DNA of 64,000 nucleotides, taken from the NCBI RefSeq assembly GCF_014279895.1, contig NZ_CP047954.1:806001-870000 (forward strand), read 5' to 3'. How positions within the stretch are numbered: the stretch's first letter is position 1; every line of letters starts with the position of its first letter. The notes under the pieces were generated by a model. That model worked only from the letters and a program-made list of their open reading frames with translations, made no database searches and had not been told where the DNA came from. Source of the DNA: Synechococcus sp. M16.1 (GTDB lineage Bacteria; Cyanobacteriota; Cyanobacteriia; PCC-6307; Cyanobiaceae). The position numbers and the translations under genes are program-made. This document shows positions 1 through 64,000 of this stretch, piece by piece.

Positions 1-541
1 TCTTGGCCTGGATGCTGCCGGCGTGGCGGTCGAGAACGGTCGCATCAGGGTCGATGCCAACTCCTGCACCTCGGTACCCCACATCCATGCCGTCGGCGAT
101 GTCACCGATCGGGTCAACCTCACGCCTGTGGCCATTGATGAAGGTCGTGCCTTCGCCGACAGCGTCTTCGGGTCGCGTCAGCGGCAGGTGAACCACGACC
201 TGGTGGCCAGTGCCGTGTTCAGCGATCCAGAGCTGGCGACCGTGGGCCTATCAGAAGAACAGGCCATCGAACGCCATGGCGTGGATGGTGTTGTTGTGCA
301 TCGCGCCCGCTTTCGGTCAATGGCGCGGGCCCTGCCCGCCTCCGGTCCACGTTGTCTGCTCAAGTTGGTGGTGGAGAAGGCTACCGATCGGGTGCTGGGC
401 TGCCACATGGTGGGCGAGCATGCCGCGGAGATCATTCAGATGGCGGCGATTGCCGTGGGGATGGGAGCCACCAAGGCTGATTTCGATCGCACCATGGCGC
501 TGCACCCCTCTGTTTCAGAGGAGTTCGTCACGATGCAGTGA
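1..541 (+). CDS. gor: Glutathione reductase, C-terminal part (5' end outside window)
   Basis: This is the last ~179 residues of a class I pyridine nucleotide-disulfide oxidoreductase, open from base 2. It shows the second FAD-binding motif (HIHAVGDVTDRVNLTP) and the C-terminal dimerisation domain ending in the active-site His-Glu segment HPSVSEEFVTMQ, which is the pattern of glutathione reductase rather than dihydrolipoamide dehydrogenase. The enzyme reduces GSSG with NADPH in the cytoplasm. The redox-active CxxxxC motif lies upstream of the window, so the assignment rests on the C-terminal half. Mercuric reductase-like relatives remain possible but are less likely because of the VSEEFVT ending. 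Confidence 0.85.
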   Translation, partial: LGLDAAGVAVENGRIRVDANSCTSVPHIHAVGDVTDRVNLTPVAIDEGRAFADSVFGSRQRQVNHDLVASAVFSDPELATVGLSEEQAIERHGVDGVVVHRARFRSMARALPASGPRCLLKLVVEKATDRVLGCHMVGEHAAEIIQMAAIAVGMGATKADFDRTMALHPSVSEEFVTMQ

Positions 542-625
542 TCCGGCAATCCTTTCGACAGTATGAAAGGTGCAAGACAATGCATATATGGCGAACTAGA
601 CCACGATTAGATCGATATATATGAC

Positions 626-1261
626 GTGGAATCATTCATGCAGACTCGAGGTCATAAGGCTGATTTTGCTCATTTTTTGATTGAATCAGGGGAGCAGTTG
701 CTCAGCCTTTTTTGGCCTGCAGCTGACGCTCGCCGGGCAGCATCTTTAGAGATTATTGCTCGCACGGCCTATACAGCTGAGGAAAGTGCTTGTCATTACC
801 TTGAGACGATTGGCCTCGATCAGAGTGGCGCTATTCGTAAAACTCTGGAGCTGGCACGTCGGCAGGATAGTAATGAGCAGACGCATGAAGACATTTTTTC
901 TCGTGATCTTGGTGGATTGTCTTTATGGGTAGATCGCTTTGTGGCAAGGCATGTAGCTGTCCTTGTTTATTGGGTATTTGCTTTTACTACCTTGTTGGAT
1001 CACGAGTTGGCCTCTTTGCTTGGAGAAGCTGTTGAGGCCGAAGCTGTCAAAACGTACCGGCGCATGCTTCTGGAGCAGCCAGAAGAATGGTTGCAGCAGC
1101 CCGTAACTCCCATTGCAACAGCCTATTGGAGAAAAGAGGGAAATATGTGGGCTGCCCGGGATGAATGTGAGCCAAAAACTCTTCGAGATGTAATCGAATT
1201 GATTGCCAGAGATGAGTTGGACCATGTGGCGGCTAATAGCCAAAAGGCAATCGCTTTTTAG
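626..1261 (+). CDS. Alternative oxidase / plastid terminal oxidase-like di-iron protein
   Basis: A 211-residue protein of about the size of a bacterial AOX core. Seen directly: LET at 59-61 (Glu60), NEQTH at 83-87 (E84xxH87), a Glu-rich AVEAEAVKTY segment at 135-144, the PIATAYWRK block near 162-170, and LRDVIELIARDELDH at 186-200 (E197xxH200). These are, in order, the four iron-ligand regions of the AOX/PTOX family. Hydrophobic stretches near 105-133 would lie on the membrane face. Known members oxidise quinol and reduce oxygen to water without pumping protons. The sequence is divergent: RADEAHH is replaced by ARDELDH. Its base composition is clearly more AT-rich than its neighbours, suggesting transfer. 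Met5 (position 638) is an alternative start. Confidence 0.72.
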   Translation: MESFMQTRGHKADFAHFLIESGEQLLSLFWPAADARRAASLEIIARTAYTAEESACHYLETIGLDQSGAIRKTLELARRQDSNEQTHEDIFSRDLGGLSLWVDRFVARHVAVLVYWVFAFTTLLDHELASLLGEAVEAEAVKTYRRMLLEQPEEWLQQPVTPIATAYWRKEGNMWAARDECEPKTLRDVIELIARDELDHVAANSQKAIAF

Positions 1262-1269
1262 TCAATGAT

Positions 1270-2370
1270 TTAAGTGGTTGGACTGTTCTGGTTGTCCCGC
1301 CAATAAAAAACTGCCTGAGTGAAAATCACAATCATCACGATTGGAATTACAGCGCAGAGCATCACAAGGCGAAATTCATCGGCCCAGGTGGCCATGGCCG
1401 TTCGGGGCAAAACATTGTCGACCAGATACAGAACATAGAGGCCGAGAAGTAGCCCTCCCTCCAAGCGGGATATTCGACCTTTCGTCCAAAAAATTGGCAT
1501 ACAGGCCAGGCTGGTGAGCAGCATTACCGGCAAGTCGTCCTGAATCAGTTCCGGGCTGACTTGAAGTCCGTTGCCAGCTGCCGCTATGGCTCCGCCGCCC
1601 AGCACCAGCATCAGGTTCAACAGGCAGCTGCCCACCACGTTGCCGATCGCCAGATCGGTGCGCCCGCGCAGGGCGGCCACCAGGGAGGTGATCAATTCCG
1701 GCATCGACGTTCCAGCGGAAACGATTGTCAGACCGATCACTGCCTCACTAACTCCCAGAAGGGTTGCGGCGCTGACCGCGCCATTCACCAGAACCCTGGA
1801 TCCGATCGAGAGAACGCTGATGCCGGCAATCAATCGCACTGAAGCTGGGATCAATCCACCTTTGTTTGCTTCGTCACTGATTTCGGGTTCAGCGCTGCCG
1901 CTGTCGTCCGGTTCTTCACGGGCGGTGCGGATCTCCCAGACGGTGTTGATCACAAGCCCCAAGAGCAAGGCCAGGCCCGCTTGCCAGGTGACCCGTCCTG
2001 CGGAGGCCATACCCCAGACCGCCGCCGAGATGGCAATCATCAGAGGCACATCTCGCCTCACCAGGCGGCTTTCAACCCGCAAGGGCAGAACAAGGGCACT
2101 GCTGCCCAGCACCACCATCACGTTGAAGATGTTGCTGCCCACCACATTGCTCACGGCGAGGGCGTCAGCTCCCTGCAGCACCGAACTCAGGCTCACGAAC
2201 AGTTCAGGGGCGCTGGTGCCCAGCGACACCACCGTCAGGCCGATCACGAGCTGGGGAATCCCGAAGATCACCGCCATGGCGACGGACCCCTGAACGAACA
2301 GTTCCCCGCCACCGAACAGCAGTCCGATGCCCAGGAGCACTTGGATCGAGGCCTGCAGAAATTCAGGCAT
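1270..2370 (-). CDS. CaCA-family calcium/cation antiporter (YrbG-like)
   Basis: A 366-residue inner-membrane antiporter with about ten hydrophobic segments. It has the two inverted alpha repeats typical of the calcium:cation antiporter superfamily: GTSAPE at residues 51-56 followed by SNVVGSNIFN, and the second copy GTSMPE followed by GNVVGSCLLN. The acidic residues of the two GTSxPE motifs bind the ion. An acidic hydrophilic loop (EEPDDSGSAEPEISDE) lies between the halves. The family exports Ca2+ or other cations in exchange for Na+ or H+; the substrate here cannot be told. It is convergent with the AOX-like gene and divergent from bicA, sharing an 81-base promoter gap with it. Confidence 0.88.
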   Translation of the reverse strand: MPEFLQASIQVLLGIGLLFGGGELFVQGSVAMAVIFGIPQLVIGLTVVSLGTSAPELFVSLSSVLQGADALAVSNVVGSNIFNVMVVLGSSALVLPLRVESRLVRRDVPLMIAISAAVWGMASAGRVTWQAGLALLLGLVINTVWEIRTAREEPDDSGSAEPEISDEANKGGLIPASVRLIAGISVLSIGSRVLVNGAVSAATLLGVSEAVIGLTIVSAGTSMPELITSLVAALRGRTDLAIGNVVGSCLLNLMLVLGGGAIAAAGNGLQVSPELIQDDLPVMLLTSLACMPIFWTKGRISRLEGGLLLGLYVLYLVDNVLPRTAMATWADEFRLVMLCAVIPIVMIVIFTQAVFYWRDNQNSPTT

Positions 2371-2451
2371 GGGGTGAGCTCAGCTGTACGGGGATTCTGC
2401 TTTGAAGCGAATTAACCTAAGGTCACTCACCTGGGTAATAGATAAGAAACC

Positions 2452-4101
2452 TTGTTGAACCGGATCAGCACCAGCAACCTCCGGGGTGACGCCTTTGGTG
2501 GCGTGACCGCCGCGGTGATTGCTCTGCCGATGGCCCTGGCCTTCGGGGTCGCCGCAACGGGTGACCCTGCCCCTGGGCTTTGGGGCGCCGTGATCATCGG
2601 CTTGGTGGCGTCTCTCTTCGGCGGAACGCCCACCTTGATCTCTGAACCCACCGGTCCCATGACCGTGGTGTTCACGTCGGTGATCCTGAGCTTCACCGCC
2701 ACAGCTCCGGACAAGGAAACGGCCATGGCCATGGCCTTCACCGTGGTCATCCTGGCGGGTCTGTTTCAGATCCTTTTTGGTGTGTTCCGTCTGGGTCGAT
2801 ACGTCACCCAGATGCCTTACACAGTGATCTCTGGCTTCATGTCGGGGATTGGAGCCATCCTGGTGATTCTCCAGCTGCCCGCTTTCCTGGGGCAGACCGC
2901 ATCGGGCGGGGTGATGGGAACCCTGTCCAACCTGCCGGGTTTGATTGCCGGAATTCAGCCGATGGAGCTGGCGCTGGCGTTGATCACCGTTGCGATCCTC
3001 TGGTTCACCCCAGCCAGCGTGAAGCGTTTCTGCCCGCCGCAGCTGCTCGCTCTGGTGCTGGGAACGGTGCTGTCGATGACCCTGTTCCACGACGCCGGTC
3101 TCAAGACCATTCCGCCGTTCAATGCTGAGCTCCCCAGCCTGCATGTGCCCACCTTTTCGGGCGGACAGCTGCGTTTGATGTTCGTGGATGCTGCAGTGCT
3201 GGGCATGCTCGGCTGCATCGATGCGCTGCTCACCTCAGTTGTGGCTGACAGCCTCACCCGCACGGAGCACAATTCCAACAAGGAATTGGTGGGTCAGGGA
3301 CTGGCCAACATCGCGTCGGGCGTCTTTGGCGGACTGCCTGGAGCGGGAGCCACGATGGGCACCGTGGTGAACATTCAGGCCGGCGGACGCTCAGCCCTGT
3401 CGGGCATTGTCCGAGCGCTGATTCTGATGGTGGTCGTTCTGGCTGCCGCACCCCTTGCGTCCACGATTCCCCTCGCTGTGCTGGCGGGCATCGCCCTGAA
3501 GGTGGGCATCGACATCATTGATTGGGATTTCCTCCAACGGGCCCACCACCTCTCGGTGAAAGCTGCGGTGATCACCTACGGCGTGATTGCGCTCACGGTG
3601 CTGGTGGATCTCATCACTGCAGTGGGCATTGGAGTTTTCGTGGCCAACGTGCTCACCATTGATCGGATGAGCGCGTTGCAGTCCAGAAAAGTGAAAACGA
3701 TCAGCACCGCCGATGACGATGTGGAGCTGACTGATGAAGAGCAGGTGTTGCTGGATCAGGCCTCCGGCAAGGTTCTGTTGTTCCAGCTCGCCGGGCCGAT
3801 GATCTTCGGCGTGGCCAAGGCCATCTCGCGTGAGCACAACGCCATCGGCAATTGTCAGGCGGTGGTCTTCGACCTCTCCGAGGTGTCCCACCTGGGGGTC
3901 ACCGCTGCAATCGCCCTCGAGAATGCTGTTAAGGAAGCGATTGAAGAGAGTCGTCAGGTGTTCCTGGTCGGTGCAACGGGCAGCACGGAGAAGCGCCTGC
4001 AGAAGCTGAAGCTGTTGGATCGGCTCCCCCAAAGCCACATCACTGGTGATCGCCTCGATGCCTTGCGCCTTGCCGTGAACGGTTTGCCGCTGAATGTCTG
4101 A
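2452..4101 (+). CDS. bicA: SulP-family sodium/bicarbonate transporter BicA
   Basis: A 549-residue SulP transporter. The N-terminal membrane region contains [21 protein letters not shown]-type sequence and [17 protein letters not shown], the signature of cyanobacterial BicA, followed by about a dozen hydrophobic segments. A cytoplasmic STAS domain occupies roughly residues 435-545 ([30 protein letters not shown]). BicA brings in bicarbonate with sodium and feeds the carboxysome. The reading frame opens at TTG codons 2452 or 2455, and no ATG precedes the conserved region. The last 8 bases overlap pyrC. Sulfate transport is the alternative, but the similarity to BicA is strong. Confidence 0.9.
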
Positions 4102-5140
4102 TCAGATCTCGATCATCGCCCCAGATGATTGGCACGTGCATCTCCGCGACGGGGAGATGCTCAACCAGGTTGTGGCCCATACCGCCCGCCGTTTTCAGCG
4201 GGCCATAGTGATGCCCAACCTGCGTCCCCCGGTGACCACGGTGGCTGCTGCACGGGCATACCGGGACCGGATTCAGGCGGCGTGCCCCGCTGATCTGGAG
4301 TTCACGCCCCTGATGACGGCGTACCTCACGGATTCGATCGCTCCTGCCGAGTTGGAGACAGGATTTCGAGAGGGCGTTTTTGCTGCCGCCAAGCTTTATC
4401 CCGCCAACGCCACCACCAATTCCGCCGCAGGGGTGACGGATCTGCTGCAGATCGATCCCGTGCTGGAAACGATGGCCCGGATCGGCATGCCCTTGCTGAT
4501 CCATGGTGAAGTCACGGACAGCGAGATCGATATCTTCGACCGAGAGGCGGTGTTCATCGAACGCCATCTGGCACCACTGCGGTACCGCCATCCCGAGCTG
4601 AAGGTTGTGTTCGAGCACATCACCACCGAACAAGCGGTGCAATACGTCAGCTCAGCGGATCGTCATCTCGCCGCCACCATCACCCCCCACCATTTGCACA
4701 TCAACCGCAACGCGATGTTTGCCGGCGGGTTGCGCAGTGATTTTTATTGCCTCCCCGTGGCCAAGCGGGAATGTCACCGTCAGGCCCTGCGCCGGGCGGC
4801 CACCAGCGGTGACCCACGCTTCTTTCTCGGCACCGACACGGCACCGCACGAACGGGCATCCAAGGAAAGTGCCTGCGGATGCGCCGGCATCTTCAATGCG
4901 CCCTTCGCCCTGGAGAGCTATGCCCAGGTTTTTGATGAGGAGGATGCTTTGGAGCATCTCGAAGCCTTCACCAGCCTGAATGGGCCGGCCTTCTACAACC
5001 GTCCAGCTAACACGCGTCGCATCACGTTGCAACGCCGTGACCATCTCGTGCCGGAACTTGTGAATGGACTGGTTCCTTTCCATGCTGGAGAGATCCTGTC
5101 CTGGGCCGTTGCCGATGCACCTGATCAAGTTCAGCTCTGA
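4094..5140 (+). CDS. pyrC: Dihydroorotase (class II)
   Basis: A 348-residue amidohydrolase of normal PyrC length. Visible metal ligands are HxH in DDWHVHLRD (His14, His16), the carboxylated lysine in [15 protein letters not shown], later histidines in LLIHGEVTD and VVFEHITT, and the catalytic aspartate in GTDTAPHE. It closes carbamoyl aspartate to dihydroorotate in pyrimidine synthesis. The ATG start overlaps the 3' end of bicA by 8 bases, so the two are probably co-transcribed and translationally coupled, although bicarbonate uptake and pyrimidine synthesis share only the need for bicarbonate-derived carbamoyl phosphate. Confidence 0.95.
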
Positions 5141-5417
5141 AGACTGCGGCACCTGTCACCGCATGAGTCACTACGACGGCAAGGTGGCCGAGGAACTCGG
5201 CTGCAGCTTCATCTCCGTGATGCTGCAGGACACGGAGATGTATCGGAAATACCGGAAGATCCTGCTCAAGCAGTACCCCAACAAGGAGGGGATGGGCTGG
5301 CCCACCTACCTCCTGGTGAACGATCCCGATGGAGATTTTTCGATTGAGGGAGAACTGAAGGGCGGCATGCCCAAGGGAGATTTCCGCACCAAGCTGGCTG
5401 AGTTGCTGCCGTCTTGA
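5115..5417 (+). CDS. Thioredoxin-fold protein with a CGTC motif
   Basis: A 100-residue protein starting [24 protein letters not shown] sits where thioredoxin has CGPC, at the start of the first helix, and a cis-Pro site is plausible in [10 protein letters not shown]. No signal peptide is present, so it should act in the cytoplasm. The chosen ATG overlaps pyrC by 26 bases; the upstream in-frame GTG region (5064) would add an unconserved-looking leader. It is probably a thiol-disulfide oxidoreductase; the partner is unknown. Confidence 0.75.
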
Positions 5418-5427
5418 GCTCAGGTGG

Positions 5428-5513
5428 TGGGGGCAGGGGGACTTGAACCCCCACAGGCCTTTCAGCCCAAGCGATTTTAAGTCGCGTGCGTCTACCGATT
5501 CCGCCATGCCCCC
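5428..5513 (-). tRNA. tRNA-Leu (anticodon UAA)
   Basis: Read on the minus strand, an 86-base class II tRNA: acceptor GGGGGCA pairs with TGCCCCC, the anticodon stem-loop is GCGA-CTTAAAA-TCGC with anticodon TAA, there is a long variable arm (TTGGGCTGAAAGGCCTG), and the T arm is GGGGGTTCAAGTCCCCC. The gene shows no intron, unlike the tRNA-Leu(UAA) of many other cyanobacteria, which carries a group I intron. CCA does not appear to be encoded. Confidence 0.95.
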
Positions 5514-5552
5514 GCCCGGACATCTTAGATTTCCCCCAGATGTCCTCAGGCC

Positions 5553-5804
5553 TTGGACCTTTCGTCCCTGCTTTCTCAAGTCCCACAGGACACGTTGTTG
5601 GTTCTGTTGGCCTACACCGTTCTGGGCGGCCTGTATCTCGTTGTGGTTCCCCTCGCCCTGTACGCGTGGATGAACCAGCGTTGGCATCGCATGGGCAAGC
5701 TGGAGCGTCTGGGGATCTATGGCCTGGTCTTCCTCTTTTTCCCGGGGATGATTCTGTTTGCCCCTTTCCTCAATTTCCGGCTGAGCGGGCAAGGAGACGT
5801 CTGA
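5553..5804 (+). CDS. ndhL: NAD(P)H-quinone oxidoreductase subunit L
   Basis: An 83-residue protein with two hydrophobic segments ([20 protein letters not shown] and [17 protein letters not shown]) and the NdhL hallmark [14 protein letters not shown] between them. NdhL is a small membrane subunit of thylakoid NDH-1, which works in respiration, cyclic electron flow and CO2 uptake. The start is TTG; no ATG is available in frame. It is followed after one base by a DUF3007 gene and then trpA, an arrangement typical of cyanobacteria. Confidence 0.92.
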
Positions 5805-5805
5805 A

Positions 5806-6162
5806 TTGACGCGTGGCAAGGTTCTTCTGATCGGACTTGCAGTCCTCCTGCTGGGCGGGCTTGGGCAAGTCGGCTTTCAGGCTGCAGGCTTTGAGGGGTT
5901 TTCGGCAGGGATTGCTGCGGAGGCCCTGCTGGTTGTGATTGTGGTGGTGTGGACAAGCTCTTACCTGTTCCGTGTGGTCACCGGCCAGATGACCTACATG
6001 GATCAGCGGCGTCGCTACCGCGAGGTCTACGACAAACAGGAAGCTGAGGCGCTTCAAGCCCGTTTTGATGCTCTTCCCGAGGAGGAGCAACAGGCGCTGT
6101 TGCGCAAGATTGGAGCGGATGCCTCGGTTCCCGCGGACGGCGATGCCCCCGTCGACTCATAG
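5806..6162 (+). CDS. DUF3007 family membrane protein
   Basis: A 118-residue protein with two N-terminal transmembrane segments (about residues 5-25 and 35-58), the motif [23 protein letters not shown], and an acidic, glutamate-rich soluble tail. It is a conserved cyanobacterial/plant family of unknown biochemical function found beside ndhL. The TTG start lies one base after the ndhL stop, so the two are very likely co-translated, which suggests a link to NDH-1. Confidence 0.82.
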
Positions 6163-6196
6163 GCTTCCGAAGTTTGTTCCTGGTCGGTTGACCGAG

Positions 6197-7012
6197 ATGC
6201 CCAATCAGCAGTCCTCTTCCATCGCCCAGCGCTTTGAGCAGCTGAAGCAGGACGGTCGCCTCGCCTTGATGCCATTCCTGATGGCCGGCGATCCGGATCT
6301 CTCTGTCACCGCTGATGTGCTGCTCAGCCTGCAACGTGCAGGGGCTGACATGGTCGAACTGGGAATGCCCTACAGCGACCCCCTCGCTGATGGGCCGGTC
6401 ATTCAGGCTGCTGCGTCCCGGGCCCTTGCCGCCGGAACCACGCCAAAGGGTGTTCTGGACATGTTGCGCTCGTTGAAAGGCCAGCTGCAGATTCCCGTGA
6501 TCCTGTTCACGTATTCCAATCCACTGCTCAATGTGGGGATGGAGGCGTTTTGCCAGTCCGCAGCGGAGGCTGGTGCGGCGGGTTTGGTGGTCCCTGATCT
6601 ACCCCTTGAGGAAGCGGAGCGGCTGTCGACAATCGCAGAGCGTCATGGCTTGGATTTGGTGCTCTTGGTTGCACCCACCACTCCCCAGGATCGGATGGGT
6701 CGGATTGCTACATGCAGCCGAGGTTTCACCTACCTGGTGAGTGTCACCGGTGTCACCGGTGAGCGAGCTCAGATGGAAAGCAGGGTTGAAGGTTTGGTGC
6801 AGCAACTCAAACAAACCTCACCGGTTCCTGTTGCGGTTGGTTTTGGGATCTCCGGTGCCGAGCAGGTGCGTCAGGTTCGGGGTTGGGGTGCCGATGGAGC
6901 GATTGTGGGCAGTGCACTTGTGAAACGGATGGCAGCAGCGTCGCCCGGGGACATAGCTCAGGAAGCTGGTCGTTTTTGCGCTGAGTTGCGTGCCGCTGCC
7001 GATCAGCCCTAG
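6197..7012 (+). CDS. trpA: Tryptophan synthase alpha chain
   Basis: A 271-residue TIM-barrel protein. It has the catalytic glutamate in [19 protein letters not shown] and the catalytic aspartate just after it, [12 protein letters not shown], and the phosphate-binding [10 protein letters not shown] / [10 protein letters not shown]. It cleaves indole-3-glycerol phosphate to indole and passes indole to TrpB. The ATG at 6197 matches the usual N-terminus; an upstream in-frame extension to 6065 overlaps the DUF3007 gene and looks non-coding. Confidence 0.95.
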
Positions 7013-7037
7013 GGGCTGCCATCCCGCTCAAGCCATG

Positions 7038-7075
7038 AAAAACCCCGGCGTTGGCCGGGGTTGCACTGCTTTTTA
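7038..7075. terminator. Rho-independent terminator between trpA and cyAbrB
   Basis: AACCCCGGC at 7041-7049 pairs with GCCGGGGTT at 7054-7062, with A-rich sequence on the left and a short T run (7070-7074) on the right. It can serve the rightward trpA transcript and perhaps also the leftward cyAbrB transcript. Confidence 0.75.
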
Positions 7076-7083
7076 ATGTTGAA

Positions 7084-7455
7084 TCACTCGTCGTCTTCTT
7101 CGGTGGCACCCACCGGTGTCAGACGAATCTGTTTGCGACCCAGTTTGATTTCAAATTCATCTCCAGGTTTCAGGTCGAGCAGCGCTGTATAGGCCTTGCC
7201 GATGAGAAGATTGCCGTTGCCTTGCACAGTGGCCACATAGCTGAGTTTGCGGCCGCCTTTGCCCACGCCGCCAACTCCACCCACGCCAAGACTGACGCCT
7301 TTGGCCTCCAGAAGTGCTTCATAAAAAGCGGTGAAATTCAGACGTTCACCACCATCTTTTTTGGTGGAGACATAGCCACAGGCACGAACAATGTCAGACT
7401 TGCTGATGTCACCCAGGTCTTTGACTTTATTGAGAAGGTCGCTCCCAGTGAGCAT
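7084..7455 (-). CDS. cyAbrB-type transcriptional regulator
   Basis: A 123-residue protein. The N-terminal half (LTGSDLLNKVKDLG..., CGYVSTKKDGGERLNFTAFYEALL) is the cyanobacterial AbrB signature, joined by a Gly-rich linker (GVGGVGGVGKGG) to a DNA-binding AbrB-like C-terminal segment, and ending in an acidic tail EEDDE. cyAbrB proteins are DNA-binding regulators tied to carbon/nitrogen balance in cyanobacteria. The gene is monocistronic and faces trpA across a shared terminator. Confidence 0.9.
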   Translation of the reverse strand: MLTGSDLLNKVKDLGDISKSDIVRACGYVSTKKDGGERLNFTAFYEALLEAKGVSLGVGGVGGVGKGGRKLSYVATVQGNGNLLIGKAYTALLDLKPGDEFEIKLGRKQIRLTPVGATEEDDE

Positions 7456-7553
7456 CGCTTTCGAGAGATATCAACCTTCACAACATAGCCATGGTTCAAG
7501 CGGCTATGCCATCATTTTCTACTGAAAAGTTCGCTGTTATTTCATCCTTCGCT

Positions 7554-7823
7554 ATGGCACGTTTCGTTTTGTGGGGCACTTACTGCGCGGATGCTCTTGA
7601 GAAGCGTGCTCCCTATCGGGATGAGCACCTTGCTCGTCTCCAAAGTCTGAAAGAGCAGGGAACGCTGGTCACGCTCGGACCCACCGAGGGAAGCACCCAT
7701 GTTTTCGGGATCTTCGAGGCCGACAGCATCGACGTCGTCCGCAGGCTGGTTGAGGACGACATCTATTGGAAGCAGGGGATCTGGACGGCGCTCGAGGTTT
7801 ATCCCTGGGTCCAGGCGTTCTGA
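7554..7823 (+). CDS. YciI-like protein
   Basis: An 89-residue small ferredoxin-like-fold protein starting MARFVLWGTYCADALEKR. It has the YciI pattern: a histidine in YRDEHLARLQ, LVTLGPTEGSTHVFGIFEAD, and the ending YWKQGIWTALEVYPWV. The function of the family is not established. The start at 7554 is chosen because the upstream in-frame extension (to 7491) has no similarity to the family. Its 3' end overlaps the convergent cytochrome gene by 25 bases. Confidence 0.78.
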   Translation: MARFVLWGTYCADALEKRAPYRDEHLARLQSLKEQGTLVTLGPTEGSTHVFGIFEADSIDVVRRLVEDDIYWKQGIWTALEVYPWVQAF

Positions 7824-8155
7824 GCCTGCATGAGCACCCATTCAGCCACGAGCTGATCTCCATCGCTCCCGAGAACATCGGCGTAACCACTCATCTGGCC
7901 TCGCCCTTCCCGGGCGATAGCTGCGATGGCGTCCACCGTTGCGATCTGCTCACGCTCGAGGGTCTTCAGCTTCAGGTTTTTCCCCCGGCGAATGATGTTG
8001 CCACCGTTGATGTGGCATCCCGCGCAGTGCTGTTCGAACAACAGGGCGCCGGGGCTGGCGTCAGACCCGGCAGCCAGCGAAGCGCCGGCTGAACCAAGGC
8101 TCAGCAGCAGAACAAGAAACGCACCAATGCAGCAGCGCAGGAGGTGGCTCAGCAC
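7799..8155 (-). CDS. Cytochrome c6-like exported class I c-type cytochrome
   Basis: A 118-residue protein with a hydrophobic signal peptide (about 1-29, ending SLAAG), a single haem motif CAGCH at 44-48, and a likely axial methionine in GQMSGYADVLG (Met88). The segment INGGNIIRRGKNLKL after the haem motif is typical of cytochrome c6. It would carry electrons in the thylakoid lumen. It differs clearly from the petJ product at 19179-19556, so the genome has at least two c6-type proteins. It could be a low-potential c6-like variant rather than the main carrier. Confidence 0.82.
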   Translation of the reverse strand: MLSHLLRCCIGAFLVLLLSLGSAGASLAAGSDASPGALLFEQHCAGCHINGGNIIRRGKNLKLKTLEREQIATVDAIAAIAREGRGQMSGYADVLGSDGDQLVAEWVLMQAQNAWTQG

Positions 8156-8174
8156 AGGGATGATTTGGCTTGGA

Positions 8175-8408
8175 TCAGTCTGCTTGAGCAGGCGATGCCT
8201 CCTTCTGGAACCGCTGGATCAGTTCATCGGGAGAGCGGTAATCCTTCGGAAGCGAGGTGTGCAATCGGTTGAGGTAGTCCCAGCAGACCGTCCGGCGAAT
8301 GGCGTTGAGGTCGCGTCCATCGGCCACAAGGCGACGCAGGGCCTGGCAGTAGGTCGAGAATCCAGCCTCCAGATCTCCGATGGTGAGTGCCTTGGTTGCG
8401 GACGGCAT
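8175..8408 (-). CDS. Unknown 77-residue protein
   Basis: A small soluble protein, MPSATKALTIGDLEAGFSTY..., mostly helical and ending in EASPAQAD. I do not recognise the family. The ATG at 8408 is preferred because longer in-frame starts (up to 8684) would overlap the divergent Nif11-cupin gene. It lies 19 bases upstream of the cytochrome c6-like gene on the same strand and could be co-transcribed with it. Confidence 0.6.
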   Translation of the reverse strand: MPSATKALTIGDLEAGFSTYCQALRRLVADGRDLNAIRRTVCWDYLNRLHTSLPKDYRSPDELIQRFQKEASPAQAD

Positions 8409-8489
8409 GAAACAGAAGGTCAGGATCTTCTGACTTTTGCGTCGATCGCCTGATTGGTCTGTTGTCAGGATCACTGTTGAAGCTGTGCG

Positions 8490-9020
8490 GTGGTCTCCGT
8501 GGCGGAACAGGATCTGATCCGTTTCCTCAACAAGATCTCCCAACTTCAGGCCCTTGCGGAGCGTGTGCGGAACGACTCCAGCAGCCGCGAAAAGCTGGCG
8601 GCTTGTGCGGACCACAACCAGGTTGTTCAGTTGGCCCGATCCTGGGGGTTCGACATCGGTCGGCGCTGGGGTGAGCGTGACCATCGGCCGGGGGGAGAGG
8701 CCAACCTGCTGGCAACCCCGTGCCCTCCACCGGGTGAGGAATCAACCCAGGTGGTGGCGTCTGCTGAAACATGGAGGCTGCTGTTGATCGCCTCCAACGT
8801 CTTCAGCTCCCCCCGTGACGAATGGATGGATCAGTCCGATCACGAGTGGGTGCTTGTGCTGCGGGGGAGTGCCTGTGTTGCGTTGCAGAACCCCGATCGG
8901 ATTGTGGATCTCAGTCCAGGGGATCATCTGCTGCTTGCGCCCCATCAACGCCACCGGGTCGAGCGCACCGATCCCGATCCAGGAACCCTGTGGCTGGCCT
9001 TGCACTGGAATGCTGCTTAA
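8490..9020 (+). CDS. Nif11-domain / cupin fusion protein
   Basis: A 176-residue protein in two parts. Residues 5-62 (LIRFLNKISQLQALAERVRN ... CADHNQVVQLARSWGFDIGRR) match the Nif11 domain, otherwise best known as the leader of some ribosomal peptides and as a stand-alone protein in cyanobacteria. Residues ~105-170 match a small cupin barrel (EWVLVLRGSACVAL, LSPGDHLLLAPHQRHRVERT), with histidines that could bind metal. The start is GTG (8490, or 8499). The function is unknown; a sensor or binding protein is one possibility. No modifying enzyme or transporter gene is near. Confidence 0.75.
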   Translation: MVSVAEQDLIRFLNKISQLQALAERVRNDSSSREKLAACADHNQVVQLARSWGFDIGRRWGERDHRPGGEANLLATPCPPPGEESTQVVASAETWRLLLIASNVFSSPRDEWMDQSDHEWVLVLRGSACVALQNPDRIVDLSPGDHLLLAPHQRHRVERTDPDPGTLWLALHWNAA

Positions 9021-9454
9021 GCCTGGCGAGGCACGCCACTTCCACGATGGGTCGTGCAGCCCCCAAAAGGCAATGAGCACGACAGCTGATTGCCGTCGGT
9101 CGCATCGCTGACGAGAGTGAGTGCATCTAGATCGGAGGAGCCCATGACGGCCGACACTCCACCTGAGCAAACCCCAGAAGCAGACTGACTTTCTGGCCCC
9201 TGCTCCAACAGTTTCCACCCATTCGTAAGCGATTCGTCTGGCGCGACAACGAAGAGCGTCAAGCCAGTCGACTCCCCTCTGCATCGTTCGTAGGTGCCCC
9301 GCAGGAGAGCCGCTTTACACCTGGACCCGATGGCCCCAGGGTGCCTTGAGCCAGACGCTTCGACCTTCCTGTCTCAGTTCCATTGCTAGAGGAGATTTTC
9401 CAAGACATCAGACACTGAAGTTGAGGTCGATTGCCATGCGCAAACGAGCGAGTT
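9021..9454. other. Gene-poor interval with no recognised protein gene
   Basis: About 430 bases with no convincing coding frame. The only well-presented small frame is a 14-codon one at 9144-9188 on the plus strand (MTADTPPEQTPEAD) with a good GGAGG upstream; another GAGGAG occurs near 9390. The interval ends in a strong plus-strand terminator, so a transcript crosses at least its 3' part. It may be the 3' untranslated region of the Nif11-cupin gene or a separate small RNA. Confidence 0.45.
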
Positions 9455-9496
9455 AGGCCGTCTTTCCATCGGGAAGGGCGGCCTTCCTTTTGTTCG
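9455..9496 (+). terminator. Very strong rho-independent terminator
   Basis: A 13-bp stem (9455-9467 with 9472-9484, including G-T pairs) closed by the loop ATCG, followed by TCCTTTTGTTC. The orientation serves plus-strand transcription coming out of the preceding gene-poor interval. Confidence 0.8.
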
Positions 9497-9503
9497 TTAA
9501 AGC

Positions 9504-9998
9504 TCAGTCCTGGAAATCAAGCTTGTTGGCTGATCCTCCGCGGCCCAGTCGTTTGCGGGAGGGCGTGGCGTTCGCACGCTTCACCAACCAGTAAGCCGCT
9601 GAAAGTGAGACGACAGCGATCCCGAGGCCCACCAGCAGCTGGGGTTTGTTTTCAGCACCGGAGGGCAGCACGATCACCTTTCGAGCCACAGCCGTCAGCG
9701 CGGTGACCAGAACCAGTTCGATCTGCACCACGTGGCGCCTCAGGTAACTGGTGATGTTCTGCAGCACCTCCAACGCGATCAACACGGTGAGCAGATTGCC
9801 GAGGATCTTGATCAGGTCATCGCCCAACCACGTTGCCGCTGACCCAGTCAGCAATTTGGAGCCCAAGGAAACAATCAGCTGGATGATGGCGGCGCTGATC
9901 ACCACGGCTGTGATCAGGGTGAGCAGTCGGGCGACTTCGCGCTCACCTGCATCAACGAAACCGAGAAAACTTCTCTTGGAAGGCGTGGGTTCACTCAC
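9504..9998 (-). CDS. PsiE-like (phosphate-starvation-inducible E family) membrane protein
   Basis: A 164-residue protein with four hydrophobic segments (about 25-47, 62-80, 95-111 and 120-139) and a basic C-terminus rich in Arg and Lys. The pattern LLTLITAVVISAAIIQLIVS, LGDDLIKILGNLLTVLIALEVLQNITSYL and IELVLVTALTAVARKVIVL fits the PsiE family, whose function is unknown. The GTG at 9998 gives a normal start; an upstream extension would run into the next gene's frame. Nothing in the sequence shows phosphate control. Confidence 0.7.
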   Translation of the reverse strand: MSEPTPSKRSFLGFVDAGEREVARLLTLITAVVISAAIIQLIVSLGSKLLTGSAATWLGDDLIKILGNLLTVLIALEVLQNITSYLRRHVVQIELVLVTALTAVARKVIVLPSGAENKPQLLVGLGIAVVSLSAAYWLVKRANATPSRKRLGRGGSANKLDFQD

Positions 9999-10003
9999 GG
10001 GCT

Positions 10004-10246
10004 TCAGTCGTTGAAGGGGTTGTAGTAGGGGCGAGCCTTGGTGTCGCTGGCCGGGTTGACCACCTTGGTGTCGCAGGTGACGGAGCCGTCCTCTGCCTTG
10101 ATGCAATCGGCTTCAATCTTGCTGTCTTTGCCTGTGGCGCTGCCAGGTCCCCGCAGCCACCCCTCGGTTTGCGCCTGGGCCGAGGCGGCGCCGAACACCG
10201 ACATCATCAACAGAACAGAGGCGCTGAGGAGGTGATTTCGCGTCAT
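10004..10246 (-). CDS. Small exported protein of unknown function
   Basis: An 80-residue protein with a signal peptide (MTRNHLLSASVLLMMSVFGA then ASAQAQ; cleavage after about residue 26). The short mature part has two cysteines (Cys48 and Cys58) in DCIKAEDGSVTCDT that could form a disulfide, and ends ARPYYNPFND. It lies just upstream of the PsiE-like gene on the same strand (5-base gap), so they probably share a transcript. Confidence 0.65.
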   Translation of the reverse strand: MTRNHLLSASVLLMMSVFGAASAQAQTEGWLRGPGSATGKDSKIEADCIKAEDGSVTCDTKVVNPASDTKARPYYNPFND

Positions 10247-10286
10247 CGGAGCGATATCTGAGCCACCACTTTGCCCGTGTCGGCCG

Positions 10287-10607
10287 TTAATCGGTGCAGT
10301 CGTCTCGAATTTCCTGCAAAAGCAGATCAAGTTGCCCGAACGGATCGTCGTCGGCCGTTGCCACACCGGCAGGTTCGCTGGAAGGCTGGCCGTGCCATTC
10401 GGCTTCAACGCTGCAGAGCCGATCAGCCAGTCCAGCCAGTCCACGCATGTTGTGTTCGCGCTCAAGCACCTCAAGCAGGGCGGGCATTCGGGTCGACACA
10501 GCGCGCAGGTTTCGACGCAGGTCGGCCTGGGTGCGCCCTTGCTGCTTCAACCAGTCCTTCAGCAGCAGAGTGAGATCCGCTTCAAATTCAGGGGTCCAGC
10601 CAGACAT
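10287..10607 (-). CDS. Unknown 106-residue protein
   Basis: A soluble, charged, mostly helical protein starting MSGWTPEFEADLTLLLKDWL and ending LLLQEIRDDCTD. The central segment RTQADLRRNLRAVSTRMPALLEVLERE is amphipathic. I do not recognise a family. It sits between a small exported protein and a DUF1232 gene on the same strand, and its start is immediately followed upstream by a tandem repeat. Confidence 0.6.
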   Translation of the reverse strand: MSGWTPEFEADLTLLLKDWLKQQGRTQADLRRNLRAVSTRMPALLEVLEREHNMRGLAGLADRLCSVEAEWHGQPSSEPAGVATADDDPFGQLDLLLQEIRDDCTD

Positions 10608-10610
10608 TGA

Positions 10611-10662
10611 TCAGCGATTCAGTTCAGCGATTCAGTTCAGCGGTTTCAGTTCAGCGATTCAG
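10611..10662. repeat. 13-bp direct tandem repeat, four copies
   Basis: Units TCAGCGATTCAGT at 10611-10623 and 10624-10636, a 14-base variant with one inserted base at 10637-10650, and a fourth copy of 12 bases at 10651-10662. The array fills the gap between two minus-strand genes and its end touches the stop region of the DUF1232 gene. Confidence 0.9.
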
Positions 10663-11024
10663 GCCGCCAGGGGAAACCAGCGATCCAGTTTGCGCCGAGC
10701 TCGCATCCGGATGGCTGGAGTGACGTGATTGCTCCACAGACCCACCATGGCCGTAAGCGCCACCAGATCATCACTGAAACCGGCCACCGGCAGCAGGTCT
10801 GGAATCAGGTCGGCCGGCATCAGCAAATAACTCAGGGCAGCGAGCATCGTCAGCCGCGCGGCTGAGGGGGTTCCGGGGTCAAGCATCAACTCCAGGGCTT
10901 CCAGGGCTGGGGCGGCCAGACCTCTGCCGGCCCGCTGCAACAGGCGCCGCAGCAGGTTTTCGTCGATCACCTCCCGTTCAAGCACGTCCGCTTCAACGGT
11001 GGTTCGCGCAGCCTGGTCAGTCAT
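10659..11024 (-). CDS. DUF1232 (YkvA-like) membrane-associated protein
   Basis: A 121-residue protein. The C-terminal half contains LTMLAALSYLLMPADLIPDLLPVAGFSDDLVALTAMVGLW, the hallmark of the DUF1232 family (hydrophobic segment, PxDLIPD, then GFxDD). The function is unknown. The ATG at 11024 (MTDQAARTTV) is chosen; longer frames run into the sigma factor gene. The last bases lie in the tandem repeat, so repeat changes could alter the C-terminus. Confidence 0.78.
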   Translation of the reverse strand: MTDQAARTTVEADVLEREVIDENLLRRLLQRAGRGLAAPALEALELMLDPGTPSAARLTMLAALSYLLMPADLIPDLLPVAGFSDDLVALTAMVGLWSNHVTPAIRMRARRKLDRWFPLAA

Positions 11025-11092
11025 GCGAAGGGAACCGGTTGGATCCACTCTCCCCAGTTCCTCCGCAAGACGCCAGCGGGGCGTGCCGATCT

Positions 11093-12022
11093 TCAGGGTG
11101 TGGATTCCACGAGTCCGCTTTGAATGCCCGTCTTGCGCAGTTTGCGCAGGGCCCGCTGCACCACCTGACGGCAATACTCCCGTGAACAGTTCATGTGGCG
11201 AGCCACCTCGGCAAGGGTGCGCCATTCGTTGGTGCCATCCAGCCCAAAGCGCAGGGTCACAACGGTGTGTTCTTTCGGGGTGAGATTGGCTTTGGCCAGC
11301 AAAGACCACACGGACGCGGTGCGTTCAGCGATCTCGGCCCGTTCCAGCGGCGGTAGCTCCTCGCTTGGCAGCACATCCACCAGCTCGGAGGGATCTGATT
11401 TCGATTTCACAACCCCCTGCAGGCTCACGGTGACGCTGCGCAGTTCACAGGCCAGCAGATCTTCCACCTCAGCGATGGGGATCTCCATGAACTCCGCGAG
11501 TTGCTCTCCGCTGGGGCTGAGGCCATTGCGCTGCATCAAGCGTGCCTTGGCAGCCCGCAATTTGGTGAGCTTTTCGTTCACATTCACAGGAATGCGAATC
11601 GTGCGGCTTTGGGTGGAGAGCGCTCGATTCAGCCCCTGCCGAATCCACCAGTAGGCATAGGTGGAGAAACGATGGCCGCGGGTGGGGTCGTATTTCTCGA
11701 CGGCTCGGGTGAGGCCAAGGGTGCCCTCTTGAATCAGATCGAGAAGATCCAGACCCTTGCCCTGATAACGCTTGGCCAGATTGACGACAAGACGAAGGTT
11801 GGAGGTAATCATCTGATTCTTGGCCCGTTCGCCACGGCGAATCACGCCTTTTTCTTCATCGCTGTACTCACAGGCTGGGCCACTCCCGCCAGCCAGATGA
11901 CAGCGTTCTGTGATGGTGACCATCGCCTGAACCTTCCTCCCCATCATGAGTTCCTGCTCTGGAGTGAGCAGTTGATGGCGACCAATTTCGCCGAGAAAAG
12001 CACTCAGAGAACTCGTCATCAT
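11093..12022 (-). CDS. Group 2 sigma-70 family RNA polymerase sigma factor
   Basis: A 309-residue protein with region 1.2 (SSLSAFLGEIGRHQLLTPEQE), region 2 (NLRLVVNLAKRYQGKG, LDLIQEGTLGLTRAVEKYDP, FSTYAYWWIRQ), region 3, and a helix-turn-helix region 4 (TLAEVARHMNCSREYCRQV). The size and the absence of region 1.1 mark a non-essential group 2 factor of the kind cyanobacteria use for stress and circadian responses. A 140-base AT-rich stretch upstream (12023-12163) should hold its promoter. Which paralogue it is cannot be told from the window. Confidence 0.92.
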   Translation of the reverse strand: MMTSSLSAFLGEIGRHQLLTPEQELMMGRKVQAMVTITERCHLAGGSGPACEYSDEEKGVIRRGERAKNQMITSNLRLVVNLAKRYQGKGLDLLDLIQEGTLGLTRAVEKYDPTRGHRFSTYAYWWIRQGLNRALSTQSRTIRIPVNVNEKLTKLRAAKARLMQRNGLSPSGEQLAEFMEIPIAEVEDLLACELRSVTVSLQGVVKSKSDPSELVDVLPSEELPPLERAEIAERTASVWSLLAKANLTPKEHTVVTLRFGLDGTNEWRTLAEVARHMNCSREYCRQVVQRALRKLRKTGIQSGLVESTP

Positions 12023-12163
12023 GACGATACGGCTGAATTGAACCTAGAACCAAAGTGTTTTTTTCTGGCGGTCATAATAAAGACTCCCGAATTAATATTT
12101 TGTGCGCTATTTCACTCTTTCTTCCTGTTACTGAAGTGAATCTTTCATTGTTAATTCAATTGG

Positions 12164-12691
12164 GTGGCTAAGGTCGCCGCACCTTCCGCCGCCACGCCCA
12201 TGCCCCTGGCCGTCGCTCTCACGTCCGACATCGCCAAAAACGCCGGCGTTGCCTACGTTCACTACCTCAGCTTCATGCTCTGCTTTGGCGCTCTGGTGCT
12301 GGAGCGGAAGCTGATCAAAGCGGATCCGAATCGCCAGGAAGCCACGGCGATGGTGATCACCGACATCGTTTATGGCATCGCTGCCCTGGCTCTTCTTGTC
12401 AGTGGAATCCTGCGGGTGATCCACTTCGGCCAAGGGGCTGAGTTCTACACCCAGAATCCGCTGTTCTGGTGGAAGGTTGGTCTGTACCTTTCCGTGGGAG
12501 GCCTGTCGCTGTATCCCACGATCACCTACATCCTCTGGGCGATTCCCCTGCGCAAGGGTGAGCTGCCGAAGGTGAGCGAAGCCCTGGCCAAGCGTCTGGC
12601 CTGGATCATCAACATTGAACTGGTCGGCTTCGCCAGCATTCCGTTGATGGCGACCCTGATGGCCCGCGGTGTGGGTCTTCCCGCCGCCTGA
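12164..12691 (+). CDS. DUF2214 family membrane protein
   Basis: A 175-residue protein with four transmembrane segments (near 27-45, 62-84, 100-122 and 147-170). The motif AYVHYLSFMLCFGALVLERKL is characteristic of DUF2214, and histidines in the first helices (YVHYL, RVIHFG) could bind haem or metal. The function is unknown. The GTG at 12164 gives the longest form; ATG at 12200 is a good alternative. The stop overlaps the next gene's ATG by one base. Confidence 0.8.
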   Translation: MAKVAAPSAATPMPLAVALTSDIAKNAGVAYVHYLSFMLCFGALVLERKLIKADPNRQEATAMVITDIVYGIAALALLVSGILRVIHFGQGAEFYTQNPLFWWKVGLYLSVGGLSLYPTITYILWAIPLRKGELPKVSEALAKRLAWIINIELVGFASIPLMATLMARGVGLPAA

Positions 12692-13356
12692 TGCAGCCCG
12701 AGCTCTGTCCTCCACAACAGCAGGTTCGAACCCTGCAGGTGGCTTTGGAACGCCAGCCTCCAGGCCAAAGGCCGGGCTATGCCTCCTCCATCGCCACCAC
12801 CTCCCTGGGCCCTCCGGTGTTGAAGCACTGGTGCGTGTGGGTTCAGCCCGCCGCCGCCACTCCGGCCAACCGCTGGGACCAACGCTGGCTTGATCAAGTG
12901 TCATCGGCGCTGACCACCTGGCGTGCACTGGTTCCGCTCACGCTGGTGGACAATCCGGACCAGGCGAACGTGTTGATTCACCGGCAGCGTCCGGCCCGCC
13001 GGCAGGTGGCTGGGGTGTGGCGCGCCAGCAACGGACGCACACAACTTCAGGTTGTGGACGTGCAGCGCCAGGGCCGCCGAAGGCTTGAACCCCTGGTGAA
13101 GGTGATGGTGTCACCAGGGCTGCGAGCTGAAGCACTGCAGGCCACCGCTCTGCATGAACTGGGTCACGCCTTCGGCCTCTGGGGCCACAGTTCGGTTCCC
13201 ACTGATGTTCTGGCCATCAGCCAGGGCGAGCGTCCGGTGTTGGTGCCATCGCAGCGGGATCGCCTCACGCTGGCGTGGGTCATGCAGCAGACCACCCGTT
13301 TCGGTTCAACGCTTCGGAAGCCCATCGAACCGGCCGAATCTGAATCACTTGAGTGA
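12691..13356 (+). CDS. Matrixin-like zinc metalloprotease
   Basis: A 221-residue protein with the zinc motif HELGHAFGLWGHS at residues 155-167: His155, Glu156 and His159, with a third histidine at 166, one residue later than in the classic HExxHxxGxxH. This one-residue shift is also known among bacterial M10-type relatives. Before it lie WCVWVQP and LTTWRALVPLTLVDNPDQANVLIH, typical of the matrixin N-terminal sheet. No signal peptide is seen, which is odd for this family. It is translationally coupled to the DUF2214 gene. Confidence 0.75.
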   Translation: MQPELCPPQQQVRTLQVALERQPPGQRPGYASSIATTSLGPPVLKHWCVWVQPAAATPANRWDQRWLDQVSSALTTWRALVPLTLVDNPDQANVLIHRQRPARRQVAGVWRASNGRTQLQVVDVQRQGRRRLEPLVKVMVSPGLRAEALQATALHELGHAFGLWGHSSVPTDVLAISQGERPVLVPSQRDRLTLAWVMQQTTRFGSTLRKPIEPAESESLE

Positions 13357-13402
13357 CGTCACCATGCGGGCGCGGCATGCTGCCGGCAGTCGTGGTTGAT
13401 CG

Positions 13403-14059
13403 ATGCACCTGGTCCGTTCTCTGGCGCTGGCTGGTCTGCTGCTGAGTCTGGTGGGTTGTCGTTCCAACAACAGCCTGCCCCAGCAGAACCCACAGGTTCG
13501 AGCACCGATTCGGATTCAGCTGGATGGCAGCAATCCAGCAGCCAGTGAAGGTGTGTTGGATCGTGCTGAGGGGCCGTTGCGTTTCACCGTTGGCCATGGT
13601 CGCCATGGCATTGCCTGTGAAGGCACCACCTTTGAAGAGGGCGTCACTCCGCTTGGAACCTTTCAGGTCAACGCCATCCTCAGCAACGACCGCTTCGAGA
13701 TGGATCCCGCACTGGTGGAGCAATCCGGCAAATCAAAAGAGGAGCTGCGCGAGAGCCTCTTCACCAACATGAACTCCATCGACTTCAAAGGTGATGGGGA
13801 AACCGGGGAATACGGCATCGGTTACATCAGCCTGGCTCCTGTGCCTGCCACAGAGCAGCCCTTCCGTTTCAACACCTACGACGGCGTCTTCCGCTGGTAC
13901 AGCTTCGCCATTCACGGCACCAATGACGAGTCCCGGATCGGCAAGGCGGTGACTGGCGGTTGCATCAATGCCGGAAAGCTCACGATGGGGGTGTTGTTGG
14001 ACACCGTGGAGCTTGGCGATGAAGTTGTGATCAGCAGCGACAGCCCCTGTCTGCCTTAG
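13403..14059 (+). CDS. L,D-transpeptidase-like (YkuD fold) lipoprotein
   Basis: A 218-residue protein with a lipoprotein signal (LSLVGC, lipidated Cys19), a TPLGTF segment at 82-87, and the catalytic region FAIHGTND (His171) followed by VTGGCINAG with Cys187. YkuD enzymes make 3-3 cross-links in peptidoglycan or anchor proteins to it, using a SHGC(I/V)R motif; here the Ser-His pair is Thr-Gly and the final Arg is Asn, so activity or specificity may differ. It should sit in the periplasm. Its 3' end overlaps hisIE by 4 bases (convergent). Confidence 0.72.
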
Positions 14060-14724
14060 TGCCGGCGCGGGGCACCACGACGTGCGGCCAGCACTTCCTG
14101 CACCTGCCGCCAGCTCACGCCGTGATGGGCCAGAGCTACCTGCATGTGGAAGACGATGTCCGCCGCTTCGCCGGCGATCTCGGCGGCGTTGTCGTCTTTG
14201 CAGGCCATCACGAATTCAGCACTCTCCTCGCCGATTTTCTTGAGGATGCTGTTGTCTCCCCCCGCCAGCAGCTTGTTGGTGTAGCTGCCTTCCTCAGGCT
14301 GCTCGCGTCTCCCCTCGATCACCCGGAACAGTTCGGTGCAGGCATCCGTTGGCGGCGCTAGAGCCTCGGCTCCACCTGGGGTTCGTGCATCGCTGTTTTC
14401 GTAGAAACAGCTGCGGGAGCCGGTGTGGCAGGCCACATCCCCAGCCTGCTCCACGGTCACCAGCAGCACGTCGGCATCGCAGTCGTAGCGGATCTCCCGC
14501 ATCGTCTGGATGTGCCCGCTGGTGGCCCCCTTGTGCCAAAGCTCCTGGCGTGAGCGGCTCCAGTAATGCACTTCACCGCTGCGCAGGGTGGCTTCGATGG
14601 CCTCCCGGTTCATCCAGGCCACCATCAGCACCGCCCCGTCCAGCCAGTCCTGGGCCACAGCTGGTATCAGCCCCGCTTCGTTAAAACGGAGTTGGTCAAT
14701 GAAGGCGGGGCTGAGGGGCTGCAT
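14056..14724 (-). CDS. hisIE: Bifunctional phosphoribosyl-AMP cyclohydrolase / phosphoribosyl-ATP pyrophosphatase
   Basis: A 222-residue fusion. HisI is residues ~5-115, with [26 protein letters not shown], the zinc cysteine in YDCDADVLL and [10 protein letters not shown]. HisE is residues ~125-215, with [17 protein letters not shown] and [13 protein letters not shown]. It performs steps 2 and 3 of histidine synthesis. The ATG at 14724 ([12 protein letters not shown]) fits the family; a longer frame exists but looks non-coding. Confidence 0.95.
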
Positions 14725-14791
14725 CAGGCCTCGGACATTCGGGCAACGCCTGAATCTTCCCGCAGCGTGCTCCATTCCGCGTTTTCACCCC

Positions 14792-15268
14792 TTGCTCGTT
14801 TCTCCGACCCCCTACAGCTGCAGCAAAGCCTTCAGCGGCTATCCCTGCTGTCACAGGCAGTGGCGCCACCAGGGCCATTGCCGCTTCGTGCATGGCTACA
14901 GCCGCAGTTTCAACCTCTGGTTCGCCGCAACGGAGCTGGATGCCTGCGGGTTTGTTGTTGATTTCTCCAGCCTTCGCCCCTTCGAAGAACGCCTGAGGCA
15001 GCAGTTCGACCACACCTTTCTGGTCAATGCCGACGATCCACTGCTGGCGGAATGGCAGCGGTTGCATGACCTCCAGGCCATTGATCTCCGCGTGATGGAG
15101 AACGTGGGCATGGAGGCAACGGCGGCCTTGATTTGGACCTGGGCCAATGAGCTGCTGCGGGAGCGGGACGGCGGTCGCACCTGTTGCTTTGGTGTGGAGG
15201 CGCGGGAGAACAGCCGCAATGCCGCCACCTACAGCGCTGTTCCCGCCTGGTTTTCAGCGCAGAGCTAA
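14792..15268 (+). CDS. 6-pyruvoyl-tetrahydropterin synthase / QueD-like protein
   Basis: The core has the zinc-binding and active-site pattern [22 protein letters not shown], then [18 protein letters not shown], a catalytic-type segment [18 protein letters not shown]-like [17 protein letters not shown], and Glu in EAREN. QueD makes 6-carboxytetrahydropterin for queuosine; PTPS paralogues make other pterins. The N-terminus is unclear: no ATG lies at the expected place. TTG at 14792 is chosen by length; ATG at 14699 would overlap the divergent hisIE start. Confidence 0.72.
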
Positions 15269-17842
15269 CGCGTCCGCTTCCAGCTCCACGCTGATCGCCT
15301 GCCCCTCGCTGTAACGACCCGCCAGGATCGCTTTGGCAATGGGTGTCTCCAGTTCCCGCTGCACAGCGCGTTTCAGCGGTCGTGCCCCGTAGACGGGGTC
15401 ATATCCGGCATTGGCGAGCCAGTCGGCGGCCCCATCGCTCAGGCTGAGCTCCAGCTTGCGCTCAGCCAGCCGCTGGCGCAGACGTTCCACCTGAAGGGTG
15501 ACGATCTGGCGCAGTTCCTCTCGCCTGAGGCTGTGGAAGATGATCTGATCGTCGAGGCGATTGAGGAATTCCGGCCGGAAATAGGCCCGGAGAGCGTCAT
15601 TCACCCGGCTTTCCATCGCTCCATGCTGCTCGGGATCGCCGGCCAGCTCCAGGATCGACTGGCTACCGATGTTGCTCGTGAGAATCAGCACGGTGTTGGT
15701 GAAGTCCACGGTGCGGCCCTGCCCATCGGTGACACGGCCGTCATCGAGGATCTGCAACATCACGTTGAACACATCCGGGTGGGCTTTCTCCACCTCGTCG
15801 AACAGGATCACGGCGTAGGGCCGACGACGCACCGCTTCGGTGAGCTGGCCACCGGCCTCATAGCCCACGTAGCCGGGAGGTGCCCCGATCAAACGGCTCA
15901 CGGTGTGCTTCTCCATGTACTCCGACATGTCGATGCGAACCATGGCGTCATCGCTGTCGAACAGCCGGTTGGCGAGGGCTTTGGAGAGTTCCGTCTTGCC
16001 CACACCCGTGGGGCCGAGGAAAAGGAAGCTGGCGATGGGGCGGTTCGGATCGCTCAGCCCTGCCCTGGACCGTTGAATCGCATCGGCGACGGCGGTGACG
16101 GCCTGGTGCTGGCCGATCACCCGCTGATGCAGATCATCTTCGAGTTGCAGCAGCTTCTCCATTTCGCTCTGCACCAGCCGCGCCACAGGGATTCCGGTCC
16201 ACTTGGCGATCACCTCGGCGATGTCGTCTTCACTCACCTCCTCTCGCAGCAAGCCTTTCTCGCCCGGCTCCTCTGAGGCGATCTGGGCTTCCTGTTCGAG
16301 CAACTGCTTCTGCAGCGAGGCCAGTGTGCCGTATTCCAGTTCCGCTGCTTTGTTCAGGTCGTAGCTGCGTTTGGCCTGTTCCACCTGCAGCTGCACCCGT
16401 TCGATCTCTTCCTTGAGCGACGACAACTCATCGATCGCTCCTTTCTCCTGCTGCCATTGGGCATTCAGGGAACTTTGCTGTTCGCCCAGTTCCGCCAGTT
16501 CCCGTTCAATCCGTTGCAAGCGTTCCTGGCTGGCACTGTCGGATTCACGGCCGAGGGAGAGCTTCTCCATCTCCAGCTGCAGGATCTTGCGATCGATTTC
16601 ATCGATCTCCTCCGGTTTGGAGGTGATCTCCATCTTTAGGCGAGCGGCTGATTCATCCACCAGATCGATCGCTTTGTCCGGCAGGAAGCGGTCGGCGATG
16701 TAGCGGCTGCTCAACACAGCAGCTGCTACCAGGGCACTGTCGGCGATGCGGACGCCGTGGTGCACCTCATAACGCTCTTTCAGGCCACGCAGGATGGAGA
16801 TGGTGTCTTCCACCGTGGGTTGATCCACCAGCACCTGCTGGAAGCGTCGCTCCAAGGCGGGGTCCTTTTCGATGTGCTGGCGGTGCTCGTCGAGGGTGGT
16901 GGCGCCAATGCAGCGCAGTTCCCCCCGGGCCAGCATCGGCTTGAGCAGATTGCTGGCATCCATGGCTCCACCGGTGGCGCCAGCGCCCACCACCGTGTGG
17001 ATTTCATCGATGAACAGCACGATCTGGCCTTCCGAAGCGGTGACCTCCTTAAGGACTGCTTTGAGCCGTTCCTCGAACTCACCGCGGTATTTCGCGCCGG
17101 CGATCAGGGCACCCATGTCGAGGGCGATGAGCTGACGGTTCTGCAAGGCCTGGGGCACATCGCCATTCACGATGCGCTGCGCCAATCCCTCAACAATGGC
17201 GGTCTTGCCAACCCCGGGTTCGCCGATCAGCACGGGGTTGTTTTTGGTGCGCCGGCTGAGGATCTGGATGGTGCGCCGGATCTCCTCGTCGCGACCGATC
17301 ACCGGGTCCAGCTTTCCGTCACGGGCGGCGGCCGTCAGGTCCCGTCCGTACTTCTCAAGCGATTCATAGGTCCCTTCTGGGTTTTGATCGGTCACCGTCT
17401 GGTTGCCTCGCACGGCTGTAATGGCTTCTTTGAGTTTGCTGGTGTCAACGCCCGCTTGGCTGAGCAGTTGCCTGCCGCAGCGTTCATCGTCGGCCAGGGC
17501 CAGCAACAGATGTTCGATGGCGATGTAGCTGTCACTGAATCCATCGCGGGCTGTTTCGGCGCGATCCAGGCAGCTGTTGAGGGAGCGTCCCAGAAACACC
17601 GATTCCGGTGGAGAGCCAAGACTGGGCTGCTGTCTGAGATGGCTGTCGACGGCTGCCTGGAAATTGCCGACGTCGACCCCTGCTTTGCTGAGAATGCGTC
17701 CAGCCAGACCGTTCTGCTGCAACAGCGCAAGCAGCAGATGCTCCGTTTCAAGTTGCTGATGCCTGGCGCTCTGCGCCAGTTGCTGGGCGGCGACGATGGC
17801 GGCCCAGGCTTGTTCGGTGAACTGTTCCGCCGTGGGTTGCAT
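15254..17842 (-). CDS. clpB: ATP-dependent protein disaggregase ClpB
   Basis: An 862-residue Hsp100 protein of full length: N domain (1-150, two Clp_N repeats), first AAA+ module with GEPGVGKT (near 206) and [12 protein letters not shown], a long coiled-coil middle domain (about 405-530, [14 protein letters not shown]), second AAA+ module with GPTGVGKT (near 605), [15 protein letters not shown], and a C-terminal small domain. With DnaK it solubilises aggregates after stress. No CIRCE operator is visible upstream. The last 15 bases overlap the convergent QueD-like gene. Confidence 0.97.
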
Positions 17843-17979
17843 CTCGGATGCGTTTCAACTGGGTTCACCGTATGGGGCTTGTTCCGTTTTCAGTGGGGGC
17901 AAACCGAAGCCTTTGGATCGGTCCCCACGCCAGGGAGCGGCAAACCGGGGTGTCTTTTTAGAGTTTGCCGAACCCTTGG

Positions 17980-18195
17980 ATGCCAATGCCTGATCAGCCG
18001 CTGGTGGACTCCCTCGTGCAGCAGGGTCTGGCGCTCGCAGCAACGGCTGGCGGTGAGCTGGAACGCAGCTGTTGGATGGTGGTGCATGAGCACCACCACG
18101 GTGTGAAACCCACGGAGTACGACATCCGGGAAATTGACGAGGATCTCTATCTGGCTGTGTTGCAGGCGGCCAAGCAGGCTCAGTCCGCCGTTTAA
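17980..18195 (+). CDS. Unknown small soluble protein
   Basis: About 71 residues (ATG 17980; ATG 17986 also possible). It contains SCWMVVHEHHHGVKPTEYDI, with a HEHHH cluster that could bind metal, and ends in a helical LYLAVLQAAKQAQSAV. It is divergent from clpB and convergent with the unknown gene at 18196, whose stop abuts its own. I do not recognise the family. Confidence 0.6.
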   Translation: MPMPDQPLVDSLVQQGLALAATAGGELERSCWMVVHEHHHGVKPTEYDIREIDEDLYLAVLQAAKQAQSAV

Positions 18196-18489
18196 TCAGC
18201 CGTTGAGCAGCTCCCGTAGAAGCGCGCGGTGAGCGTTTTCGGCTTCGATGCTCTCCCGCATCTCTTTTGGGAGGCGGGCTTCAAGGATGTCCTGTTTTTT
18301 CATCTCCGTGGCATAGCGGCTGCTGAACGCGCTGAAGCGATCGATATACGACCTTGCGACCTCTGGGGTGAAGGCAATCACCTCCAGAGCGTGTTTGAAG
18401 TGGAGGTAGGACACGGTCCACTCCACCAGCTCGTCAAAACTCTGCAGGCCAAGCGGGTTCTCAGGAAGCGTCATCGCTGCATCGCCCAT
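18196..18489 (-). CDS. Unknown 97-residue protein, last gene of the petJ operon
   Basis: A helical soluble protein with FDELVEWTVSYLHFKHALEVI and RYATEMKKQDILEARLPKEMRESIE. ATG 18489 lies 4 bases after the stop of the preceding gene; ATG 18474 is the alternative. It is the fourth gene of a leftward run starting with petJ. No family is recognised. Confidence 0.6.
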   Translation of the reverse strand: MGDAAMTLPENPLGLQSFDELVEWTVSYLHFKHALEVIAFTPEVARSYIDRFSAFSSRYATEMKKQDILEARLPKEMRESIEAENAHRALLRELLNG

Positions 18490-18493
18490 GGCT

Positions 18494-18895
18494 TCAACCA
18501 AAACCCTTGGCTTTGGCCTTGGCCTGGGCCGTTAGGTCCTTCAACCGGCCGTTGAGCAGAACATCGCGTTCACGGTCTGCTCCCACATGGGGTGCGATCT
18601 CCACCCCAGCGCTCCGCATGGCCTGCAGCGCTGCTGCTTCCTCAGCTGAGCCCGTGTCACTGCCGAGGTAGCGCTCCACGGCCGCAGCCCCTGGGGCGTC
18701 CGCAGCGAAGTACACCGTTCCCGGACCTCGCCGCTCGATGGTTTGCTGCCGCTGCCGGCGGCGCTGCTGCACGATCGCCCAGAGCCGGCCTTGATTGGCG
18801 GTCATGAAGGCGTTCAGATCCGCGGCGTCGGTGTCTTCCGCCAGGGCCATGCTGGTGCCGTCGATGAAATCACTGAGCAGGGTGACAACGGCCAT
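18494..18895 (-). CDS. Unknown protein, translationally coupled to the Nif11 gene
   Basis: A 133-residue protein starting MAVVTLLSDFIDGTSMALAE, with an Arg/Gln-rich stretch (QQRRRQRQQ) and a C-terminal Ala/Lys tail (LTAQAKAKAKGFG). Its ATG overlaps the stop of the upstream Nif11-domain gene (ATGA). An in-frame upward extension exists but would translate the tandem repeat in another frame. No known family is recognised. Confidence 0.6.
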   Translation of the reverse strand: MAVVTLLSDFIDGTSMALAEDTDAADLNAFMTANQGRLWAIVQQRRRQRQQTIERRGPGTVYFAADAPGAAAVERYLGSDTGSAEEAAALQAMRSAGVEIAPHVGADRERDVLLNGRLKDLTAQAKAKAKGFG

Positions 18896-19182
18896 CAGGT
18901 CTTTGGTGGTTGCGGGGCTGTTGATTGGGAGGCTGTTGATTGCGAGGGATTTGATTGGAAGGGTGGTGATTGAAACGAGCGCTGGATCCGGCTGGTTTCG
19001 AACCAACGGGTGATGGCTGATTCGCGGGCGTCGTAGCAGAGATCCCGCTGGATCACATTGAAGCCGTGGCGGCGTGCCAGGGCCAACAGTTGATCGTCAT
19101 CACGGCATTGGGCCGCATCACGCCGCAAGCCCTGGTGGTGCTCCACAGCCCGCAAAAAATCGCGAAGAGCTTCACGACTCAT
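18895..19182 (-). CDS. Nif11-domain protein with a pentapeptide-like repeat tail
   Basis: A 95-residue protein. Residues 1-50 (LRDFLRAVEHHQGLRRDAAQ, DDDQLLALARRHGFNVIQRD) match the Nif11 domain. Residues 71-90 are four units of a Gln-Ser-x-x-x repeat (QSPPF, QSNPS, QSTAS, QSTAP), encoded by a 15-bp tandem repeat. There is no Gly-Gly leader cleavage site and no Cys/Ser/Thr core as in prochlorosins. The start overlaps the petJ stop by 4 bases (ATGA), so it is translated with cytochrome c6. The role is unknown. Confidence 0.7.
   Translation of the reverse strand: MSREALRDFLRAVEHHQGLRRDAAQCRDDDQLLALARRHGFNVIQRDLCYDARESAITRWFETSRIQRSFQSPPFQSNPSQSTASQSTAPQPPKT
18921..18977. repeat. 15-bp tandem repeat inside the Nif11 gene
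   Basis: Plus-strand units TTGATTGGGAGGCTG (18921-18935), TTGATTGCGAGGGAT (18936-18950) and TTGATTGGAAGGGTG (18951-18965), then a degenerate GTGATTGAAACG (18966-18977). The 15-base period keeps the reading frame and encodes the five-residue tail repeat. Confidence 0.88.
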
Positions 19183-19556
19183 CGCCTGGACCAGCCCAAT
19201 TCGGCCCGTTGTTCCACGTAGGTGGCCACCGCCATGATCTCCTCTTCACTCAGTTTGTCGGCATAGCTGGGCATGGCATTCAGCCCATCCTCGATCTCAT
19301 GCTCCAGGGCCTCCAGCGGGGAGCTGGAGTAGGCCTCCACATGGTCGTTCAAGTCGCTGATCTTCAGTGTTCTGTTGGCGCGGATCACATTGCCGCCCCC
19401 CATGTGACAAGCCGCACAGTTGCTGTTGAAAATCTGCTCACCTCGCTCCAAGGCGGAGCTTTCGATCGTGTCGATCGCCATCGCCGGAGCAGACAGCAGG
19501 CCTGTTGCGCCAACGATCAACAGCAATGTCAGCATCAGGCCTGATAGGCGTGCCAT
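19179..19556 (-). CDS. petJ: Cytochrome c6
   Basis: A 125-residue precursor with a signal peptide ending SAPAMA (about residue 27), the haem motif CAACH at 47-51, the loop MGGGNVIRANRTLK, and the axial Met95 in LNAMPSYADKLSEEE. It carries electrons from cytochrome b6f to photosystem I or to the terminal oxidase in the lumen. ATG 19556 is preferred over an upstream TTG because AGGGGGG stands just before it. It heads a four-gene leftward run with overlapping Nif11 gene. Plastocyanin lies next upstream, separated by a terminator. Confidence 0.93.
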   Translation of the reverse strand: MARLSGLMLTLLLIVGATGLLSAPAMAIDTIESSALERGEQIFNSNCAACHMGGGNVIRANRTLKISDLNDHVEAYSSSPLEALEHEIEDGLNAMPSYADKLSEEEIMAVATYVEQRAELGWSRR

Positions 19557-19599
19557 CGCAACCCCCCTCAATGCCCCAAGCTATCCATCGTTGCCGGCA

Positions 19600-19640
19600 A
19601 AAAAAAGAACCCCGGGCTGTGGTTGATACACAGCCCGGAG
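19600..19640 (-). terminator. Terminator downstream of petE
   Basis: CCGGGCTGTG at 19612-19621 pairs with CACAGCCCGG at 19629-19638. Read on the minus strand the stem is followed, after GGTTC, by a run of eight T (19600-19607). It separates the petE transcript from the petJ operon. Confidence 0.88.
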
Positions 19641-19689
19641 CTTTCAGTTCAGTTTGAGATGTTCAGAGATTTCCTCAGAAATCAAGGAA

Positions 19690-20049
19690 TCACTCAACGA
19701 TCACCTTGCCAACCATGCCAGCACCGCGGTGGGGCTCGCAATAGAAGTCGTAGGTGCCAGCGGTGGCGAAGGTTTCCTCCCAGGATTCGCCGGGGTTGAA
19801 GGCGAGGTCAGAGTGGCTGTACTCGTCGTGGCCTTCGAAAACAGCGTTGTGAGGAGCCAGTTTGTTGTTGACGAACTTGACGGTGTCGCCGGCCTTGATG
19901 TTCACGGTGGCGGGCTCGAAGGCGAGCATGCCGCCGTCGGTGCCGAGCTTCACTTCAACAGTGGCGGCTTGAGCGCTGCCGACGTTGAGGCCGATCAGCA
20001 TCAGGAAGGCGCAGCAGGCGGCTGCAATGGTGCGGATGACGGAGCGCAT
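19690..20049 (-). CDS. petE: Plastocyanin
   Basis: A 119-residue precursor with signal peptide [20 protein letters not shown]... ending SAQA (residue 28). The copper ligands are visible: His67 (KLAPHNAVF), Cys104 and His107 ([12 protein letters not shown]), and Met112. It carries electrons from cytochrome b6f to photosystem I. ATG 20049 is chosen; ATG 20070 would overlap the upstream SDR gene's stop. A strong terminator follows. In many cyanobacteria petE and petJ are controlled oppositely by copper; nothing here shows a copper operator. Confidence 0.96.
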
Positions 20050-20056
20050 GAAAGTG

Positions 20057-21076
20057 CTAGGTCGATTCATTGACCTTACGCGCGGGTCTGGTGGTTCCGC
20101 GGTTGGGTAGGCCGGAATCGCTAAGAACTGTTGCCAAGTCAGGGGCATGGCTGCTGCCGCCGAAACGTTCCGGCTGGGTCACAGGGTCATGAATGAAGTG
20201 GCGCTGGCGAATGCTGAACCGGTCCCAGGCATTCACTTCGATCGGCAGAACGCGGATCAGGGTCTCAATCAGCCATGGCCAGAGCGGAATGCCGGGCGTT
20301 CGGGCCACACCGCGCCAGCGGCAGAGGGTTTTCACGGTGTCGTTCACCGAGATGGCCGCTTGTCCCATCACCACCCGACGCAGGGCGCCTTGCCCGGGTT
20401 CTCGGTTCGGTTCATGGGGGCGGGTGGCCAAGAGACCACAGATGCGGGCGATGTCTTCCGCATGGATGAAGTGGAAGCTCGCATCCACCCGAAGCCAACG
20501 GGCCAGCCAGAGCCAACGGCTGACTTCAGCCAAACCTTCGGTGAGGTAGCTGGTGGGGAAGGGACTGGTGCCGTCGACCCTTCCACCGAACACCAAGGTG
20601 GGAAACACCGCCACGACTTTGCTGGCCAGAGGGTGCTGCTCAAGATCCCTGAGGCAGCGAGCCTTGGTTTGGATGTATTCCGTGCCGTAGGCCAGAGCTT
20701 CCGGCAGGGGGCGCAGGTGCCGGTCGAGCACGCTGGCCGTGGAGAAGTAAATGATCTGCTCCAGTTTGCTGGGATCCAGAAGCGTCAGCATCCGTTTCAC
20801 CGCCACCACATTCACCTGTTCGGCCCGCTCGGGGTCACCCCAGGCTGTGGCGGTGTGAATCACCCGATTCACCGAGGCCAGCTCTTGGGCAAAACGGTCG
20901 GTGTCCCGCAGGTCCCCGACCAAGAGGCGGATGCGGGGATGGTCTGCTGGAACAGCGGTGAGTTTGGCGGGATCCCTCAGCCAGAGCAGCAGCTCGGCAT
21001 CCGAGTGGTCCAGAAGCCAGCGGGAGACGTACTGACCGACGCATCCGCTGGCGCCGGTCACCAGGATGCGGGTCAA
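20057..21076 (-). CDS. NAD(P)-dependent epimerase/dehydratase (extended SDR)
   Basis: A 339-residue Rossmann protein starting [20 protein letters not shown], with GxxGxxG at residues 8-14, an [21 protein letters not shown]-type segment after strand 4, and a YxxxK pair in [10 protein letters not shown]. The substrate is not clear; possibilities include a sugar nucleotide or a pigment precursor. The start overlaps hemE by 4 bases (ATGA), so the two are translationally coupled, and petE follows 7 bases after its stop. Confidence 0.82.
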
Positions 21077-22131
21077 ACGACAGCCCCGAGACGGTCCATC
21101 ACGCTCTTGCCGGCCCGGAAGAAGGCTTCACCGTTTTCTTCCGGTGTACCCGGCAGGATTCCATGGCCGAGGTTGAGGATGTGCTTCCGGCCGCGGGCCT
21201 TGCGCACGCAGTCATCGATGCGGGCCTCAATTGCCTCCGGGGTGCCGAACAGCAGGCCGGGATCCACGTTGCCCTGAACACCAACGTGCTCCGGCAGACG
21301 TGCCAGGGCTTCGGCCATGTCCACGGTCCAATCCAGCGAAACGATGTCAACACCGGTGTTGGCCATCCGCTCGATCACGCCGGCGCTGCCGGAGATGTAG
21401 AGGATGAAGGGGGTGTCGGGGTGCGTCTGCTTGACCAGATCCACCACTTTCTTCTGATAAGGCGCAGCGAAGGTGTCGTAGTCCGCTGGGCTCAGCTGGC
21501 CCGCCCAGGAATCAAACATCTGCACCACCTGGGCGCCGGAATCAATCTGATAGCGCAGGTAGTTGGCGATCGACTCGGCGAAGTGGTCGAGCAGCTTGTG
21601 CAGGATCTCGGGTTCGCGGAAGGCCATGGCCTTGATCACCGCGTAGTTCTTGCTGCTCTTGCCCTCCACCACGTAGGCGGCCAGGGTCCAGGGGGCACCA
21701 ACGAAGCCGAGAACAGCTGCTTCGTTGCCAACGCTCTGGCGCAGACGACCCAGTACTTCACCCACAAAGGGCATCGACTCGGCGGGGTTGAGGGGGCGCA
21801 GGGCATCCACCTGGGCCATGCTCCGGATTGGATCGCCGATCTGGGGGCCTTTGCTCTCGATGATGTCGAAATCGATTCCCATCCCCGGCAGGGGCGTGAG
21901 GATGTCGGAGAACAGGATCACGCCATCGGGCTTGAAGGCGTGAAACGGCTGCATGGAGATCTCATAGGAGAGATCAGGGTTTTCGGAACGCTCACGGAAG
22001 CTGGGGTACTTGTCCCGCAGGTCCCGGTAGATCTTCATGTAGCGACCGGCCTGGCGCATCATCCACACCGGAGGACGCTCCACCGATTCACCGCGCGCAG
22101 CACGCAGGAGCAGGGGTAAAGAGTCGCTCAT
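21073..22131 (-). CDS. hemE: Uroporphyrinogen decarboxylase
   Basis: A 352-residue protein with the N-terminal signature [17 protein letters not shown], the catalytic aspartate in [32 protein letters not shown], and the C-terminal [15 protein letters not shown]. It removes four carboxyl groups from uroporphyrinogen III, supplying chlorophyll, haem and bilins. ATG 22131 is used. It leads the hemE-SDR pair and lies downstream of glgB on the same strand with an 80-base gap. Confidence 0.97.
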
Positions 22132-22212
22132 CAAGCCCGGTCAGGTCAGCCGGAAACCTACCCGAATTGAGGCCTTGGCTAGAGCTTTACCCCCTCTTTG
22201 TCATCACGTTCG

Positions 22213-24510
<2,298 letters not shown>

Positions 24511-24570
24511 GGGAGATCTGTGAATTGGGCGAGATGTTAAGCCCGATTTACGAAACAGATCCGCTGTTGA

Positions 24571-25236
24571 TCAGACGAAGTCTCGGGAAATGTCGACGTT
24601 GATGATCCGACCGCTTGCGTCAAAGATCACGAACAGGTTGGTGGTGGCCTGGCCGAAGGCGACAGCCACCAGCACGAGCTGCTGATCGCCGCCTTGATGG
24701 GCGATCACAGCGTCCTTGACCTTGCGGAACCCACCTGACACCTGGCTGAGCTTGGTCCATTTGCGTTCCAGATCTCCCGGGGCCAGCTCCTCCTGGAGTT
24801 GGAGGGACATCTTGGATCGCGCGGCAATCCAGCGTCCTGCTGCCAGGTCGCGGGTGAAGTCGAGGGCCGTTGTCTCGATCGGCTGGATCCGGTCGCTCCA
24901 CTTCCAGGCGAGCAGTTTGCCGTCCTCATCCAGCACCATCAGCACCCCTTCGTCACCGGATGCAGTGGTCACCACCGCATCGATGGTTGTTGTGTTGTAG
25001 CCAGGGGTCACGCTGACAACGCGGGTTGCATCAATGGCCGCGAGTTGGTTCAGGCGTGCCTGGACGGTGTTCATATCAACGCTGGTCTGAACCGGGGCTG
25101 CGAGAGCGTCATGCATGACGTCTCCCTGGCGATTTTTGAGCGCCTCCAGCAGCAGTTCAGCCGCCGCCGTTGGCTGGGCTGGGGTGAGTTCGGTTCTGGT
25201 GAGTTGCTCCGCTGCTGCGGGACTGATCAACTCCAT
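24571..25236 (-). CDS. DUF3887-like protein, N-terminus incomplete in appearance
   Basis: A 221-residue protein starting at ATG 25236 (MELISPAAAEQLTRTEL). The C-terminal half (LERKWTKLSQVSGGFRKV, LVLVAVAFGQATTNLFVIFDASGRIINVDI) resembles DUF3887 domains, which occur in exported proteins. Thirteen in-frame codons upstream read LSAALLAIALSAP, a perfect signal-peptide core, but they lie directly after a TAG stop and offer no ATG, GTG or TTG. Either a rare start is used or the beginning of the gene has been damaged. The function is unknown. Confidence 0.65.
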   Translation of the reverse strand: MELISPAAAEQLTRTELTPAQPTAAAELLLEALKNRQGDVMHDALAAPVQTSVDMNTVQARLNQLAAIDATRVVSVTPGYNTTTIDAVVTTASGDEGVLMVLDEDGKLLAWKWSDRIQPIETTALDFTRDLAAGRWIAARSKMSLQLQEELAPGDLERKWTKLSQVSGGFRKVKDAVIAHQGGDQQLVLVAVAFGQATTNLFVIFDASGRIINVDISRDFV

Positions 25237-25291
25237 GGGAGCCGACAGAGCGATGGCCAGCAGGGCAGCGGAGAGCTACAAAGCACAAACG

Positions 25292-26896
25292 TCAGTCGAG
25301 CTTCAGTCTGCCGGAATTAAAGGGGTTCAGCTGCAGGGTGGAGCCAGCAAGTTTCAGTGTCAGTGTCACCACACGATGCTCTGGGCTTGGTGCTCCGCAG
25401 GCAACGGCATCGTGGCCAGGGTTGACGCCAATGGCGGGCCACGCTGCTGCGGCAACGGAGATCCTCAGTCGATCGCCACAAGCCAGGCTCGCGTGCAGCG
25501 GCTGGAGGATCACGCTGCGCCTGGCTGGCTGCAACGCCTCCTCTCCGCGAACCCGTACGACTCCCGTGCTCAGTTGATCAACGCTGTTGGTTTCCGCGGG
25601 CAGGCGCGAGAGGCTGATGCAGAGATCAAACCCGGGCTGGTCCGCTTCGGCGTCCAACAGGAGGTGCGGTTGACCTGACAGCAGAAGCTCATCGACCAGG
25701 GGTGCGGTGGTGAATGTCGCAACGTCGCTGCGTTGATCCACGGCCGTGCGCTCAGCGGGGCCAGGGTTTGTTCCGAGGTGTCCCCCGATGGCCGGAACCG
25801 GTCGCCAGGGGTCATGAACGATGACCACGCTTCCTTCTCCTTCTCCATCCGCCACAAGGGCGCCTTCACTTGGGTCGATGCAGGCCAGTCCATTGCTCCG
25901 CAGTCCCCATGACGCTGACCTGCCCGTGGCGGGTGCGGGGATCGCGTTCCACTGATGCTGGGTGATGTTCCAGAGCTGGTGACTGGGCTCCGGTTCCTGC
26001 GGGGGGCGATCCTGCAGATGTTGTTGGAAGAACTGAAGCATCAGCTGCTGGGTTTCCGGCCACCACTGCAAATGGGAGGCCGGCCCGATGTGCAGGGAGG
26101 GCTGCCCGCCGGCCGCTTGGCTGCGATGCCAGAGGTCCAGCAGACCCACCAGATGCGGATCCCACCATCCACCGATCAACAGCATCGGCCGCTGGAGCCA
26201 GCTCTCCGGGGCGTGATGAACCGTCCACTGCTGATCGTTGCTGGGGTCGTTGTTCAACCAGCTCCAGGCCATGCCTTCGGGGTCATGGCGCTCCAGCAGG
26301 GTTGGTCCGTCCCGCAAATAGCGGTTGTCTTCAAGGCTTCGGCGGATCTCCAGCCAGGCCGTTGCATCTCCGCGTCGCTGGGCCTGGAGGGCCGCCAGCT
26401 GCAGCCCCCATCCCAGGCCGAGGTGCCACCAGTGGGCACCGCCTTCACAACTCCAATGGCGTCGTTCGTCCAGGCCGGTCATCGCCGGAGCTGTGCACTC
26501 CGGCGGTGGGGCCGATTCCGCTGCGGTGAGCTGGGTCAGGCCCTGATACGAAAACCCGTAGACCCCCAGGCGTCCATTGCATTCCGGCAGCTGCCGCACC
26601 CAGGCATGGGTGGCGGGGGTGTCGGCTGCTTCCTGACCAAACCCCCGGAAACCTCCCTCCGACTCGCCTTGTCCTCGGACGTCCTGAACGACCACCAGGA
26701 AGCCATGGGACGCCCACCAACTGGGGTGGGCGTAGGTCACGGTTGAGGCGATGCGGCTCCCGTAGGGCTGCCGCATCAGCAGGGCAGGCCAGGGGCCTTC
26801 GCCGCTTGGATGCCACAACCGTGAACGCAGCACCACGCCATCGGCCGTCCTCAGCGCTGCAGACCGGCAGACAATTCCGCTGGTCTCAGCGGACAT
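25292..26896 (-). CDS. CocE/NonD-family (X-Pro dipeptidyl-peptidase-like) hydrolase
   Basis: A 534-residue alpha/beta hydrolase. It shows the S15-type N-terminal region (LLMRQPYGSRIAS, GFLVVVQDVRGQGESEGGFRGF), the nucleophile elbow GFSYQG in RLGVYGFSYQGLTQL, and a C-terminal jelly-roll part with RVRGEEALQPARRSVILQPL typical of the family. Members hydrolyse amino-acid esters, acyl amides or peptides. No signal peptide is seen. Its start overlaps the 3' end of the upstream exported-protein gene by 11 bases. Confidence 0.85.
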   Translation of the reverse strand: MSAETSGIVCRSAALRTADGVVLRSRLWHPSGEGPWPALLMRQPYGSRIASTVTYAHPSWWASHGFLVVVQDVRGQGESEGGFRGFGQEAADTPATHAWVRQLPECNGRLGVYGFSYQGLTQLTAAESAPPPECTAPAMTGLDERRHWSCEGGAHWWHLGLGWGLQLAALQAQRRGDATAWLEIRRSLEDNRYLRDGPTLLERHDPEGMAWSWLNNDPSNDQQWTVHHAPESWLQRPMLLIGGWWDPHLVGLLDLWHRSQAAGGQPSLHIGPASHLQWWPETQQLMLQFFQQHLQDRPPQEPEPSHQLWNITQHQWNAIPAPATGRSASWGLRSNGLACIDPSEGALVADGEGEGSVVIVHDPWRPVPAIGGHLGTNPGPAERTAVDQRSDVATFTTAPLVDELLLSGQPHLLLDAEADQPGFDLCISLSRLPAETNSVDQLSTGVVRVRGEEALQPARRSVILQPLHASLACGDRLRISVAAAAWPAIGVNPGHDAVACGAPSPEHRVVTLTLKLAGSTLQLNPFNSGRLKLD

Positions 26897-27167
26897 CGGC
26901 GCAATGCATCCCCACGATGTAGGTCATGAGGATTTCCGCATCCTGAAAACTCAGCTTCTCGCTGGCGGCGACCTGGTTGATGTAGGGCTTGGAGAATGGC
27001 GATCGGCCGTTGGCGTTCATTTGCCGGAACGAACGGCACATGGCCTTTGCTTTTTCAGGATTGCGTTTGACGCTGTTGAGCAAGTCCGAGTCAGCGGCAA
27101 CCACGAGCAATGGTGAGCCCAGTAGCGCCAGAGCGATCAAAGCTGTGCGTAGGAGTTTCAAGCCCAT
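26886..27167 (-). CDS. Exported protein of unknown function
   Basis: A 93-residue protein with a signal peptide (MGLKLLRTALIALALLGSPL, cleavage near residue 25 after VVAA). The mature part (SVKRNPEKAKAMCRSFRQMN, SAYINQ-like PYINQVAASEKLSF, TYIVGMHCADVR) contains two cysteines that may pair. The pattern recurs in my memory of marine cyanobacteria but no function is known. It overlaps the CocE-like gene by 11 bases. Confidence 0.7.
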   Translation of the reverse strand: MGLKLLRTALIALALLGSPLLVVAADSDLLNSVKRNPEKAKAMCRSFRQMNANGRSPFSKPYINQVAASEKLSFQDAEILMTYIVGMHCADVR

Positions 27168-27213
27168 AACAGGTTCATACGCAGGTTTGGATGCCAAGGC
27201 AGGGTGGCTGGGG

Positions 27214-27615
27214 TCAGTTCGCCAGTTGCCTGGCGCGGCGGATCCAATCGCCGGCCACCCGCAGATCCACCACGGCAGGCCGTTTGGTTCCAAGGCTGCG
27301 CTCCAGCCTTCCGGTCTGGCGCACGAGACGTTCAGGGGTGCATGCCGCAAGAGCGGCGGGCGTGGCGATGCCCGCATGCATCAGCAGCGCGGCGTCCTGG
27401 GGAGGCAAATCCAAGCGGCAGACCAAATCGGCCATGCCCCGCAGCCGCTTGAGGTTTCGGGCCGAAGCCTGGCCACTGCGGGCGAGTTGGCTCAGTTGCA
27501 GATCCGTTAGATCACGAATGCTGGACCAGCGCTTGATACCGGCCCGATCCAGTTCCTGTTGTTCCCTGCGAAACGACTGGGGGAGCTCCTCGATCGCGTC
27601 GTTGAAGTTCGGCAT
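27214..27615 (-). CDS. DUF4332 (helix-hairpin-helix-like) protein
   Basis: A 133-residue protein starting MPNFNDAIEELPQSF. It is composed of repeated helix-hairpin-helix-like segments: LDRAGIKRWSSIRDLTDLQLSQLAR, ARNLKRLRGMADLVCRLDL, and LLMHAGIATPAALAACTPERL, fitting DUF4332. Such domains often bind nucleic acid or protein, but the family's role is unknown. The ATG overlaps the stop of the Ycf51-like gene upstream, so the two are probably translated together. Confidence 0.72.
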   Translation of the reverse strand: MPNFNDAIEELPQSFRREQQELDRAGIKRWSSIRDLTDLQLSQLARSGQASARNLKRLRGMADLVCRLDLPPQDAALLMHAGIATPAALAACTPERLVRQTGRLERSLGTKRPAVVDLRVAGDWIRRARQLAN

Positions 27616-28052
27616 CAACGCAAGGTCTTGCTCACCTCGCCCAGGATGACGGGGCGTCCCAGCCCATCGCCCTCCGCCTGGATGCCTCGCAACCGCACCA
27701 GCACGGTGCTGCTGGAGCGACCTGAGCCGCGCAGGTTGCCCTCCAATTGCTCCAGGGTGGCTTGAACTGTGGTTGGGGCAAGGTCGGCAGGAACCTGGGC
27801 GACCACCAGGTCGTTGCCGTTATCGAACACGATCGGTGCCCGCACCGCACCCTCCACCACCACTGGCGGTGTGTAGCTCACGCCGAATGCCCAGCAACTC
27901 ACGGCCAGCAGCAGGGTGAAGCTGCTCACGCCGACCAGTCGAAACCGAATGCCCCACTTGGTGAGGAAGGCAACTGCCGTTAGTGCTCCAAGCCCAAGCC
28001 CAGACCAACCCAGCCAGGGAGCGGCAGTAAGCAGCAGCTGATCGAAGGCCAT
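27615..28052 (-). CDS. ycf51: Ycf51 family membrane protein
   Basis: A 145-residue protein with two N-terminal transmembrane segments (about 14-32 and 38-58) followed by a soluble domain (PVVVEGAVRAPIVFDNGNDLVVAQ, STVLVRLRGIQAEGDGLGRPVIL). The arrangement matches Ycf51, a conserved cyanobacterial and red-algal plastid protein of unknown function. It is divergent from the TamB-like gene with 66 bases between starts, which must contain both promoters. Confidence 0.75.
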   Translation of the reverse strand: MAFDQLLLTAAPWLGWSGLGLGALTAVAFLTKWGIRFRLVGVSSFTLLLAVSCWAFGVSYTPPVVVEGAVRAPIVFDNGNDLVVAQVPADLAPTTVQATLEQLEGNLRGSGRSSSTVLVRLRGIQAEGDGLGRPVILGEVSKTLR

Positions 28053-28118
28053 GGGGTCTGGTGGACTGAAAACAGTCTCCTTATATTGCGCGAGATTCCG
28101 GGGAGACCGCCGCGTCTG

Positions 28119-31100
28119 ATGGGAAAAACGCGGCGCAGGACCTGGTTGGTTGCGGGAAGTTTTGTTCTGGTCGGGGCTGGAGCAGCAGGCTTGATCGCCC
28201 TTGACCGCGCTGCCGAAGGCATCCTGAGCCGGGCGCGCCCCAGCTTGGAGCGCACGTTGTCGGGTCCTCTGGGCCACGACGTGGATCTTGGCCCTTACGA
28301 AGGACTTCGCCCCTTGGGCCTGGGGATCGCCATCGGGCCGAGTCGAATCTTGCCGTCGGCGGCGGATCGTTCTGAACTGAGCCTGGCGGGGCTGGAGGTG
28401 GGCCTTGCTCCCTTAGCGAGTCTTCGGCGTCTGCAACCGGTTCTGCAGATCACGGTGCACAGGCTGCGTGGTCAGTTGCAGGCCAATGAGGCTGGTCGGT
28501 ACTGGACCTTTGGGCCCCTGAGCGGCGACGGCACCATGCCGCGACTTGGCGTGCAGTACCGGTTGGCCGATCCTGCATTGCTCCGTTTCGGTCCTCAGCA
28601 GCAGACCCTTGAACTCCGCAGTCGGGGCGCAGTGCGGCTCGGGGAGGCTTTTTTCAGTACCGCATCGGAACTTCGCTGGCTCGACGCAGAAGGGGTGCTG
28701 CGGCTAGATGCACAAGGGCATTGGGATCGCCCTCGCTTCAGGCTTCGAACGCGGCTGGATCGGCTCAACCTGAAACCGTTGGGGGCCGTCATCGCCCCCG
28801 CTCAGGATCTGGATGCCTCTGGAACCTTGGAGGGAGATGTTCAGATTGGCTGGGCCGATGGGTCGTTGAACTGTCGAGGTGGGCTCAGCCTCAAGCGTCT
28901 CGAACTTGCTGCGCTGAACAGCAATCGCCTCAGGGTCGCTTGCAAGGGCGATCAACTCACCTTGCAGCCCGCAACACTGCGTTTTGGAGCCTTTGAGGCT
29001 CGGGCCTCAGGGTCCGTTGCCTTTGACAAGAGCTTTGATCTCCAGGCTGACGTTCGCCATACAGACCTCAGCTCTGCAAGCCAGGACCGGTTGAAGCTCA
29101 GGATCCAGGGCCCCTGGGGGGAGCCCCGGTGGAGTGCAGATGGTGAGATCCAGCTGCCTGAGGCCACAGGGCTCAACACAGCCCTGACGCTGGACTCTCA
29201 GTGGCGCACCCCCTGGTTGCAAGACCAGCAACCGTCTGTTGCCGTGGACAGGCTCCGCCTCAGTGCCCCGGGACTGCGCTTCGGGCTGGCCGGGACGATT
29301 GGATCCCGATTGGATCTGCGCAGCACGGAGCTGCAGATCGATCCCCGCTTCTGGTCTGCGCTGCCGACCCTGCAGGCCGTACTGGGCCAAACCGCTCCGC
29401 TCCTTGGAAGCGTCGACGTCAGTGGTGGGTTGGCCTCACCGGAGCTGAGCCTGAAGCTCGGCCAGGCAGCCAACCCGATGCTGGACGAGTGGTCGTTTCA
29501 GACCCGATGGTCCTCGCAGGACTCCGCCCTGGTGCTGGATCACTTCACCAGTCCGCTGTTGCGGGCGGAAGCGCGCCTTCCTGTGCAACTGGCGCAGGGG
29601 CGGTTGCAAACCGGTGAGCTTCAGAGCGGCTTTGAACTCCAACCTTTCAGCCTGAGCCGTTTCACCCCCTTGATCGGTACGCCGCTGGGCGGGCAGGTGG
29701 CGGCGCGGGGTCGCGTGAAGGGTCCTCTGTCGGGGCTTCAGCCCGACATCAGCCTGACGCTGAATCAACCCCGCGTTGGTGCCTTGCAGGTTCCCGAACG
29801 CTGGCAAGGCAGCCTCAACGGTGAACTGGGCCTTGGGGCTCGTCTGGCGATGGCGGCCCAGCAGCCTGTCGTGCCCGGCTCGCTCGTGGCTGAACTCGAT
29901 GCCGATGCTTGGCCCAAGACCGTGCTCTTGCGCCGGGGTGAGGGGCAGTTGCGCTTGCACGGGCTGGATCCGGCTGGAGAGCAACGCCGCTACCACTGGC
30001 GTGCAGCGGACCTCAACATCGATGGACTTCGTTTCATCGTGCCGCCGCTCAACCAGCCCAAAGCGGTGGCAGGTCAGCTCTCGGGTGCAGGGAGCCTTGC
30101 CATGGGCCCCCTCGCGATCCGTGGGTCTGCCGTCATTGCGGACGGCTCGATGGCGGGAGTTGCCGTGCAGAGCCTCGAGCTGGAGGGTTCCCTCGGGGAT
30201 GGCCGTTTTCAGGCCGATGCAGCACTGACGCCATTGCAGGGCAGCATTCGGCTGAAGGCCCGTGGCGATCTGGGTGGCTGGATGCACAGCGGCATCGAGG
30301 CCGAAGGCCTGGATGTCACCTGGCTGACGCTTCTGGCCCGTCAGTTGAGAGGGAGCGATCCCGAACCGGGCCTGGCCCCCGGCCGTGCCGAGGATCTCGG
30401 AACCCTGTTCATCAACACCTTTGGTGGGTCGCTTGATGGTCAGTTGCAAGCTCTGGCGGCATCGCGCCGGGCGATTGAGGCCTATGCCCTGGCTCACCCC
30501 CGCAAGGGCCCTGAGCTGGAGCGTCTGGAGGGGCGGGTCAATCTGTCGGGAACGATCGACGGTCCTGATCCAAAGCGCCTGAAGGCCGATCTGATCGCCA
30601 AGGCCCACCTTTGGATTGAAGGGGATGACCAGGCCAAGGCACTCCAGCTTGAACCGATGGTCGCCACGCTTCGCGGCCCGTTGCTCGGTGGATCCGGTGA
30701 CCTCTCCCTGCTGCAGGTTCCGCTCTCTCTGCTGGCGTTGTTGGCTCCTGTGCCGCCGCAGCTCCGCGGCAGTGTTGGCATCCGCGGCCGCTACGACCTC
30801 AGCGGAACGGCCCCCCTGCTGGTTTCCGATCTGCTGCTCGACTCCGCCAGCCTGGCGGGCCAGCCCCTGCAGTTGGAGCAGCGATCGGTTGTCGTTGAGC
30901 GTGATTTGATCCGCCTGAACCTGGCCCTGAAGGGAGGCGAGAGCAAGGAAGCCGTCACCGTGGCCGGCACGCTGCCCTTTAATCCTGATTCGGATTTGAA
31001 CCTGAGGCTGGAAAGCCATGGGGATGCTCTTGGCGTTTTGACGCTTCTCGCCGGAAATTCCTTGGCCGTGAAGCGGGGGAGCACCAATCTGCGGCTGTTG

Positions 31101-32570
31101 CTGCGCGGGCCGTTGAACCAACCGCAAGCCAATGGCTTTGTGGTGGTCAGCAATGGAGATCTCAGCATCGGTGAACAGGAGCTGAGTCGGATCAACGCCT
31201 CGATCCTGTTCGATTTCGATCGCGTCTTGGTGCAACGCCTGGAGGCTGAAGTGGGCCGCGGCGGCTCGCTGCGCGGTTCAGGAAGCCTTGGCTTGTTCAC
31301 CCCCCAGAGCGGAGCTTCACCGCTCACCCTGCAACTCAGCCAAGCTCAGATTCGTCAGCCGATCGTGCAGTTCCAGGCCGATGGCGAACTGCAGGTGTCT
31401 GGAGCTTTGCTGCAACCCGTCCTCTCCGGAAATCTGGAACTCTTGCGGGGCACGCTTCGGCCCCAGTCCGGTTCCTTCGGACTTGTACAGCGGGGTGGAC
31501 TTAAGCGATTGGTCCCCAACAGTGAGGAGGGTGCCACTACTGCGGAGCAGCCCGGTCCCCAATCGTTCAAAACACTTCTGGAGGAGGACTGGGATTTCAA
31601 GAAACCTCTGGTCCTGATGGGATCCAAAACAACCATCCAGGGCCCAGGTCAGCCCCAACGGTTCATGCCGACGCTGCCGGCTATCCGATTTGAAAATCTT
31701 CGGCTGGCCCTCGGCCCTGATAGCCGGGTGCTATTGCCCTCGATCAGTTTCAAAGGGGGTGGTGTGGTGACGTTGAACGGCCCCTTGGATCCCTCTCTGC
31801 AGGCAAGGGGCTTGATTCGGCTCAATTCCGGCAGGATTTGGATTCCCCCTCTCGCTCCACTCCGTTTGGATCCTCAGGAGGAGAACGTTGCAGTATTTAC
31901 CCCCTCTTTGGGGCTCGTCCCCTACGTGGATATCGCTTTGCAAGCCAGGGTTTCCGACACCGTCAGCGCGGGCACCAGCGATCAAATCACCACTGCAAAT
32001 CTATTCGCATTGAATGGCACGGGTAGCTCTCCCGCCGGGGTTGGTCAGCTCCGGCTGGTAAAGGTCATGGTCCAGGCCACAGGCCCGGCAAACCGTCTTG
32101 GTGACAGCAAAAATCTTGTTTTGCGTAGCTCCCCACCGATGAGCGAGCAGCAGCTGTTGGGTTTGATCGGTGGTAACTCCTTGGCTTCTTTAGGCAGTAC
32201 TGGTGGTGCCGCTTTGGCCACAATGCTGAGCCAATCGCTGCTCTCACCGGTACTGGGCACGTTGACCGATGCCATGGGTCAACGGCTCCAGATTGCGATT
32301 TTCCCGACCTACGTCAATCCTGAGGTCAAATCAGAGGAGGAGCGCACCTCGGGCCGTGTATCGCCAACACTCACATGGGTTACTGAGTTCGGTGTGGCAT
32401 TGACCGACCGGTTCAACCTTTCCGTTCTGATGGCACCGAACACAACCGATGTTGATGTTCCTCCCCAAGGGACTGTCTCCTATCGGTTGACGCCGAACAC
32501 GACCATGTCTGCGTCGATGGATGCCGATGGCACCTGGCAGAGCCAGTTGCAGGTGTTCTTCCGGTTCTGA
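28119..32570 (+). CDS. TamB-like translocation/assembly module protein
   Basis: A very large protein of 1,483 residues with one N-terminal membrane anchor (about 8-28, WLVAGSFVLVGAGAAGLIAL) and then long beta-repeat sequence rich in alternating hydrophobic residues. The C-terminal ~400 residues (QVSGALLQPVLSGNLELLRG, GPLDPSLQARGLIRLNSGRI, ending LQVFFRF) match the TamB/DUF490 domain. TamB-type proteins span the periplasm and are linked to outer-membrane protein assembly or lipid transport. ATG 28119 is chosen over a TTG at 28086. The coding strand has a long spurious open frame opposite to it. Confidence 0.88.
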   Translation: MGKTRRRTWLVAGSFVLVGAGAAGLIALDRAAEGILSRARPSLERTLSGPLGHDVDLGPYEGLRPLGLGIAIGPSRILPSAADRSELSLAGLEVGLAPLASLRRLQPVLQITVHRLRGQLQANEAGRYWTFGPLSGDGTMPRLGVQYRLADPALLRFGPQQQTLELRSRGAVRLGEAFFSTASELRWLDAEGVLRLDAQGHWDRPRFRLRTRLDRLNLKPLGAVIAPAQDLDASGTLEGDVQIGWADGSLNCRGGLSLKRLELAALNSNRLRVACKGDQLTLQPATLRFGAFEARASGSVAFDKSFDLQADVRHTDLSSASQDRLKLRIQGPWGEPRWSADGEIQLPEATGLNTALTLDSQWRTPWLQDQQPSVAVDRLRLSAPGLRFGLAGTIGSRLDLRSTELQIDPRFWSALPTLQAVLGQTAPLLGSVDVSGGLASPELSLKLGQAANPMLDEWSFQTRWSSQDSALVLDHFTSPLLRAEARLPVQLAQGRLQTGELQSGFELQPFSLSRFTPLIGTPLGGQVAARGRVKGPLSGLQPDISLTLNQPRVGALQVPERWQGSLNGELGLGARLAMAAQQPVVPGSLVAELDADAWPKTVLLRRGEGQLRLHGLDPAGEQRRYHWRAADLNIDGLRFIVPPLNQPKAVAGQLSGAGSLAMGPLAIRGSAVIADGSMAGVAVQSLELEGSLGDGRFQADAALTPLQGSIRLKARGDLGGWMHSGIEAEGLDVTWLTLLARQLRGSDPEPGLAPGRAEDLGTLFINTFGGSLDGQLQALAASRRAIEAYALAHPRKGPELERLEGRVNLSGTIDGPDPKRLKADLIAKAHLWIEGDDQAKALQLEPMVATLRGPLLGGSGDLSLLQVPLSLLALLAPVPPQLRGSVGIRGRYDLSGTAPLLVSDLLLDSASLAGQPLQLEQRSVVVERDLIRLNLALKGGESKEAVTVAGTLPFNPDSDLNLRLESHGDALGVLTLLAGNSLAVKRGSTNLRLLLRGPLNQPQANGFVVVSNGDLSIGEQELSRINASILFDFDRVLVQRLEAEVGRGGSLRGSGSLGLFTPQSGASPLTLQLSQAQIRQPIVQFQADGELQVSGALLQPVLSGNLELLRGTLRPQSGSFGLVQRGGLKRLVPNSEEGATTAEQPGPQSFKTLLEEDWDFKKPLVLMGSKTTIQGPGQPQRFMPTLPAIRFENLRLALGPDSRVLLPSISFKGGGVVTLNGPLDPSLQARGLIRLNSGRIWIPPLAPLRLDPQEENVAVFTPSLGLVPYVDIALQARVSDTVSAGTSDQITTANLFALNGTGSSPAGVGQLRLVKVMVQATGPANRLGDSKNLVLRSSPPMSEQQLLGLIGGNSLASLGSTGGAALATMLSQSLLSPVLGTLTDAMGQRLQIAIFPTYVNPEVKSEEERTSGRVSPTLTWVTEFGVALTDRFNLSVLMAPNTTDVDVPPQGTVSYRLTPNTTMSASMDADGTWQSQLQVFFRF

Positions 32571-32573
32571 GCC

Positions 32574-33482
32574 ATGCCCTCCGCGCAGGTGATTGGAGTG
32601 GATCTCGGGGGCACGGCGATTAAGCTGGCCCGGATTCGTGCTGATGGAACGGTGCTGGCGGAGGCGCAATGCCCCACACCGCAGCCCGCCGTACCTGGCG
32701 CCGTGACGATGGCCCTGTGTGAAGCCATTGAACAGATTGATCCTGAGCATGCGGCTGAGGCGGTCGGCATCGGCCTCCCCGGTCCCATGGATGCGGCGGC
32801 TCGGGTGGCCCGGGTTTGCATCAACCTGCCCGGCTGGGAGGACGTGCCGCTGGCGGATTGGCTGGAGTCCAGGCTCAATCGCCAGGTCACCCTCGCTAAT
32901 GACGGCAACTGTGCGGTGGTCGGTGAGGCCTGGCTCGGCGCAGCCCGTGGTGTTGATGATGTGGTGCTGCTGACCCTCGGAACCGGTGTGGGAGGGGGGG
33001 TGCTTCTAAGGGGTGAGCTGTTCACGGGCCACAACGGCGCTGCAGCGGAACCCGGTCTGATCGGGGTTCAGCCCGATGGTCCGGCCTGCAACAGCGGTAA
33101 CCGTGGCTCCCTGGAGCAGTTCGCCAGCATCACCGGCCTGCGGCGCTTGTGTGATCGCGATCCCCGCGAGCTCAGTGCAGAGGCCGATGCTGGTGATCCG
33201 GAGGCCCTGGAGGTTTGGAGCCGTTACGGCGAGCGCCTGGGCTGTGGCGTTGCTTCGCTGGTGTACGTGTTCACGCCGCAGTTGGTGTTGCTGGGTGGCG
33301 GCCTGGCCGGTGCTGCCCGCCACTTTCTGCCAGCGGTGCGCCGCGAGGTGGAGTCGCGGGTTCAGGCCGTCTCAAGGGAGGGGTTGCGGATCGAAGCCGC
33401 CTGTCTGGGGAACGGCGCTGGACGCCTGGGGGCTGCGCGACTCGCTCTGCAGCGGCTGAACGGGATGATGGCTCCAGATTGA
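32574..33482 (+). CDS. ROK-family sugar kinase (glucokinase-like)
   Basis: A 302-residue protein with the ATP-binding [16 protein letters not shown] at the N-terminus, [37 protein letters not shown] with the catalytic Asp, and [27 protein letters not shown]. The usual ROK zinc motif CxCGxxGCxE is altered: the corresponding site reads [12 protein letters not shown], so only one of three zinc cysteines remains. It phosphorylates glucose or a related hexose. It lies 3 bases after the TamB-like gene. Confidence 0.87.
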
Positions 33483-33490
33483 TTGCCTTG

Positions 33491-34798
33491 ATGTCCAGCG
33501 TTCCAGAGCCTTCTGCTGCGTTGCTGCAGCGTGCCGCGGCTGTCCGCCGTGCTGCTGTTGATCTGGGGCAGACCGATGACGGTCAGAGAGCTCAGGCGCT
33601 TCAGGCGATGGCGGACGCGCTGACCGACCGTGCGGAAAGCATCCTCGCGGCCAACCGTGAAGACCTCCAACGCTCTGCAGCTGAGGGGTTGGCGCCGGCT
33701 TTGATGGCGCGGCTGAAGCTGGATGACACCAAGTTGGCGGCGGCCATTGATGGCGTCCGCAAGGTGGCCAGCCTCAGTGACCCGCTGGGTTGTCGTCAGT
33801 TGCATCGGGAGCTGGATCAGGGCCTGGTGCTGGAACGGGTCTCCGTTCCGCTCGGGGTGGTGGGTGTGATCTTTGAAGCCAGGCCGGATGCGGTGATGCA
33901 GATCGCCTCGCTGGCGATCCGTTCGGGCAACGGTGCTCTGTTGAAAGGGGGCAGTGAGGCTCGCTGCACCAATGAGGCTGTGATGGAGGCCCTGCAGGCA
34001 GGCCTGGCGGCCAGTCCGGTGTCTGCCGATGCCCTGGCTCTGCTTACCACCCGTCAAGAAAGCCTGGCCTTGTTGCGTCTCGATGGCCTCGTGGACCTGA
34101 TCATTCCGAGGGGAAGCAACGAACTGGTGCGCTTCATCCAGGACAACACCCGCATTCCGGTGCTGGGCCATGCCGATGGGGTCTGCCACCTCTACGTGGA
34201 TGCGGCGGCCGACATCGACAAAGCCGTTCGGGTGGCGGTGGACAGCAAGAGCCAGTACCCCGCCGCCTGCAACGCCATTGAGACCTTGTTGGTGCACCGC
34301 TCGATTGCGCAGCCTTTTCTCGCCGCGGCGCTGCCGGCCTTCGCTGCTGCCGGGGTGCAGCTGCGGGGCGATGCCGAGAGCGTGGCCCTTGGTGTGGCGG
34401 AAGCGGCCATGGAGGAGGACTGGAGCACGGAGTATCTGGATCTGATCCTGGCGGTGAAGCTGGTGGACGATCTCGAGGCAGCCACCGATCACATCCGCTC
34501 CTATGGCTCGCGTCACACTGAAGTGATCCTGACGGAGGATGCCCAGGCGGCTGATCGTTTCCTTGCGTCGGTGGATAGCGCAGGCGTCTATCACAACTGC
34601 TCCAGCCGCTTCGCCGATGGCTTCCGTTACGGATTCGGCGCTGAGGTGGGCATCAGCACCCAGACCCTGCCGCCCCGCGGACCCGTTGGTTTGGAAGGGT
34701 TGGTGACCTACCGCTATCGGTTGCGCGGCGAGGGCCACATCGCTGCCGACTACGCCAACGGCAGCCGCGTCTTCACCCACATCGATCGGCCGCTCTGA
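33491..34798 (+). CDS. proA: Glutamate-5-semialdehyde dehydrogenase (gamma-glutamyl phosphate reductase)
   Basis: A 435-residue aldehyde dehydrogenase-fold protein with [50 protein letters not shown], the catalytic cysteine in [16 protein letters not shown], and the ending [14 protein letters not shown]. It makes glutamate semialdehyde in proline synthesis. ATG 33491 gives the normal N-terminus; a longer frame upstream runs through the kinase gene in another phase. Its stop overlaps folB by one base. Confidence 0.96.
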
Positions 34799-35169
34799 TG
34801 GATTGCATCGGTGTGAGGGACCTGCGGTTGTGGGCCCACGTCGGGGTATTGGAACACGAACGTCGGTATGGCCAATGGTTCAGCCTTGATTTCAGTGTTC
34901 AGCTCGATCTGAAGGCTGCTGCCGTGGCCGACGATCTGAGCCGGAGCCTGGACTACGGCGTGGCCATTCAGGCCCTGCAAGGCTTGTCCCGGAAGGTTCG
35001 TTGCCTCACGATCGAGCACTTCAGCGAGCAGATGCTTGATCGGCTGGAAACGTTGTACGGGCCCATCCCGGTCTGGCTGCGATTGACCAAATGTGCTGCA
35101 CCGGTTCCAGGATTTAACGGCCGCGTGTTCGTGGAACGCTCCCGCCATGGCGGTAGATCAGCCCTGTGA
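34798..35169 (+). CDS. folB: Dihydroneopterin aldolase
   Basis: A 123-residue protein of normal length with the N-terminal DCIGVRDLRLWAHVGVLEHERRYGQ (the active-site Glu in LEHE), SLDYGVAIQALQGLS, TIEHFSEQMLDRL and a C-terminal Lys in LRLTKCAAPVPGFNG. It cleaves dihydroneopterin in folate synthesis. It is coupled at both ends, by one base to proA and four bases to the hydrolase downstream. Confidence 0.92.
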   Translation: MDCIGVRDLRLWAHVGVLEHERRYGQWFSLDFSVQLDLKAAAVADDLSRSLDYGVAIQALQGLSRKVRCLTIEHFSEQMLDRLETLYGPIPVWLRLTKCAAPVPGFNGRVFVERSRHGGRSAL

Positions 35170-35753
35170 GCATCCCGTTGGTGCTGGTCCATGGTCTTTG
35201 GGACACGCCCCGCCTCTTTCATCGATTGATTCAGGGGTTGGACCAGCCCGATCGCCCGCTGCTGGCGCCGCATCTGCCCCATGGTCTGGGTTGGATTCCC
35301 CTGCGGCAGCTGGCCTCTCGCCTGGATCAGCACATCCAGCAGCGCTTTGGTGCTGACACCAGGGTCGATCTTCTGGGGTTTTCGATGGGGGGCGTGATCG
35401 GCAGGATCTGGCTGCAGGAACTGGGGGGGGGGCAGCGCACCCGGCGCTTCCTCAGTGTGGGCAGCCCGCAGCAGGGCACCCTGGCTGCTCAGATGATTCC
35501 CCGCCCGCTCCTCGCCGGTGCGGCAGACATGAAAGTGGGAAGTCGCCTGCTGCGCGAGCTGAATCGCCAACCCGATGCCCTGGCTGGGGTCGAGTGCTCC
35601 AGTTTCTTTTGCCGCTGGGATCTGATGGTGTGCCCCGGCTGGAGGGCCGTTCTGCCCATGGGCCGGTGTGAGGAAATACCGGTCTGGACCCATCAGCAAC
35701 TGATCAGCCACCCCGCCGCGATTCGACGGCTCTGCAGCAGCATGCGCGCCTGA
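35166..35753 (+). CDS. Alpha/beta hydrolase (lipase/esterase-like)
   Basis: A 195-residue protein starting at GTG with VLVHGLWDTPRLF (oxyanion-type HG), a nucleophile elbow LLGFSMGG in VDLLGFSMGGVIGR, and a short C-terminal part that may hold the catalytic Asp (RWDLMVCPGW) and His (THQQLISHP). No signal peptide is seen. The substrate is unknown. The start overlaps folB by 4 bases. Confidence 0.82.
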   Translation: MSIPLVLVHGLWDTPRLFHRLIQGLDQPDRPLLAPHLPHGLGWIPLRQLASRLDQHIQQRFGADTRVDLLGFSMGGVIGRIWLQELGGGQRTRRFLSVGSPQQGTLAAQMIPRPLLAGAADMKVGSRLLRELNRQPDALAGVECSSFFCRWDLMVCPGWRAVLPMGRCEEIPVWTHQQLISHPAAIRRLCSSMRA

Positions 35754-35755
35754 GA

Positions 35756-37858
35756 TCAGGCCGCGGGCACCAGGCCGGAATGGCGAATCAAGGCTTCGGT
35801 GCTGGCAGGACGGCCTCGGAAGGCTTCAAACACCTCTGCTGGAGATCGGCTGCCACCGAGGCTGAGCACGGTGTCGCGGAAGCGGGCTCCCGTTGCACGC
35901 ACCTGATCCTCCTGATCCAGACCCACCTCCTCAAAAGCGGAGAAGGCATCTGCGCTGAGCACCTCAGCCCACTTGTAGGAGTAGTACCCAGCGGAGTAGC
36001 CCCCCGCGAAGATGTGGCCGAAGGCACAGAGGAACTGATCCTCCGGGATGGGATCCATCACCGTGGTGGTGGCCGCGATCTCACGGCGCAGTCCGTCTGG
36101 GCTGACGCCGAGTTCCGGGGTCCACTGGCTGTGGAGACGAAGGTCACTCAAGGCAAAGTGAACCTGCCGCAGGGTGGCGAGGCCTGCATTGAAGGTGCGG
36201 CTGCTGCGCAGCTTGTTGAATTCCGATTCAGGCAGGGGTTCACCGGTTTGCCAGTGGCGCGCCATGCCCATCAAGGTGGCGTGATCAAGGCACCAGTTCT
36301 CCATGAACTGGCTGGGGAGTTCCACGGCATCCCATTCCACGTTGCTGATGCCGGCGGCTTCCGGTTCCTCAACGGTGGTGAGCATGTGCTGGAGCCCATG
36401 GCCGAATTCATGGAAGAGGGTCTCTACTTCCTCAAAGCTCATCAGGCTGGGCGTGTCGCCCACAGGTGGGGTCTGGTTGCAGACCAGGTAGGCCACCGGC
36501 AGCACCACAGAGCCATCGGGTTTCTTGCTCAGGCCCAGGCATTCATCCATCCAGGCTCCGCCGCGTTTGCTGGCGGGCCTGCTGTAAGGGTCGAGGTAGA
36601 AGCCGGCAATCGGTGTGCCATCGGAGCGCTTCACCCGGAAGAAGCGCACATCGTCGTTCCAGGTCGGTGCCTCGCCGTCGGCGGCAACGATCTCGACGTC
36701 GAACAGACGCGTACAAAGGCTGAACAGGCCTTCGAGCACCTGCGGCAGCGGGAACCAGGGACGCAGCGCCTCTTGGTCCAGATCGAACCGGGATTGGCGC
36801 AACTTCTCCGACCAGTAGGGGATGTCCCAAGGGGCCAGCTCATCGGCTTCGGGGGCCTTGTGCTCCCTGGCGATGGCTTGGAGATCCTGCAGCTCTTGCT
36901 CAGCTGCTGGGTATGCCGCAGCGCGCAGTTCTTCCAGCAGTGCTTCCACCGCCGGAACATCGTCAGCCATCTTGGCGCTGAGGCTGAGGTCAGCCCAATG
37001 GGCATAGCCCAGGCGGGACGCTTGCTCGCGCCTCAGGGTCAGGATCTCCTCGATCAGTGCCCGGTTGTCGAGTTCGCCTTCACTGGCCCGCCCCACATGG
37101 GCGCGATAGGCCTTCTCCCGCAGGGATCGGTTGTTGGCGTGGGTGAGGAAGGGCAGATAGCGGGGCATGTCCAGTCCCAGCAACCACGGTCCGGACTCCG
37201 CAGACGCATCAGCATCCCCTGCTTCACGCGCTGCGGCGGCCAGTGCCTCCAAGGCCCGTTGCGGCAGGCCTTCCACCTCATGGGGCTGGCTGAGTTTCAG
37301 GGTCCACTGCTGCGTTGCATCGAGCACGTGGTTGCCGAACTGGGTGGAGAGAGCAGCCAGGCGTTCACTGGTGCTGTTGAAGGCTGCCTTCTCATCGCCA
37401 CTGAGGCCAACACCGCGCTGCTGCATCGAGAGCAGCTCGGATTTCAGGATCCGCTCCTGGGTTGGGTTGAGCGGTTCGGAGGGATCGCTTTGGAGGGCCA
37501 TCAAGGCCCGATGAAGAATCTGGCTTTGGCCAAGCCGGTTGCTGAGGCGCACAACATCCGGTTGCTGGGCCGCATGGGCATCGCGCAGCTCAGGGGAATT
37601 GCAGACGCCATTGAGGTGTGACACCACACCCCAGCTCCAACGCAGCCGTTCGCCGATGGCCTGCAGCGGTTGCATCACCCGATCCCAGGACAGCTTTGAG
37701 GGTCCGGCGAGAGCTGTCTCAAGAGCCTGCTCGAGCGCAGTGAAGTCCTGATCCAGCTGTGCGAGCAAAACCGGGATGTCTGTGCTGACGAGCTCAGGGG
37801 AAATGGCCCGGAACTCGGGAAGCCCTTGGCCGCGCAGGAGGGGGGAAACAGTCGACAT
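35756..37858 (-). CDS. prlC: M3-family oligopeptidase (oligopeptidase A type)
   Basis: A 700-residue thimet-type metallopeptidase with the zinc motif HEFGHGLQH (in EEVETLFHEFGHGLQHML), a third ligand Glu downstream, and M3 sequences GFYLDPYSRPASKRGGAWMDE and FGHIFAGGYSAGYYSYKWAEVLS. It degrades short peptides in the cytoplasm. ATG 37858 (MSTVSPLLRG) begins one base beyond the ndhD stop; an in-frame extension to 37921 would overlap ndhD. A 613-codon open frame on the opposite strand is a shadow. Confidence 0.93.
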   Translation of the reverse strand: MSTVSPLLRGQGLPEFRAISPELVSTDIPVLLAQLDQDFTALEQALETALAGPSKLSWDRVMQPLQAIGERLRWSWGVVSHLNGVCNSPELRDAHAAQQPDVVRLSNRLGQSQILHRALMALQSDPSEPLNPTQERILKSELLSMQQRGVGLSGDEKAAFNSTSERLAALSTQFGNHVLDATQQWTLKLSQPHEVEGLPQRALEALAAAAREAGDADASAESGPWLLGLDMPRYLPFLTHANNRSLREKAYRAHVGRASEGELDNRALIEEILTLRREQASRLGYAHWADLSLSAKMADDVPAVEALLEELRAAAYPAAEQELQDLQAIAREHKAPEADELAPWDIPYWSEKLRQSRFDLDQEALRPWFPLPQVLEGLFSLCTRLFDVEIVAADGEAPTWNDDVRFFRVKRSDGTPIAGFYLDPYSRPASKRGGAWMDECLGLSKKPDGSVVLPVAYLVCNQTPPVGDTPSLMSFEEVETLFHEFGHGLQHMLTTVEEPEAAGISNVEWDAVELPSQFMENWCLDHATLMGMARHWQTGEPLPESEFNKLRSSRTFNAGLATLRQVHFALSDLRLHSQWTPELGVSPDGLRREIAATTTVMDPIPEDQFLCAFGHIFAGGYSAGYYSYKWAEVLSADAFSAFEEVGLDQEDQVRATGARFRDTVLSLGGSRSPAEVFEAFRGRPASTEALIRHSGLVPAA

Positions 37859-37859
37859 C

Positions 37860-39395
37860 TCAGCTGGCAATGAACTGCAGGGCCAGAGCGTTGGTGGAAG
37901 CTTCGTAGAGGTCCATGGCAATGCGGGGCCAGATGCCGATCACCAGGGTTGGCACCAGCAGGCTCAGGCCAATCACCAGCTCCCTGGGGCGCATGTCAGC
38001 GACGCTGGCCAGGGCCGGAATCCTGGGGCCGAAGAACACCCGTCGGCACATGGAGAGCAGATAAATCGGTGTGAGCACCAGTCCGATGGCGGCCAGCAGA
38101 ACGGTGATCGATCGGAACACTGACGTGAAGGCTTCCTGGCTGGTGATGCCGAGGAACACGGTGATTTCACTGATGAAGCCACTCATGCCCGGCAGCGCCA
38201 GCGACGCCAGGGAGCTGGCCAGGAAGAAGGCAAACGTGATGGGCAGTGCCTTGGCCAGTCCGCCCATGTTGGGGATCGAGAGGGTCTTGGTTCGCTCGTA
38301 GAACACCCCCGTCACGAAGAACATCGCGGCTGCGATCAGGCCATGGCTCACCATCTGGAGCATGGCTCCACTGATTCCCAGGGCATCAACGGCACCGATC
38401 CCCACCAGCACAAAGCCCATGTGGCTCACGGAACTGCAGGCGATCCTGCGTTTCACGTTGTCCTGGGCGAAGGCGTTGAGCGCGCCGTAAACGATGTTCA
38501 CGATCCCAAGGATCACCAGGGCTGGCGCCAGGGTGGCGTGCGCTTCGGGAAGCATCTGCACGTTGAAGCGCAGCAGGGCGTAGCCGCCCATCTTCAGGAG
38601 CACCCCGGCCAGCAGCATCGATACCGGAGCGTTGGCCTCACCGTGGGCATCGGGCAGCCAGGTGTGGAGCGGGAACATCGGCAGTTTCACGCCGAAGCCA
38701 ATCAAGAAACCCAAGTAACACAACAGGCCGAAGCTGCCGCCGGGAGAACGGGCCGCCAGTTCCGTGATGTTGAAGGTGAACGTGTCACCGGAGAGGGCCA
38801 GTGCCAGGCCGCTGATCAGGATCAGCAGAGAGGCCAGGGCCGTGTAGAGGATGAATTTGGTGGCGGCGTACTGGCGGTTCTGTCCGCCCCAGATGGCAAT
38901 CAGCAGGTAGACGGGAACCAGTTCCAGCTCCCAGGCCAGGAAGAAGAGCAGGAAGTCCTGCGACAGAAACACCAGGCCCTGGGCCGAGGCCTGAACAAGC
39001 ATCAGGGCGAAGTACAGCCGTGACTTGCGCTGAACCGACCAGCTGGCCGCCACAGACAGAAACGTGACCAGGCCGCTGAGCACCACAAGCGGTGCTGAAA
39101 GACCATCCACACCAAGGGACCATTCGAGGCCGAGTGCCGGGAGCCAGCTCACCCGCTCCACCAGCTGCAGCCCTTCAGTGCTGGGGTCGAAGCGGGTGGC
39201 AAACACCCCCATCATCAAAAGAAGATCGACCAGAAGGACGACCAGGGTGATGATCTTGGGCGCGGGGGAAGGCTTCTCTTCGCTGCTCGGAACCAGTGGC
39301 AGCACCAGAGCTGCTGCCGCCGGCAACAGCACAATCAGCGACAACCAAGGGAAGGGACTGCCCGAGACAGCAAGCTCTGCTAACCCAGCATCCAT
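37860..39395 (-). CDS. ndhD: NAD(P)H-quinone oxidoreductase subunit 4
   Basis: A 511-residue polytopic protein with about 14 transmembrane segments. It shows the antiporter-like proton-channel core: [16 protein letters not shown] with the conserved Glu, [23 protein letters not shown] with the conserved Lys and His, and [16 protein letters not shown]. It pumps protons in thylakoid NDH-1. The sequence looks like the respiratory/cyclic NdhD1-type rather than a CO2-uptake form, but the call of type is tentative. Confidence 0.94.
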
Positions 39396-39452
39396 TCCGT
39401 GTCCGCAATCTTTAACAAAGCTAACAGGGCTGAATGCCCTGTTTAGGTGGAT

Positions 39453-40400
39453 CTACTCATCGTCGGCCGGTTGCCAGTGGCTGCCTGAGGTCTGCAAATT
39501 CAGCACCGGCGCGCGGCTGGCGACCCCGGCAGCTTCCCAGGCTTTGACCATGGCTCGGCTGACGGCTGGGCCATTGTCTTCCTCGCACAGAGCCAGAACA
39601 CTTGGTCCGGCTCCGCTGATGGCGCAACCCCAGGCTCCCGCGTCCATGGCGGCCTGTTTGACCTGGTCGCCGCCTTTGATCAGGCGCCAGCGGTAAGGCT
39701 CGTGCAAGCGATCGTGCATGCCGTCGGAGATCAGATCACCATTGCCGGTGCGCAGCCCTTGCAGCAGCAGTGTCAGGGCACCCAGGTTGACCACAGCGTC
39801 GCCAACGGGGATGGCCTTGGGCATGGCCCGGCGGGCTTCGCTTGTGCTCAGGCGAATCGATGGAATCGCCACGACGGCCTTCACGCTCGGCGTCCATTCG
39901 CAACGCACCACGCGCCAGCGCTGAGAGGCGGCCTTGGCGGTCATGCAGAGGCCCCCCAGAAGGGAGGGCACAACGTTGTCCGGGTGACCTTCGATATCGA
40001 TGGCCAGCTCCAGCAGCTTCTCTTTGGAGAGAGGCTCACCGACGAGGGCATTGGCTCCCATCAATCCCGCCACGATCGCCGTGGCACTGCTGCCCAGCCC
40101 CCGTGCCGGCGGGACGGCAAGACGCACCCGTGCCTCAAGGGCGACGGGTTCCAGCCCAGCCGCTTTCCACACCCGTTGGGCCGCTCGGTAAACGAGGTTC
40201 TCCGGCCCACCCCGGAGGTGACTGCCCTCCGTTCCCTCAATAATCAGCTCAAATCGTTCACCGCCCCCTTCGATCCGCCGCATCGCGAAGCGGTTGTTCA
40301 GATCAAGGGCTGCACCGAGGCAGTCAAATCCGGGGCCGAGATTGGCGGTGGTTGCCGGGACGTCCACGACCACTTTCTGACCGATGCGCGGCTGCGCCAT
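39453..40400 (-). CDS. thrB: Homoserine kinase
   Basis: A 315-residue GHMP kinase with VVVDVPATTANLGPGFDCLG, the ATP loop AVPPARGLGSSATAIVAG, GHPDNVVPSLLGG, and the C-terminal GAWGCAISGAGPSVLAL. It phosphorylates homoserine for threonine synthesis. ATG 40400 (MAQPRIGQ) is the normal start; a long in-frame stretch upstream overlaps glk and is not coding. Confidence 0.96.
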   Translation of the reverse strand: MAQPRIGQKVVVDVPATTANLGPGFDCLGAALDLNNRFAMRRIEGGGERFELIIEGTEGSHLRGGPENLVYRAAQRVWKAAGLEPVALEARVRLAVPPARGLGSSATAIVAGLMGANALVGEPLSKEKLLELAIDIEGHPDNVVPSLLGGLCMTAKAASQRWRVVRCEWTPSVKAVVAIPSIRLSTSEARRAMPKAIPVGDAVVNLGALTLLLQGLRTGNGDLISDGMHDRLHEPYRWRLIKGGDQVKQAAMDAGAWGCAISGAGPSVLALCEEDNGPAVSRAMVKAWEAAGVASRAPVLNLQTSGSHWQPADDE

Positions 40401-40414
40401 CGCTGATCCTCTGC

Positions 40415-41449
40415 TCAGGCCAGTGTCCCACCTGACTCCGCCAGCATCCTGGCGCGACAGGCTGCACTGAACAGTCCGGCATCGGGATCGATCACCGCTG
40501 TGACCTGCATCCCTTCGATCAGTTCGCGGAAGCGTCCCTTGTCGCGCATCGCATTGAGAAAGCTGGCGGATTGCAGTCCTTTCAATTGTTTTGATGCGGT
40601 GCCCCCGCCAACCCAGAGGCCTCCTGTGCAGAGTTCCTGAAGGGCAAGATCGCCTGCCGCTGAGCCATAGGCCTCCAGCCAAAGCTGTAGGGCGCGTTGC
40701 ATCAAGGGATCACCCCCTTCAGCGGCAACGCTCACCTGAGCGGGAAGATCGTTGGAACTGTTGCGCCGCCAAGCCTCAGCCACGCTGTGCAGGGGGTGCA
40801 TGGCGGCATCAGGTTTCTGAAGCAGCCAGTGGGCCACATGCCCCAGGCCGGTGCCACTCACGATGCGTTCGATCGAAAGGCGGCTGACGCCGAGGTCTTG
40901 TTTGAGCCAGCAGGCCAGCTCCCATTCCGCTTCGTTGCGCGGAGCAAATTCGCGGTGCCCGCCTTCGCTCGCCAGGGCCACCAGTCCCTGTTCGCTCTGC
41001 AGGCCTCGCGCCATGCCGAGACCGGTGCCTGCCCCAAGAATGGCCAGGGGGCCCTTGTCTTGGTGGCCCTTCTGAAGGATCGCCTGCTGATGGCTGTCGA
41101 AATGGGGCAGCCCGTAAATCAGCACGCCGAAATCATTCACCAGCTCGAGCTGTTCCATGCCAGCAGCCCGCGCCAGGTCGGCCTCCCGCAACCGCCAGGG
41201 CAGGTTGGTGATCCTTGCCTCCCTGTGTCGCACCGGACCGGCAACGGCGATGCAGGCATGCGCTGGAGCCGGGAGATCGGCGGGGCGATTGTTGAGGAAG
41301 GCCTCGAGCATCGGCTCAAGGGATGGCCATTCTCCCGAGCGGAAGCGTTCCTGGTGCAGCAGGCGCAGCTGGTCCGCCTCACTCCCGTAGAGAGCAAGCA
41401 GAGTCTTGGTGCCTCCCATATCCCCCGCCAGGAGTGTGCTGGTGGCCAT
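40415..41449 (-). CDS. glk: Glucokinase (bacterial Glk type)
   Basis: A 344-residue protein with the phosphate-binding LLAGDMGGTKTLLAL, ELVNDFGVLIYGLP with the catalytic Asp, ILGAGTGLGMA and GGHREFAPRNE. It belongs to the E. coli Glk family, distinct from the ROK kinase at 32574. It makes glucose 6-phosphate. ATG 41449 (MATSTLLAG) is used. It lies between thrB and thrS-associated genes on the same strand. Confidence 0.93.
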   Translation of the reverse strand: MATSTLLAGDMGGTKTLLALYGSEADQLRLLHQERFRSGEWPSLEPMLEAFLNNRPADLPAPAHACIAVAGPVRHREARITNLPWRLREADLARAAGMEQLELVNDFGVLIYGLPHFDSHQQAILQKGHQDKGPLAILGAGTGLGMARGLQSEQGLVALASEGGHREFAPRNEAEWELACWLKQDLGVSRLSIERIVSGTGLGHVAHWLLQKPDAAMHPLHSVAEAWRRNSSNDLPAQVSVAAEGGDPLMQRALQLWLEAYGSAAGDLALQELCTGGLWVGGGTASKQLKGLQSASFLNAMRDKGRFRELIEGMQVTAVIDPDAGLFSAACRARMLAESGGTLA

Positions 41450-41484
41450 CCAGGGCTGCGGCAACTCCTACCAGCGTGGTTGGC

Positions 41485-41880
41485 TCAGGAGAAGAAGTCC
41501 AGTGGAAGCGGTCCCCAGGTGGTGCTTGGCGTGGTGTCGTCGTCACCATGGCCACTGATCAGAATTCCTTCGCCAAGGCCGTGCTCGATCCGAATGCGGA
41601 TCGTGCCCCCCTTCTGATTGGCTTTCAGGAAAACAGGGCCCGGCTCCTCGGGGCTGTCGACGAGCTCCAGCGACTCCCACTGTTGGTTTTGCTCGAGGCT
41701 CCGCAGCGCTGTGAGGGCCTGCTCCCTGGACGGGGCCATGACGCCGATGGTGAACCAGCTGGCCTGGGCCATCGCCTGATCGAGTTCTCCTCGCAGCTCG
41801 TTTCTGATCTGGGGAGGCAACTCCGGCGCTCCCCGCAGACGCGCGAGATCGGCCAGGTGCTGCACAGGTGAATCCGTCAT
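41485..41880 (-). CDS. DUF1824 family protein
   Basis: A 131-residue soluble protein typical of cyanobacteria. The segments FTIGVMAPSREQALTALRSLE and GPVFLKANQKGGTIRIRIEHGLGEGILISGH, with the C-terminal FF pair (PLPLDFFS), fit DUF1824. The function is unknown. The start overlaps the thrS stop by 4 bases, so expression is coupled to threonyl-tRNA synthetase. Confidence 0.8.
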   Translation of the reverse strand: MTDSPVQHLADLARLRGAPELPPQIRNELRGELDQAMAQASWFTIGVMAPSREQALTALRSLEQNQQWESLELVDSPEEPGPVFLKANQKGGTIRIRIEHGLGEGILISGHGDDDTTPSTTWGPLPLDFFS

Positions 41881-43712
41881 CGGTTCAGCTCCAGGCCCGC
41901 GGCGCGCTCGCTGTTGGCCATCTGGGCAGCACTGAGAAGGTCGGCCACCGCTGTGACCCCGAGGTCACCTTCCCGTCGGCTGCGAAGGCTCACGGCGTTC
42001 TGCTCCGCTTCTTTGGCACCGATGACCGCCAGCACGGGGATCTTCATCTGTTCGCCTGTGCGGATCAACTTGCCGAGCCGCTCACCGCTGCGGTCGATCG
42101 TGGCGCGCACGCCAGCTTTGGTGAGTTGCTCCAACACTTGTTCGGAGTAGGGCTGCACCTCGTCGGTGACCGGCAGCAGACGCACCTGCTCGGGGGCCAG
42201 CCAGAAGGGGTAATCGCCGGCGTAGTTCTCGGTCATGATCCCGAAGAACCGCTCCAGCGAACCGAAGATGGCGCGGTGGATCATGATCGGCCGCTGCTTG
42301 CTGCCGTCGGCGGCGATGTAGTCGAGCTCGAACCGTTCCGGCAGATTGAAATCCAGTTGGATCGTGGAGCACTGCCACATCCGGCCGATGGCGTCTTCGA
42401 TCTTGAGATCGATTTTCGGGCCGTAGAACGCACCGCCGCCCTCATCGATTTTGTAGGCCCAACCCTTGCGCTCCAGCGCTTCAATCAGTCCCTTGGTGGC
42501 CAGGTCCCAGACGGCGTCATCGCCGATGGACTTCTCGGGGCGGGTGGAGAGGTTGATCTCGTAATTGCTGAAATCGAAGGCGGAGAGGATCCGTTCGGTG
42601 AGATCGAGGATCTTCAGGATCTCGTCGCTGATCTGCTCCGGCAGGCAGAACACGTGGGCATCGTCCTGGGTGAAGCCCCGCACCCGCATCAGACCGTGCA
42701 TCACACCGGGCCGCTCGTAGCGATACACCGTTCCAAGCTCCGCCCAGCGGATCGGCAGTTCCCGGTAGCTGCGCAGTTTGCTGGCGTAGGTGAGCACGTG
42801 GAACGGGCAGTTCATCGGCTTGAGCTGATACTCCCGTTCGTCCACCTCCATCGGACCGAACATGCTCTCGGCGTAGAAGTCGAGGTGGCCTGAGGTCTTC
42901 CAGAGGCTGATGTCCGCCACGTGGGGGGTGTAAAGGAGCTCGTATCCGCCCTCGAAGTGGGCCTGGCGCCAGAACTCCTCGATCAACAGGCGCATGCGGG
43001 CACCGCGGGGGTGCCAGAACACCAGACCAGCCCCGGCCTCATCCTCGATCGAGAAGAGGTCGAGGTCTTTGCCGATGCGGCGATGGTCGCGGCGAAGCGC
43101 TTCTTCCTTGCGACGTTTGTGCTCCGCCAGCTGTTCCGGGGTTTCCCAGGCCGTGCCGTAGATGCGTTGCAGCTGCGCTTTGGTTTCATCGCCTCGCCAG
43201 TAAGCGCCTGCCACGCTTTCCAGCTCGAAGGCTTTGGCATTGAGTTGGCCGGTGTGATCCACGTGGGGGCCAGCACAGAGGTCCCACCAGTCCTCACCAA
43301 GGGTGTAGAGGGTGATCGGCTCCTGCAGTCCTTCAAGAATCTCGAGCTTGTAGGGCTCGTTCTGGGCTTTGATTTTTTCCTCGGCCTCGTTGCGGCTCAC
43401 CTCGACGCGTTCGAGAGGCAGCTTCTTGTTGATGATCTTGATCATCCCCTTCTTGATGGCCTTCAGGTCGGCCTCGGTGAAGGGATCGGGATTGTCGAAG
43501 TCGTAATAGAAACCTGTTTCCGTCCAGGGGCCGATGGTGACGCGTGCCTTGGGAAACAACTGCTGCACGGCCATGGCCATCACATGGCTCATGGAGTGCC
43601 GAATCTTCAGTAGTTGATCGCTTTCGCTGGTCTTGGGCAGAACCACCGGTGCTGAAGGGGCTGGGGTGGTTGCTGCAGCGCTGCTCACCGGTTCAGGTTC
43701 AGGGCCCGCCAT
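41877..43712 (-). CDS. thrS: Threonyl-tRNA synthetase lacking the N-terminal TGS domain
   Basis: A 611-residue class II synthetase. The editing domain begins at about residue 37 (RHSMSHVMAMAVQQLFPKA with the HxxxH), preceded only by a Pro/Ala/Ser-rich linker instead of the ubiquitin-like TGS domain of E. coli ThrS. The catalytic core shows LKPMNCPFHVLTYAS, YRYERPGVMHGLMRVRGFTQDDAH, and the anticodon domain follows. It charges tRNA-Thr. ATG 43712 fits the divergent DUF2605 start, 3 bases away. Confidence 0.94.
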   Translation of the reverse strand: MAGPEPEPVSSAAATTPAPSAPVVLPKTSESDQLLKIRHSMSHVMAMAVQQLFPKARVTIGPWTETGFYYDFDNPDPFTEADLKAIKKGMIKIINKKLPLERVEVSRNEAEEKIKAQNEPYKLEILEGLQEPITLYTLGEDWWDLCAGPHVDHTGQLNAKAFELESVAGAYWRGDETKAQLQRIYGTAWETPEQLAEHKRRKEEALRRDHRRIGKDLDLFSIEDEAGAGLVFWHPRGARMRLLIEEFWRQAHFEGGYELLYTPHVADISLWKTSGHLDFYAESMFGPMEVDEREYQLKPMNCPFHVLTYASKLRSYRELPIRWAELGTVYRYERPGVMHGLMRVRGFTQDDAHVFCLPEQISDEILKILDLTERILSAFDFSNYEINLSTRPEKSIGDDAVWDLATKGLIEALERKGWAYKIDEGGGAFYGPKIDLKIEDAIGRMWQCSTIQLDFNLPERFELDYIAADGSKQRPIMIHRAIFGSLERFFGIMTENYAGDYPFWLAPEQVRLLPVTDEVQPYSEQVLEQLTKAGVRATIDRSGERLGKLIRTGEQMKIPVLAVIGAKEAEQNAVSLRSRREGDLGVTAVADLLSAAQMANSERAAGLELNR

Positions 43713-43715
43713 CCT

Positions 43716-44072
43716 ATGGGCGAGACCCGAGGGCATCAGGTGGGTGAGTCAACCAATCAGGAAGCTGGCGCACTCTTGGATGAGTTGCTGGCATCTCTGC
43801 TCGATGACTTCGAGCATTGGTTTCAGCGCGGTGAGGAGCTTCTGCAGGCCTGTCCAGAGGAGGTGATGCCGTTGCAGGAGCGCCGACGCATGCAGGAGCG
43901 GCTGCAGGACGGCAAGAAGGCCATTGCTGCAACACGCTCCCTTGTGGCTGCTTCAACGCAGCCCGTGGCGGTCTCGATGGAGGTGATGAACCCGTGGCAT
44001 GGCTTGGTCACGGAGGTGTGGGCCCTGGCCGCGAGGTTGGGCTCGAACCGTTCGCCTCAGGCCCCGAGCTGA
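43716..44072 (+). CDS. DUF2605 family protein
   Basis: A 118-residue, mostly helical protein with LLDELLASLLDDFEHWFQRGEELL and PLQERRRMQERLQDGKKAIAATRSL, a pattern of the cyanobacterial DUF2605 family. The function is unknown. It is divergent from thrS by only 3 bases, so the two promoters must lie within each other's genes. Its 3' end overlaps the lysozyme-like gene by 16 bases. Confidence 0.75.
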   Translation: MGETRGHQVGESTNQEAGALLDELLASLLDDFEHWFQRGEELLQACPEEVMPLQERRRMQERLQDGKKAIAATRSLVAASTQPVAVSMEVMNPWHGLVTEVWALAARLGSNRSPQAPS

Positions 44073-44731
44073 TTGCGCAGCTGGCGCAGGTTGTTGCTGT
44101 AGAAGCTCGCCAGTTCTTGAGGGCTCTTAACCGGTTGACCGTAGGCGGAGCGGCCGGTCCAGGTGGGGAAGGATGCCCATTCGGGAGCCAGCTTCGCCAT
44201 GGCGTTTCTGGTTAGCCCTTTCCGGTCAATTTCATTGAGAGCACCGCGACGCTCAACAAGGTGCAGAGCGGCTTGGTCCTGGTGCCTGGGCTCGAAGCTG
44301 GACAGCTTGAGCTCCTTCGCCACGCCCTTCCAGGTCTTGGGCAGGAATTGATAGGCCCCCGCTGCGGCGCTTGTGTAGCGCTTCACGATCACCCGCTCGG
44401 GATGACGTGAGAGGTCCTGAAACTGCCCGCCGCCGTACATGATCCGGTAGCCCTTGTCTTCACCGTCTTTCCAGGTGCCCTCGGCGTAGCGAATGGTGTT
44501 GAGCAGGGCGCGTCGCTCAGGTGTCAGCTCGTAATGACCACCCTCCTTGCCGGAGGACAGGGTGGCGCGGCTGCTGGTGGCGCTTTGCTCTGCCTGTTCT
44601 GCGGGCGCCTCTGCGTTCTGGAGCGGCTGTTTGGCTCCTGCGGACAGCACCAATCCTGCGGTCAGGGCTGCACCGACGACAGGCCGGCTCCAACGTGTGG
44701 CTGGGCTGAACGCAGAAAAAAGGCGATGCAC
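44057..44731 (-). CDS. GH104 (lambda lysozyme-like) muramidase
   Basis: A ~224-residue exported protein: N-terminal hydrophobic segment (VVGAALTAGLVLSAGA), a Gln/Glu/Ala linker, then the lysozyme domain with LLNTIRYAEGTWKDGEDKGY (catalytic Glu), IMYGGGQFQDLSRHP, SAAAGAYQFLPKTW and RHQDQAALHLVERRGAL, as in lambda endolysin and its bacterial relatives. It would cut peptidoglycan in the periplasm. The start is uncertain: GTG 44731 or TTG 44740. The isolated position and lack of holin or phage genes suggest a host cell-wall enzyme. Confidence 0.82.
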   Translation of the reverse strand: MHRLFSAFSPATRWSRPVVGAALTAGLVLSAGAKQPLQNAEAPAEQAEQSATSSRATLSSGKEGGHYELTPERRALLNTIRYAEGTWKDGEDKGYRIMYGGGQFQDLSRHPERVIVKRYTSAAAGAYQFLPKTWKGVAKELKLSSFEPRHQDQAALHLVERRGALNEIDRKGLTRNAMAKLAPEWASFPTWTGRSAYGQPVKSPQELASFYSNNLRQLRNQLGA

Positions 44732-44965
44732 GCAGAACAATCAGGTGGACGATCACAGTGCTGGCCCACGAGGCCTGGACGCGAGATCGGTGCCTGAGGG
44801 GTTGACGCGTTGTCTGTGCTGTGTATGTGCAGCTGAGAGAAGGCTGAGAGTCTTGCGAGACTCGCGTCTGCGGCTGACGTTGTCTCCCTCAGGCCTCAGG
44901 GGCCATGGCTTGAGCCCATGGCCGTCGCATTGATCAGAGCAGCTAATGCTTCTCTTTGTTGCTGA
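44732..44965. other. Intergenic interval with palindrome
   Basis: No coding frame seen. It contains a perfect inverted repeat GGCCATGG (44901-44908) and CCATGGCC (44916-44923) with a 7-base loop, and a smaller hairpin around 44848-44865 (GAGTCTtgcgAGACTC). There is no T run, so these are not clear terminators. The lysozyme-like gene's promoter must be here. Confidence 0.5.
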
Positions 44966-45979
44966 TCAGGCTGGCCGGGCGAAACCCAAGGCATCCCGAA
45001 CCCGTTCAAGCGTGGCGTTGGCCACGGTTTCGGCCTTCTCACGGCCTGTTCTCAGCACCTGATCGAGCTCTGTGGGGTCCTGCATCAGCTCCCGGTAGCG
45101 GGCCTGGATGGGCTCTAGCGCGCTCACGGTGGCTTCGGCCAGCAGCGGCTTGAACTGTCCCCAACCCATCTCGGCGCATTCAGTGGCGGCCTGCTCCCGC
45201 CCCTTGCCGCTCAGGATTGAGTAGAGCCCAAGCAGGTTGTCGGTTTCCGGTCGATCGGGGTTGCCGAATTCGAGGCCACGCTCTGGATCGGTCTTGGCGC
45301 GTTTGATCTTTTTGGTGATCAGCTCCGGAGGGTCCAAAAGCGTGATGCGACTCCCCTCGTTGGGATCGCTCTTGCTCATCTTGCTGCGGCCATCCGTCAG
45401 GCTCATCACCCGTGCCCCCTCCTTGAGGATCAGCGGTTTGGGCACTTTGAGCACCGGCGTGTCCTTGCCGCCGAAACGGGCATTGATGCGCTGCTGGGCG
45501 ATGTCGCGCGCCAGCTCCAGATGCTGCTTCTGGTCCTCACCGACGGGCACCAGGTCAGCGTCGTAGAGAAGGATGTCGGCGGCCATCAAGACCGGATAGT
45601 CCAGCAGGCCCACGGAGACGTTGTCCCCCTGCTTCACCGCTTTCTCCTTGAACTGAATCATCCGCTCCAGCCAGTTGAGCGGCGTGACGCAGTTCAGCAA
45701 CCAGCACAGTTCGCTGTGGGCTGCCACCTGGCTCTGCACAAACACCGAACAGCGTTTGGGGTCCATGCCACAGGCCAGGTAAAGCGCTGCTGTGGAACGG
45801 GTGTCCTCAGCCAGGCGGCTGGGGTCATGGGGAACGGTGATGGCATGGAGATCCACAACACATACAAAGGTGTCGTGGGTCTCCTGCAGATCAACCCAAT
45901 TGCGGATGGCACCCAGCCAATTGCCGAGGTGCAGTGCTCCGGTCGGTTGCACCCCGGAAAGAACCCTTGGCCGGCTCAT
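44966..45979 (-). CDS. trpS: Tryptophanyl-tRNA synthetase
   Basis: A 337-residue class I synthetase with VLSGVQPTGALHLGNWLGA (HIGH-like GALHLGN), PVLMAADILLYDADLVPVGEDQKQHLELARDIA, and KMSKSDPNE. It charges tRNA-Trp. ATG 45979 is used. It lies 3 bases downstream of the RGG-rich protein on the same strand. Confidence 0.97.
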   Translation of the reverse strand: MSRPRVLSGVQPTGALHLGNWLGAIRNWVDLQETHDTFVCVVDLHAITVPHDPSRLAEDTRSTAALYLACGMDPKRCSVFVQSQVAAHSELCWLLNCVTPLNWLERMIQFKEKAVKQGDNVSVGLLDYPVLMAADILLYDADLVPVGEDQKQHLELARDIAQQRINARFGGKDTPVLKVPKPLILKEGARVMSLTDGRSKMSKSDPNEGSRITLLDPPELITKKIKRAKTDPERGLEFGNPDRPETDNLLGLYSILSGKGREQAATECAEMGWGQFKPLLAEATVSALEPIQARYRELMQDPTELDQVLRTGREKAETVANATLERVRDALGFARPA

Positions 45980-45982
45980 CAA

Positions 45983-46498
45983 TCAGGCCTCGGTTGCTGC
46001 GGTATTGGTGTCGTCGCTGGCGGTTGCTTCTGACTCCACCACCGGCTCCGCCACTGGTTCGGCCTCCGGCTCGGCAACCGGTTCAGCTGCAGCCTCCGGC
46101 TGGGGTTTGGCCGGTCGGGCAAAGGGATTCGGACGGGACCCGCGGCCACCACGCTCATCGTCAAAGCGGCGGCCACGACCACCACCGTCACGACCAGCAC
46201 CATCACGCCGGCCACCTCGGGCAGGCTGATTTTTCTGCTGTTCGATCAGAGCGTCCAGTTGGCCGTCCTCCAGCATTTGGCCAAGGCTGCGGACCGCGAA
46301 ACCCAGCACAGCCACGGTCGAGCGGAGATTGAAGGCCTCCTGCAGGGCCCGGGCTGAGCGCATTTCGTTGTCACTCAGGCGAATCCGGAAGCCTCCGCCT
46401 TCACGGCCGCCACCACGGTTGCCACGACTGCGCTGACCATCTCGGCCGCCGTCTCCCTGTCCCGCCTGTTGTTGGGGATCGCTGTAGGAATCACTCAT
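45983..46498 (-). CDS. RGG-rich low-complexity protein with acidic tail
   Basis: A 171-residue protein in three parts: a disordered N-terminus rich in Gly/Arg/Gln (residues 1-35), a short folded core (FRIRLSDNEMRSARALQEAF, AVLGFAVRSLGQML), and a C-terminal RGG-type region (GRRDGAGRDGGGRG) followed by a repeated Pro-Glu-Ala tail (PVAEPEAEPVAEP). RGG boxes usually bind RNA; no RRM or KH motif is present. It lies between an unknown gene and trpS, probably in one operon. The function is unknown. Confidence 0.72.
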   Translation of the reverse strand: MSDSYSDPQQQAGQGDGGRDGQRSRGNRGGGREGGGFRIRLSDNEMRSARALQEAFNLRSTVAVLGFAVRSLGQMLEDGQLDALIEQQKNQPARGGRRDGAGRDGGGRGRRFDDERGGRGSRPNPFARPAKPQPEAAAEPVAEPEAEPVAEPVVESEATASDDTNTAATEA

Positions 46499-46514
46499 GG
46501 CCCATGGCCTGGAA

Positions 46515-47042
46515 TCAGGCGCAAGTGTGACGCATCACCGGGGTGTTTTCGGTAATCCAGAGCAGCTGGTGGCATTCAACGCTGTTCTTCCGAGCCAGCA
46601 CCAGCATCGGAACCACCGTGATCCCCCGTTCAATCCGTTCGCGATAGCTGCTCACCAGTTGTCGGTACCGCTCGGCTGTCCAACCGTGGATGGCTGTGTC
46701 ACGACTGTTCCAGTAGTCCTGCAGCGCTCTTTGGCAGTCCTCGATGCCGAACTCCCGCCAGCAGCTCTGTTGGGCCAACAGTGGATCCATCCCCTGCTGC
46801 AGCAACCGCCGGTAATGCACCAGTTCCGGGGCTTCATCACGCCCATCCGGAGGGAGCCAACGATGCAGCTCGGTCAGGGGAGTTCGAGACAGCCGCAGCC
46901 AGCAGCGCTCCCGCAGCAACACCGGCAGTTGCCACGACCAGCCCTCGGCACGACGGACTTCATCGAGCACCTCAATCAGCCCCCGCTGCTGACGCTCGGT
47001 CAGTCCAGCCAGCGCATTGGTTGTTGTGTCGACCTCAGCCAT
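46515..47042 (-). CDS. Unknown 175-residue protein
   Basis: A soluble protein starting MAEVDTTTNALAGLTERQQRG, with many Trp, Arg and Leu residues (LLRERCWLRLSRTPLTELHRWL, HGWTAERYRQLVSSYRERIERG). I do not recognise a family, although its local context (after a CDF exporter and before trpS) looks fixed. ATG 47042 overlaps the upstream CDF stop by 8 bases. Confidence 0.65.
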   Translation of the reverse strand: MAEVDTTTNALAGLTERQQRGLIEVLDEVRRAEGWSWQLPVLLRERCWLRLSRTPLTELHRWLPPDGRDEAPELVHYRRLLQQGMDPLLAQQSCWREFGIEDCQRALQDYWNSRDTAIHGWTAERYRQLVSSYRERIERGITVVPMLVLARKNSVECHQLLWITENTPVMRHTCA

Positions 47043-47961
47043 GGGCGCCGGTGTAGGTGATTCCGTCCTCCACGTAGTCCTTGGGTTCCAGATGGATGGT
47101 GCACCGCACCGGCCCGAAACTTTCGTCCAAGCGCTCTTCCACCTCTTCGGTGATCCGGTGCGCCTTGGTGAGGTCGTCTGCGTCGACAACCATATGCATT
47201 TCGATGAACACCTGCTGGCCCAGAACGCCCCGGCTGGCGATGTCGTGGCAGTTCAAGACGCCGGCGGTGGCCATCGCTTCGGCATAGATGGCTTCAGGTG
47301 CCACCGCCATGTGGTCCACCAGCCAGGGCAAGGTTCCGCGTAGCACCTGCCAGCACACACGGATCAGCAGGAGTGCCATGGGGATGGCCAGCGCAACGTC
47401 GAGCCAGCTCACCTGCAGCCACACCGCCCCGGCCATGCCCACCAGCACCACCACGGTGGTCCAAACGTCGCTCGCCGCATGTTGAGCATCCGCTTTGAGC
47501 AGGTTGCTGTTCAGTCGCCGACCTTCCCGCAGCTCATATCCCGCCAGCAGGAGGTTGAACCCCAGCACCAGCGTGAGCAGCACCAGCTCCTGGCTGGTCA
47601 CCCGGATCGGTGGCAGGCCCTCGAGCAGCCTTTCCCCCGAACGCAGCAGGATCTCAAGGGCTGTGAACAGGATGAAACCAGCGATGCCCAGGGCTCCCAC
47701 TGCCTCGTATTTGCGGTGGCCGTAGGGGTGATCCCTGTCGGGGCGCGGATCGGACAGTTTGTTGGTGACCAGTCCCGTGAGGCTGGACAACGCATCGGTG
47801 GCGCTGTGCATGCCATCGGCGATCACCGCCAGGGAACCACTCATGGCCCCCACCAGAAGCTTCAGCAGCGACATGCTGATGTTCAGGCCCAGGGCGACCA
47901 TCAGAACCCTGCGCACCCCCCGGCGGTTGTCGACCATCGCATTGGGATGACTGTGTGTCAC
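47035..47961 (-). CDS. Cation diffusion facilitator (CDF) metal exporter
   Basis: A 308-residue protein with six transmembrane segments. Metal sites are visible in helix 2 (IADGMHSATDALSSL) and helix 5 (LKADAQHAASDVWTTV), each an HxxxD-type pair. The C-terminal cytoplasmic domain (CHDIASRGVLGQQVFIEMHMVVD) regulates transport. CDF proteins export Zn2+, Mn2+, Fe2+ or Co2+ in exchange for protons; the metal here is not certain. It is divergent from the DUF697 gene. Confidence 0.93.
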   Translation of the reverse strand: MTHSHPNAMVDNRRGVRRVLMVALGLNISMSLLKLLVGAMSGSLAVIADGMHSATDALSSLTGLVTNKLSDPRPDRDHPYGHRKYEAVGALGIAGFILFTALEILLRSGERLLEGLPPIRVTSQELVLLTLVLGFNLLLAGYELREGRRLNSNLLKADAQHAASDVWTTVVVLVGMAGAVWLQVSWLDVALAIPMALLLIRVCWQVLRGTLPWLVDHMAVAPEAIYAEAMATAGVLNCHDIASRGVLGQQVFIEMHMVVDADDLTKAHRITEEVEERLDESFGPVRCTIHLEPKDYVEDGITYTGAHG

Positions 47962-48106
47962 GGCTGACTCCGGCCTGTTCCCAACTTATGGAGAACTCGT
48001 GTTTCTGGCCTGAAGTTCTGGTGTCAGGTGGTGGGTTGAGCTAAGAAGGGCCACTGCTACAGCAGCCGTTCTGTTGAAACTCCCGGCTTCATGGCCAGAA
48101 CTGGTG

Positions 48107-49390
48107 ATGCCACCGTCGTCGCTGCTGCGGCCTTTGGCTCTGGCTGGAGCTGGTCTGCTTGCTGGACAGTGGCTGATCAGTGATGTGATGCATGTTCCCG
48201 GCGGGGGGCTGGGTCTGCTGGCCGCCGGTGGCGTTGTGATCTGGCTTGGCCGCAAGCCAAGTCAGCCGCGGTTTGCGGCGCCGGTATCGCTGGCTGGCTG
48301 GATGGCTCGGTGCCAGGAGGTGCTGGATCAATTCGCACGTTTTGAGCAGCAACCTTCTGCCGATCTGGCCCGTCGCGCTGAACTGAAACGGGTGCTGGAC
48401 CGCTGCGGTCCTGTGCGCATGGCGATGGTCGCCTTGGGGGGCTCTCAGGGACCGAATGAGGCAGACCTCAGCAGCTCTCTTGCTGGCCCGGCGCCGGTGA
48501 CGCTGTCGCTCTGCCATCCCCTGACCACCGACGACGGCAGCCGTTCCTGGCCCGGCGGCCTGCTGGATCAGGATCTGATCCTGTTCAGCCTGCAGGCGCC
48601 TCTGCTGGCTTCAGATCTGCTCTGGCTGCAGCAGGTGCCGGACGATCAGCCTGCCTGGCTGCTTCTATCGAACGACGCGCAGGACGCATCCACCGATGCT
48701 GTAGAGGCTGTTCGGGACGACCTTCCCGAGCGCTGGCGTGAGCGGATCCTGGTTCAGGAGTCTTCGATGCAGCTGCGCACTGCCCTGGCACCGTTGCGCC
48801 GTTCGCTGAAACAGGCTGCGGTGGAGACGCGTCCGCGACTCCTGGCGGACTTGCATCGCCGTTGGCAGCGTGACCTCGAATCGCTTCGGCGCGAACGCTT
48901 TCTGCAGATTCAGCAGCGCACCCAGTGGGTGGTGGCCGGGTCGGTGATGGCCTCCCCCATCGCCAGCCTTGATCTTCTTGCCGTGGCGGTGGCGAACGGT
49001 TTGATGATCAAGGAGATGGGAGAGATCTGGGGAACATCGCTGCAACCGGATGTGCTGAGGGAAGCGGCGGCCCAGTTGGCTCGGGTGGCCCTCGCCCAGG
49101 GTGTGGTGGAGTGGACCGGACAGACCTTGCTTGGGCTGGCCAAGCTGGATGGGGGGAGCTGGCTGATCGCCGGTTCAATGCAGGCCCTCAGTGCTGCTTA
49201 CCTCACCCGTGTGGTGGGACGCTCCATGGCGGATTGGCTGGCGATCAATGCCGGCGTTGACGAGCTTGATCTTGTGGCGTTGAAGCAGCAGGCACCGTTG
49301 TTGGTGGCTCGGGCTGCAGAGGAGGAACGGGTGAACTGGAATGGCTTCGTTCAGCAATCCCGTGAGTGGCTGCTTCATGTAACTTCATGA
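48107..49390 (+). CDS. DUF697 family membrane protein
   Basis: A ~427-residue protein with N-terminal hydrophobic segments (LRPLALAGAGLLAGQWLI, GGGLGLLAAGGVVIWLG), a middle region (LLLSNDAQDASTDAVEAVRDDLPERW) that resembles the end of a small GTPase without intact G1/P-loop, and a C-terminal membrane domain (QWVVAGSVMASPIASLDLLAVAVANGLMIKEMGEIWG) typical of DUF697. The GTPase-like part appears to have lost nucleotide binding. ATG 48107 is chosen over TTG 48074. Confidence 0.78.
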   Translation: MPPSSLLRPLALAGAGLLAGQWLISDVMHVPGGGLGLLAAGGVVIWLGRKPSQPRFAAPVSLAGWMARCQEVLDQFARFEQQPSADLARRAELKRVLDRCGPVRMAMVALGGSQGPNEADLSSSLAGPAPVTLSLCHPLTTDDGSRSWPGGLLDQDLILFSLQAPLLASDLLWLQQVPDDQPAWLLLSNDAQDASTDAVEAVRDDLPERWRERILVQESSMQLRTALAPLRRSLKQAAVETRPRLLADLHRRWQRDLESLRRERFLQIQQRTQWVVAGSVMASPIASLDLLAVAVANGLMIKEMGEIWGTSLQPDVLREAAAQLARVALAQGVVEWTGQTLLGLAKLDGGSWLIAGSMQALSAAYLTRVVGRSMADWLAINAGVDELDLVALKQQAPLLVARAAEEERVNWNGFVQQSREWLLHVTS

Positions 49391-49455
49391 ATGCTTAGTA
49401 AAGCGCTTAATGAAGTTTTTTTGAGACCTGATTCTGATTGTTGAGTTGTCATGTA

Positions 49456-49469
49456 ACGGAACGTTCCGT
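49456..49469. promoter_or_regulatory. 14-bp perfect palindrome upstream of psbA
   Basis: ACGGAACGTTCCGT is a perfect palindrome lying 61 bases upstream of the psbA ATG, just upstream of a TACACT (49473-49478) that could serve as a -10 box. It may be an operator or an RNA hairpin at the 5' end. The binding protein is unknown. Confidence 0.5.
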
Positions 49470-49530
49470 CCATACACTTGATCCACCTGTCCCTTTTTGT
49501 GGGAGAGGTTCATCCGTCTTCTTTTCTTCC

Positions 49531-50607
49531 ATGTCCACCGCAATTCGCAGCGGACGCCAGAGCAATTGGGAAGCCTTTTGTCAGTGGGTGACCGACACCA
49601 ACAACCGCATCTATGTGGGTTGGTTCGGCGTGCTGATGATTCCCTGCCTCCTGGCGGCCACCATCTGCTTCACCATTGCCTTTATCGCCGCTCCCCCGGT
49701 TGATATCGATGGCATCCGCGAGCCCGTCGCTGGCTCCTTGATCTACGGCAACAACATCATCTCCGGTGCTGTTATTCCGTCTTCAAACGCCATTGGCCTG
49801 CACTTCTACCCCATCTGGGAAGCTGCTTCCCTCGATGAGTGGCTGTACAACGGCGGCCCTTATCAGTTGGTCTGCTTCCACTTCCTGATCGGCATTTCCG
49901 CCTACATGGGTCGTCAGTGGGAACTCTCCTACCGCCTGGGCATGCGCCCTTGGATCTGCGTCGCTTACAGCGCTCCGCTGTCTGCAGCGATGGCTGTTTT
50001 CCTGGTGTACCCCTTCGGTCAGGGTTCCTTCTCTGATGGCATGCCCCTGGGCATCTCTGGCACCTTCAACTTCATGTTGGTGTTCCAGGCTGAGCACAAC
50101 ATCCTGATGCACCCCTTCCACATGCTGGGCGTCGCAGGTGTTTTCGGCGGCAGCCTGTTCTCCGCCATGCACGGCTCCCTGGTGACCTCCTCCTTGGTGC
50201 GTGAAACCACCGAGGCTGAGTCCCAGAACTACGGCTACAAGTTCGGCCAAGAGGAAGAGACCTACAACATCGTGGCTGCCCACGGTTACTTCGGTCGCCT
50301 GATCTTCCAATACGCCTCCTTCAACAACAGCCGTAGCCTTCACTTCTTCCTGGGCGCCTGGCCTGTTGTCGGCATCTGGTTCACGTCCATGGGCATCAGC
50401 ACCATGGCCTTCAACCTGAACGGCTTCAACTTCAACCAGTCCATCCTGGATAGTCAGGGCCGCGTCCTGAACACCTGGGCTGATGTGCTGAACCGCGCCA
50501 ACCTCGGCATGGAAGTGCAGCACGAGCGCAATGCTCACAACTTCCCCCTCGACCTGGCTGCTGCTGAGTCCACTCCTGTGGCTCTGCAGGCTCCTGCCAT
50601 CGGTTGA
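49531..50607 (+). CDS. psbA: Photosystem II reaction centre protein D1, D1:1 (Gln130) form
   Basis: A 358-residue D1. Seen: [12 protein letters not shown], where the usual residue 130 is Gln (here numbered 129, the chain being one residue shorter near the N-terminus); the Y(Z) region and manganese ligands ([13 protein letters not shown]); [10 protein letters not shown]; and the C-terminal tail after LDLA, cut by CtpA (15 residues here). Gln130 marks the low-light, high-yield D1:1 isoform. It holds P680, pheophytin and the Mn4CaO5 cluster. Its promoter region contains a palindrome and it ends in a clear terminator. An in-frame extension to 49438 is not coding. Confidence 0.98.
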
Positions 50608-50666
50608 TCTGGAATCACCCTGTTCCCTTTGGAACAGCCAAAACGATTCAGATCAACTGAATCGGA

Positions 50667-50694
50667 AAGCCCCCTCCTCTGAGGGGGCTTTTTG
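50667..50694 (+). terminator. psbA terminator
   Basis: AAGCCCCCT (50667-50675) pairs with AGGGGGCTT (50682-50690), followed by TTTTG. It lies 60 bases downstream of the psbA stop. Confidence 0.92.
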
Positions 50695-50727
50695 TTGCTG
50701 TGTTGGCTGTGAAGGTTGGGCGGCGCA

Positions 50728-50904
50728 TCAGGCCCCTTCAGGGCACCAGCCGATCTGCTTCTCCAGCCGTTGCATCCATTGATGGCAGCGGTGTGTGAGG
50801 TGTGCTCCTTGGGGGATGCGCTGTTGGTGGTGTGCGCAGGCTGGCTGGGTGACCCCCGCCTCAGCAAGGGTGTGTTGAAAGTGCTGGCAGGTGAGGCACA
50901 CCAT
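50728..50904 (-). CDS. Small cysteine/histidine-rich protein
   Basis: A 58-residue protein starting MVCLTCQHFQHTL. It has CxxC at 3-6, then ACAHHQQRIPQGAHLTHRC and a final Cys in LEKQIGWCPEGA, giving five Cys and several His that could form a zinc site. A longer frame to 50982 exists but lacks sense. No family is recognised by name, and it is too short for a known enzyme. It is convergent with psbA. Confidence 0.6.
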   Translation of the reverse strand: MVCLTCQHFQHTLAEAGVTQPACAHHQQRIPQGAHLTHRCHQWMQRLEKQIGWCPEGA

Positions 50905-51056
50905 GAGGGACCGGCTCGGTCGGAGTTGCCCTGATCCCATCGGTGGCCAGGCGCTTGGTGGCGGAGCGTTGACGATGCCCATACGCGTCTTGTTGGTAAA
51001 TATGTACTACTCGCAGTCCTTTTGGTTGTCAACGTGGTGTTGGGGAGAATGGAGCC

Positions 51057-51254
51057 ATGAGTGAGCCTCGCCCCACCCTCCAGTTCGATCTGGACCTTGA
51101 AGCTGTACGCCTGCTCCACCGCTCGGTGAGCTTTCACCTTGAGAAATGGCCCGGGGGGCCAGATCCCAGAGAGCAGGAGGCCCTGCAGTCGATGAAGACC
51201 TTGCTCACGGCAGCGTTGCTTGAGTTCAGCCTTGACCAAGACGGTCAGCGCTGA
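51057..51254 (+). CDS. Small conserved-looking protein
   Basis: A 65-residue protein (MSEPRPTLQFDLDLEAVRLL..., ending LEFSLDQDGQR) with GGAG just before the ATG. It is acidic and helical and has no membrane segment. The divergent region to 50904 (about 150 bases) is AT-richer and holds its promoter. The function is unknown. Confidence 0.65.
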   Translation: MSEPRPTLQFDLDLEAVRLLHRSVSFHLEKWPGGPDPREQEALQSMKTLLTAALLEFSLDQDGQR

Positions 51255-51434
51255 AACCTGCTCCCTTCACGGCTGAGCAGGGAAGCAGCGACAGCGCTGC
51301 GTTGGCCGCTGTACAACGCATTGAGTCGGTTCAGGCCTGGCTGGACTGCATCGCCACCTGTTGCATTAACGATGGAAGAGGACTGGGCTCCAGCAGCTTT
51401 GGTTCCTGCGTTGTTCTCTTAAGCCGTTGTCCCC

Positions 51435-51587
51435 GTGGGTTGGTTGATCGCCCTTGCCATCGTCGTGGTGCTGTCCTGGCTGGGATGGCGTTGGAATCAG
51501 CTCGAATGTGCTGAAAGCCGCTCCGTCAGCGGTCGTTTGGTGAAGCGGATGCGTCGTCATTCGCGGCGACGCAAGCACCACCACTAA
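51435..51587 (+). CDS. Small single-span membrane protein
   Basis: 50 residues from a GTG start: VGWLIALAIVVVLSWLGWRW forms one transmembrane helix, followed by a strongly basic tail (RMRRHSRRRKHHH). An in-frame stop lies just upstream, so GTG 51435 is the only reasonable start. The function is unknown. It is convergent with the cupin-like gene, overlapping by 4 bases. Confidence 0.55.
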   Translation: MGWLIALAIVVVLSWLGWRWNQLECAESRSVSGRLVKRMRRHSRRRKHHH

Positions 51588-52075
51588 GCGTCGTGGTCTC
51601 TGCAGATGTGCCCATCTTTCCAGCTCCAGATCCATGGAACTGTTGCCTTTGCCTTGAGCAGATCCTCGCGTTCTTCAAGCCTTACGGGAACGAATTCCGT
51701 TCTGTAATCAAATCCGTGATCCCGCATGGACTGGTTCAGAACCAGGCTTCCTTCGTTGCTGGACACGGAGCGGTGATAGGTGCCGATAGGGATTTGTAGA
51801 GCACCCATCGCTCGGATCAAATGAATGATGTGATGGGGATGATCCCAGGCTGGATTGAGCAACGTGAAGGTCCGAGAACCTTCAAGGACAAGGTTGTTGT
51901 CCACCTGATGACGGTGCACGTAGTACTGCTCTGTAGCATCTTGGTCAGGGGGTGACGTGGCAGCGCCATGGTGGGCGACCACGTCGGTGCCATTGCTTCC
52001 AGGAACCCCTGCATCAAAGAACGTCACCGATGGGGTTTCTCGGAAGACATGAATCGGTATGAAGTGAAGCCTCAC
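51584..52075 (-). CDS. Cupin-like (RmlC-like) protein
   Basis: A 163-residue protein from GTG 52075. The central part (EQYYVHRHQVDNNLVLEGSRTF, GALQIPIGTYHRSVSSNEGSLVLNQ) has the histidines, tight glycine turns and beta-strand pattern of a small cupin such as dTDP-sugar epimerases or WbuC-like proteins. No enzyme family can be fixed. It is followed upstream by an OsmC-like gene after a ~60-base gap. Confidence 0.6.
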   Translation of the reverse strand: MRLHFIPIHVFRETPSVTFFDAGVPGSNGTDVVAHHGAATSPPDQDATEQYYVHRHQVDNNLVLEGSRTFTLLNPAWDHPHHIIHLIRAMGALQIPIGTYHRSVSSNEGSLVLNQSMRDHGFDYRTEFVPVRLEEREDLLKAKATVPWIWSWKDGHICRDHDA

Positions 52076-52136
52076 CGTGCCTCCTCTTGTTCTTCTTACT
52101 TCTGCTTTAAATCTGTCCTGCGAGAAAAGCGGATGA

Positions 52137-52538
52137 TTAGCTCCAGATCAAATCAATCGTCATGGATGGCTCCAAATTGCGTTTCACCGGGCAGTCATTC
52201 ACAACACGCCTGAATAACTGAATCTGTTCCTCCGATAAGCCTTGGGGCAGGGTGATCCATACCCGAAGAGTTTCGATCTTGCGGGGCCCCGTTTGGCTCA
52301 TGATCTTCTCAACAGATGCTTCTGCATCGGTGACAGACCAGTTACGGCGTTTGGCCGTGATTCCCATCACGGTCAAGATGCAAGTGCCTAGAGCAGTGGC
52401 CAATAAATCTGTTGGTGAAAAGCTTTCTCCTCGCCCGTCATGATCAGGAGGAGCATCGGTGCTTAACGACACACCGGAGGGCTCATGTTCGGCTGAACAG
52501 TGCAGATCGCCGGTGTAGCGGCAGGAGATGCGAGTCAT
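52137..52538 (-). CDS. OsmC-family protein
   Basis: A 133-residue protein with the two peroxidatic/resolving cysteines of OsmC-like proteins: one in LLATALGTCILTVMGI and one in VVNDCPVKRNLEPSM. It starts MTRISCRYTGDLHCSAEH with SFSPTDLLATAL. OsmC proteins reduce organic hydroperoxides; some YhfA-like relatives have other roles. ATG 52538 is preferred over 52577. It is in a leftward run with the small protein at 52556. Confidence 0.88.
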   Translation of the reverse strand: MTRISCRYTGDLHCSAEHEPSGVSLSTDAPPDHDGRGESFSPTDLLATALGTCILTVMGITAKRRNWSVTDAEASVEKIMSQTGPRKIETLRVWITLPQGLSEEQIQLFRRVVNDCPVKRNLEPSMTIDLIWS

Positions 52539-52555
52539 CAGAGCCCTGCCCGCAA

Positions 52556-52738
52556 TTAGGCCATGGGCATGCGACAACCCATTTGAATCGTGCCTTCGTC
52601 GATCAACCGGCCCAGCCGTTGGGCGACAGCCTCTTCAGTTCGTGTGAATTGATCCTGGCGGGCGGTCACCCAAGCCATTTCACCGTTGGTGATCACGCCG
52701 GTGGACATGGCTTCGAGAAAGAGTTCGCCGAGTGTCAT
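52556..52738 (-). CDS. Small protein, paralogue of the gene at 55972
   Basis: 60 residues: MTLGELFLEAMSTGVITNGE..., with FTRTEEAVAQRLGRLIDEGTI. It closely resembles the protein at 55972-56154 (shared pattern VIT-x-EE/GEMAW/LAYV, QxQFxRTE, L..LI..G-I). It is acidic and helical with no membrane segment. The function is unknown; two copies on opposite strands in one neighbourhood suggest duplication. Confidence 0.7.
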   Translation of the reverse strand: MTLGELFLEAMSTGVITNGEMAWVTARQDQFTRTEEAVAQRLGRLIDEGTIQMGCRMPMA

Positions 52739-52805
52739 GACACTTGTGCCGTTGCGATCACGTTGATGGGACTCCCAAGGGGGTGCATGACCTGCTCACC
52801 TTTCT

Positions 52806-53345
52806 TCATGGCAAGGGATCAAGGATGGTTTGGAGGGCCCGGTTGATCTGATCGCTGAGCTGTGAGCCGGCGGGATTGAGGCGGATCAAGCTTGCGAATC
52901 CTTCGCTGAGGTCGGGCCTGTTGGGGGGGCTATTCAGGCTCAGGTGCATCGCTCGAATCACGGCCTCTGGAACGCACCGTTGGCGGCAGCGGTTCCAGAC
53001 CAGGCACTGATCCAATGGTGTCTGCAACCACCAGCCGGTCCATGGCAGGTGCTGGCCCCCCATGCTTCGCTGCATCAACCCCTGGCGCCAGTTGAGTTGC
53101 GCATGGGTTGCATCCACCAGCACGTTGTCGCCATCGGCGATGGCGCGGTCGATGGCGCCATGCAGATGCGGTTCCAATTCAGACCAAGGACCCTGCACAT
53201 TCGCATCTCCCCACAGTTGTTCCCTCAGTACGTCATTGGCGATCACCCGTGCAGGGAGCAGCGGAGCGAGGATCGCCGCGAGGGTGGACTTGCCGCTGCC
53301 CGGGGGGCCGATCAACAGATGGCCCTGGGGCCGTGGTTCAGGCAA
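52806..53345 (-). CDS. P-loop kinase-like ATPase (AAA_33 type)
   Basis: A 179-residue protein with a Walker A GPPGSGKST (residues 13-21 from TTG 53345), a DNVLVDATHAQLNWRQGLMQRS segment typical of zeta-toxin/polynucleotide kinase-like proteins, and RCVPEAVIRAMHLSL near the end. It would phosphorylate a small molecule or nucleic acid. The start is uncertain; TTG 53345 is used because a longer form would overlap the SnoaL-like gene deeply. Confidence 0.72.
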   Translation of the reverse strand: MPEPRPQGHLLIGPPGSGKSTLAAILAPLLPARVIANDVLREQLWGDANVQGPWSELEPHLHGAIDRAIADGDNVLVDATHAQLNWRQGLMQRSMGGQHLPWTGWWLQTPLDQCLVWNRCRQRCVPEAVIRAMHLSLNSPPNRPDLSEGFASLIRLNPAGSQLSDQINRALQTILDPLP

Positions 53346-53784
53346 CGAAGCGTTTGTAAAGCCACCGCACCAATCCACCAATTACGGGCACTGGAGCAAA
53401 CGTGGGGCCGACGAAATCGAAATAATCGCGGTGGTCCCCGATCTTTCCATCTGGATTGAAGCGGAGCCGGGTCGCCCCGGGGTAGATGAACTCAATCCCT
53501 TTGATCTTGAGGCCCATGCGCCATTCAACAAAGGCTGTTTCACCGTTCACCACCACCGATTCCGTTTCCAGGAACACGTCATCACAGCGCTGCATCAGAC
53601 CATCCTGGGCAAGGATGTAGGCGTCAATGCCCTGCCGTTCCTGGGTTGGATCGGTGAAATGCACGTCACTGGCATAGACGGCTTTCCACTGCGCAGCTGT
53701 AGGGCCTGGCGTGCCGTAGGGCTTGGTGAACAGGGCACGAATCTGTTCTGCGTCCAGCGGAGGATGAAGCATGGGTGTTGTCAT
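53338..53784 (-). CDS. SnoaL/NTF2-like protein
   Basis: A 148-residue protein with the SnoaL pattern: IRALFTKPYG, WKAVYASDVHFTDPTQERQGIDAYI, VVVNGETAFVEWRMGLKIKG, and ATRLRFNPDGKIGDHRDYFD, the last segment carrying a DHRDY-type active-site or ligand-pocket signature. The function is unknown (isomerase, hydratase or ligand binding). Its ATG overlaps the stop of an upstream 33-residue exported-peptide gene (TGATG), so the two are coupled. Confidence 0.78.
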   Translation of the reverse strand: MTTPMLHPPLDAEQIRALFTKPYGTPGPTAAQWKAVYASDVHFTDPTQERQGIDAYILAQDGLMQRCDDVFLETESVVVNGETAFVEWRMGLKIKGIEFIYPGATRLRFNPDGKIGDHRDYFDFVGPTFAPVPVIGGLVRWLYKRFVA

Positions 53785-53885
53785 CAGAAGTCGGCGCCCA
53801 CCTGAGCTGTCATGGTCTCGGCCCAGCTCACGCTGGGAACCAGGCCGAGGCCGAGAAGTCCAGCGGTGGCGAGGAATCGATGCAT
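53784..53885 (-). CDS. Exported 33-residue peptide gene coupled to the SnoaL-like gene
   Basis: MHRFLATAGLLGLGLVPSVS then WAETMTAQVGADF: a clear signal peptide (cleavage near WA-E, about residue 22) and an 11-residue remainder. The stop TGA overlaps the ATG of the SnoaL-like gene. It could be a real micropeptide, a regulatory leader, or the stump of a larger exported protein. Confidence 0.5.
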   Translation of the reverse strand: MHRFLATAGLLGLGLVPSVSWAETMTAQVGADF

Positions 53886-53889
53886 GGCG

Positions 53890-54015
53890 TCAGTTGAAAA
53901 ACCCCTTGGACTGAAGCCAGAGGCCGATGGCGACCAGGGGTCCGAAGCCGGCGATCAACACGGTGATCTTGAGGCGCAGCGGCGACACCTGGGGTTTGGT
54001 CTCTCGAAGAGCCAT
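53890..54015 (-). CDS. Small single-span membrane protein
   Basis: 41 residues: basic N-terminus (MALRETKPQVSPLRLK) and one transmembrane helix (ITVLIAGFGPLVAIGLWL), ending QSKGFFN. It precedes the micropeptide gene by 4 bases on the same strand. It resembles the small thylakoid proteins of cyanobacteria in size and layout but matches no named photosystem subunit I know. Confidence 0.6.
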   Translation of the reverse strand: MALRETKPQVSPLRLKITVLIAGFGPLVAIGLWLQSKGFFN

Positions 54016-54067
54016 GGCAAGGCACGAAGGCAAGTGAACCTAAACGCTGTGCTGGGTTCGTGCCGGC

Positions 54068-54364
54068 TCAGAGCTCGTACTCCTCTTCAAACTGCTCAAT
54101 CAAGCCCTTGTAGAGCGCCAGAAGGCCCTCGGTTTCTTCGCAGAATCCGTCCGTTGTGTACTTCGCGATCAGATTCACCACGGCGCTGCGGATCTGCGTG
54201 AAGGCGCCGAGGTACTCACCCTGGATGTCTTCATCGCGGATGTCGTTGATCAGCGCGCCCACCAGCTCAATCTTGCGCTTGGCAGCGGCCATCTCCGCTT
54301 CCATCTCTTTGTTGAGCTTGCGGCGTTTCTTCGGCATCCCCTCAACCGGTTCAATCAGCGACAT
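54068..54364 (-). CDS. Unknown 98-residue protein
   Basis: A charged helical protein with a lysine-rich N-terminus (GMPKKRRKLNKEMEAEMAAAKRKIE), then INDIRDEDIQGEYLGAFTQIRSAVVNLI and an acidic end. I do not recognise the family. It is upstream of the small membrane proteins on the same strand and divergent from the gene at 54435 with a 70-base gap. Confidence 0.7.
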   Translation of the reverse strand: MSLIEPVEGMPKKRRKLNKEMEAEMAAAKRKIELVGALINDIRDEDIQGEYLGAFTQIRSAVVNLIAKYTTDGFCEETEGLLALYKGLIEQFEEEYEL

Positions 54365-54434
54365 TACGGGAGCCGCAGGCCTTCCTCGTTCGAGCGACTT
54401 CCCTTAGCGTCGGGTTCGCTCGACCCTTGGCCTT

Positions 54435-54665
54435 GTGAATCGGACCTTCCGCGGTGTTGCCTACGTGTCCGTCTGGGTGGTGATCTGGGGAACGGTGGCG
54501 TCCTTGATGGACTGGATGCTGCTGACAGGTGAGGTTTACGAAACGGCCAGCTCTGGTCAGGCGGTGACGTTTATCGCCTACGGGGCCGCAACAGTGGTGT
54601 TGGCCACGCGTTTTTCGGGGCGTTTCCTTGCAGATGCCGATTCAGAGGCTGCGGATCAGGAGTGA
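54435..54665 (+). CDS. Small membrane protein
   Basis: 76 residues from GTG 54435 with two hydrophobic segments (YVSVWVVIWGTVASLMDWML and FIAYGAATVVLATRF) and an acidic tail (DADSEAADQE). Unknown function. It is convergent with the TauE-like gene, overlapping by 24 bases. Confidence 0.65.
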   Translation: MNRTFRGVAYVSVWVVIWGTVASLMDWMLLTGEVYETASSGQAVTFIAYGAATVVLATRFSGRFLADADSEAADQE

Positions 54666-55412
54666 TCCTCCCATCAGCAGCGCCAAGATCTCGAACGCTT
54701 TTTTGACCAGGCGGCTTCCTTTCACCAGGGAATAGTGGGCCCCCAGGAAGCCTCCGATCAGTGAACCCAGCACCAGCGGTGGAAGCCAGTCCCAACGGAT
54801 TTCGCCGCTCAAACCCAGCACCAGCGCCCCGGTGCCATTCCACCCCAGGCCCACCAGCACCAGGGTGTGAGCAACGGCTCTGGCGTAGCTCAGCCCAAAC
54901 CAGCGCACCAGCCACAGGGTGACGAACAACCCCGTGCCTGAGGTGAGGGAACCGTTGAGAACGCCAATGATGAACAGCCCGCAACTGCCAAGCCCAACGG
55001 TGCGGGCTGTTAGCGGGTAGGGCTGGTCTGTCGTCCCCAGATCCGGTTTCCGAGCCGAATAAACCCCCAGCCCAAGGGTCAGCAGCCCAAGGCTCGCTGT
55101 GGCCACTTGATCGGGCAGCGCAAGAACCATGCTGGCTCCCACAAACACACCTGGAAGACCGGCCGCCAACACCAGCGCTGAGCGTTTCAGATCAAGACTG
55201 CTGGCACGCCAATGACGCCCACTCGCTCCCAGCCCCAGCGCAACACTGGCCACCTTGTGGGTGGCCAATGCCATGGAGAAAGGAAGGCCCAGAAGGATGA
55301 GGGCGGGCAGTTGCACCAGTCCTGCTCCCCCTCCCGCCAGAGCCGAGAGGGCATTGGCGCCAATGGCGATGCCCAGCAGGGCGATTTGCATCAGCAGTTC
55401 GGACACACTCAA
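54642..55412 (-). CDS. TSUP-family (TauE/SafE) anion permease
   Basis: A 256-residue membrane protein with about eight transmembrane segments in two repeats: ANALSALAGGGAGLVQLPALILLG near the start and GVLNGSLTSGTGLFVTLWLVR in the middle, the usual TauE/SafE repeat signatures. The family exports or imports sulfite, sulfoacetate or related anions. The start is TTG 55412 (or GTG 55406); it overlaps the upstream gene by 4 bases. Confidence 0.87.
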   Translation of the reverse strand: MSVSELLMQIALLGIAIGANALSALAGGGAGLVQLPALILLGLPFSMALATHKVASVALGLGASGRHWRASSLDLKRSALVLAAGLPGVFVGASMVLALPDQVATASLGLLTLGLGVYSARKPDLGTTDQPYPLTARTVGLGSCGLFIIGVLNGSLTSGTGLFVTLWLVRWFGLSYARAVAHTLVLVGLGWNGTGALVLGLSGEIRWDWLPPLVLGSLIGGFLGAHYSLVKGSRLVKKAFEILALLMGGSLLIRSL

Positions 55413-55906
55413 TCTCGTGTCAGGAAGGCGATGGGAACTGAAAAAGTGATGATGCGGTGGGGATCCCCCGGAAGAATGGCAACGCAGGCCACTTCACGAT
55501 CAGCGTGAGCCTCGCGGGACTGCACCACAAAGGCTGTGGCGTCTTCGATGCTCCACATCGGGGCATCACCACAACGGCGTTCATCCCTGTAGGCCTGCCA
55601 GACCTCGCAGAACGCCTCCCCATCCTCACCACTCTTCATTTCCGTCAGCGCCTGTTCCAGGCCCACGTCTTCGAACCGTTCGAACAGGCGCACCATCAAC
55701 GGGTGGGCAATGGTGGATGAGGCCTTCAGGGTTGAGTTGATCGTGCCGATGGCACTCACCATCAGCTTTGGTTTGGAGCGTCGTGCATCGATCACTCCCA
55801 CAGGCAGATTGAGATCCCAGCTTGGGTGTCCGCTGACGGCACAGGCCAGATCGAACAGCCCCAAGCTGCATTGCTTGATCAGGCTCTGAATGGTCTCTCG
55901 ATCCAT
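55409..55906 (-). CDS. Unknown 165-residue protein
   Basis: A soluble protein starting MDRETIQSLIKQCSLGLFDL, with VGVIDARRSKPKLMVSAIGTIN, and a C-terminal REVACVAILPGDPHRIITF. The family is not recognised. It is coupled (4-base overlap) to the TauE/SafE gene and divergent from the small protein at 55972. Confidence 0.65.
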   Translation of the reverse strand: MDRETIQSLIKQCSLGLFDLACAVSGHPSWDLNLPVGVIDARRSKPKLMVSAIGTINSTLKASSTIAHPLMVRLFERFEDVGLEQALTEMKSGEDGEAFCEVWQAYRDERRCGDAPMWSIEDATAFVVQSREAHADREVACVAILPGDPHRIITFSVPIAFLTRD

Positions 55907-55971
55907 AGCTCAGTTCCGCGTGGCCCGATTCACCGTTTGCGTTCCAGTGTTGCCAGGATGGCCGTCGGTTG

Positions 55972-56154
55972 ATGCCGCTGTGGATGTCCCTGGTTCAGAT
56001 CTACCTTGATGCCGTCACCCACCAGGTGATCACCAGTGAAGAGCTTGCCTATGTGGCCGGCCATCAGGAGCAATTTGATCGAACCGAACGGAAACTCACT
56101 GCACGGCTTGAACAGTTGATTGGCGCAGGGAATATCAGTGTTGGAACGCGTTGA
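55972..56154 (+). CDS. Small protein, paralogue of the gene at 52556
   Basis: About 60 residues: MPLWMSLVQIYLDAVTHQVI then TSEELAYVAGHQEQFDRTERKLTARLEQLIGAGNIS. The C-terminal two thirds align well with the product of 52556-52738. ATG 55972 or 55984. Unknown function. Confidence 0.68.
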   Translation: MPLWMSLVQIYLDAVTHQVITSEELAYVAGHQEQFDRTERKLTARLEQLIGAGNISVGTR

Positions 56155-56301
56155 TTATCCGAACAAAAAGCGTTGAAGCCGTTTCAGGAATTGCCGCAGG
56201 GGCTTTTTGTCACGGCTAAAAATCTGCCGCTCATCTGACAGCATCGCGCGACTCACCCGATCTGCGCTTCTGATAGGCGGGAAAGGCTGTCCCGTCAACC
56301 T

Positions 56302-56460
56302 TCACGGCAGGGCAACCACCCCAGACCAACTCTGCAGAACGTCAGGTGCGCCTTGGGTCAGGGCGGCAACAGCAGTGGCTGAGCCAATTCCGATTCCCAC
56401 CACAACGCCTACGGCGAAGACAAGCAGCCCCGTCAGAACGCTGCGTTCGGAAAATTGCAT
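56302..56460 (-). CDS. Small single-span membrane protein
   Basis: 52 residues with one hydrophobic helix (VLTGLLVFAVGVVVGIGIGSATAVAALTQ) and an end DVLQSWSGVVALP. ATG 56460 is chosen; a longer GTG form (56523) adds a basic leader. The small-xxx-small glycine pattern suits helix packing in the membrane. The role is unknown. Confidence 0.55.
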   Translation of the reverse strand: MQFSERSVLTGLLVFAVGVVVGIGIGSATAVAALTQGAPDVLQSWSGVVALP

Positions 56461-56632
56461 CCACTCAACATCAGCCAACCCGACTTTCCTGCGGCCATCG
56501 TCCAATGGCCACTGTGGTGTCACAGGACGTGATGGGGCCCGGAGCGGATCTGGTGTGTGGTTTCGGCCACAAAGGTAGATCTACCGACTGATCGATCGGG
56601 GTGGTCTTCGCTAACAACCGAATGTCAGCCAG

Positions 56633-56866
56633 ATGACAGTTTCAGTCATGAAAACGATTGACGAGCACATTCAGAAGGACCAGGAGGAGTTCCTTAAGGC
56701 CCTTTCTGAGCACAACGAAGGCAAGGTGCGTCATCTCACGGAGGAGCTGCAGTGGCTGTTGGATCACAAGAAGGAATTTCCTGATGATCCCCATGACCCC
56801 TCACCCCTTGAGCTGTTCTGCGAGCAGAACCCCGATGAGCCCGAGTGCCTGGTCTACGACGACTGA
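56633..56866 (+). CDS. CP12-like protein keeping only the C-terminal cysteine pair
   Basis: A 77-residue protein. The end, LFCEQNPDEPECLVYDD, is the C-terminal CP12 module with Cys63 and Cys72 eight residues apart, which in CP12 binds glyceraldehyde-3-phosphate dehydrogenase under oxidising conditions. The central helix (HLTEELQWLLDH) may correspond to the AWD_VEEL helix, but the N-terminal cysteine pair of classic CP12 is absent. It should regulate the Calvin cycle through GAPDH only, or act as a competitor. ATG 56648 is an alternative start. It is monocistronic. Confidence 0.78.
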   Translation: MTVSVMKTIDEHIQKDQEEFLKALSEHNEGKVRHLTEELQWLLDHKKEFPDDPHDPSPLELFCEQNPDEPECLVYDD

Positions 56867-56945
56867 GTAGAAGTACTCATTCCTTGCTCCGCCCTGGCGC
56901 GAAGCCGCGTTGCTACACGCAACTTATTTAAGTTGTGTGTAGTCG

Positions 56946-57461
56946 ATGCGTTCTGTGGTGATTCGCGCCATTCTGACCCGCCCCATTGCTGGCGATCTCG
57001 GTCTGCTCCTGCTTCGGGTGTTCACCGGCGCGCTGCTGATTCACCACGGTTACGAAAAGCTCGCCAATATCGAGAACTTTGCGGATGCATTTGTTCGCCC
57101 TCTGCATCTGCCCTTCCCGATCCTTCTCTCCTACGTCGCAGCGTTCTCGGAGGTGATCGGCAGCTGGCTGTTGATCACTGGCTTGCTGACGCGGATGGGA
57201 GCCTTGGCAGTCGCCGGGACCATCTCCGTCGCCATCTATCACGCCATCGTCACAGCGGGCTTCAACATCTATCTGCTGGAGCTTCTTGGCCTTTATTTCG
57301 CGGCTGCCGTGGCCGTTCTCGCCTGTGGACCAGGCGTCTTTTCGATTGACGAGCTCATCGCCCGTCGCCTTGAGCCCGACATGCAGTTTTCCGCTGCGGA
57401 AGACACGGATTTCGCCGCTGGCGAAGCCGCTGTTCTGGAAGAAGCCGTGGCCAGCCGCTGA
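56946..57461 (+). CDS. DoxX-family membrane protein
   Basis: A 171-residue protein with four transmembrane segments and the DoxX pattern: GLLLLRVFTGALLIHHGYEKL, PLHLPFPILLSYVAAFSEVIGSWLLITGLLTRMGAL, YLLELLGLYFAAAVAVL, then an acidic C-terminal tail (SAAEDTDFAAGEAAVLEEA). DoxX proteins are linked to quinone or thiol redox processes. It ends at a strong terminator. Confidence 0.85.
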   Translation: MRSVVIRAILTRPIAGDLGLLLLRVFTGALLIHHGYEKLANIENFADAFVRPLHLPFPILLSYVAAFSEVIGSWLLITGLLTRMGALAVAGTISVAIYHAIVTAGFNIYLLELLGLYFAAAVAVLACGPGVFSIDELIARRLEPDMQFSAAEDTDFAAGEAAVLEEAVASR

Positions 57462-57479
57462 ACACCAGCGTGATCAGGT

Positions 57480-57510
57480 AAAAAAGCCCCGCCATCGCGG
57501 GGCTTTTTTG
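57480..57510 (+). terminator. Terminator after doxX (bidirectional in form)
   Basis: AAAAAGCCCCGC then CATC then GCGGGGCTTTTTT: a 12-bp stem flanked by A and T runs, able to work on both strands. Confidence 0.92.
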
Positions 57511-57569
57511 ATGGCTGGCGACGGTATGGGTGAAAGACGCGTCAGAATCATCGAAGTTGGATCAACGCG

Positions 57570-57725
57570 ATGAAAGAGGTCAGCCTGCTCGAGATGATTG
57601 GCCGTTCTCTGGCAAAGGTTGCAGCAGGGGCTGGTGTTGCAGCAGTGCTGATTTGGCTCACCTACGTGATGCTTGATGTTGGTCATATGCAGTCGGGCTT
57701 CACCCTGCCCCAATCCAGTTACTGA
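57570..57725 (+). CDS. Small membrane protein
   Basis: 51 residues starting MKEVSLLEMIGRSLAKVAAG, with a transmembrane helix VAAGAGVAAVLIWLTYVML and a soluble C-terminus. First of three small membrane-protein genes in a row with 6 and 3 base gaps. Unknown function. Confidence 0.6.
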   Translation: MKEVSLLEMIGRSLAKVAAGAGVAAVLIWLTYVMLDVGHMQSGFTLPQSSY

Positions 57726-57731
57726 ACTCAG

Positions 57732-57917
57732 ATGCAATGGAATGATCTTGAATCTCCGGTTCTGATCATTGCTTCGCTGTTGATTGTTCTGCAGGTTTGT
57801 TGGATTGGAGCTGTGCTTCGGCGCAACCAACGCAGGCGCTTGGGGGAACCCCTCAGTCCCACAGCATTTCAACGTGAACTCCAGCGGATTTTCTCAAGAG
57901 CGAACGGACTGTCCTGA
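57732..57917 (+). CDS. Small membrane protein
   Basis: 61 residues: one N-terminal transmembrane helix (VLIIASLLIVLQVCWIGAVL) then a basic, helical tail (RRNQRRRLGEPLSP...AFQRELQRIFS). It is the middle gene of the 57570-58217 cluster. Unknown function. Confidence 0.65.
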   Translation: MQWNDLESPVLIIASLLIVLQVCWIGAVLRRNQRRRLGEPLSPTAFQRELQRIFSRANGLS

Positions 57918-57920
57918 GCC

Positions 57921-58217
57921 ATGAAGCAACTTCCAGGTCGACAGAGCAGAACCCTGCCGCGATGGCTGAAGACGGTCATGGCAGGTGCAATCACCGTGAT
58001 TGCCACCATTTGGCTGGTGTCGTTGCTCCCCTTTCTGCTTCTCGCAGCCTTGGTGCTTTCAATCGCGCTCATCCCAATCACCCGTCGGCTGCGACGGGAG
58101 ATGGAAGAGGCTGGATTCAGTGTTGATGAACCCAGGTCGAATGTTCAGCGCCCTGATCTCAACATCACCCCCTGGCACCGACAGATTCGCAATCTCTGGA
58201 GAGACTTCAGCTCTTGA
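57921..58217 (+). CDS. Small membrane protein
   Basis: 98 residues with two hydrophobic stretches joined into one long hydrophobic region (TVMAGAITVIATIWLVSLLP, FLLLAALVLSIALIP), a basic N-terminus and a charged C-terminus. Last gene of the three-gene cluster. Overlaps the convergent gene by 11 bases. Unknown function. Confidence 0.65.
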   Translation: MKQLPGRQSRTLPRWLKTVMAGAITVIATIWLVSLLPFLLLAALVLSIALIPITRRLRREMEEAGFSVDEPRSNVQRPDLNITPWHRQIRNLWRDFSS

Positions 58218-58863
58218 ACAGGTCGTTAGCCATTGAGCGATAACGACCAAGAGAACTGCCTGCGCGACGAGACTTTGTGGGCACTCTTTGTCCCGGCAAC
58301 AGGTTCAACGGAGCGAAATTCACCAACGTCAGCTCTGGGCGCTGCTGCTGTTCGGCTTCCAGCAATTCGGCAATGGCTTCTGCTGTGGTTTGTGCGGGAG
58401 CTGCGCTCTCCGAAACAGCTTCGGTGGTCTCCACCGGCTCGGTCTTGAGAGATGTTTTGGCCTTGGAGGTGCCGAGGGGCCACAGAAAAACCAGACTCAG
58501 CAAAAGAGCAACGGTGGCCGTGAGGGTGCCGGTGAGTCCAAAGGCCAAACCCTGAAAATTCCACAGCAACCCGGAACCCGCCATGCCGAAGGTGCCGAGG
58601 ATTGCCAGCATCAGGCCGAGGAAGGATGCTTGTGGTGCCTTGAATTTGAGCGGCTGGCTGGCTTCAGGGACTTCAACGGGTGAAAGTCGTGGTTCAGGCC
58701 GAAGCAGAACAAAGCTGATTCCCAGCAGAACCAATGCTGTAACCGTGCTGCCAAGCCCCAGAGTGCGGCCCTGAAAATTCCAAAGCAAACCACCGCCGGC
58801 AAGACCTGAAACTCCGAGGGTTGCCAATGCAAGTCCGCTCAAAAAAGGAAGACGATTGCGCAT
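58207..58863 (-). CDS. Membrane protein with an internal duplication
   Basis: A 218-residue protein with four transmembrane segments in two similar halves: LATLGVSGLAGGGLLWNFQG (about 13-32) and LAILGTFGMAGSGLLWNFQG (about 86-105), each followed by a second helix ending in LLRP or LWP. The soluble C-terminus is acidic (VETTEAVSESAAPAQTTAEA) then basic. No family name is recognised. Confidence 0.72.
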   Translation of the reverse strand: MRNRLPFLSGLALATLGVSGLAGGGLLWNFQGRTLGLGSTVTALVLLGISFVLLRPEPRLSPVEVPEASQPLKFKAPQASFLGLMLAILGTFGMAGSGLLWNFQGLAFGLTGTLTATVALLLSLVFLWPLGTSKAKTSLKTEPVETTEAVSESAAPAQTTAEAIAELLEAEQQQRPELTLVNFAPLNLLPGQRVPTKSRRAGSSLGRYRSMANDLFKS

Positions 58864-58866
58864 GGC

Positions 58867-58992
58867 TCAGTTGCTCCGGTTTTGCATGGCGGCGTAAGCA
58901 ACGGCTCCGCCAGTGATCACAGTGAGGAGGCCTGTGGTGAGTAAGAAGCTCACCAACATGGCGAATCCAAGAACAGATCCCAGGAGGGACAT
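58867..58992 (-). CDS. Small single-span membrane protein
   Basis: 41 residues: MSLLGSVLGFAMLVSFLLTT then GLLTVITGGAVAYAAMQNRSN. ATG 58992 is chosen; a longer frame to 59106 exists. It is 3 bases upstream of the duplicated membrane protein on the same strand, so they probably share a transcript. Unknown function. Confidence 0.55.
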   Translation of the reverse strand: MSLLGSVLGFAMLVSFLLTTGLLTVITGGAVAYAAMQNRSN

Positions 58993-59194
58993 CTTGATTC
59001 GCAGCAATTTCGACTTCATCAACAACACCAACAGCAAGACCACGGTGGTCTTCAAGCCAGCGATTTTTGCCGCACTGATCGGGCAAAAAGGATTGATCAA
59101 CACCATTGGCTGGTCTTGGTCTTATTAAGCATTTATGAAGTCTGGCGAAAACCAGAGCGCACCGTGAAAAGAGAACCGTGAAGAGGGCGACGGA

Positions 59195-59228
59195 TGGGCA
59201 CAAAAAAACGGGCCCGAGGGCCCGTTTG
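59195..59228 (-). terminator. rpsU terminator
   Basis: ACGGGCCC at 59208-59215 pairs with GGGCCCGT at 59218-59225; on the minus strand the stem is followed by TTTTTTTG (59201-59207). Confidence 0.9.
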
Positions 59229-59249
59229 CAGCTGACGTGTCGTGCGAGC

Positions 59250-59426
59250 TCAGCGACGACGGTTGCGTGAACGCTGCTTCAGCTTGCCCTTGTATTTCTC
59301 AACGGGGGTCTCGTGGTGACGGATCCGACGCAGATCAGAAAAGATGCCGGCTTTGGCGACGGAGCGCTTGAAGCGACGCAACGCGGATTCAATACCTTCG
59401 TTTTCGCCGACTGTGACCTGACTCAT
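59250..59426 (-). CDS. rpsU: 30S ribosomal protein S21
   Basis: A 58-residue protein: [20 protein letters not shown] then [28 protein letters not shown] and an Arg-rich end. It has the usual size and signature of bS21 and binds the small subunit near the 3' end of 16S rRNA. ATG 59426; a clear terminator follows. Confidence 0.95.
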
Positions 59427-59765
59427 CCGTTCCCCGAAAGAGAGCAATAAACAACAACTTTACCAGCCGCCCTCTACCCCATCCCCCACAACCTGCCCGG
59501 GGTGGGATGGGTCTCTTGCATGACGCTTGTTGAAGAGATCGTGGCGCGTCCCGGCTTCTGCTTTGGGATGGGTCCATCACTCCGGCAGGCCCCTGTCTTG
59601 ACCCTCACGCACTGCCCCTTGTGCATTGGTCTGGCTGTTCTTTCGGCCGTTCGATTCATGGCCCACTGCGTGATGGCCGTTCAGCTCGAACGCAGCACGG
59701 CAGGGGAGTCAACCCATCCCGCAATGCTGCTGGGCACTCTGTTTGAGCTCTAAGGCAGTTCCGCC
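59427..59765. other. Gap between rpsU and the next gene, possible small gene inside
   Basis: About 340 bases. A plus-strand frame from ATG 59520 to 59753 (77 residues, MTLVEEIVARPGFCFGMGPS... ending MLLGTLFEL) has plausible codon use in its last third and two cysteines in LTLTHCPLCIGL, but no recognisable family and no supporting start signal. I would treat it as doubtful. Confidence 0.3.
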
Positions 59766-60083
59766 TCAGGGATCCCTTGGATCAACCAGCTGCAGATAGG
59801 CCGTGTCCGCGTTCTGCAGGGCTACATCATCGTGATGAGCGTCAACGCTGTAGATGAGGTGAAGCAGGCGGCCGCGATCCATGCCACGGTCGGCCACGTC
59901 TTTCCAGAGGCGTGAACTGAGCTCCGCATCACGCCATTTGAGCTGGGCATCGACCAGCGCCCGCGTCATCGCGATGTAGCTCTGCCGGTCGTTGCGCAAC
60001 CGGTCTTCGGAGAAGCTGTGTTGAGTTGCCGGCTTGAGCAGATTGCGAATCGTCTGTGAGGCCGCCTTCAGCACCTTTGGCAT
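59766..60083 (-). CDS. Unknown 105-residue protein
   Basis: A basic, helical protein starting MPKVLKAASQTIRNLLKPAT, with RALVDAQLKWRDAELSSRLWKD and an acidic end. I do not recognise the family. A 170-base gap before the small genes at 60255 should hold its promoter. Confidence 0.6.
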   Translation of the reverse strand: MPKVLKAASQTIRNLLKPATQHSFSEDRLRNDRQSYIAMTRALVDAQLKWRDAELSSRLWKDVADRGMDRGRLLHLIYSVDAHHDDVALQNADTAYLQLVDPRDP

Positions 60084-60254
60084 CGTCGTTGTCCGACTCA
60101 GTTCAGTCTGATTCGGACGTCTGGGCCGACAACGGAGTGAAATGCCTATGCCTGGATCAGAAATGAGTATTTGAACTCACTTCTGTGGGACGGTAGTGCT
60201 GATGACTTTTTGTAAAGTCAAACCCGTTAGGTTCAGTTAGCTATTCGTAAGCCC

Positions 60255-60353
60255 GTGGAAATACTTGTGATGGCGGCCGTATTTGTGCCTTTTTCTGCCC
60301 TCGTGATGAATGCATTCTCCGGTGATTCAGAAGACGATTTCGATTTCCTCTGA
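60255..60353 (+). CDS. Very small membrane peptide
   Basis: 32 residues from GTG: VEILVMAAVFVPFSALVMNA then FSGDSEDDFDFL. One hydrophobic helix with an acidic tail. The next gene's ATG follows directly after its TGA, so they form a two-gene unit. Small size makes the call tentative. Confidence 0.4.
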   Translation: MEILVMAAVFVPFSALVMNAFSGDSEDDFDFL

Positions 60354-60476
60354 ATGGAAGCCAAGCTCCTGGCGATGATGGCCTTTGGTGCCGCTGTTAT
60401 GACCCTTTGGGCTTGGTTGATGGCGAATTTGCCGCGGATGGAGTCTGACCGGAACAAGCCTGACAACCGCCGTTGA
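60354..60476 (+). CDS. Very small membrane peptide
   Basis: 40 residues: MEAKLLAMMAFGAAVMTLWA then WLMANLPRMESDRNKPDNRR. One hydrophobic helix with a polar, charged tail. Its 3' 80 bases overlap the convergent zinc-finger-like gene. Tentative. Confidence 0.4.
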   Translation: MEAKLLAMMAFGAAVMTLWAWLMANLPRMESDRNKPDNRR

Positions 60477-60894
60477 TGCGGTAGGGCGCGAGGTGTCCAC
60501 GCAGGCAAATTGTGCCGCGGAAGAAGAGTTTTCGTCCCAGTTCTCGCGCGTGGGCATCTGTGAGCGGCAGGGAAAGCCAGCGATCAGGTACTCGACCCTT
60601 TAGCTGTGATCTGGCTTCCAGCGCTGCTTGGCGGCGTTGTTTTTCTTCTCGATCGTTTTTGCGATAAACCCCTTCAATTTGAAGTTCGCGGGAACAGGTT
60701 TCACAGGCATTCACGGTGGGCTTGCGGCGAGCCGTGTTCAGCGACAACTTGTCGCTGGGCACTTCCCGCTCGGCCCCGCAGCTGCAGCGGCACCACCAAA
60801 AAGCGTTTCCTGCTTTGGTTCGCCGTTCGGATGCGCGCACCACGGTGAGTTTGCCGTAAACCTCGCCAATGCGGTTGCGTGGACTGGAGGGCAT
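60397..60894 (-). CDS. Zinc-ribbon-like protein, mobile-element type
   Basis: A 165-residue protein with cysteine pairs: CRCSCGAE (residues ~35-42), ACETCSRELQ (~68), then a C-terminal ICLRGHLAPYRINGGCQACSG. The N-terminal GKLTVVRASERRTKAGNAFWWCRCSCG pattern is typical of small proteins next to HNH endonucleases in phages and mobile DNA, but no HNH catalytic motif is present here. It lies 3 bases after the DUF2130 gene on the same strand. Confidence 0.65.
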   Translation of the reverse strand: MPSSPRNRIGEVYGKLTVVRASERRTKAGNAFWWCRCSCGAEREVPSDKLSLNTARRKPTVNACETCSRELQIEGVYRKNDREEKQRRQAALEARSQLKGRVPDRWLSLPLTDAHARELGRKLFFRGTICLRGHLAPYRINGGCQACSGQTPSAANSPSTKPKGS

Positions 60895-60897
60895 GGC

Positions 60898-62274
60898 TCA
60901 GGCCGATTTCTGATCAGGAGCGTTGTTCAAGTCAGCAAACTTGGCTGTCATCGTTGGATTGTGTCGGGTCAACTTTTTAACGGTCACATCCTGTGCCTTG
61001 TCATTGGCAAGCCTCAGGTTTCGATCAGCACCCATCAGGGCCTCTTTGGTTTTTTGGAGGTGATCGATCGACTTATCGATTTCATCGATTGCCGTTTGGA
61101 AGCGTCTGGAGGCGAGGTCGTAGTTGCGTGAGAAGGCTGTTTTGAAGGTTTCGAGGTCGTTCTCGAAATTGGTGACATCAATGTTCTGTGCCTTCACCAG
61201 AGCTAGTTCAGCCTTGTATTCCAGAGACTTCATGGCTGCATTGCGGAGCAATGTGATGAATGGAATAAAGAATTGTGGGCGAATGATGTAGGTCTTCGGG
61301 AAGCGATGAGACACATCAACAATGCCTGAATTGTAAAGCTCATTTTCAGGCTCCAGTAGGGAGACGAGCACCGCATACTCGCAATTTTTTTCGTTTCTAT
61401 CTTTATTTAGCTCTTTGAGAAAGTCTTCGTTTTTCTTTTTGGTGGCCGTTGTATCAGCCTCATTTTTCATCTCAAACATGATCGAGATGATTTCGTTGTT
61501 GTGTTCGTCCTGGTCGCGGAAGATGTAGTCACCCTTGCTTCCACTGCGCGCGTCGTTGTCTTTTTCGAAATAGGCCTTGGGGAAAGCCGCTGCACGAATC
61601 CTGTTGAATTCGGTTTCGCAGTGCTGCTCGAGGGTTTCTCCCACCATTTTGGTGGAAAGCCGCGCCTTCATGTCGCGCAAGCGTTCAATGGCCTGATCTC
61701 GATCACTGAGCTGGGCTTCGTAGCGATCTTTCAGTGATTGAGATTCCAGTTGATGCTTCAGTTCCGCTTCCTTCAAGCCGCTTTGAAGTGCATCGCGTTG
61801 CTTCTCCACGGAACTGACCGCTTCATTCACGGCCAGCTGGCGCTGCATGGCTCCAGCCTGGAGCTTCGCCTGCAAATCCCTCACTTCACTATCTTTTTGC
61901 AGCGTCAGCGCCTGCATTTCTTTGGCGAATTTGGTTTCAGCCAGGCGTAGTTCTGTGGCCTGCTGCTCACGAATTTGCTGGAGCTCAGCGGCAATGCGAT
62001 CACGCTGCTTCTCCGCTTTATTCACCGCATCTTTAATCGCCAGTTCCTGATGGATTGCACTTTGCTTGAGTTGGGCCTCAAGCGTTTGCATTTCCCTGTC
62101 TTTTTTGGCAACGGTCAACTCGATGGCATTGCGTTTGTCCTGTTCGGCGAGGGCCAGGCGCTTGTTCAGTTGCTGTTCAAATTCACGATCCCTCACCTGC
62201 TTGAGGATGTCGGCATACCCGGCCTCATCCACCTTGAAGGCGGTATTGCAGTGAGGGCAAATGATGTCGTGCAT
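60898..62274 (-). CDS. DUF2130 coiled-coil protein
   Basis: A 458-residue protein: an N-terminal zinc-like CPHCNTAF ([19 protein letters not shown]), a long coiled coil rich in Glu/Lys/Gln (about 25-215), and a C-terminal domain with [36 protein letters not shown] and [25 protein letters not shown], the DUF2130 core, which has a restriction-endonuclease-like look (Asp, Glu-x-Lys). The function is unknown; some members lie in defence or phage regions. It is visibly more AT-rich than the core genes here. Confidence 0.85.
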
Positions 62275-62361
62275 GTCTGACGATTTGTGTTGAACGTTCG
62301 CGCTACGTGCTGGGATTTTATCCGGCTCTGGCTAATACGAGATCAGCCCACGGTTCATGCC

Positions 62362-62502
62362 ATGCCTGATTGGATCGATCCTCGCTCGCTGCTCGACACG
62401 GTGATCATCTTGAGCATCGTGGCCTTGGCCGCCATCGGATTCGTGGTTGGCATCAAGGAAATGATCATCGATCTGAGCAAACTGCGTCGCGCCAAGGTTT
62501 AA
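62362..62502 (+). CDS. Small single-span membrane protein
   Basis: 46 residues: MPDWIDPRSLLDTVIILSIV then ALAAIGFVVGIKEMIIDLSKLRRAKV. One transmembrane helix flanked by charged ends. ATG 62362; a longer frame reaches 62287. Convergent with the DUF1499 gene. Unknown function. Confidence 0.6.
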   Translation: MPDWIDPRSLLDTVIILSIVALAAIGFVVGIKEMIIDLSKLRRAKV

Positions 62503-62509
62503 CCGGCCT

Positions 62510-62911
62510 TCAGCTCTCCAGCCCCGCCCGCAACGCCGCCAATCGTGCGGCGTTCACACCAAGATCCGAGTCGCCGAGACGCGACTCGGACCGTGCCTTG
62601 ATCCGGTTGTTGTCGCGATCAGCGAACAGCTCCAGGTCATCCACAAAGCCAAAGAAAGCGCTGCTGGCCTCGGCATGCAGGTAGGTCTCGGTCTGATCAA
62701 TCACAACTGTCCGCGGCGACTCCTGCACCAACCCACTCAGCTTGCTGAAGTCAGCCATCGGGTCGGAGCTCGCCCAGTTTTGGCTGGAACAGTGAGCTGT
62801 TGTCGGGCAGTCGCGCAACGCCCCGTTGCGCACGCCGAGATCCGCAGGGACGGGGCCTGCAAGATGGAAGAGCATCAACACGGGGGCCAGTAGGCCGGCA
62901 AGGAAGGTCAC
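62510..62911 (-). CDS. DUF1499 family protein
   Basis: A 133-residue exported or membrane-anchored protein: N-terminal hydrophobic segment (TFLAGLLAPVLMLFHLAGPV), then the DUF1499 core with CPTTAHCSSQNW, VVIDQTETYLHAEASSAFFGFVDDLELF and IKARSESRLGDSDLGVNAARL. The function is unknown. GTG 62911 overlaps the previous gene's TGA (GTGA), which supports this start over TTG 62950. Confidence 0.82.
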   Translation of the reverse strand: MTFLAGLLAPVLMLFHLAGPVPADLGVRNGALRDCPTTAHCSSQNWASSDPMADFSKLSGLVQESPRTVVIDQTETYLHAEASSAFFGFVDDLELFADRDNNRIKARSESRLGDSDLGVNAARLAALRAGLES

Positions 62912-63033
62912 TGGTCTCTGCGGGAACGACCGCCCCAGTTCAGCATCCAAAGCCAGATGCCGAACAGGGTTCCAACTGGTAAGGCGATCACCACCAACTG
63001 GCTGATCACGAACTGGCGCACCTCAGGATCCAC
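62908..63033 (-). CDS. Small single-span membrane protein
   Basis: 41 residues from GTG 63033: VDPEVRQFVISQLVVIALPV then GTLFGIWLWMLNWGGRSRRDQ. Upstream ATG codons (63084, 63096) give longer forms. Its stop overlaps the DUF1499 start by 4 bases. Unknown function. Confidence 0.55.
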   Translation of the reverse strand: MDPEVRQFVISQLVVIALPVGTLFGIWLWMLNWGGRSRRDQ

Positions 63034-63108
63034 GGTTGCGCTGGTGAGGGGACATGCAGGCAAGACTCGCGTCCCGTTCGCCATCATGGAGCGCATTGCT
63101 GGGCAACG

Positions 63109-63285
63109 ATGACGAATCCGGGTTGGATTGTGCTCGCATGGTTGGTGGTGGCCCTGGCGTCTGCCCTCAAGTTTTGGTCGATCACGCGCCCCTATCGCGA
63201 CAAAACAGCTCTTTCCCGTGGGCAAACCGTTGACGAAGCACGTCAACGTTTGGAACGACGCTGGCGAAACGACAGCAAAGTGTGA
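63109..63285 (+). CDS. Small membrane protein
   Basis: 58 residues: one N-terminal transmembrane helix (WIVLAWLVVALASALKFW) then a basic soluble tail (RPYRDKTALSRGQTVDEARQ, RLERRWRNDSKV). Convergent with the helical protein at 63289 by 3 bases. Unknown function. Confidence 0.65.
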   Translation: MTNPGWIVLAWLVVALASALKFWSITRPYRDKTALSRGQTVDEARQRLERRWRNDSKV

Positions 63286-63288
63286 GGC

Positions 63289-63447
63289 TTATTTCTCGGC
63301 GATCACCCAGGCCGTTGCAGCTCTCTGACGCACATAGAGATCTGCGAGTTCCCGTGCCAGAGCTTTCAACTGGTCAAGATCGTCGGTTTCGTTGATGGAC
63401 CGCTTGATCGCTTCAGCTTCGAACTGCTGAGGCAAGCTCAGGTTCAT
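63289..63447 (-). CDS. Small helical protein, NblA-sized (copy 1)
   Basis: 52 residues: MNLSLPQQFEAEAIKRSINE then TDDLDQLKALARELADLYVRQRAATAWVIAEK. No membrane segment; predicted to be two amphipathic helices. Its layout and N-terminal L-x-LPQQF/L-x-x-GQQF start resemble NblA, the adaptor that targets phycobilisomes for proteolysis, but the similarity is weak. A paralogue lies just upstream at 63483. Confidence 0.68.
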   Translation of the reverse strand: MNLSLPQQFEAEAIKRSINETDDLDQLKALARELADLYVRQRAATAWVIAEK

Positions 63448-63482
63448 GACTTCCAAGCAGGTCAATCAACTGTAACGAAGCG

Positions 63483-63656
63483 TTATTTCTTGTGTGGGCT
63501 GGCTGCTGCCCGTGAGCGGGCAATCTCCTGCTGCCAAGCCAGAAGCAGATCTTTGCTGATCTCCTGAAGCTGTTTCACGTCAGTCATTGAATTGATATCG
63601 CGACTGCGCTGTTCAATGTCGAATTGTTGGCCAATTGTAAGAGCGATGGGCTCCAT
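63483..63656 (-). CDS. Small helical protein, NblA-sized (copy 2)
   Basis: 57 residues: MEPIALTIGQQFDIEQRSRD then INSMTDVKQLQEISKDLLLA and WQQEIARSRAAASPHKK. Similar to the protein at 63289-63447 (QQF-x-x-E, I-x-x-x-x-D, QL-x-x-I/L, L). The two are in tandem on the same strand with a 35-base gap. No function is established. Confidence 0.68.
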   Translation of the reverse strand: MEPIALTIGQQFDIEQRSRDINSMTDVKQLQEISKDLLLAWQQEIARSRAAASPHKK

Positions 63657-63863
63657 GGTGACGTCGGCAGGATCAGCTCAAAGTATTGACTCGATCCTGC
63701 GTTGTCGTAACAACGGGTACGTTTTATCCCTGCTGTGTGCTGTTCCGTACTTGGTCTGGATGAAAGAACATTGACCCTCGTTCTTGCCATCGTGATGTGA
63801 AGCAAGTGCTAGTCGCTAAATGTTGACATCGAAGGCGATGCCGTTCTGCATTGCTTAGATTTT

Positions 63864-64000
63864 GTGGGTGATGCAGGTAGAGCTTTGGACGGTTCTGGAC
63901 AAAATCTCGAGCGCCGTTATCACCTGGAAGTTTGGAGGGAAACGGTGTACTGGATGCAAGCGCGATGTAGCGACCTGCAGGAGCTCGATCGTGAGCGCGA
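63864..64000 (+). CDS. 5' part of an unknown gene cut by the window end
   Basis: The frame from GTG 63864 is open to the end of the window and reads ...LERRYHLEVWRETVYWMQ then ARCSDLQELDRER, which looks like a real helical protein. The frame stays open upstream to 63813 with no ATG, so the start is uncertain. No family can be named from this piece. Confidence 0.4.
   Translation, partial: MGDAGRALDGSGQNLERRYHLEVWRETVYWMQARCSDLQELDRER

Follow-up and report, generated by a model that had tools for sequence, protein, structure and literature searches.

The window analysed here is a 64,000-nucleotide stretch of the genome of Synechococcus sp. M16.1. Near its left end, a forward-strand gene of 207 codons (638..1261) is predicted to encode a di-iron quinol oxidase of the PTOX/AOX family, an assignment drawn from its PF01786 match, the start column shared by its relatives, a structural model and a match to trypanosome alternative oxidase (TAO). 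The variable site that it occupies is bordered on the left by gor, of which the window holds the C-terminal part of glutathione reductase (2..541, forward strand), and on the right by a convergent calcium/sodium antiporter gene (TIGR00367; 1270..2370, reverse strand). An AT-rich, unstranded spacer of 96 bp (542..637; 41.7% GC) separates gor from PTOX. The initial annotation had recognised the neighbour as glutathione reductase, and indeed the best NCBIfam match of gor, a 468-aa frame in the genome, was glutathione-disulfide reductase. It had also taken the PTOX frame to run from GTG 626 to 1261. The open frame is real, but GTG 626 is probably not its start; ATG 638 is the most likely one, because 16 of the 17 family members begin with Met at that column and share the length of 207 aa, the seventeenth (L012) having TTG there. 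The gene is AT-rich relative to its surroundings, as had been remarked, with 48.4% GC and a GC3 of 41.8, whereas the window has 60.5% GC and the four neighbours measured have a GC3 of 69.6-76.4. No sigma-70-like promoter was found in positions 400-1500, the gor/PTOX spacer included, and the one terminator-like site in the same interval was no better than chance. The source genome (one contig, 2,112,236 bases) contains no second AOX.

The protein had been described as AOX/PTOX-like, a membership that was confirmed by profile search. It matched PF01786 with an E-value of 7.5e-12 and 45.8 bits, twice the cut-off of 22.7 and well beyond chance, and all 36 members of alignment A3 scored above the cut-off. 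The family phrog_4235 (plastoquinol terminal oxidase) was matched at 2.5e-14, and an NCBIfam search returned no family. PDB searches with the single sequence and with a narrow profile gave no match; only a broad profile of 20 relatives (A2) reached TAO, at 4e-6 to 7e-6. The presumed remoteness from typical PTOX was real, identity to cyanobacterial PTOX being 27-36%. To this can be added an AlphaFold2 model, built on a 36-row alignment, with a pLDDT of 93.6 and a pTM of 0.89. In it, the protein forms a four-helix bundle of the AOX type that superposes on TAO (3w54_A) with a VIA Z of 20.5 and an rmsd of 2.3 A over 192 of 207 residues. In a Foldseek search against the PDB, the best 14 rows were all TAO (the first 13 at E<=0.001), and in a viral structure library the best match was the protein of Synechococcus phage S-N03 (TM 0.96). 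The next-best fold was a ferritin-like chain with a Z of 13.7 against 20.5 for TAO, which sets the protein apart from ferritin-like di-iron proteins such as bacterioferritin and Dps.

The iron site required some revision. Five of the proposed ligands stood (E84, H87, E137, E197 and H200, which become E80, H83, E133, E193 and H196 when counted from the ATG), whereas E60 of the LET block (now E56) was wrongly chosen and E139 (now E135) is no ligand. The first iron ligand is instead E38 of LEIIA (749..751, forward strand, as for all residues below), which aligned with TAO E123. E56 (803..805) is a conserved non-ligand position, invariant in 20/20 cyanobacterial rows, and TAO has no Glu at its column, hence its exclusion. 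In the sequence-based profile alignment, the second and third ligands, E80 and H83 of NEQTH (875..886), corresponded to TAO E162 and H165, although one MAFFT alignment displaced this block by one column. The fourth ligand, E133 (1034..1036), aligned with TAO E213, and the motif D192-E193-x-x-H196 (1211..1225) brought together the second-shell Asp (TAO D265) and the fifth and sixth ligands (TAO E266 and H269). Further equivalents of TAO residues were R33 (734..736; R118), T139-Y140 (1052..1057; T219/Y220) and Y163-W164 (1124..1129; Y246/W247). E135 aligned with TAO E215, which we take not to be among the six AOX ligands. All six ligands were identical in the 17 family members, of which four are viral, so that the expectation of conservation in homologues held, and the same was true of nine other residues (R33, H53, N79, E135, T139, Y140, Y163, W164 and D192), fifteen in all.

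We then considered where this type of PTOX occurs. It was present in 12 of the 34 genomes of the window's own genus and in one of the 31 genomes from a second Synechococcus genus (that of G089), and a close relative (97%) came from Synechococcus sp. MU1642 (L024). All 13 genomes with a full-length copy had it intact. In the three of six pairs with unsaturated dS, dN/dS was 0.036-0.074, about 0.05 between hosts, and the gene is under purifying selection. Plasmid records yielded four distant matches. We also observed a mitochondrial or proteobacterial-looking AOX (L030, G019:C110:1741-2331; E 6.5e-71), possibly a contamination, on a short contig from a genome of 63% completeness. In G015, a decayed second PTOX copy with several stops (L107 5875-6360; G015:C1:2208874-2209451) was flanked by a Band-7 protein gene and a DUF3598-like gene, the same flanks as those of the intact G006 copy (L109), while the intact G015 copy lies elsewhere, beside a phosphoribosyltransferase gene.

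PTOX is common to hosts and two unrelated cyanophage lineages. Of 97 phage records matched, only two, both S-N03, exceeded 60% identity; among the remaining 95, the three that were read had proteins of 166-168 aa. In IMG/VR, three contigs carried one identical protein with 89% identity to that of the window, and two more were at 65%. The 89% contigs derive from an S-EIV1-like phage, with a terminase 80% identical to that of S-EIV1 and ten collinear ORFs at 37-83%; on one of them (L112/L052; IMG/VR 3300020417_002332) the gene immediately upstream of the terminase gene is PTOX, and no PTOX was seen upstream of the terminase in the stretch of S-EIV1 itself that was read. That these contigs (L052-L054) might be mis-binned host DNA was rejected on account of the terminase, a structural protein and the ten ORFs collinear with S-EIV1. 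The S-EIV1-like PTOX fell inside the window's host group on the tree (7-row set, 99/99; inner forks weak), and dN/dS between it and the window gene was 0.074. Base composition, the sole basis for a direction of transfer, suggests that the gene passed from phage to host. Genes for NADPH-dependent FMN reductases were seen as well (L084 6703-7323; L110 8464-9240; G011:C5:40978-41739). Such a gene adjoins PTOX in S-N03 and lies within 3 kb of it in G015 and, with a stop in its frame, in G011; in G020 it is on another contig, and the ARTO strain G016 also has one. The S-N03 and G015 reductases shared 73% identity. In all, it occurs in only four of the genus's 34 genomes, too few to claim a PTOX-FMN reductase cassette.

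The comparison of flanks between genomes revealed a second oxidase at the same site. PTOX lies between gor and the Na/Ca antiporter gene in six genomes (G000, G001, G010, G013, G020 and G032), and in 14 of the 15 ARTO-bearing genomes of the genus an ARTO-type CtaD (94-100% identity) was found there; in the fifteenth, G031, CtaD lies beside the antiporter gene and gor is missing from that contig. In four genomes (G006, G014, G015 and G028), gor and the antiporter gene were separated by 88-295 bp with no PTOX in between. A unit of PTOX and gor, which we had entertained, was weakened by these four and by the six of 12 PTOX genomes of the genus that have PTOX elsewhere. As read in G003, G009 and G033, the block held DUF2231 genes, genes annotated in part as CtaC, CtaD or CtaE, and a GMC oxidoreductase gene. 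The first two genes of the type-1 ARTO of Anabaena presumably encode DUF2231 proteins. In G003, ARTO subunit II (CtaC) as read had no CuA cysteines, which, by the criterion given in the accessible part of PMC6616624, points to quinol and not cytochrome c as the electron donor. The type-1 ARTO of Anabaena is described there with the same order, two genes followed by coxB3A3C3. The G003 block also carries a thiamine-pyrophosphate decarboxylase-like gene (L165 2403-4295) that the ORF lists for G009 and G033 do not contain. No report of a locus shared by PTOX and ARTO was found in the accessible sections of PMC6616624.

Among the 65 genomes of the two genera, none had both oxidases: 13 had PTOX, 40 had ARTO and 12 had neither. 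The own genus contributed 12 with PTOX, 15 with ARTO and 7 with neither (34 genomes, none with both), and the genus of G089 contributed 1, 25 and 5, respectively (31 genomes, again none with both). Restricting the count to 43 good genomes gave 8 with PTOX, 33 with ARTO, none with both and 2 with neither (Fisher 3.1e-7, uncorrected for relatedness). Incomplete genomes account for five of the 13 with PTOX, and three of these (G011, G014 and G028) yielded neither type of CtaD, so their lack of ARTO says little. On a tree of the antiporter from 24 genomes (24 of 28 antiporter loci; G007, G014, G021 and G024 were left out, a motif not being found), PTOX needed 3 changes and ARTO 5, and the PTOX genome G013 nested with three ARTO genomes (100/100). 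Exclusion was not significant on this tree, since three independent pairs cannot reach 0.05. A strict exclusion was rejected in the wider family, where 7 of 81 genomes with the short PTOX of Prochlorococcus-like genera (g40 and g79) also had an ARTO-type CtaD (G222, G272, G308, G313, G344, G387 and G408, the PTOX of G308 being broken). These seven may be the low-iron Prochlorococcus of PMC10119275, whose accessible text reports ARTO in 85% of Synechococcus reference genomes as well as in low-iron Prochlorococcus and does not mention 'ptox'. We infer that, in its own lineage, PTOX would take the place of ARTO as a valve from plastoquinol to oxygen. A broader proposal, which we put forward tentatively and at somewhat less than even chance, is that marine Synechococcus lineages carry either the di-iron PTOX, a single gene, or the unrelated heme-copper ARTO, encoded by several, as alternative cargoes, often at the same gor-antiporter site, and that PTOX is resupplied by cyanophages with the same gene (S-N03 and S-EIV1-like).

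Judged from sequence and model, the gene very probably encodes a functional AOX-family di-iron quinol oxidase, a PTOX that would act as an overflow valve from plastoquinol to oxygen before photosystem I. Such a monotopic membrane enzyme would take two electrons from plastoquinol at a time, reduce O2 to water and thereby relieve the plastoquinone pool upstream of photosystem I. Plastoquinol is the presumed substrate and the thylakoid the presumed location; by analogy with the family and with work on marine Synechococcus (PMC3037559, PMC2984593 and PMC3441193, in their accessible parts), a role in iron and light stress would be expected. The presence of ARTO at the same locus in relatives supports quinol oxidation as the common function.

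It is unlikely, by comparison, that the AOX fold here serves a changed substrate, another quinol or a lipid-like molecule, or a soluble enzyme, with no plastoquinol valve. Helix 1, predicted at residues 6-25, is weakly hydrophobic (averaging 0.32 in hydropathy over 17 rows, where 20 rows of canonical cyanobacterial PTOX average 2.32) and has a polar TAEES where canonical PTOX is hydrophobic, so that membrane binding or substrate might differ; the very long branch of the family would fit this as well. Helix 4 (residues 97-120), however, is as hydrophobic as in PTOX (1.30 versus 1.15), the six ligands and the equivalents of TAO R118, T219, Y220, Y246 and D265 are unchanged in 17/17, and in relatives the site of this gene is held by a CuA-less heme-copper oxidase. 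All three points favour the plastoquinol valve. Still less probable is that the gene came from a phage and persists chiefly as a remnant or to serve infection, with no role in the host. Its GC3 (42 against 70-76 in the neighbours), the 89% identical protein of the S-EIV1-like contigs and the decayed copy in G015 would agree with such an origin, but a remnant is hard to reconcile with 13 intact copies out of 13 full-length ones, a dN/dS of about 0.05 between hosts and the same position in six genomes. As for a mere open frame with di-iron-like motifs, only the roughly 30% identity to typical PTOX and the LET block that proved not to be a true ligand spoke for chance; with the PF01786 match, the confident model, the TAO fold match, the low dN/dS and site residues identical in 17/17, this reading is already refuted and has practically no probability left. 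A functional PTOX stays the favoured interpretation.

In marine Synechococcus, the disposal of electrons onto oxygen when iron is scarce or light is strong has been ascribed to PTOX. Should PTOX and ARTO replace one another at a single locus, the genotype of a population would reveal its valve, and comparing paired strains that have one or the other would be a direct test of what each valve contributes. That hosts and phages of two kinds share the gene with little change suggests that phages benefit from control over this valve. The occurrence of PTOX in marine Synechococcus is already known, and what we describe is a divergent but strongly conserved form of it; the locus-level PTOX/ARTO pattern is less expected and deserves a test.

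How, then, does this PTOX compare with known oxidases? Its presence in marine Synechococcus has been published for 'BL101', WH8102 and CC9902, with none in CC9605 (accessible part of PMC3037559); accessions for WH8102, CC9902 and BL107 are given in PMC3404998, and the excerpt available from PMC3441193 states that a few strains have it. Canonical cyanobacterial and plastid PTOX share the ligands and the LExxAR, NExxH and ExxH motifs with the window protein but have a strongly hydrophobic helix 1 in place of a weakly hydrophobic one and, in three rows, a His at the column of E135. Their loop before the last helix is also longer: in the window protein it runs for 29 residues from Y163 to D192, 9 shorter than the 38 found in 17 of the 20 cyanobacterial PTOX rows measured and 10 longer than the 19 of TAO. 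We take this long loop to be the region of the plant exon-8 sequence. TAO has the common fold, the ligands and the equivalents of R118, T219, Y220, Y246, W247, D265 and E215; it differs in being mitochondrial and in its 18% identity. On the tree, the 17 full-length rows grouped together (100/100) on a very long branch, and 14 rows of short PTOX formed their own clade (100/100); the window lineage sat within a 36-row set (97/90) together with five cyanobacterial PTOX and the short type, the forks among them being open. Short PTOX, known from the Prochlorococcus-like genera g40 and g79 and from T4-like cyanophages (phrog_4235), belongs to the same Pfam family, with readable ligand motifs and about 30% identity, but measures 166-172 aa in the rows read against 207 and misses the Y163-W164 stretch before the last helix. 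The window PTOX is, as far as the sequences tell, a lineage separate from the short PTOX of Prochlorococcus-like genomes and of three T4-like cyanophages. Within this lineage, the PTOX of G006 is a 69% relative, whereas the window belongs to the other branch, that of the gor-antiporter site (86-97% among G000, G001, G010, G013, G020 and G032). The PTOX of the myovirus S-N03 (plastoquinol terminal oxidase, gp130; named ptoX in the accessible part of PMC7472177) shares the length of 207 aa, 65% identity and all site residues with that of the window, and differs in being phage-borne, with a gene for an NADPH-dependent FMN reductase located 70 bp downstream.
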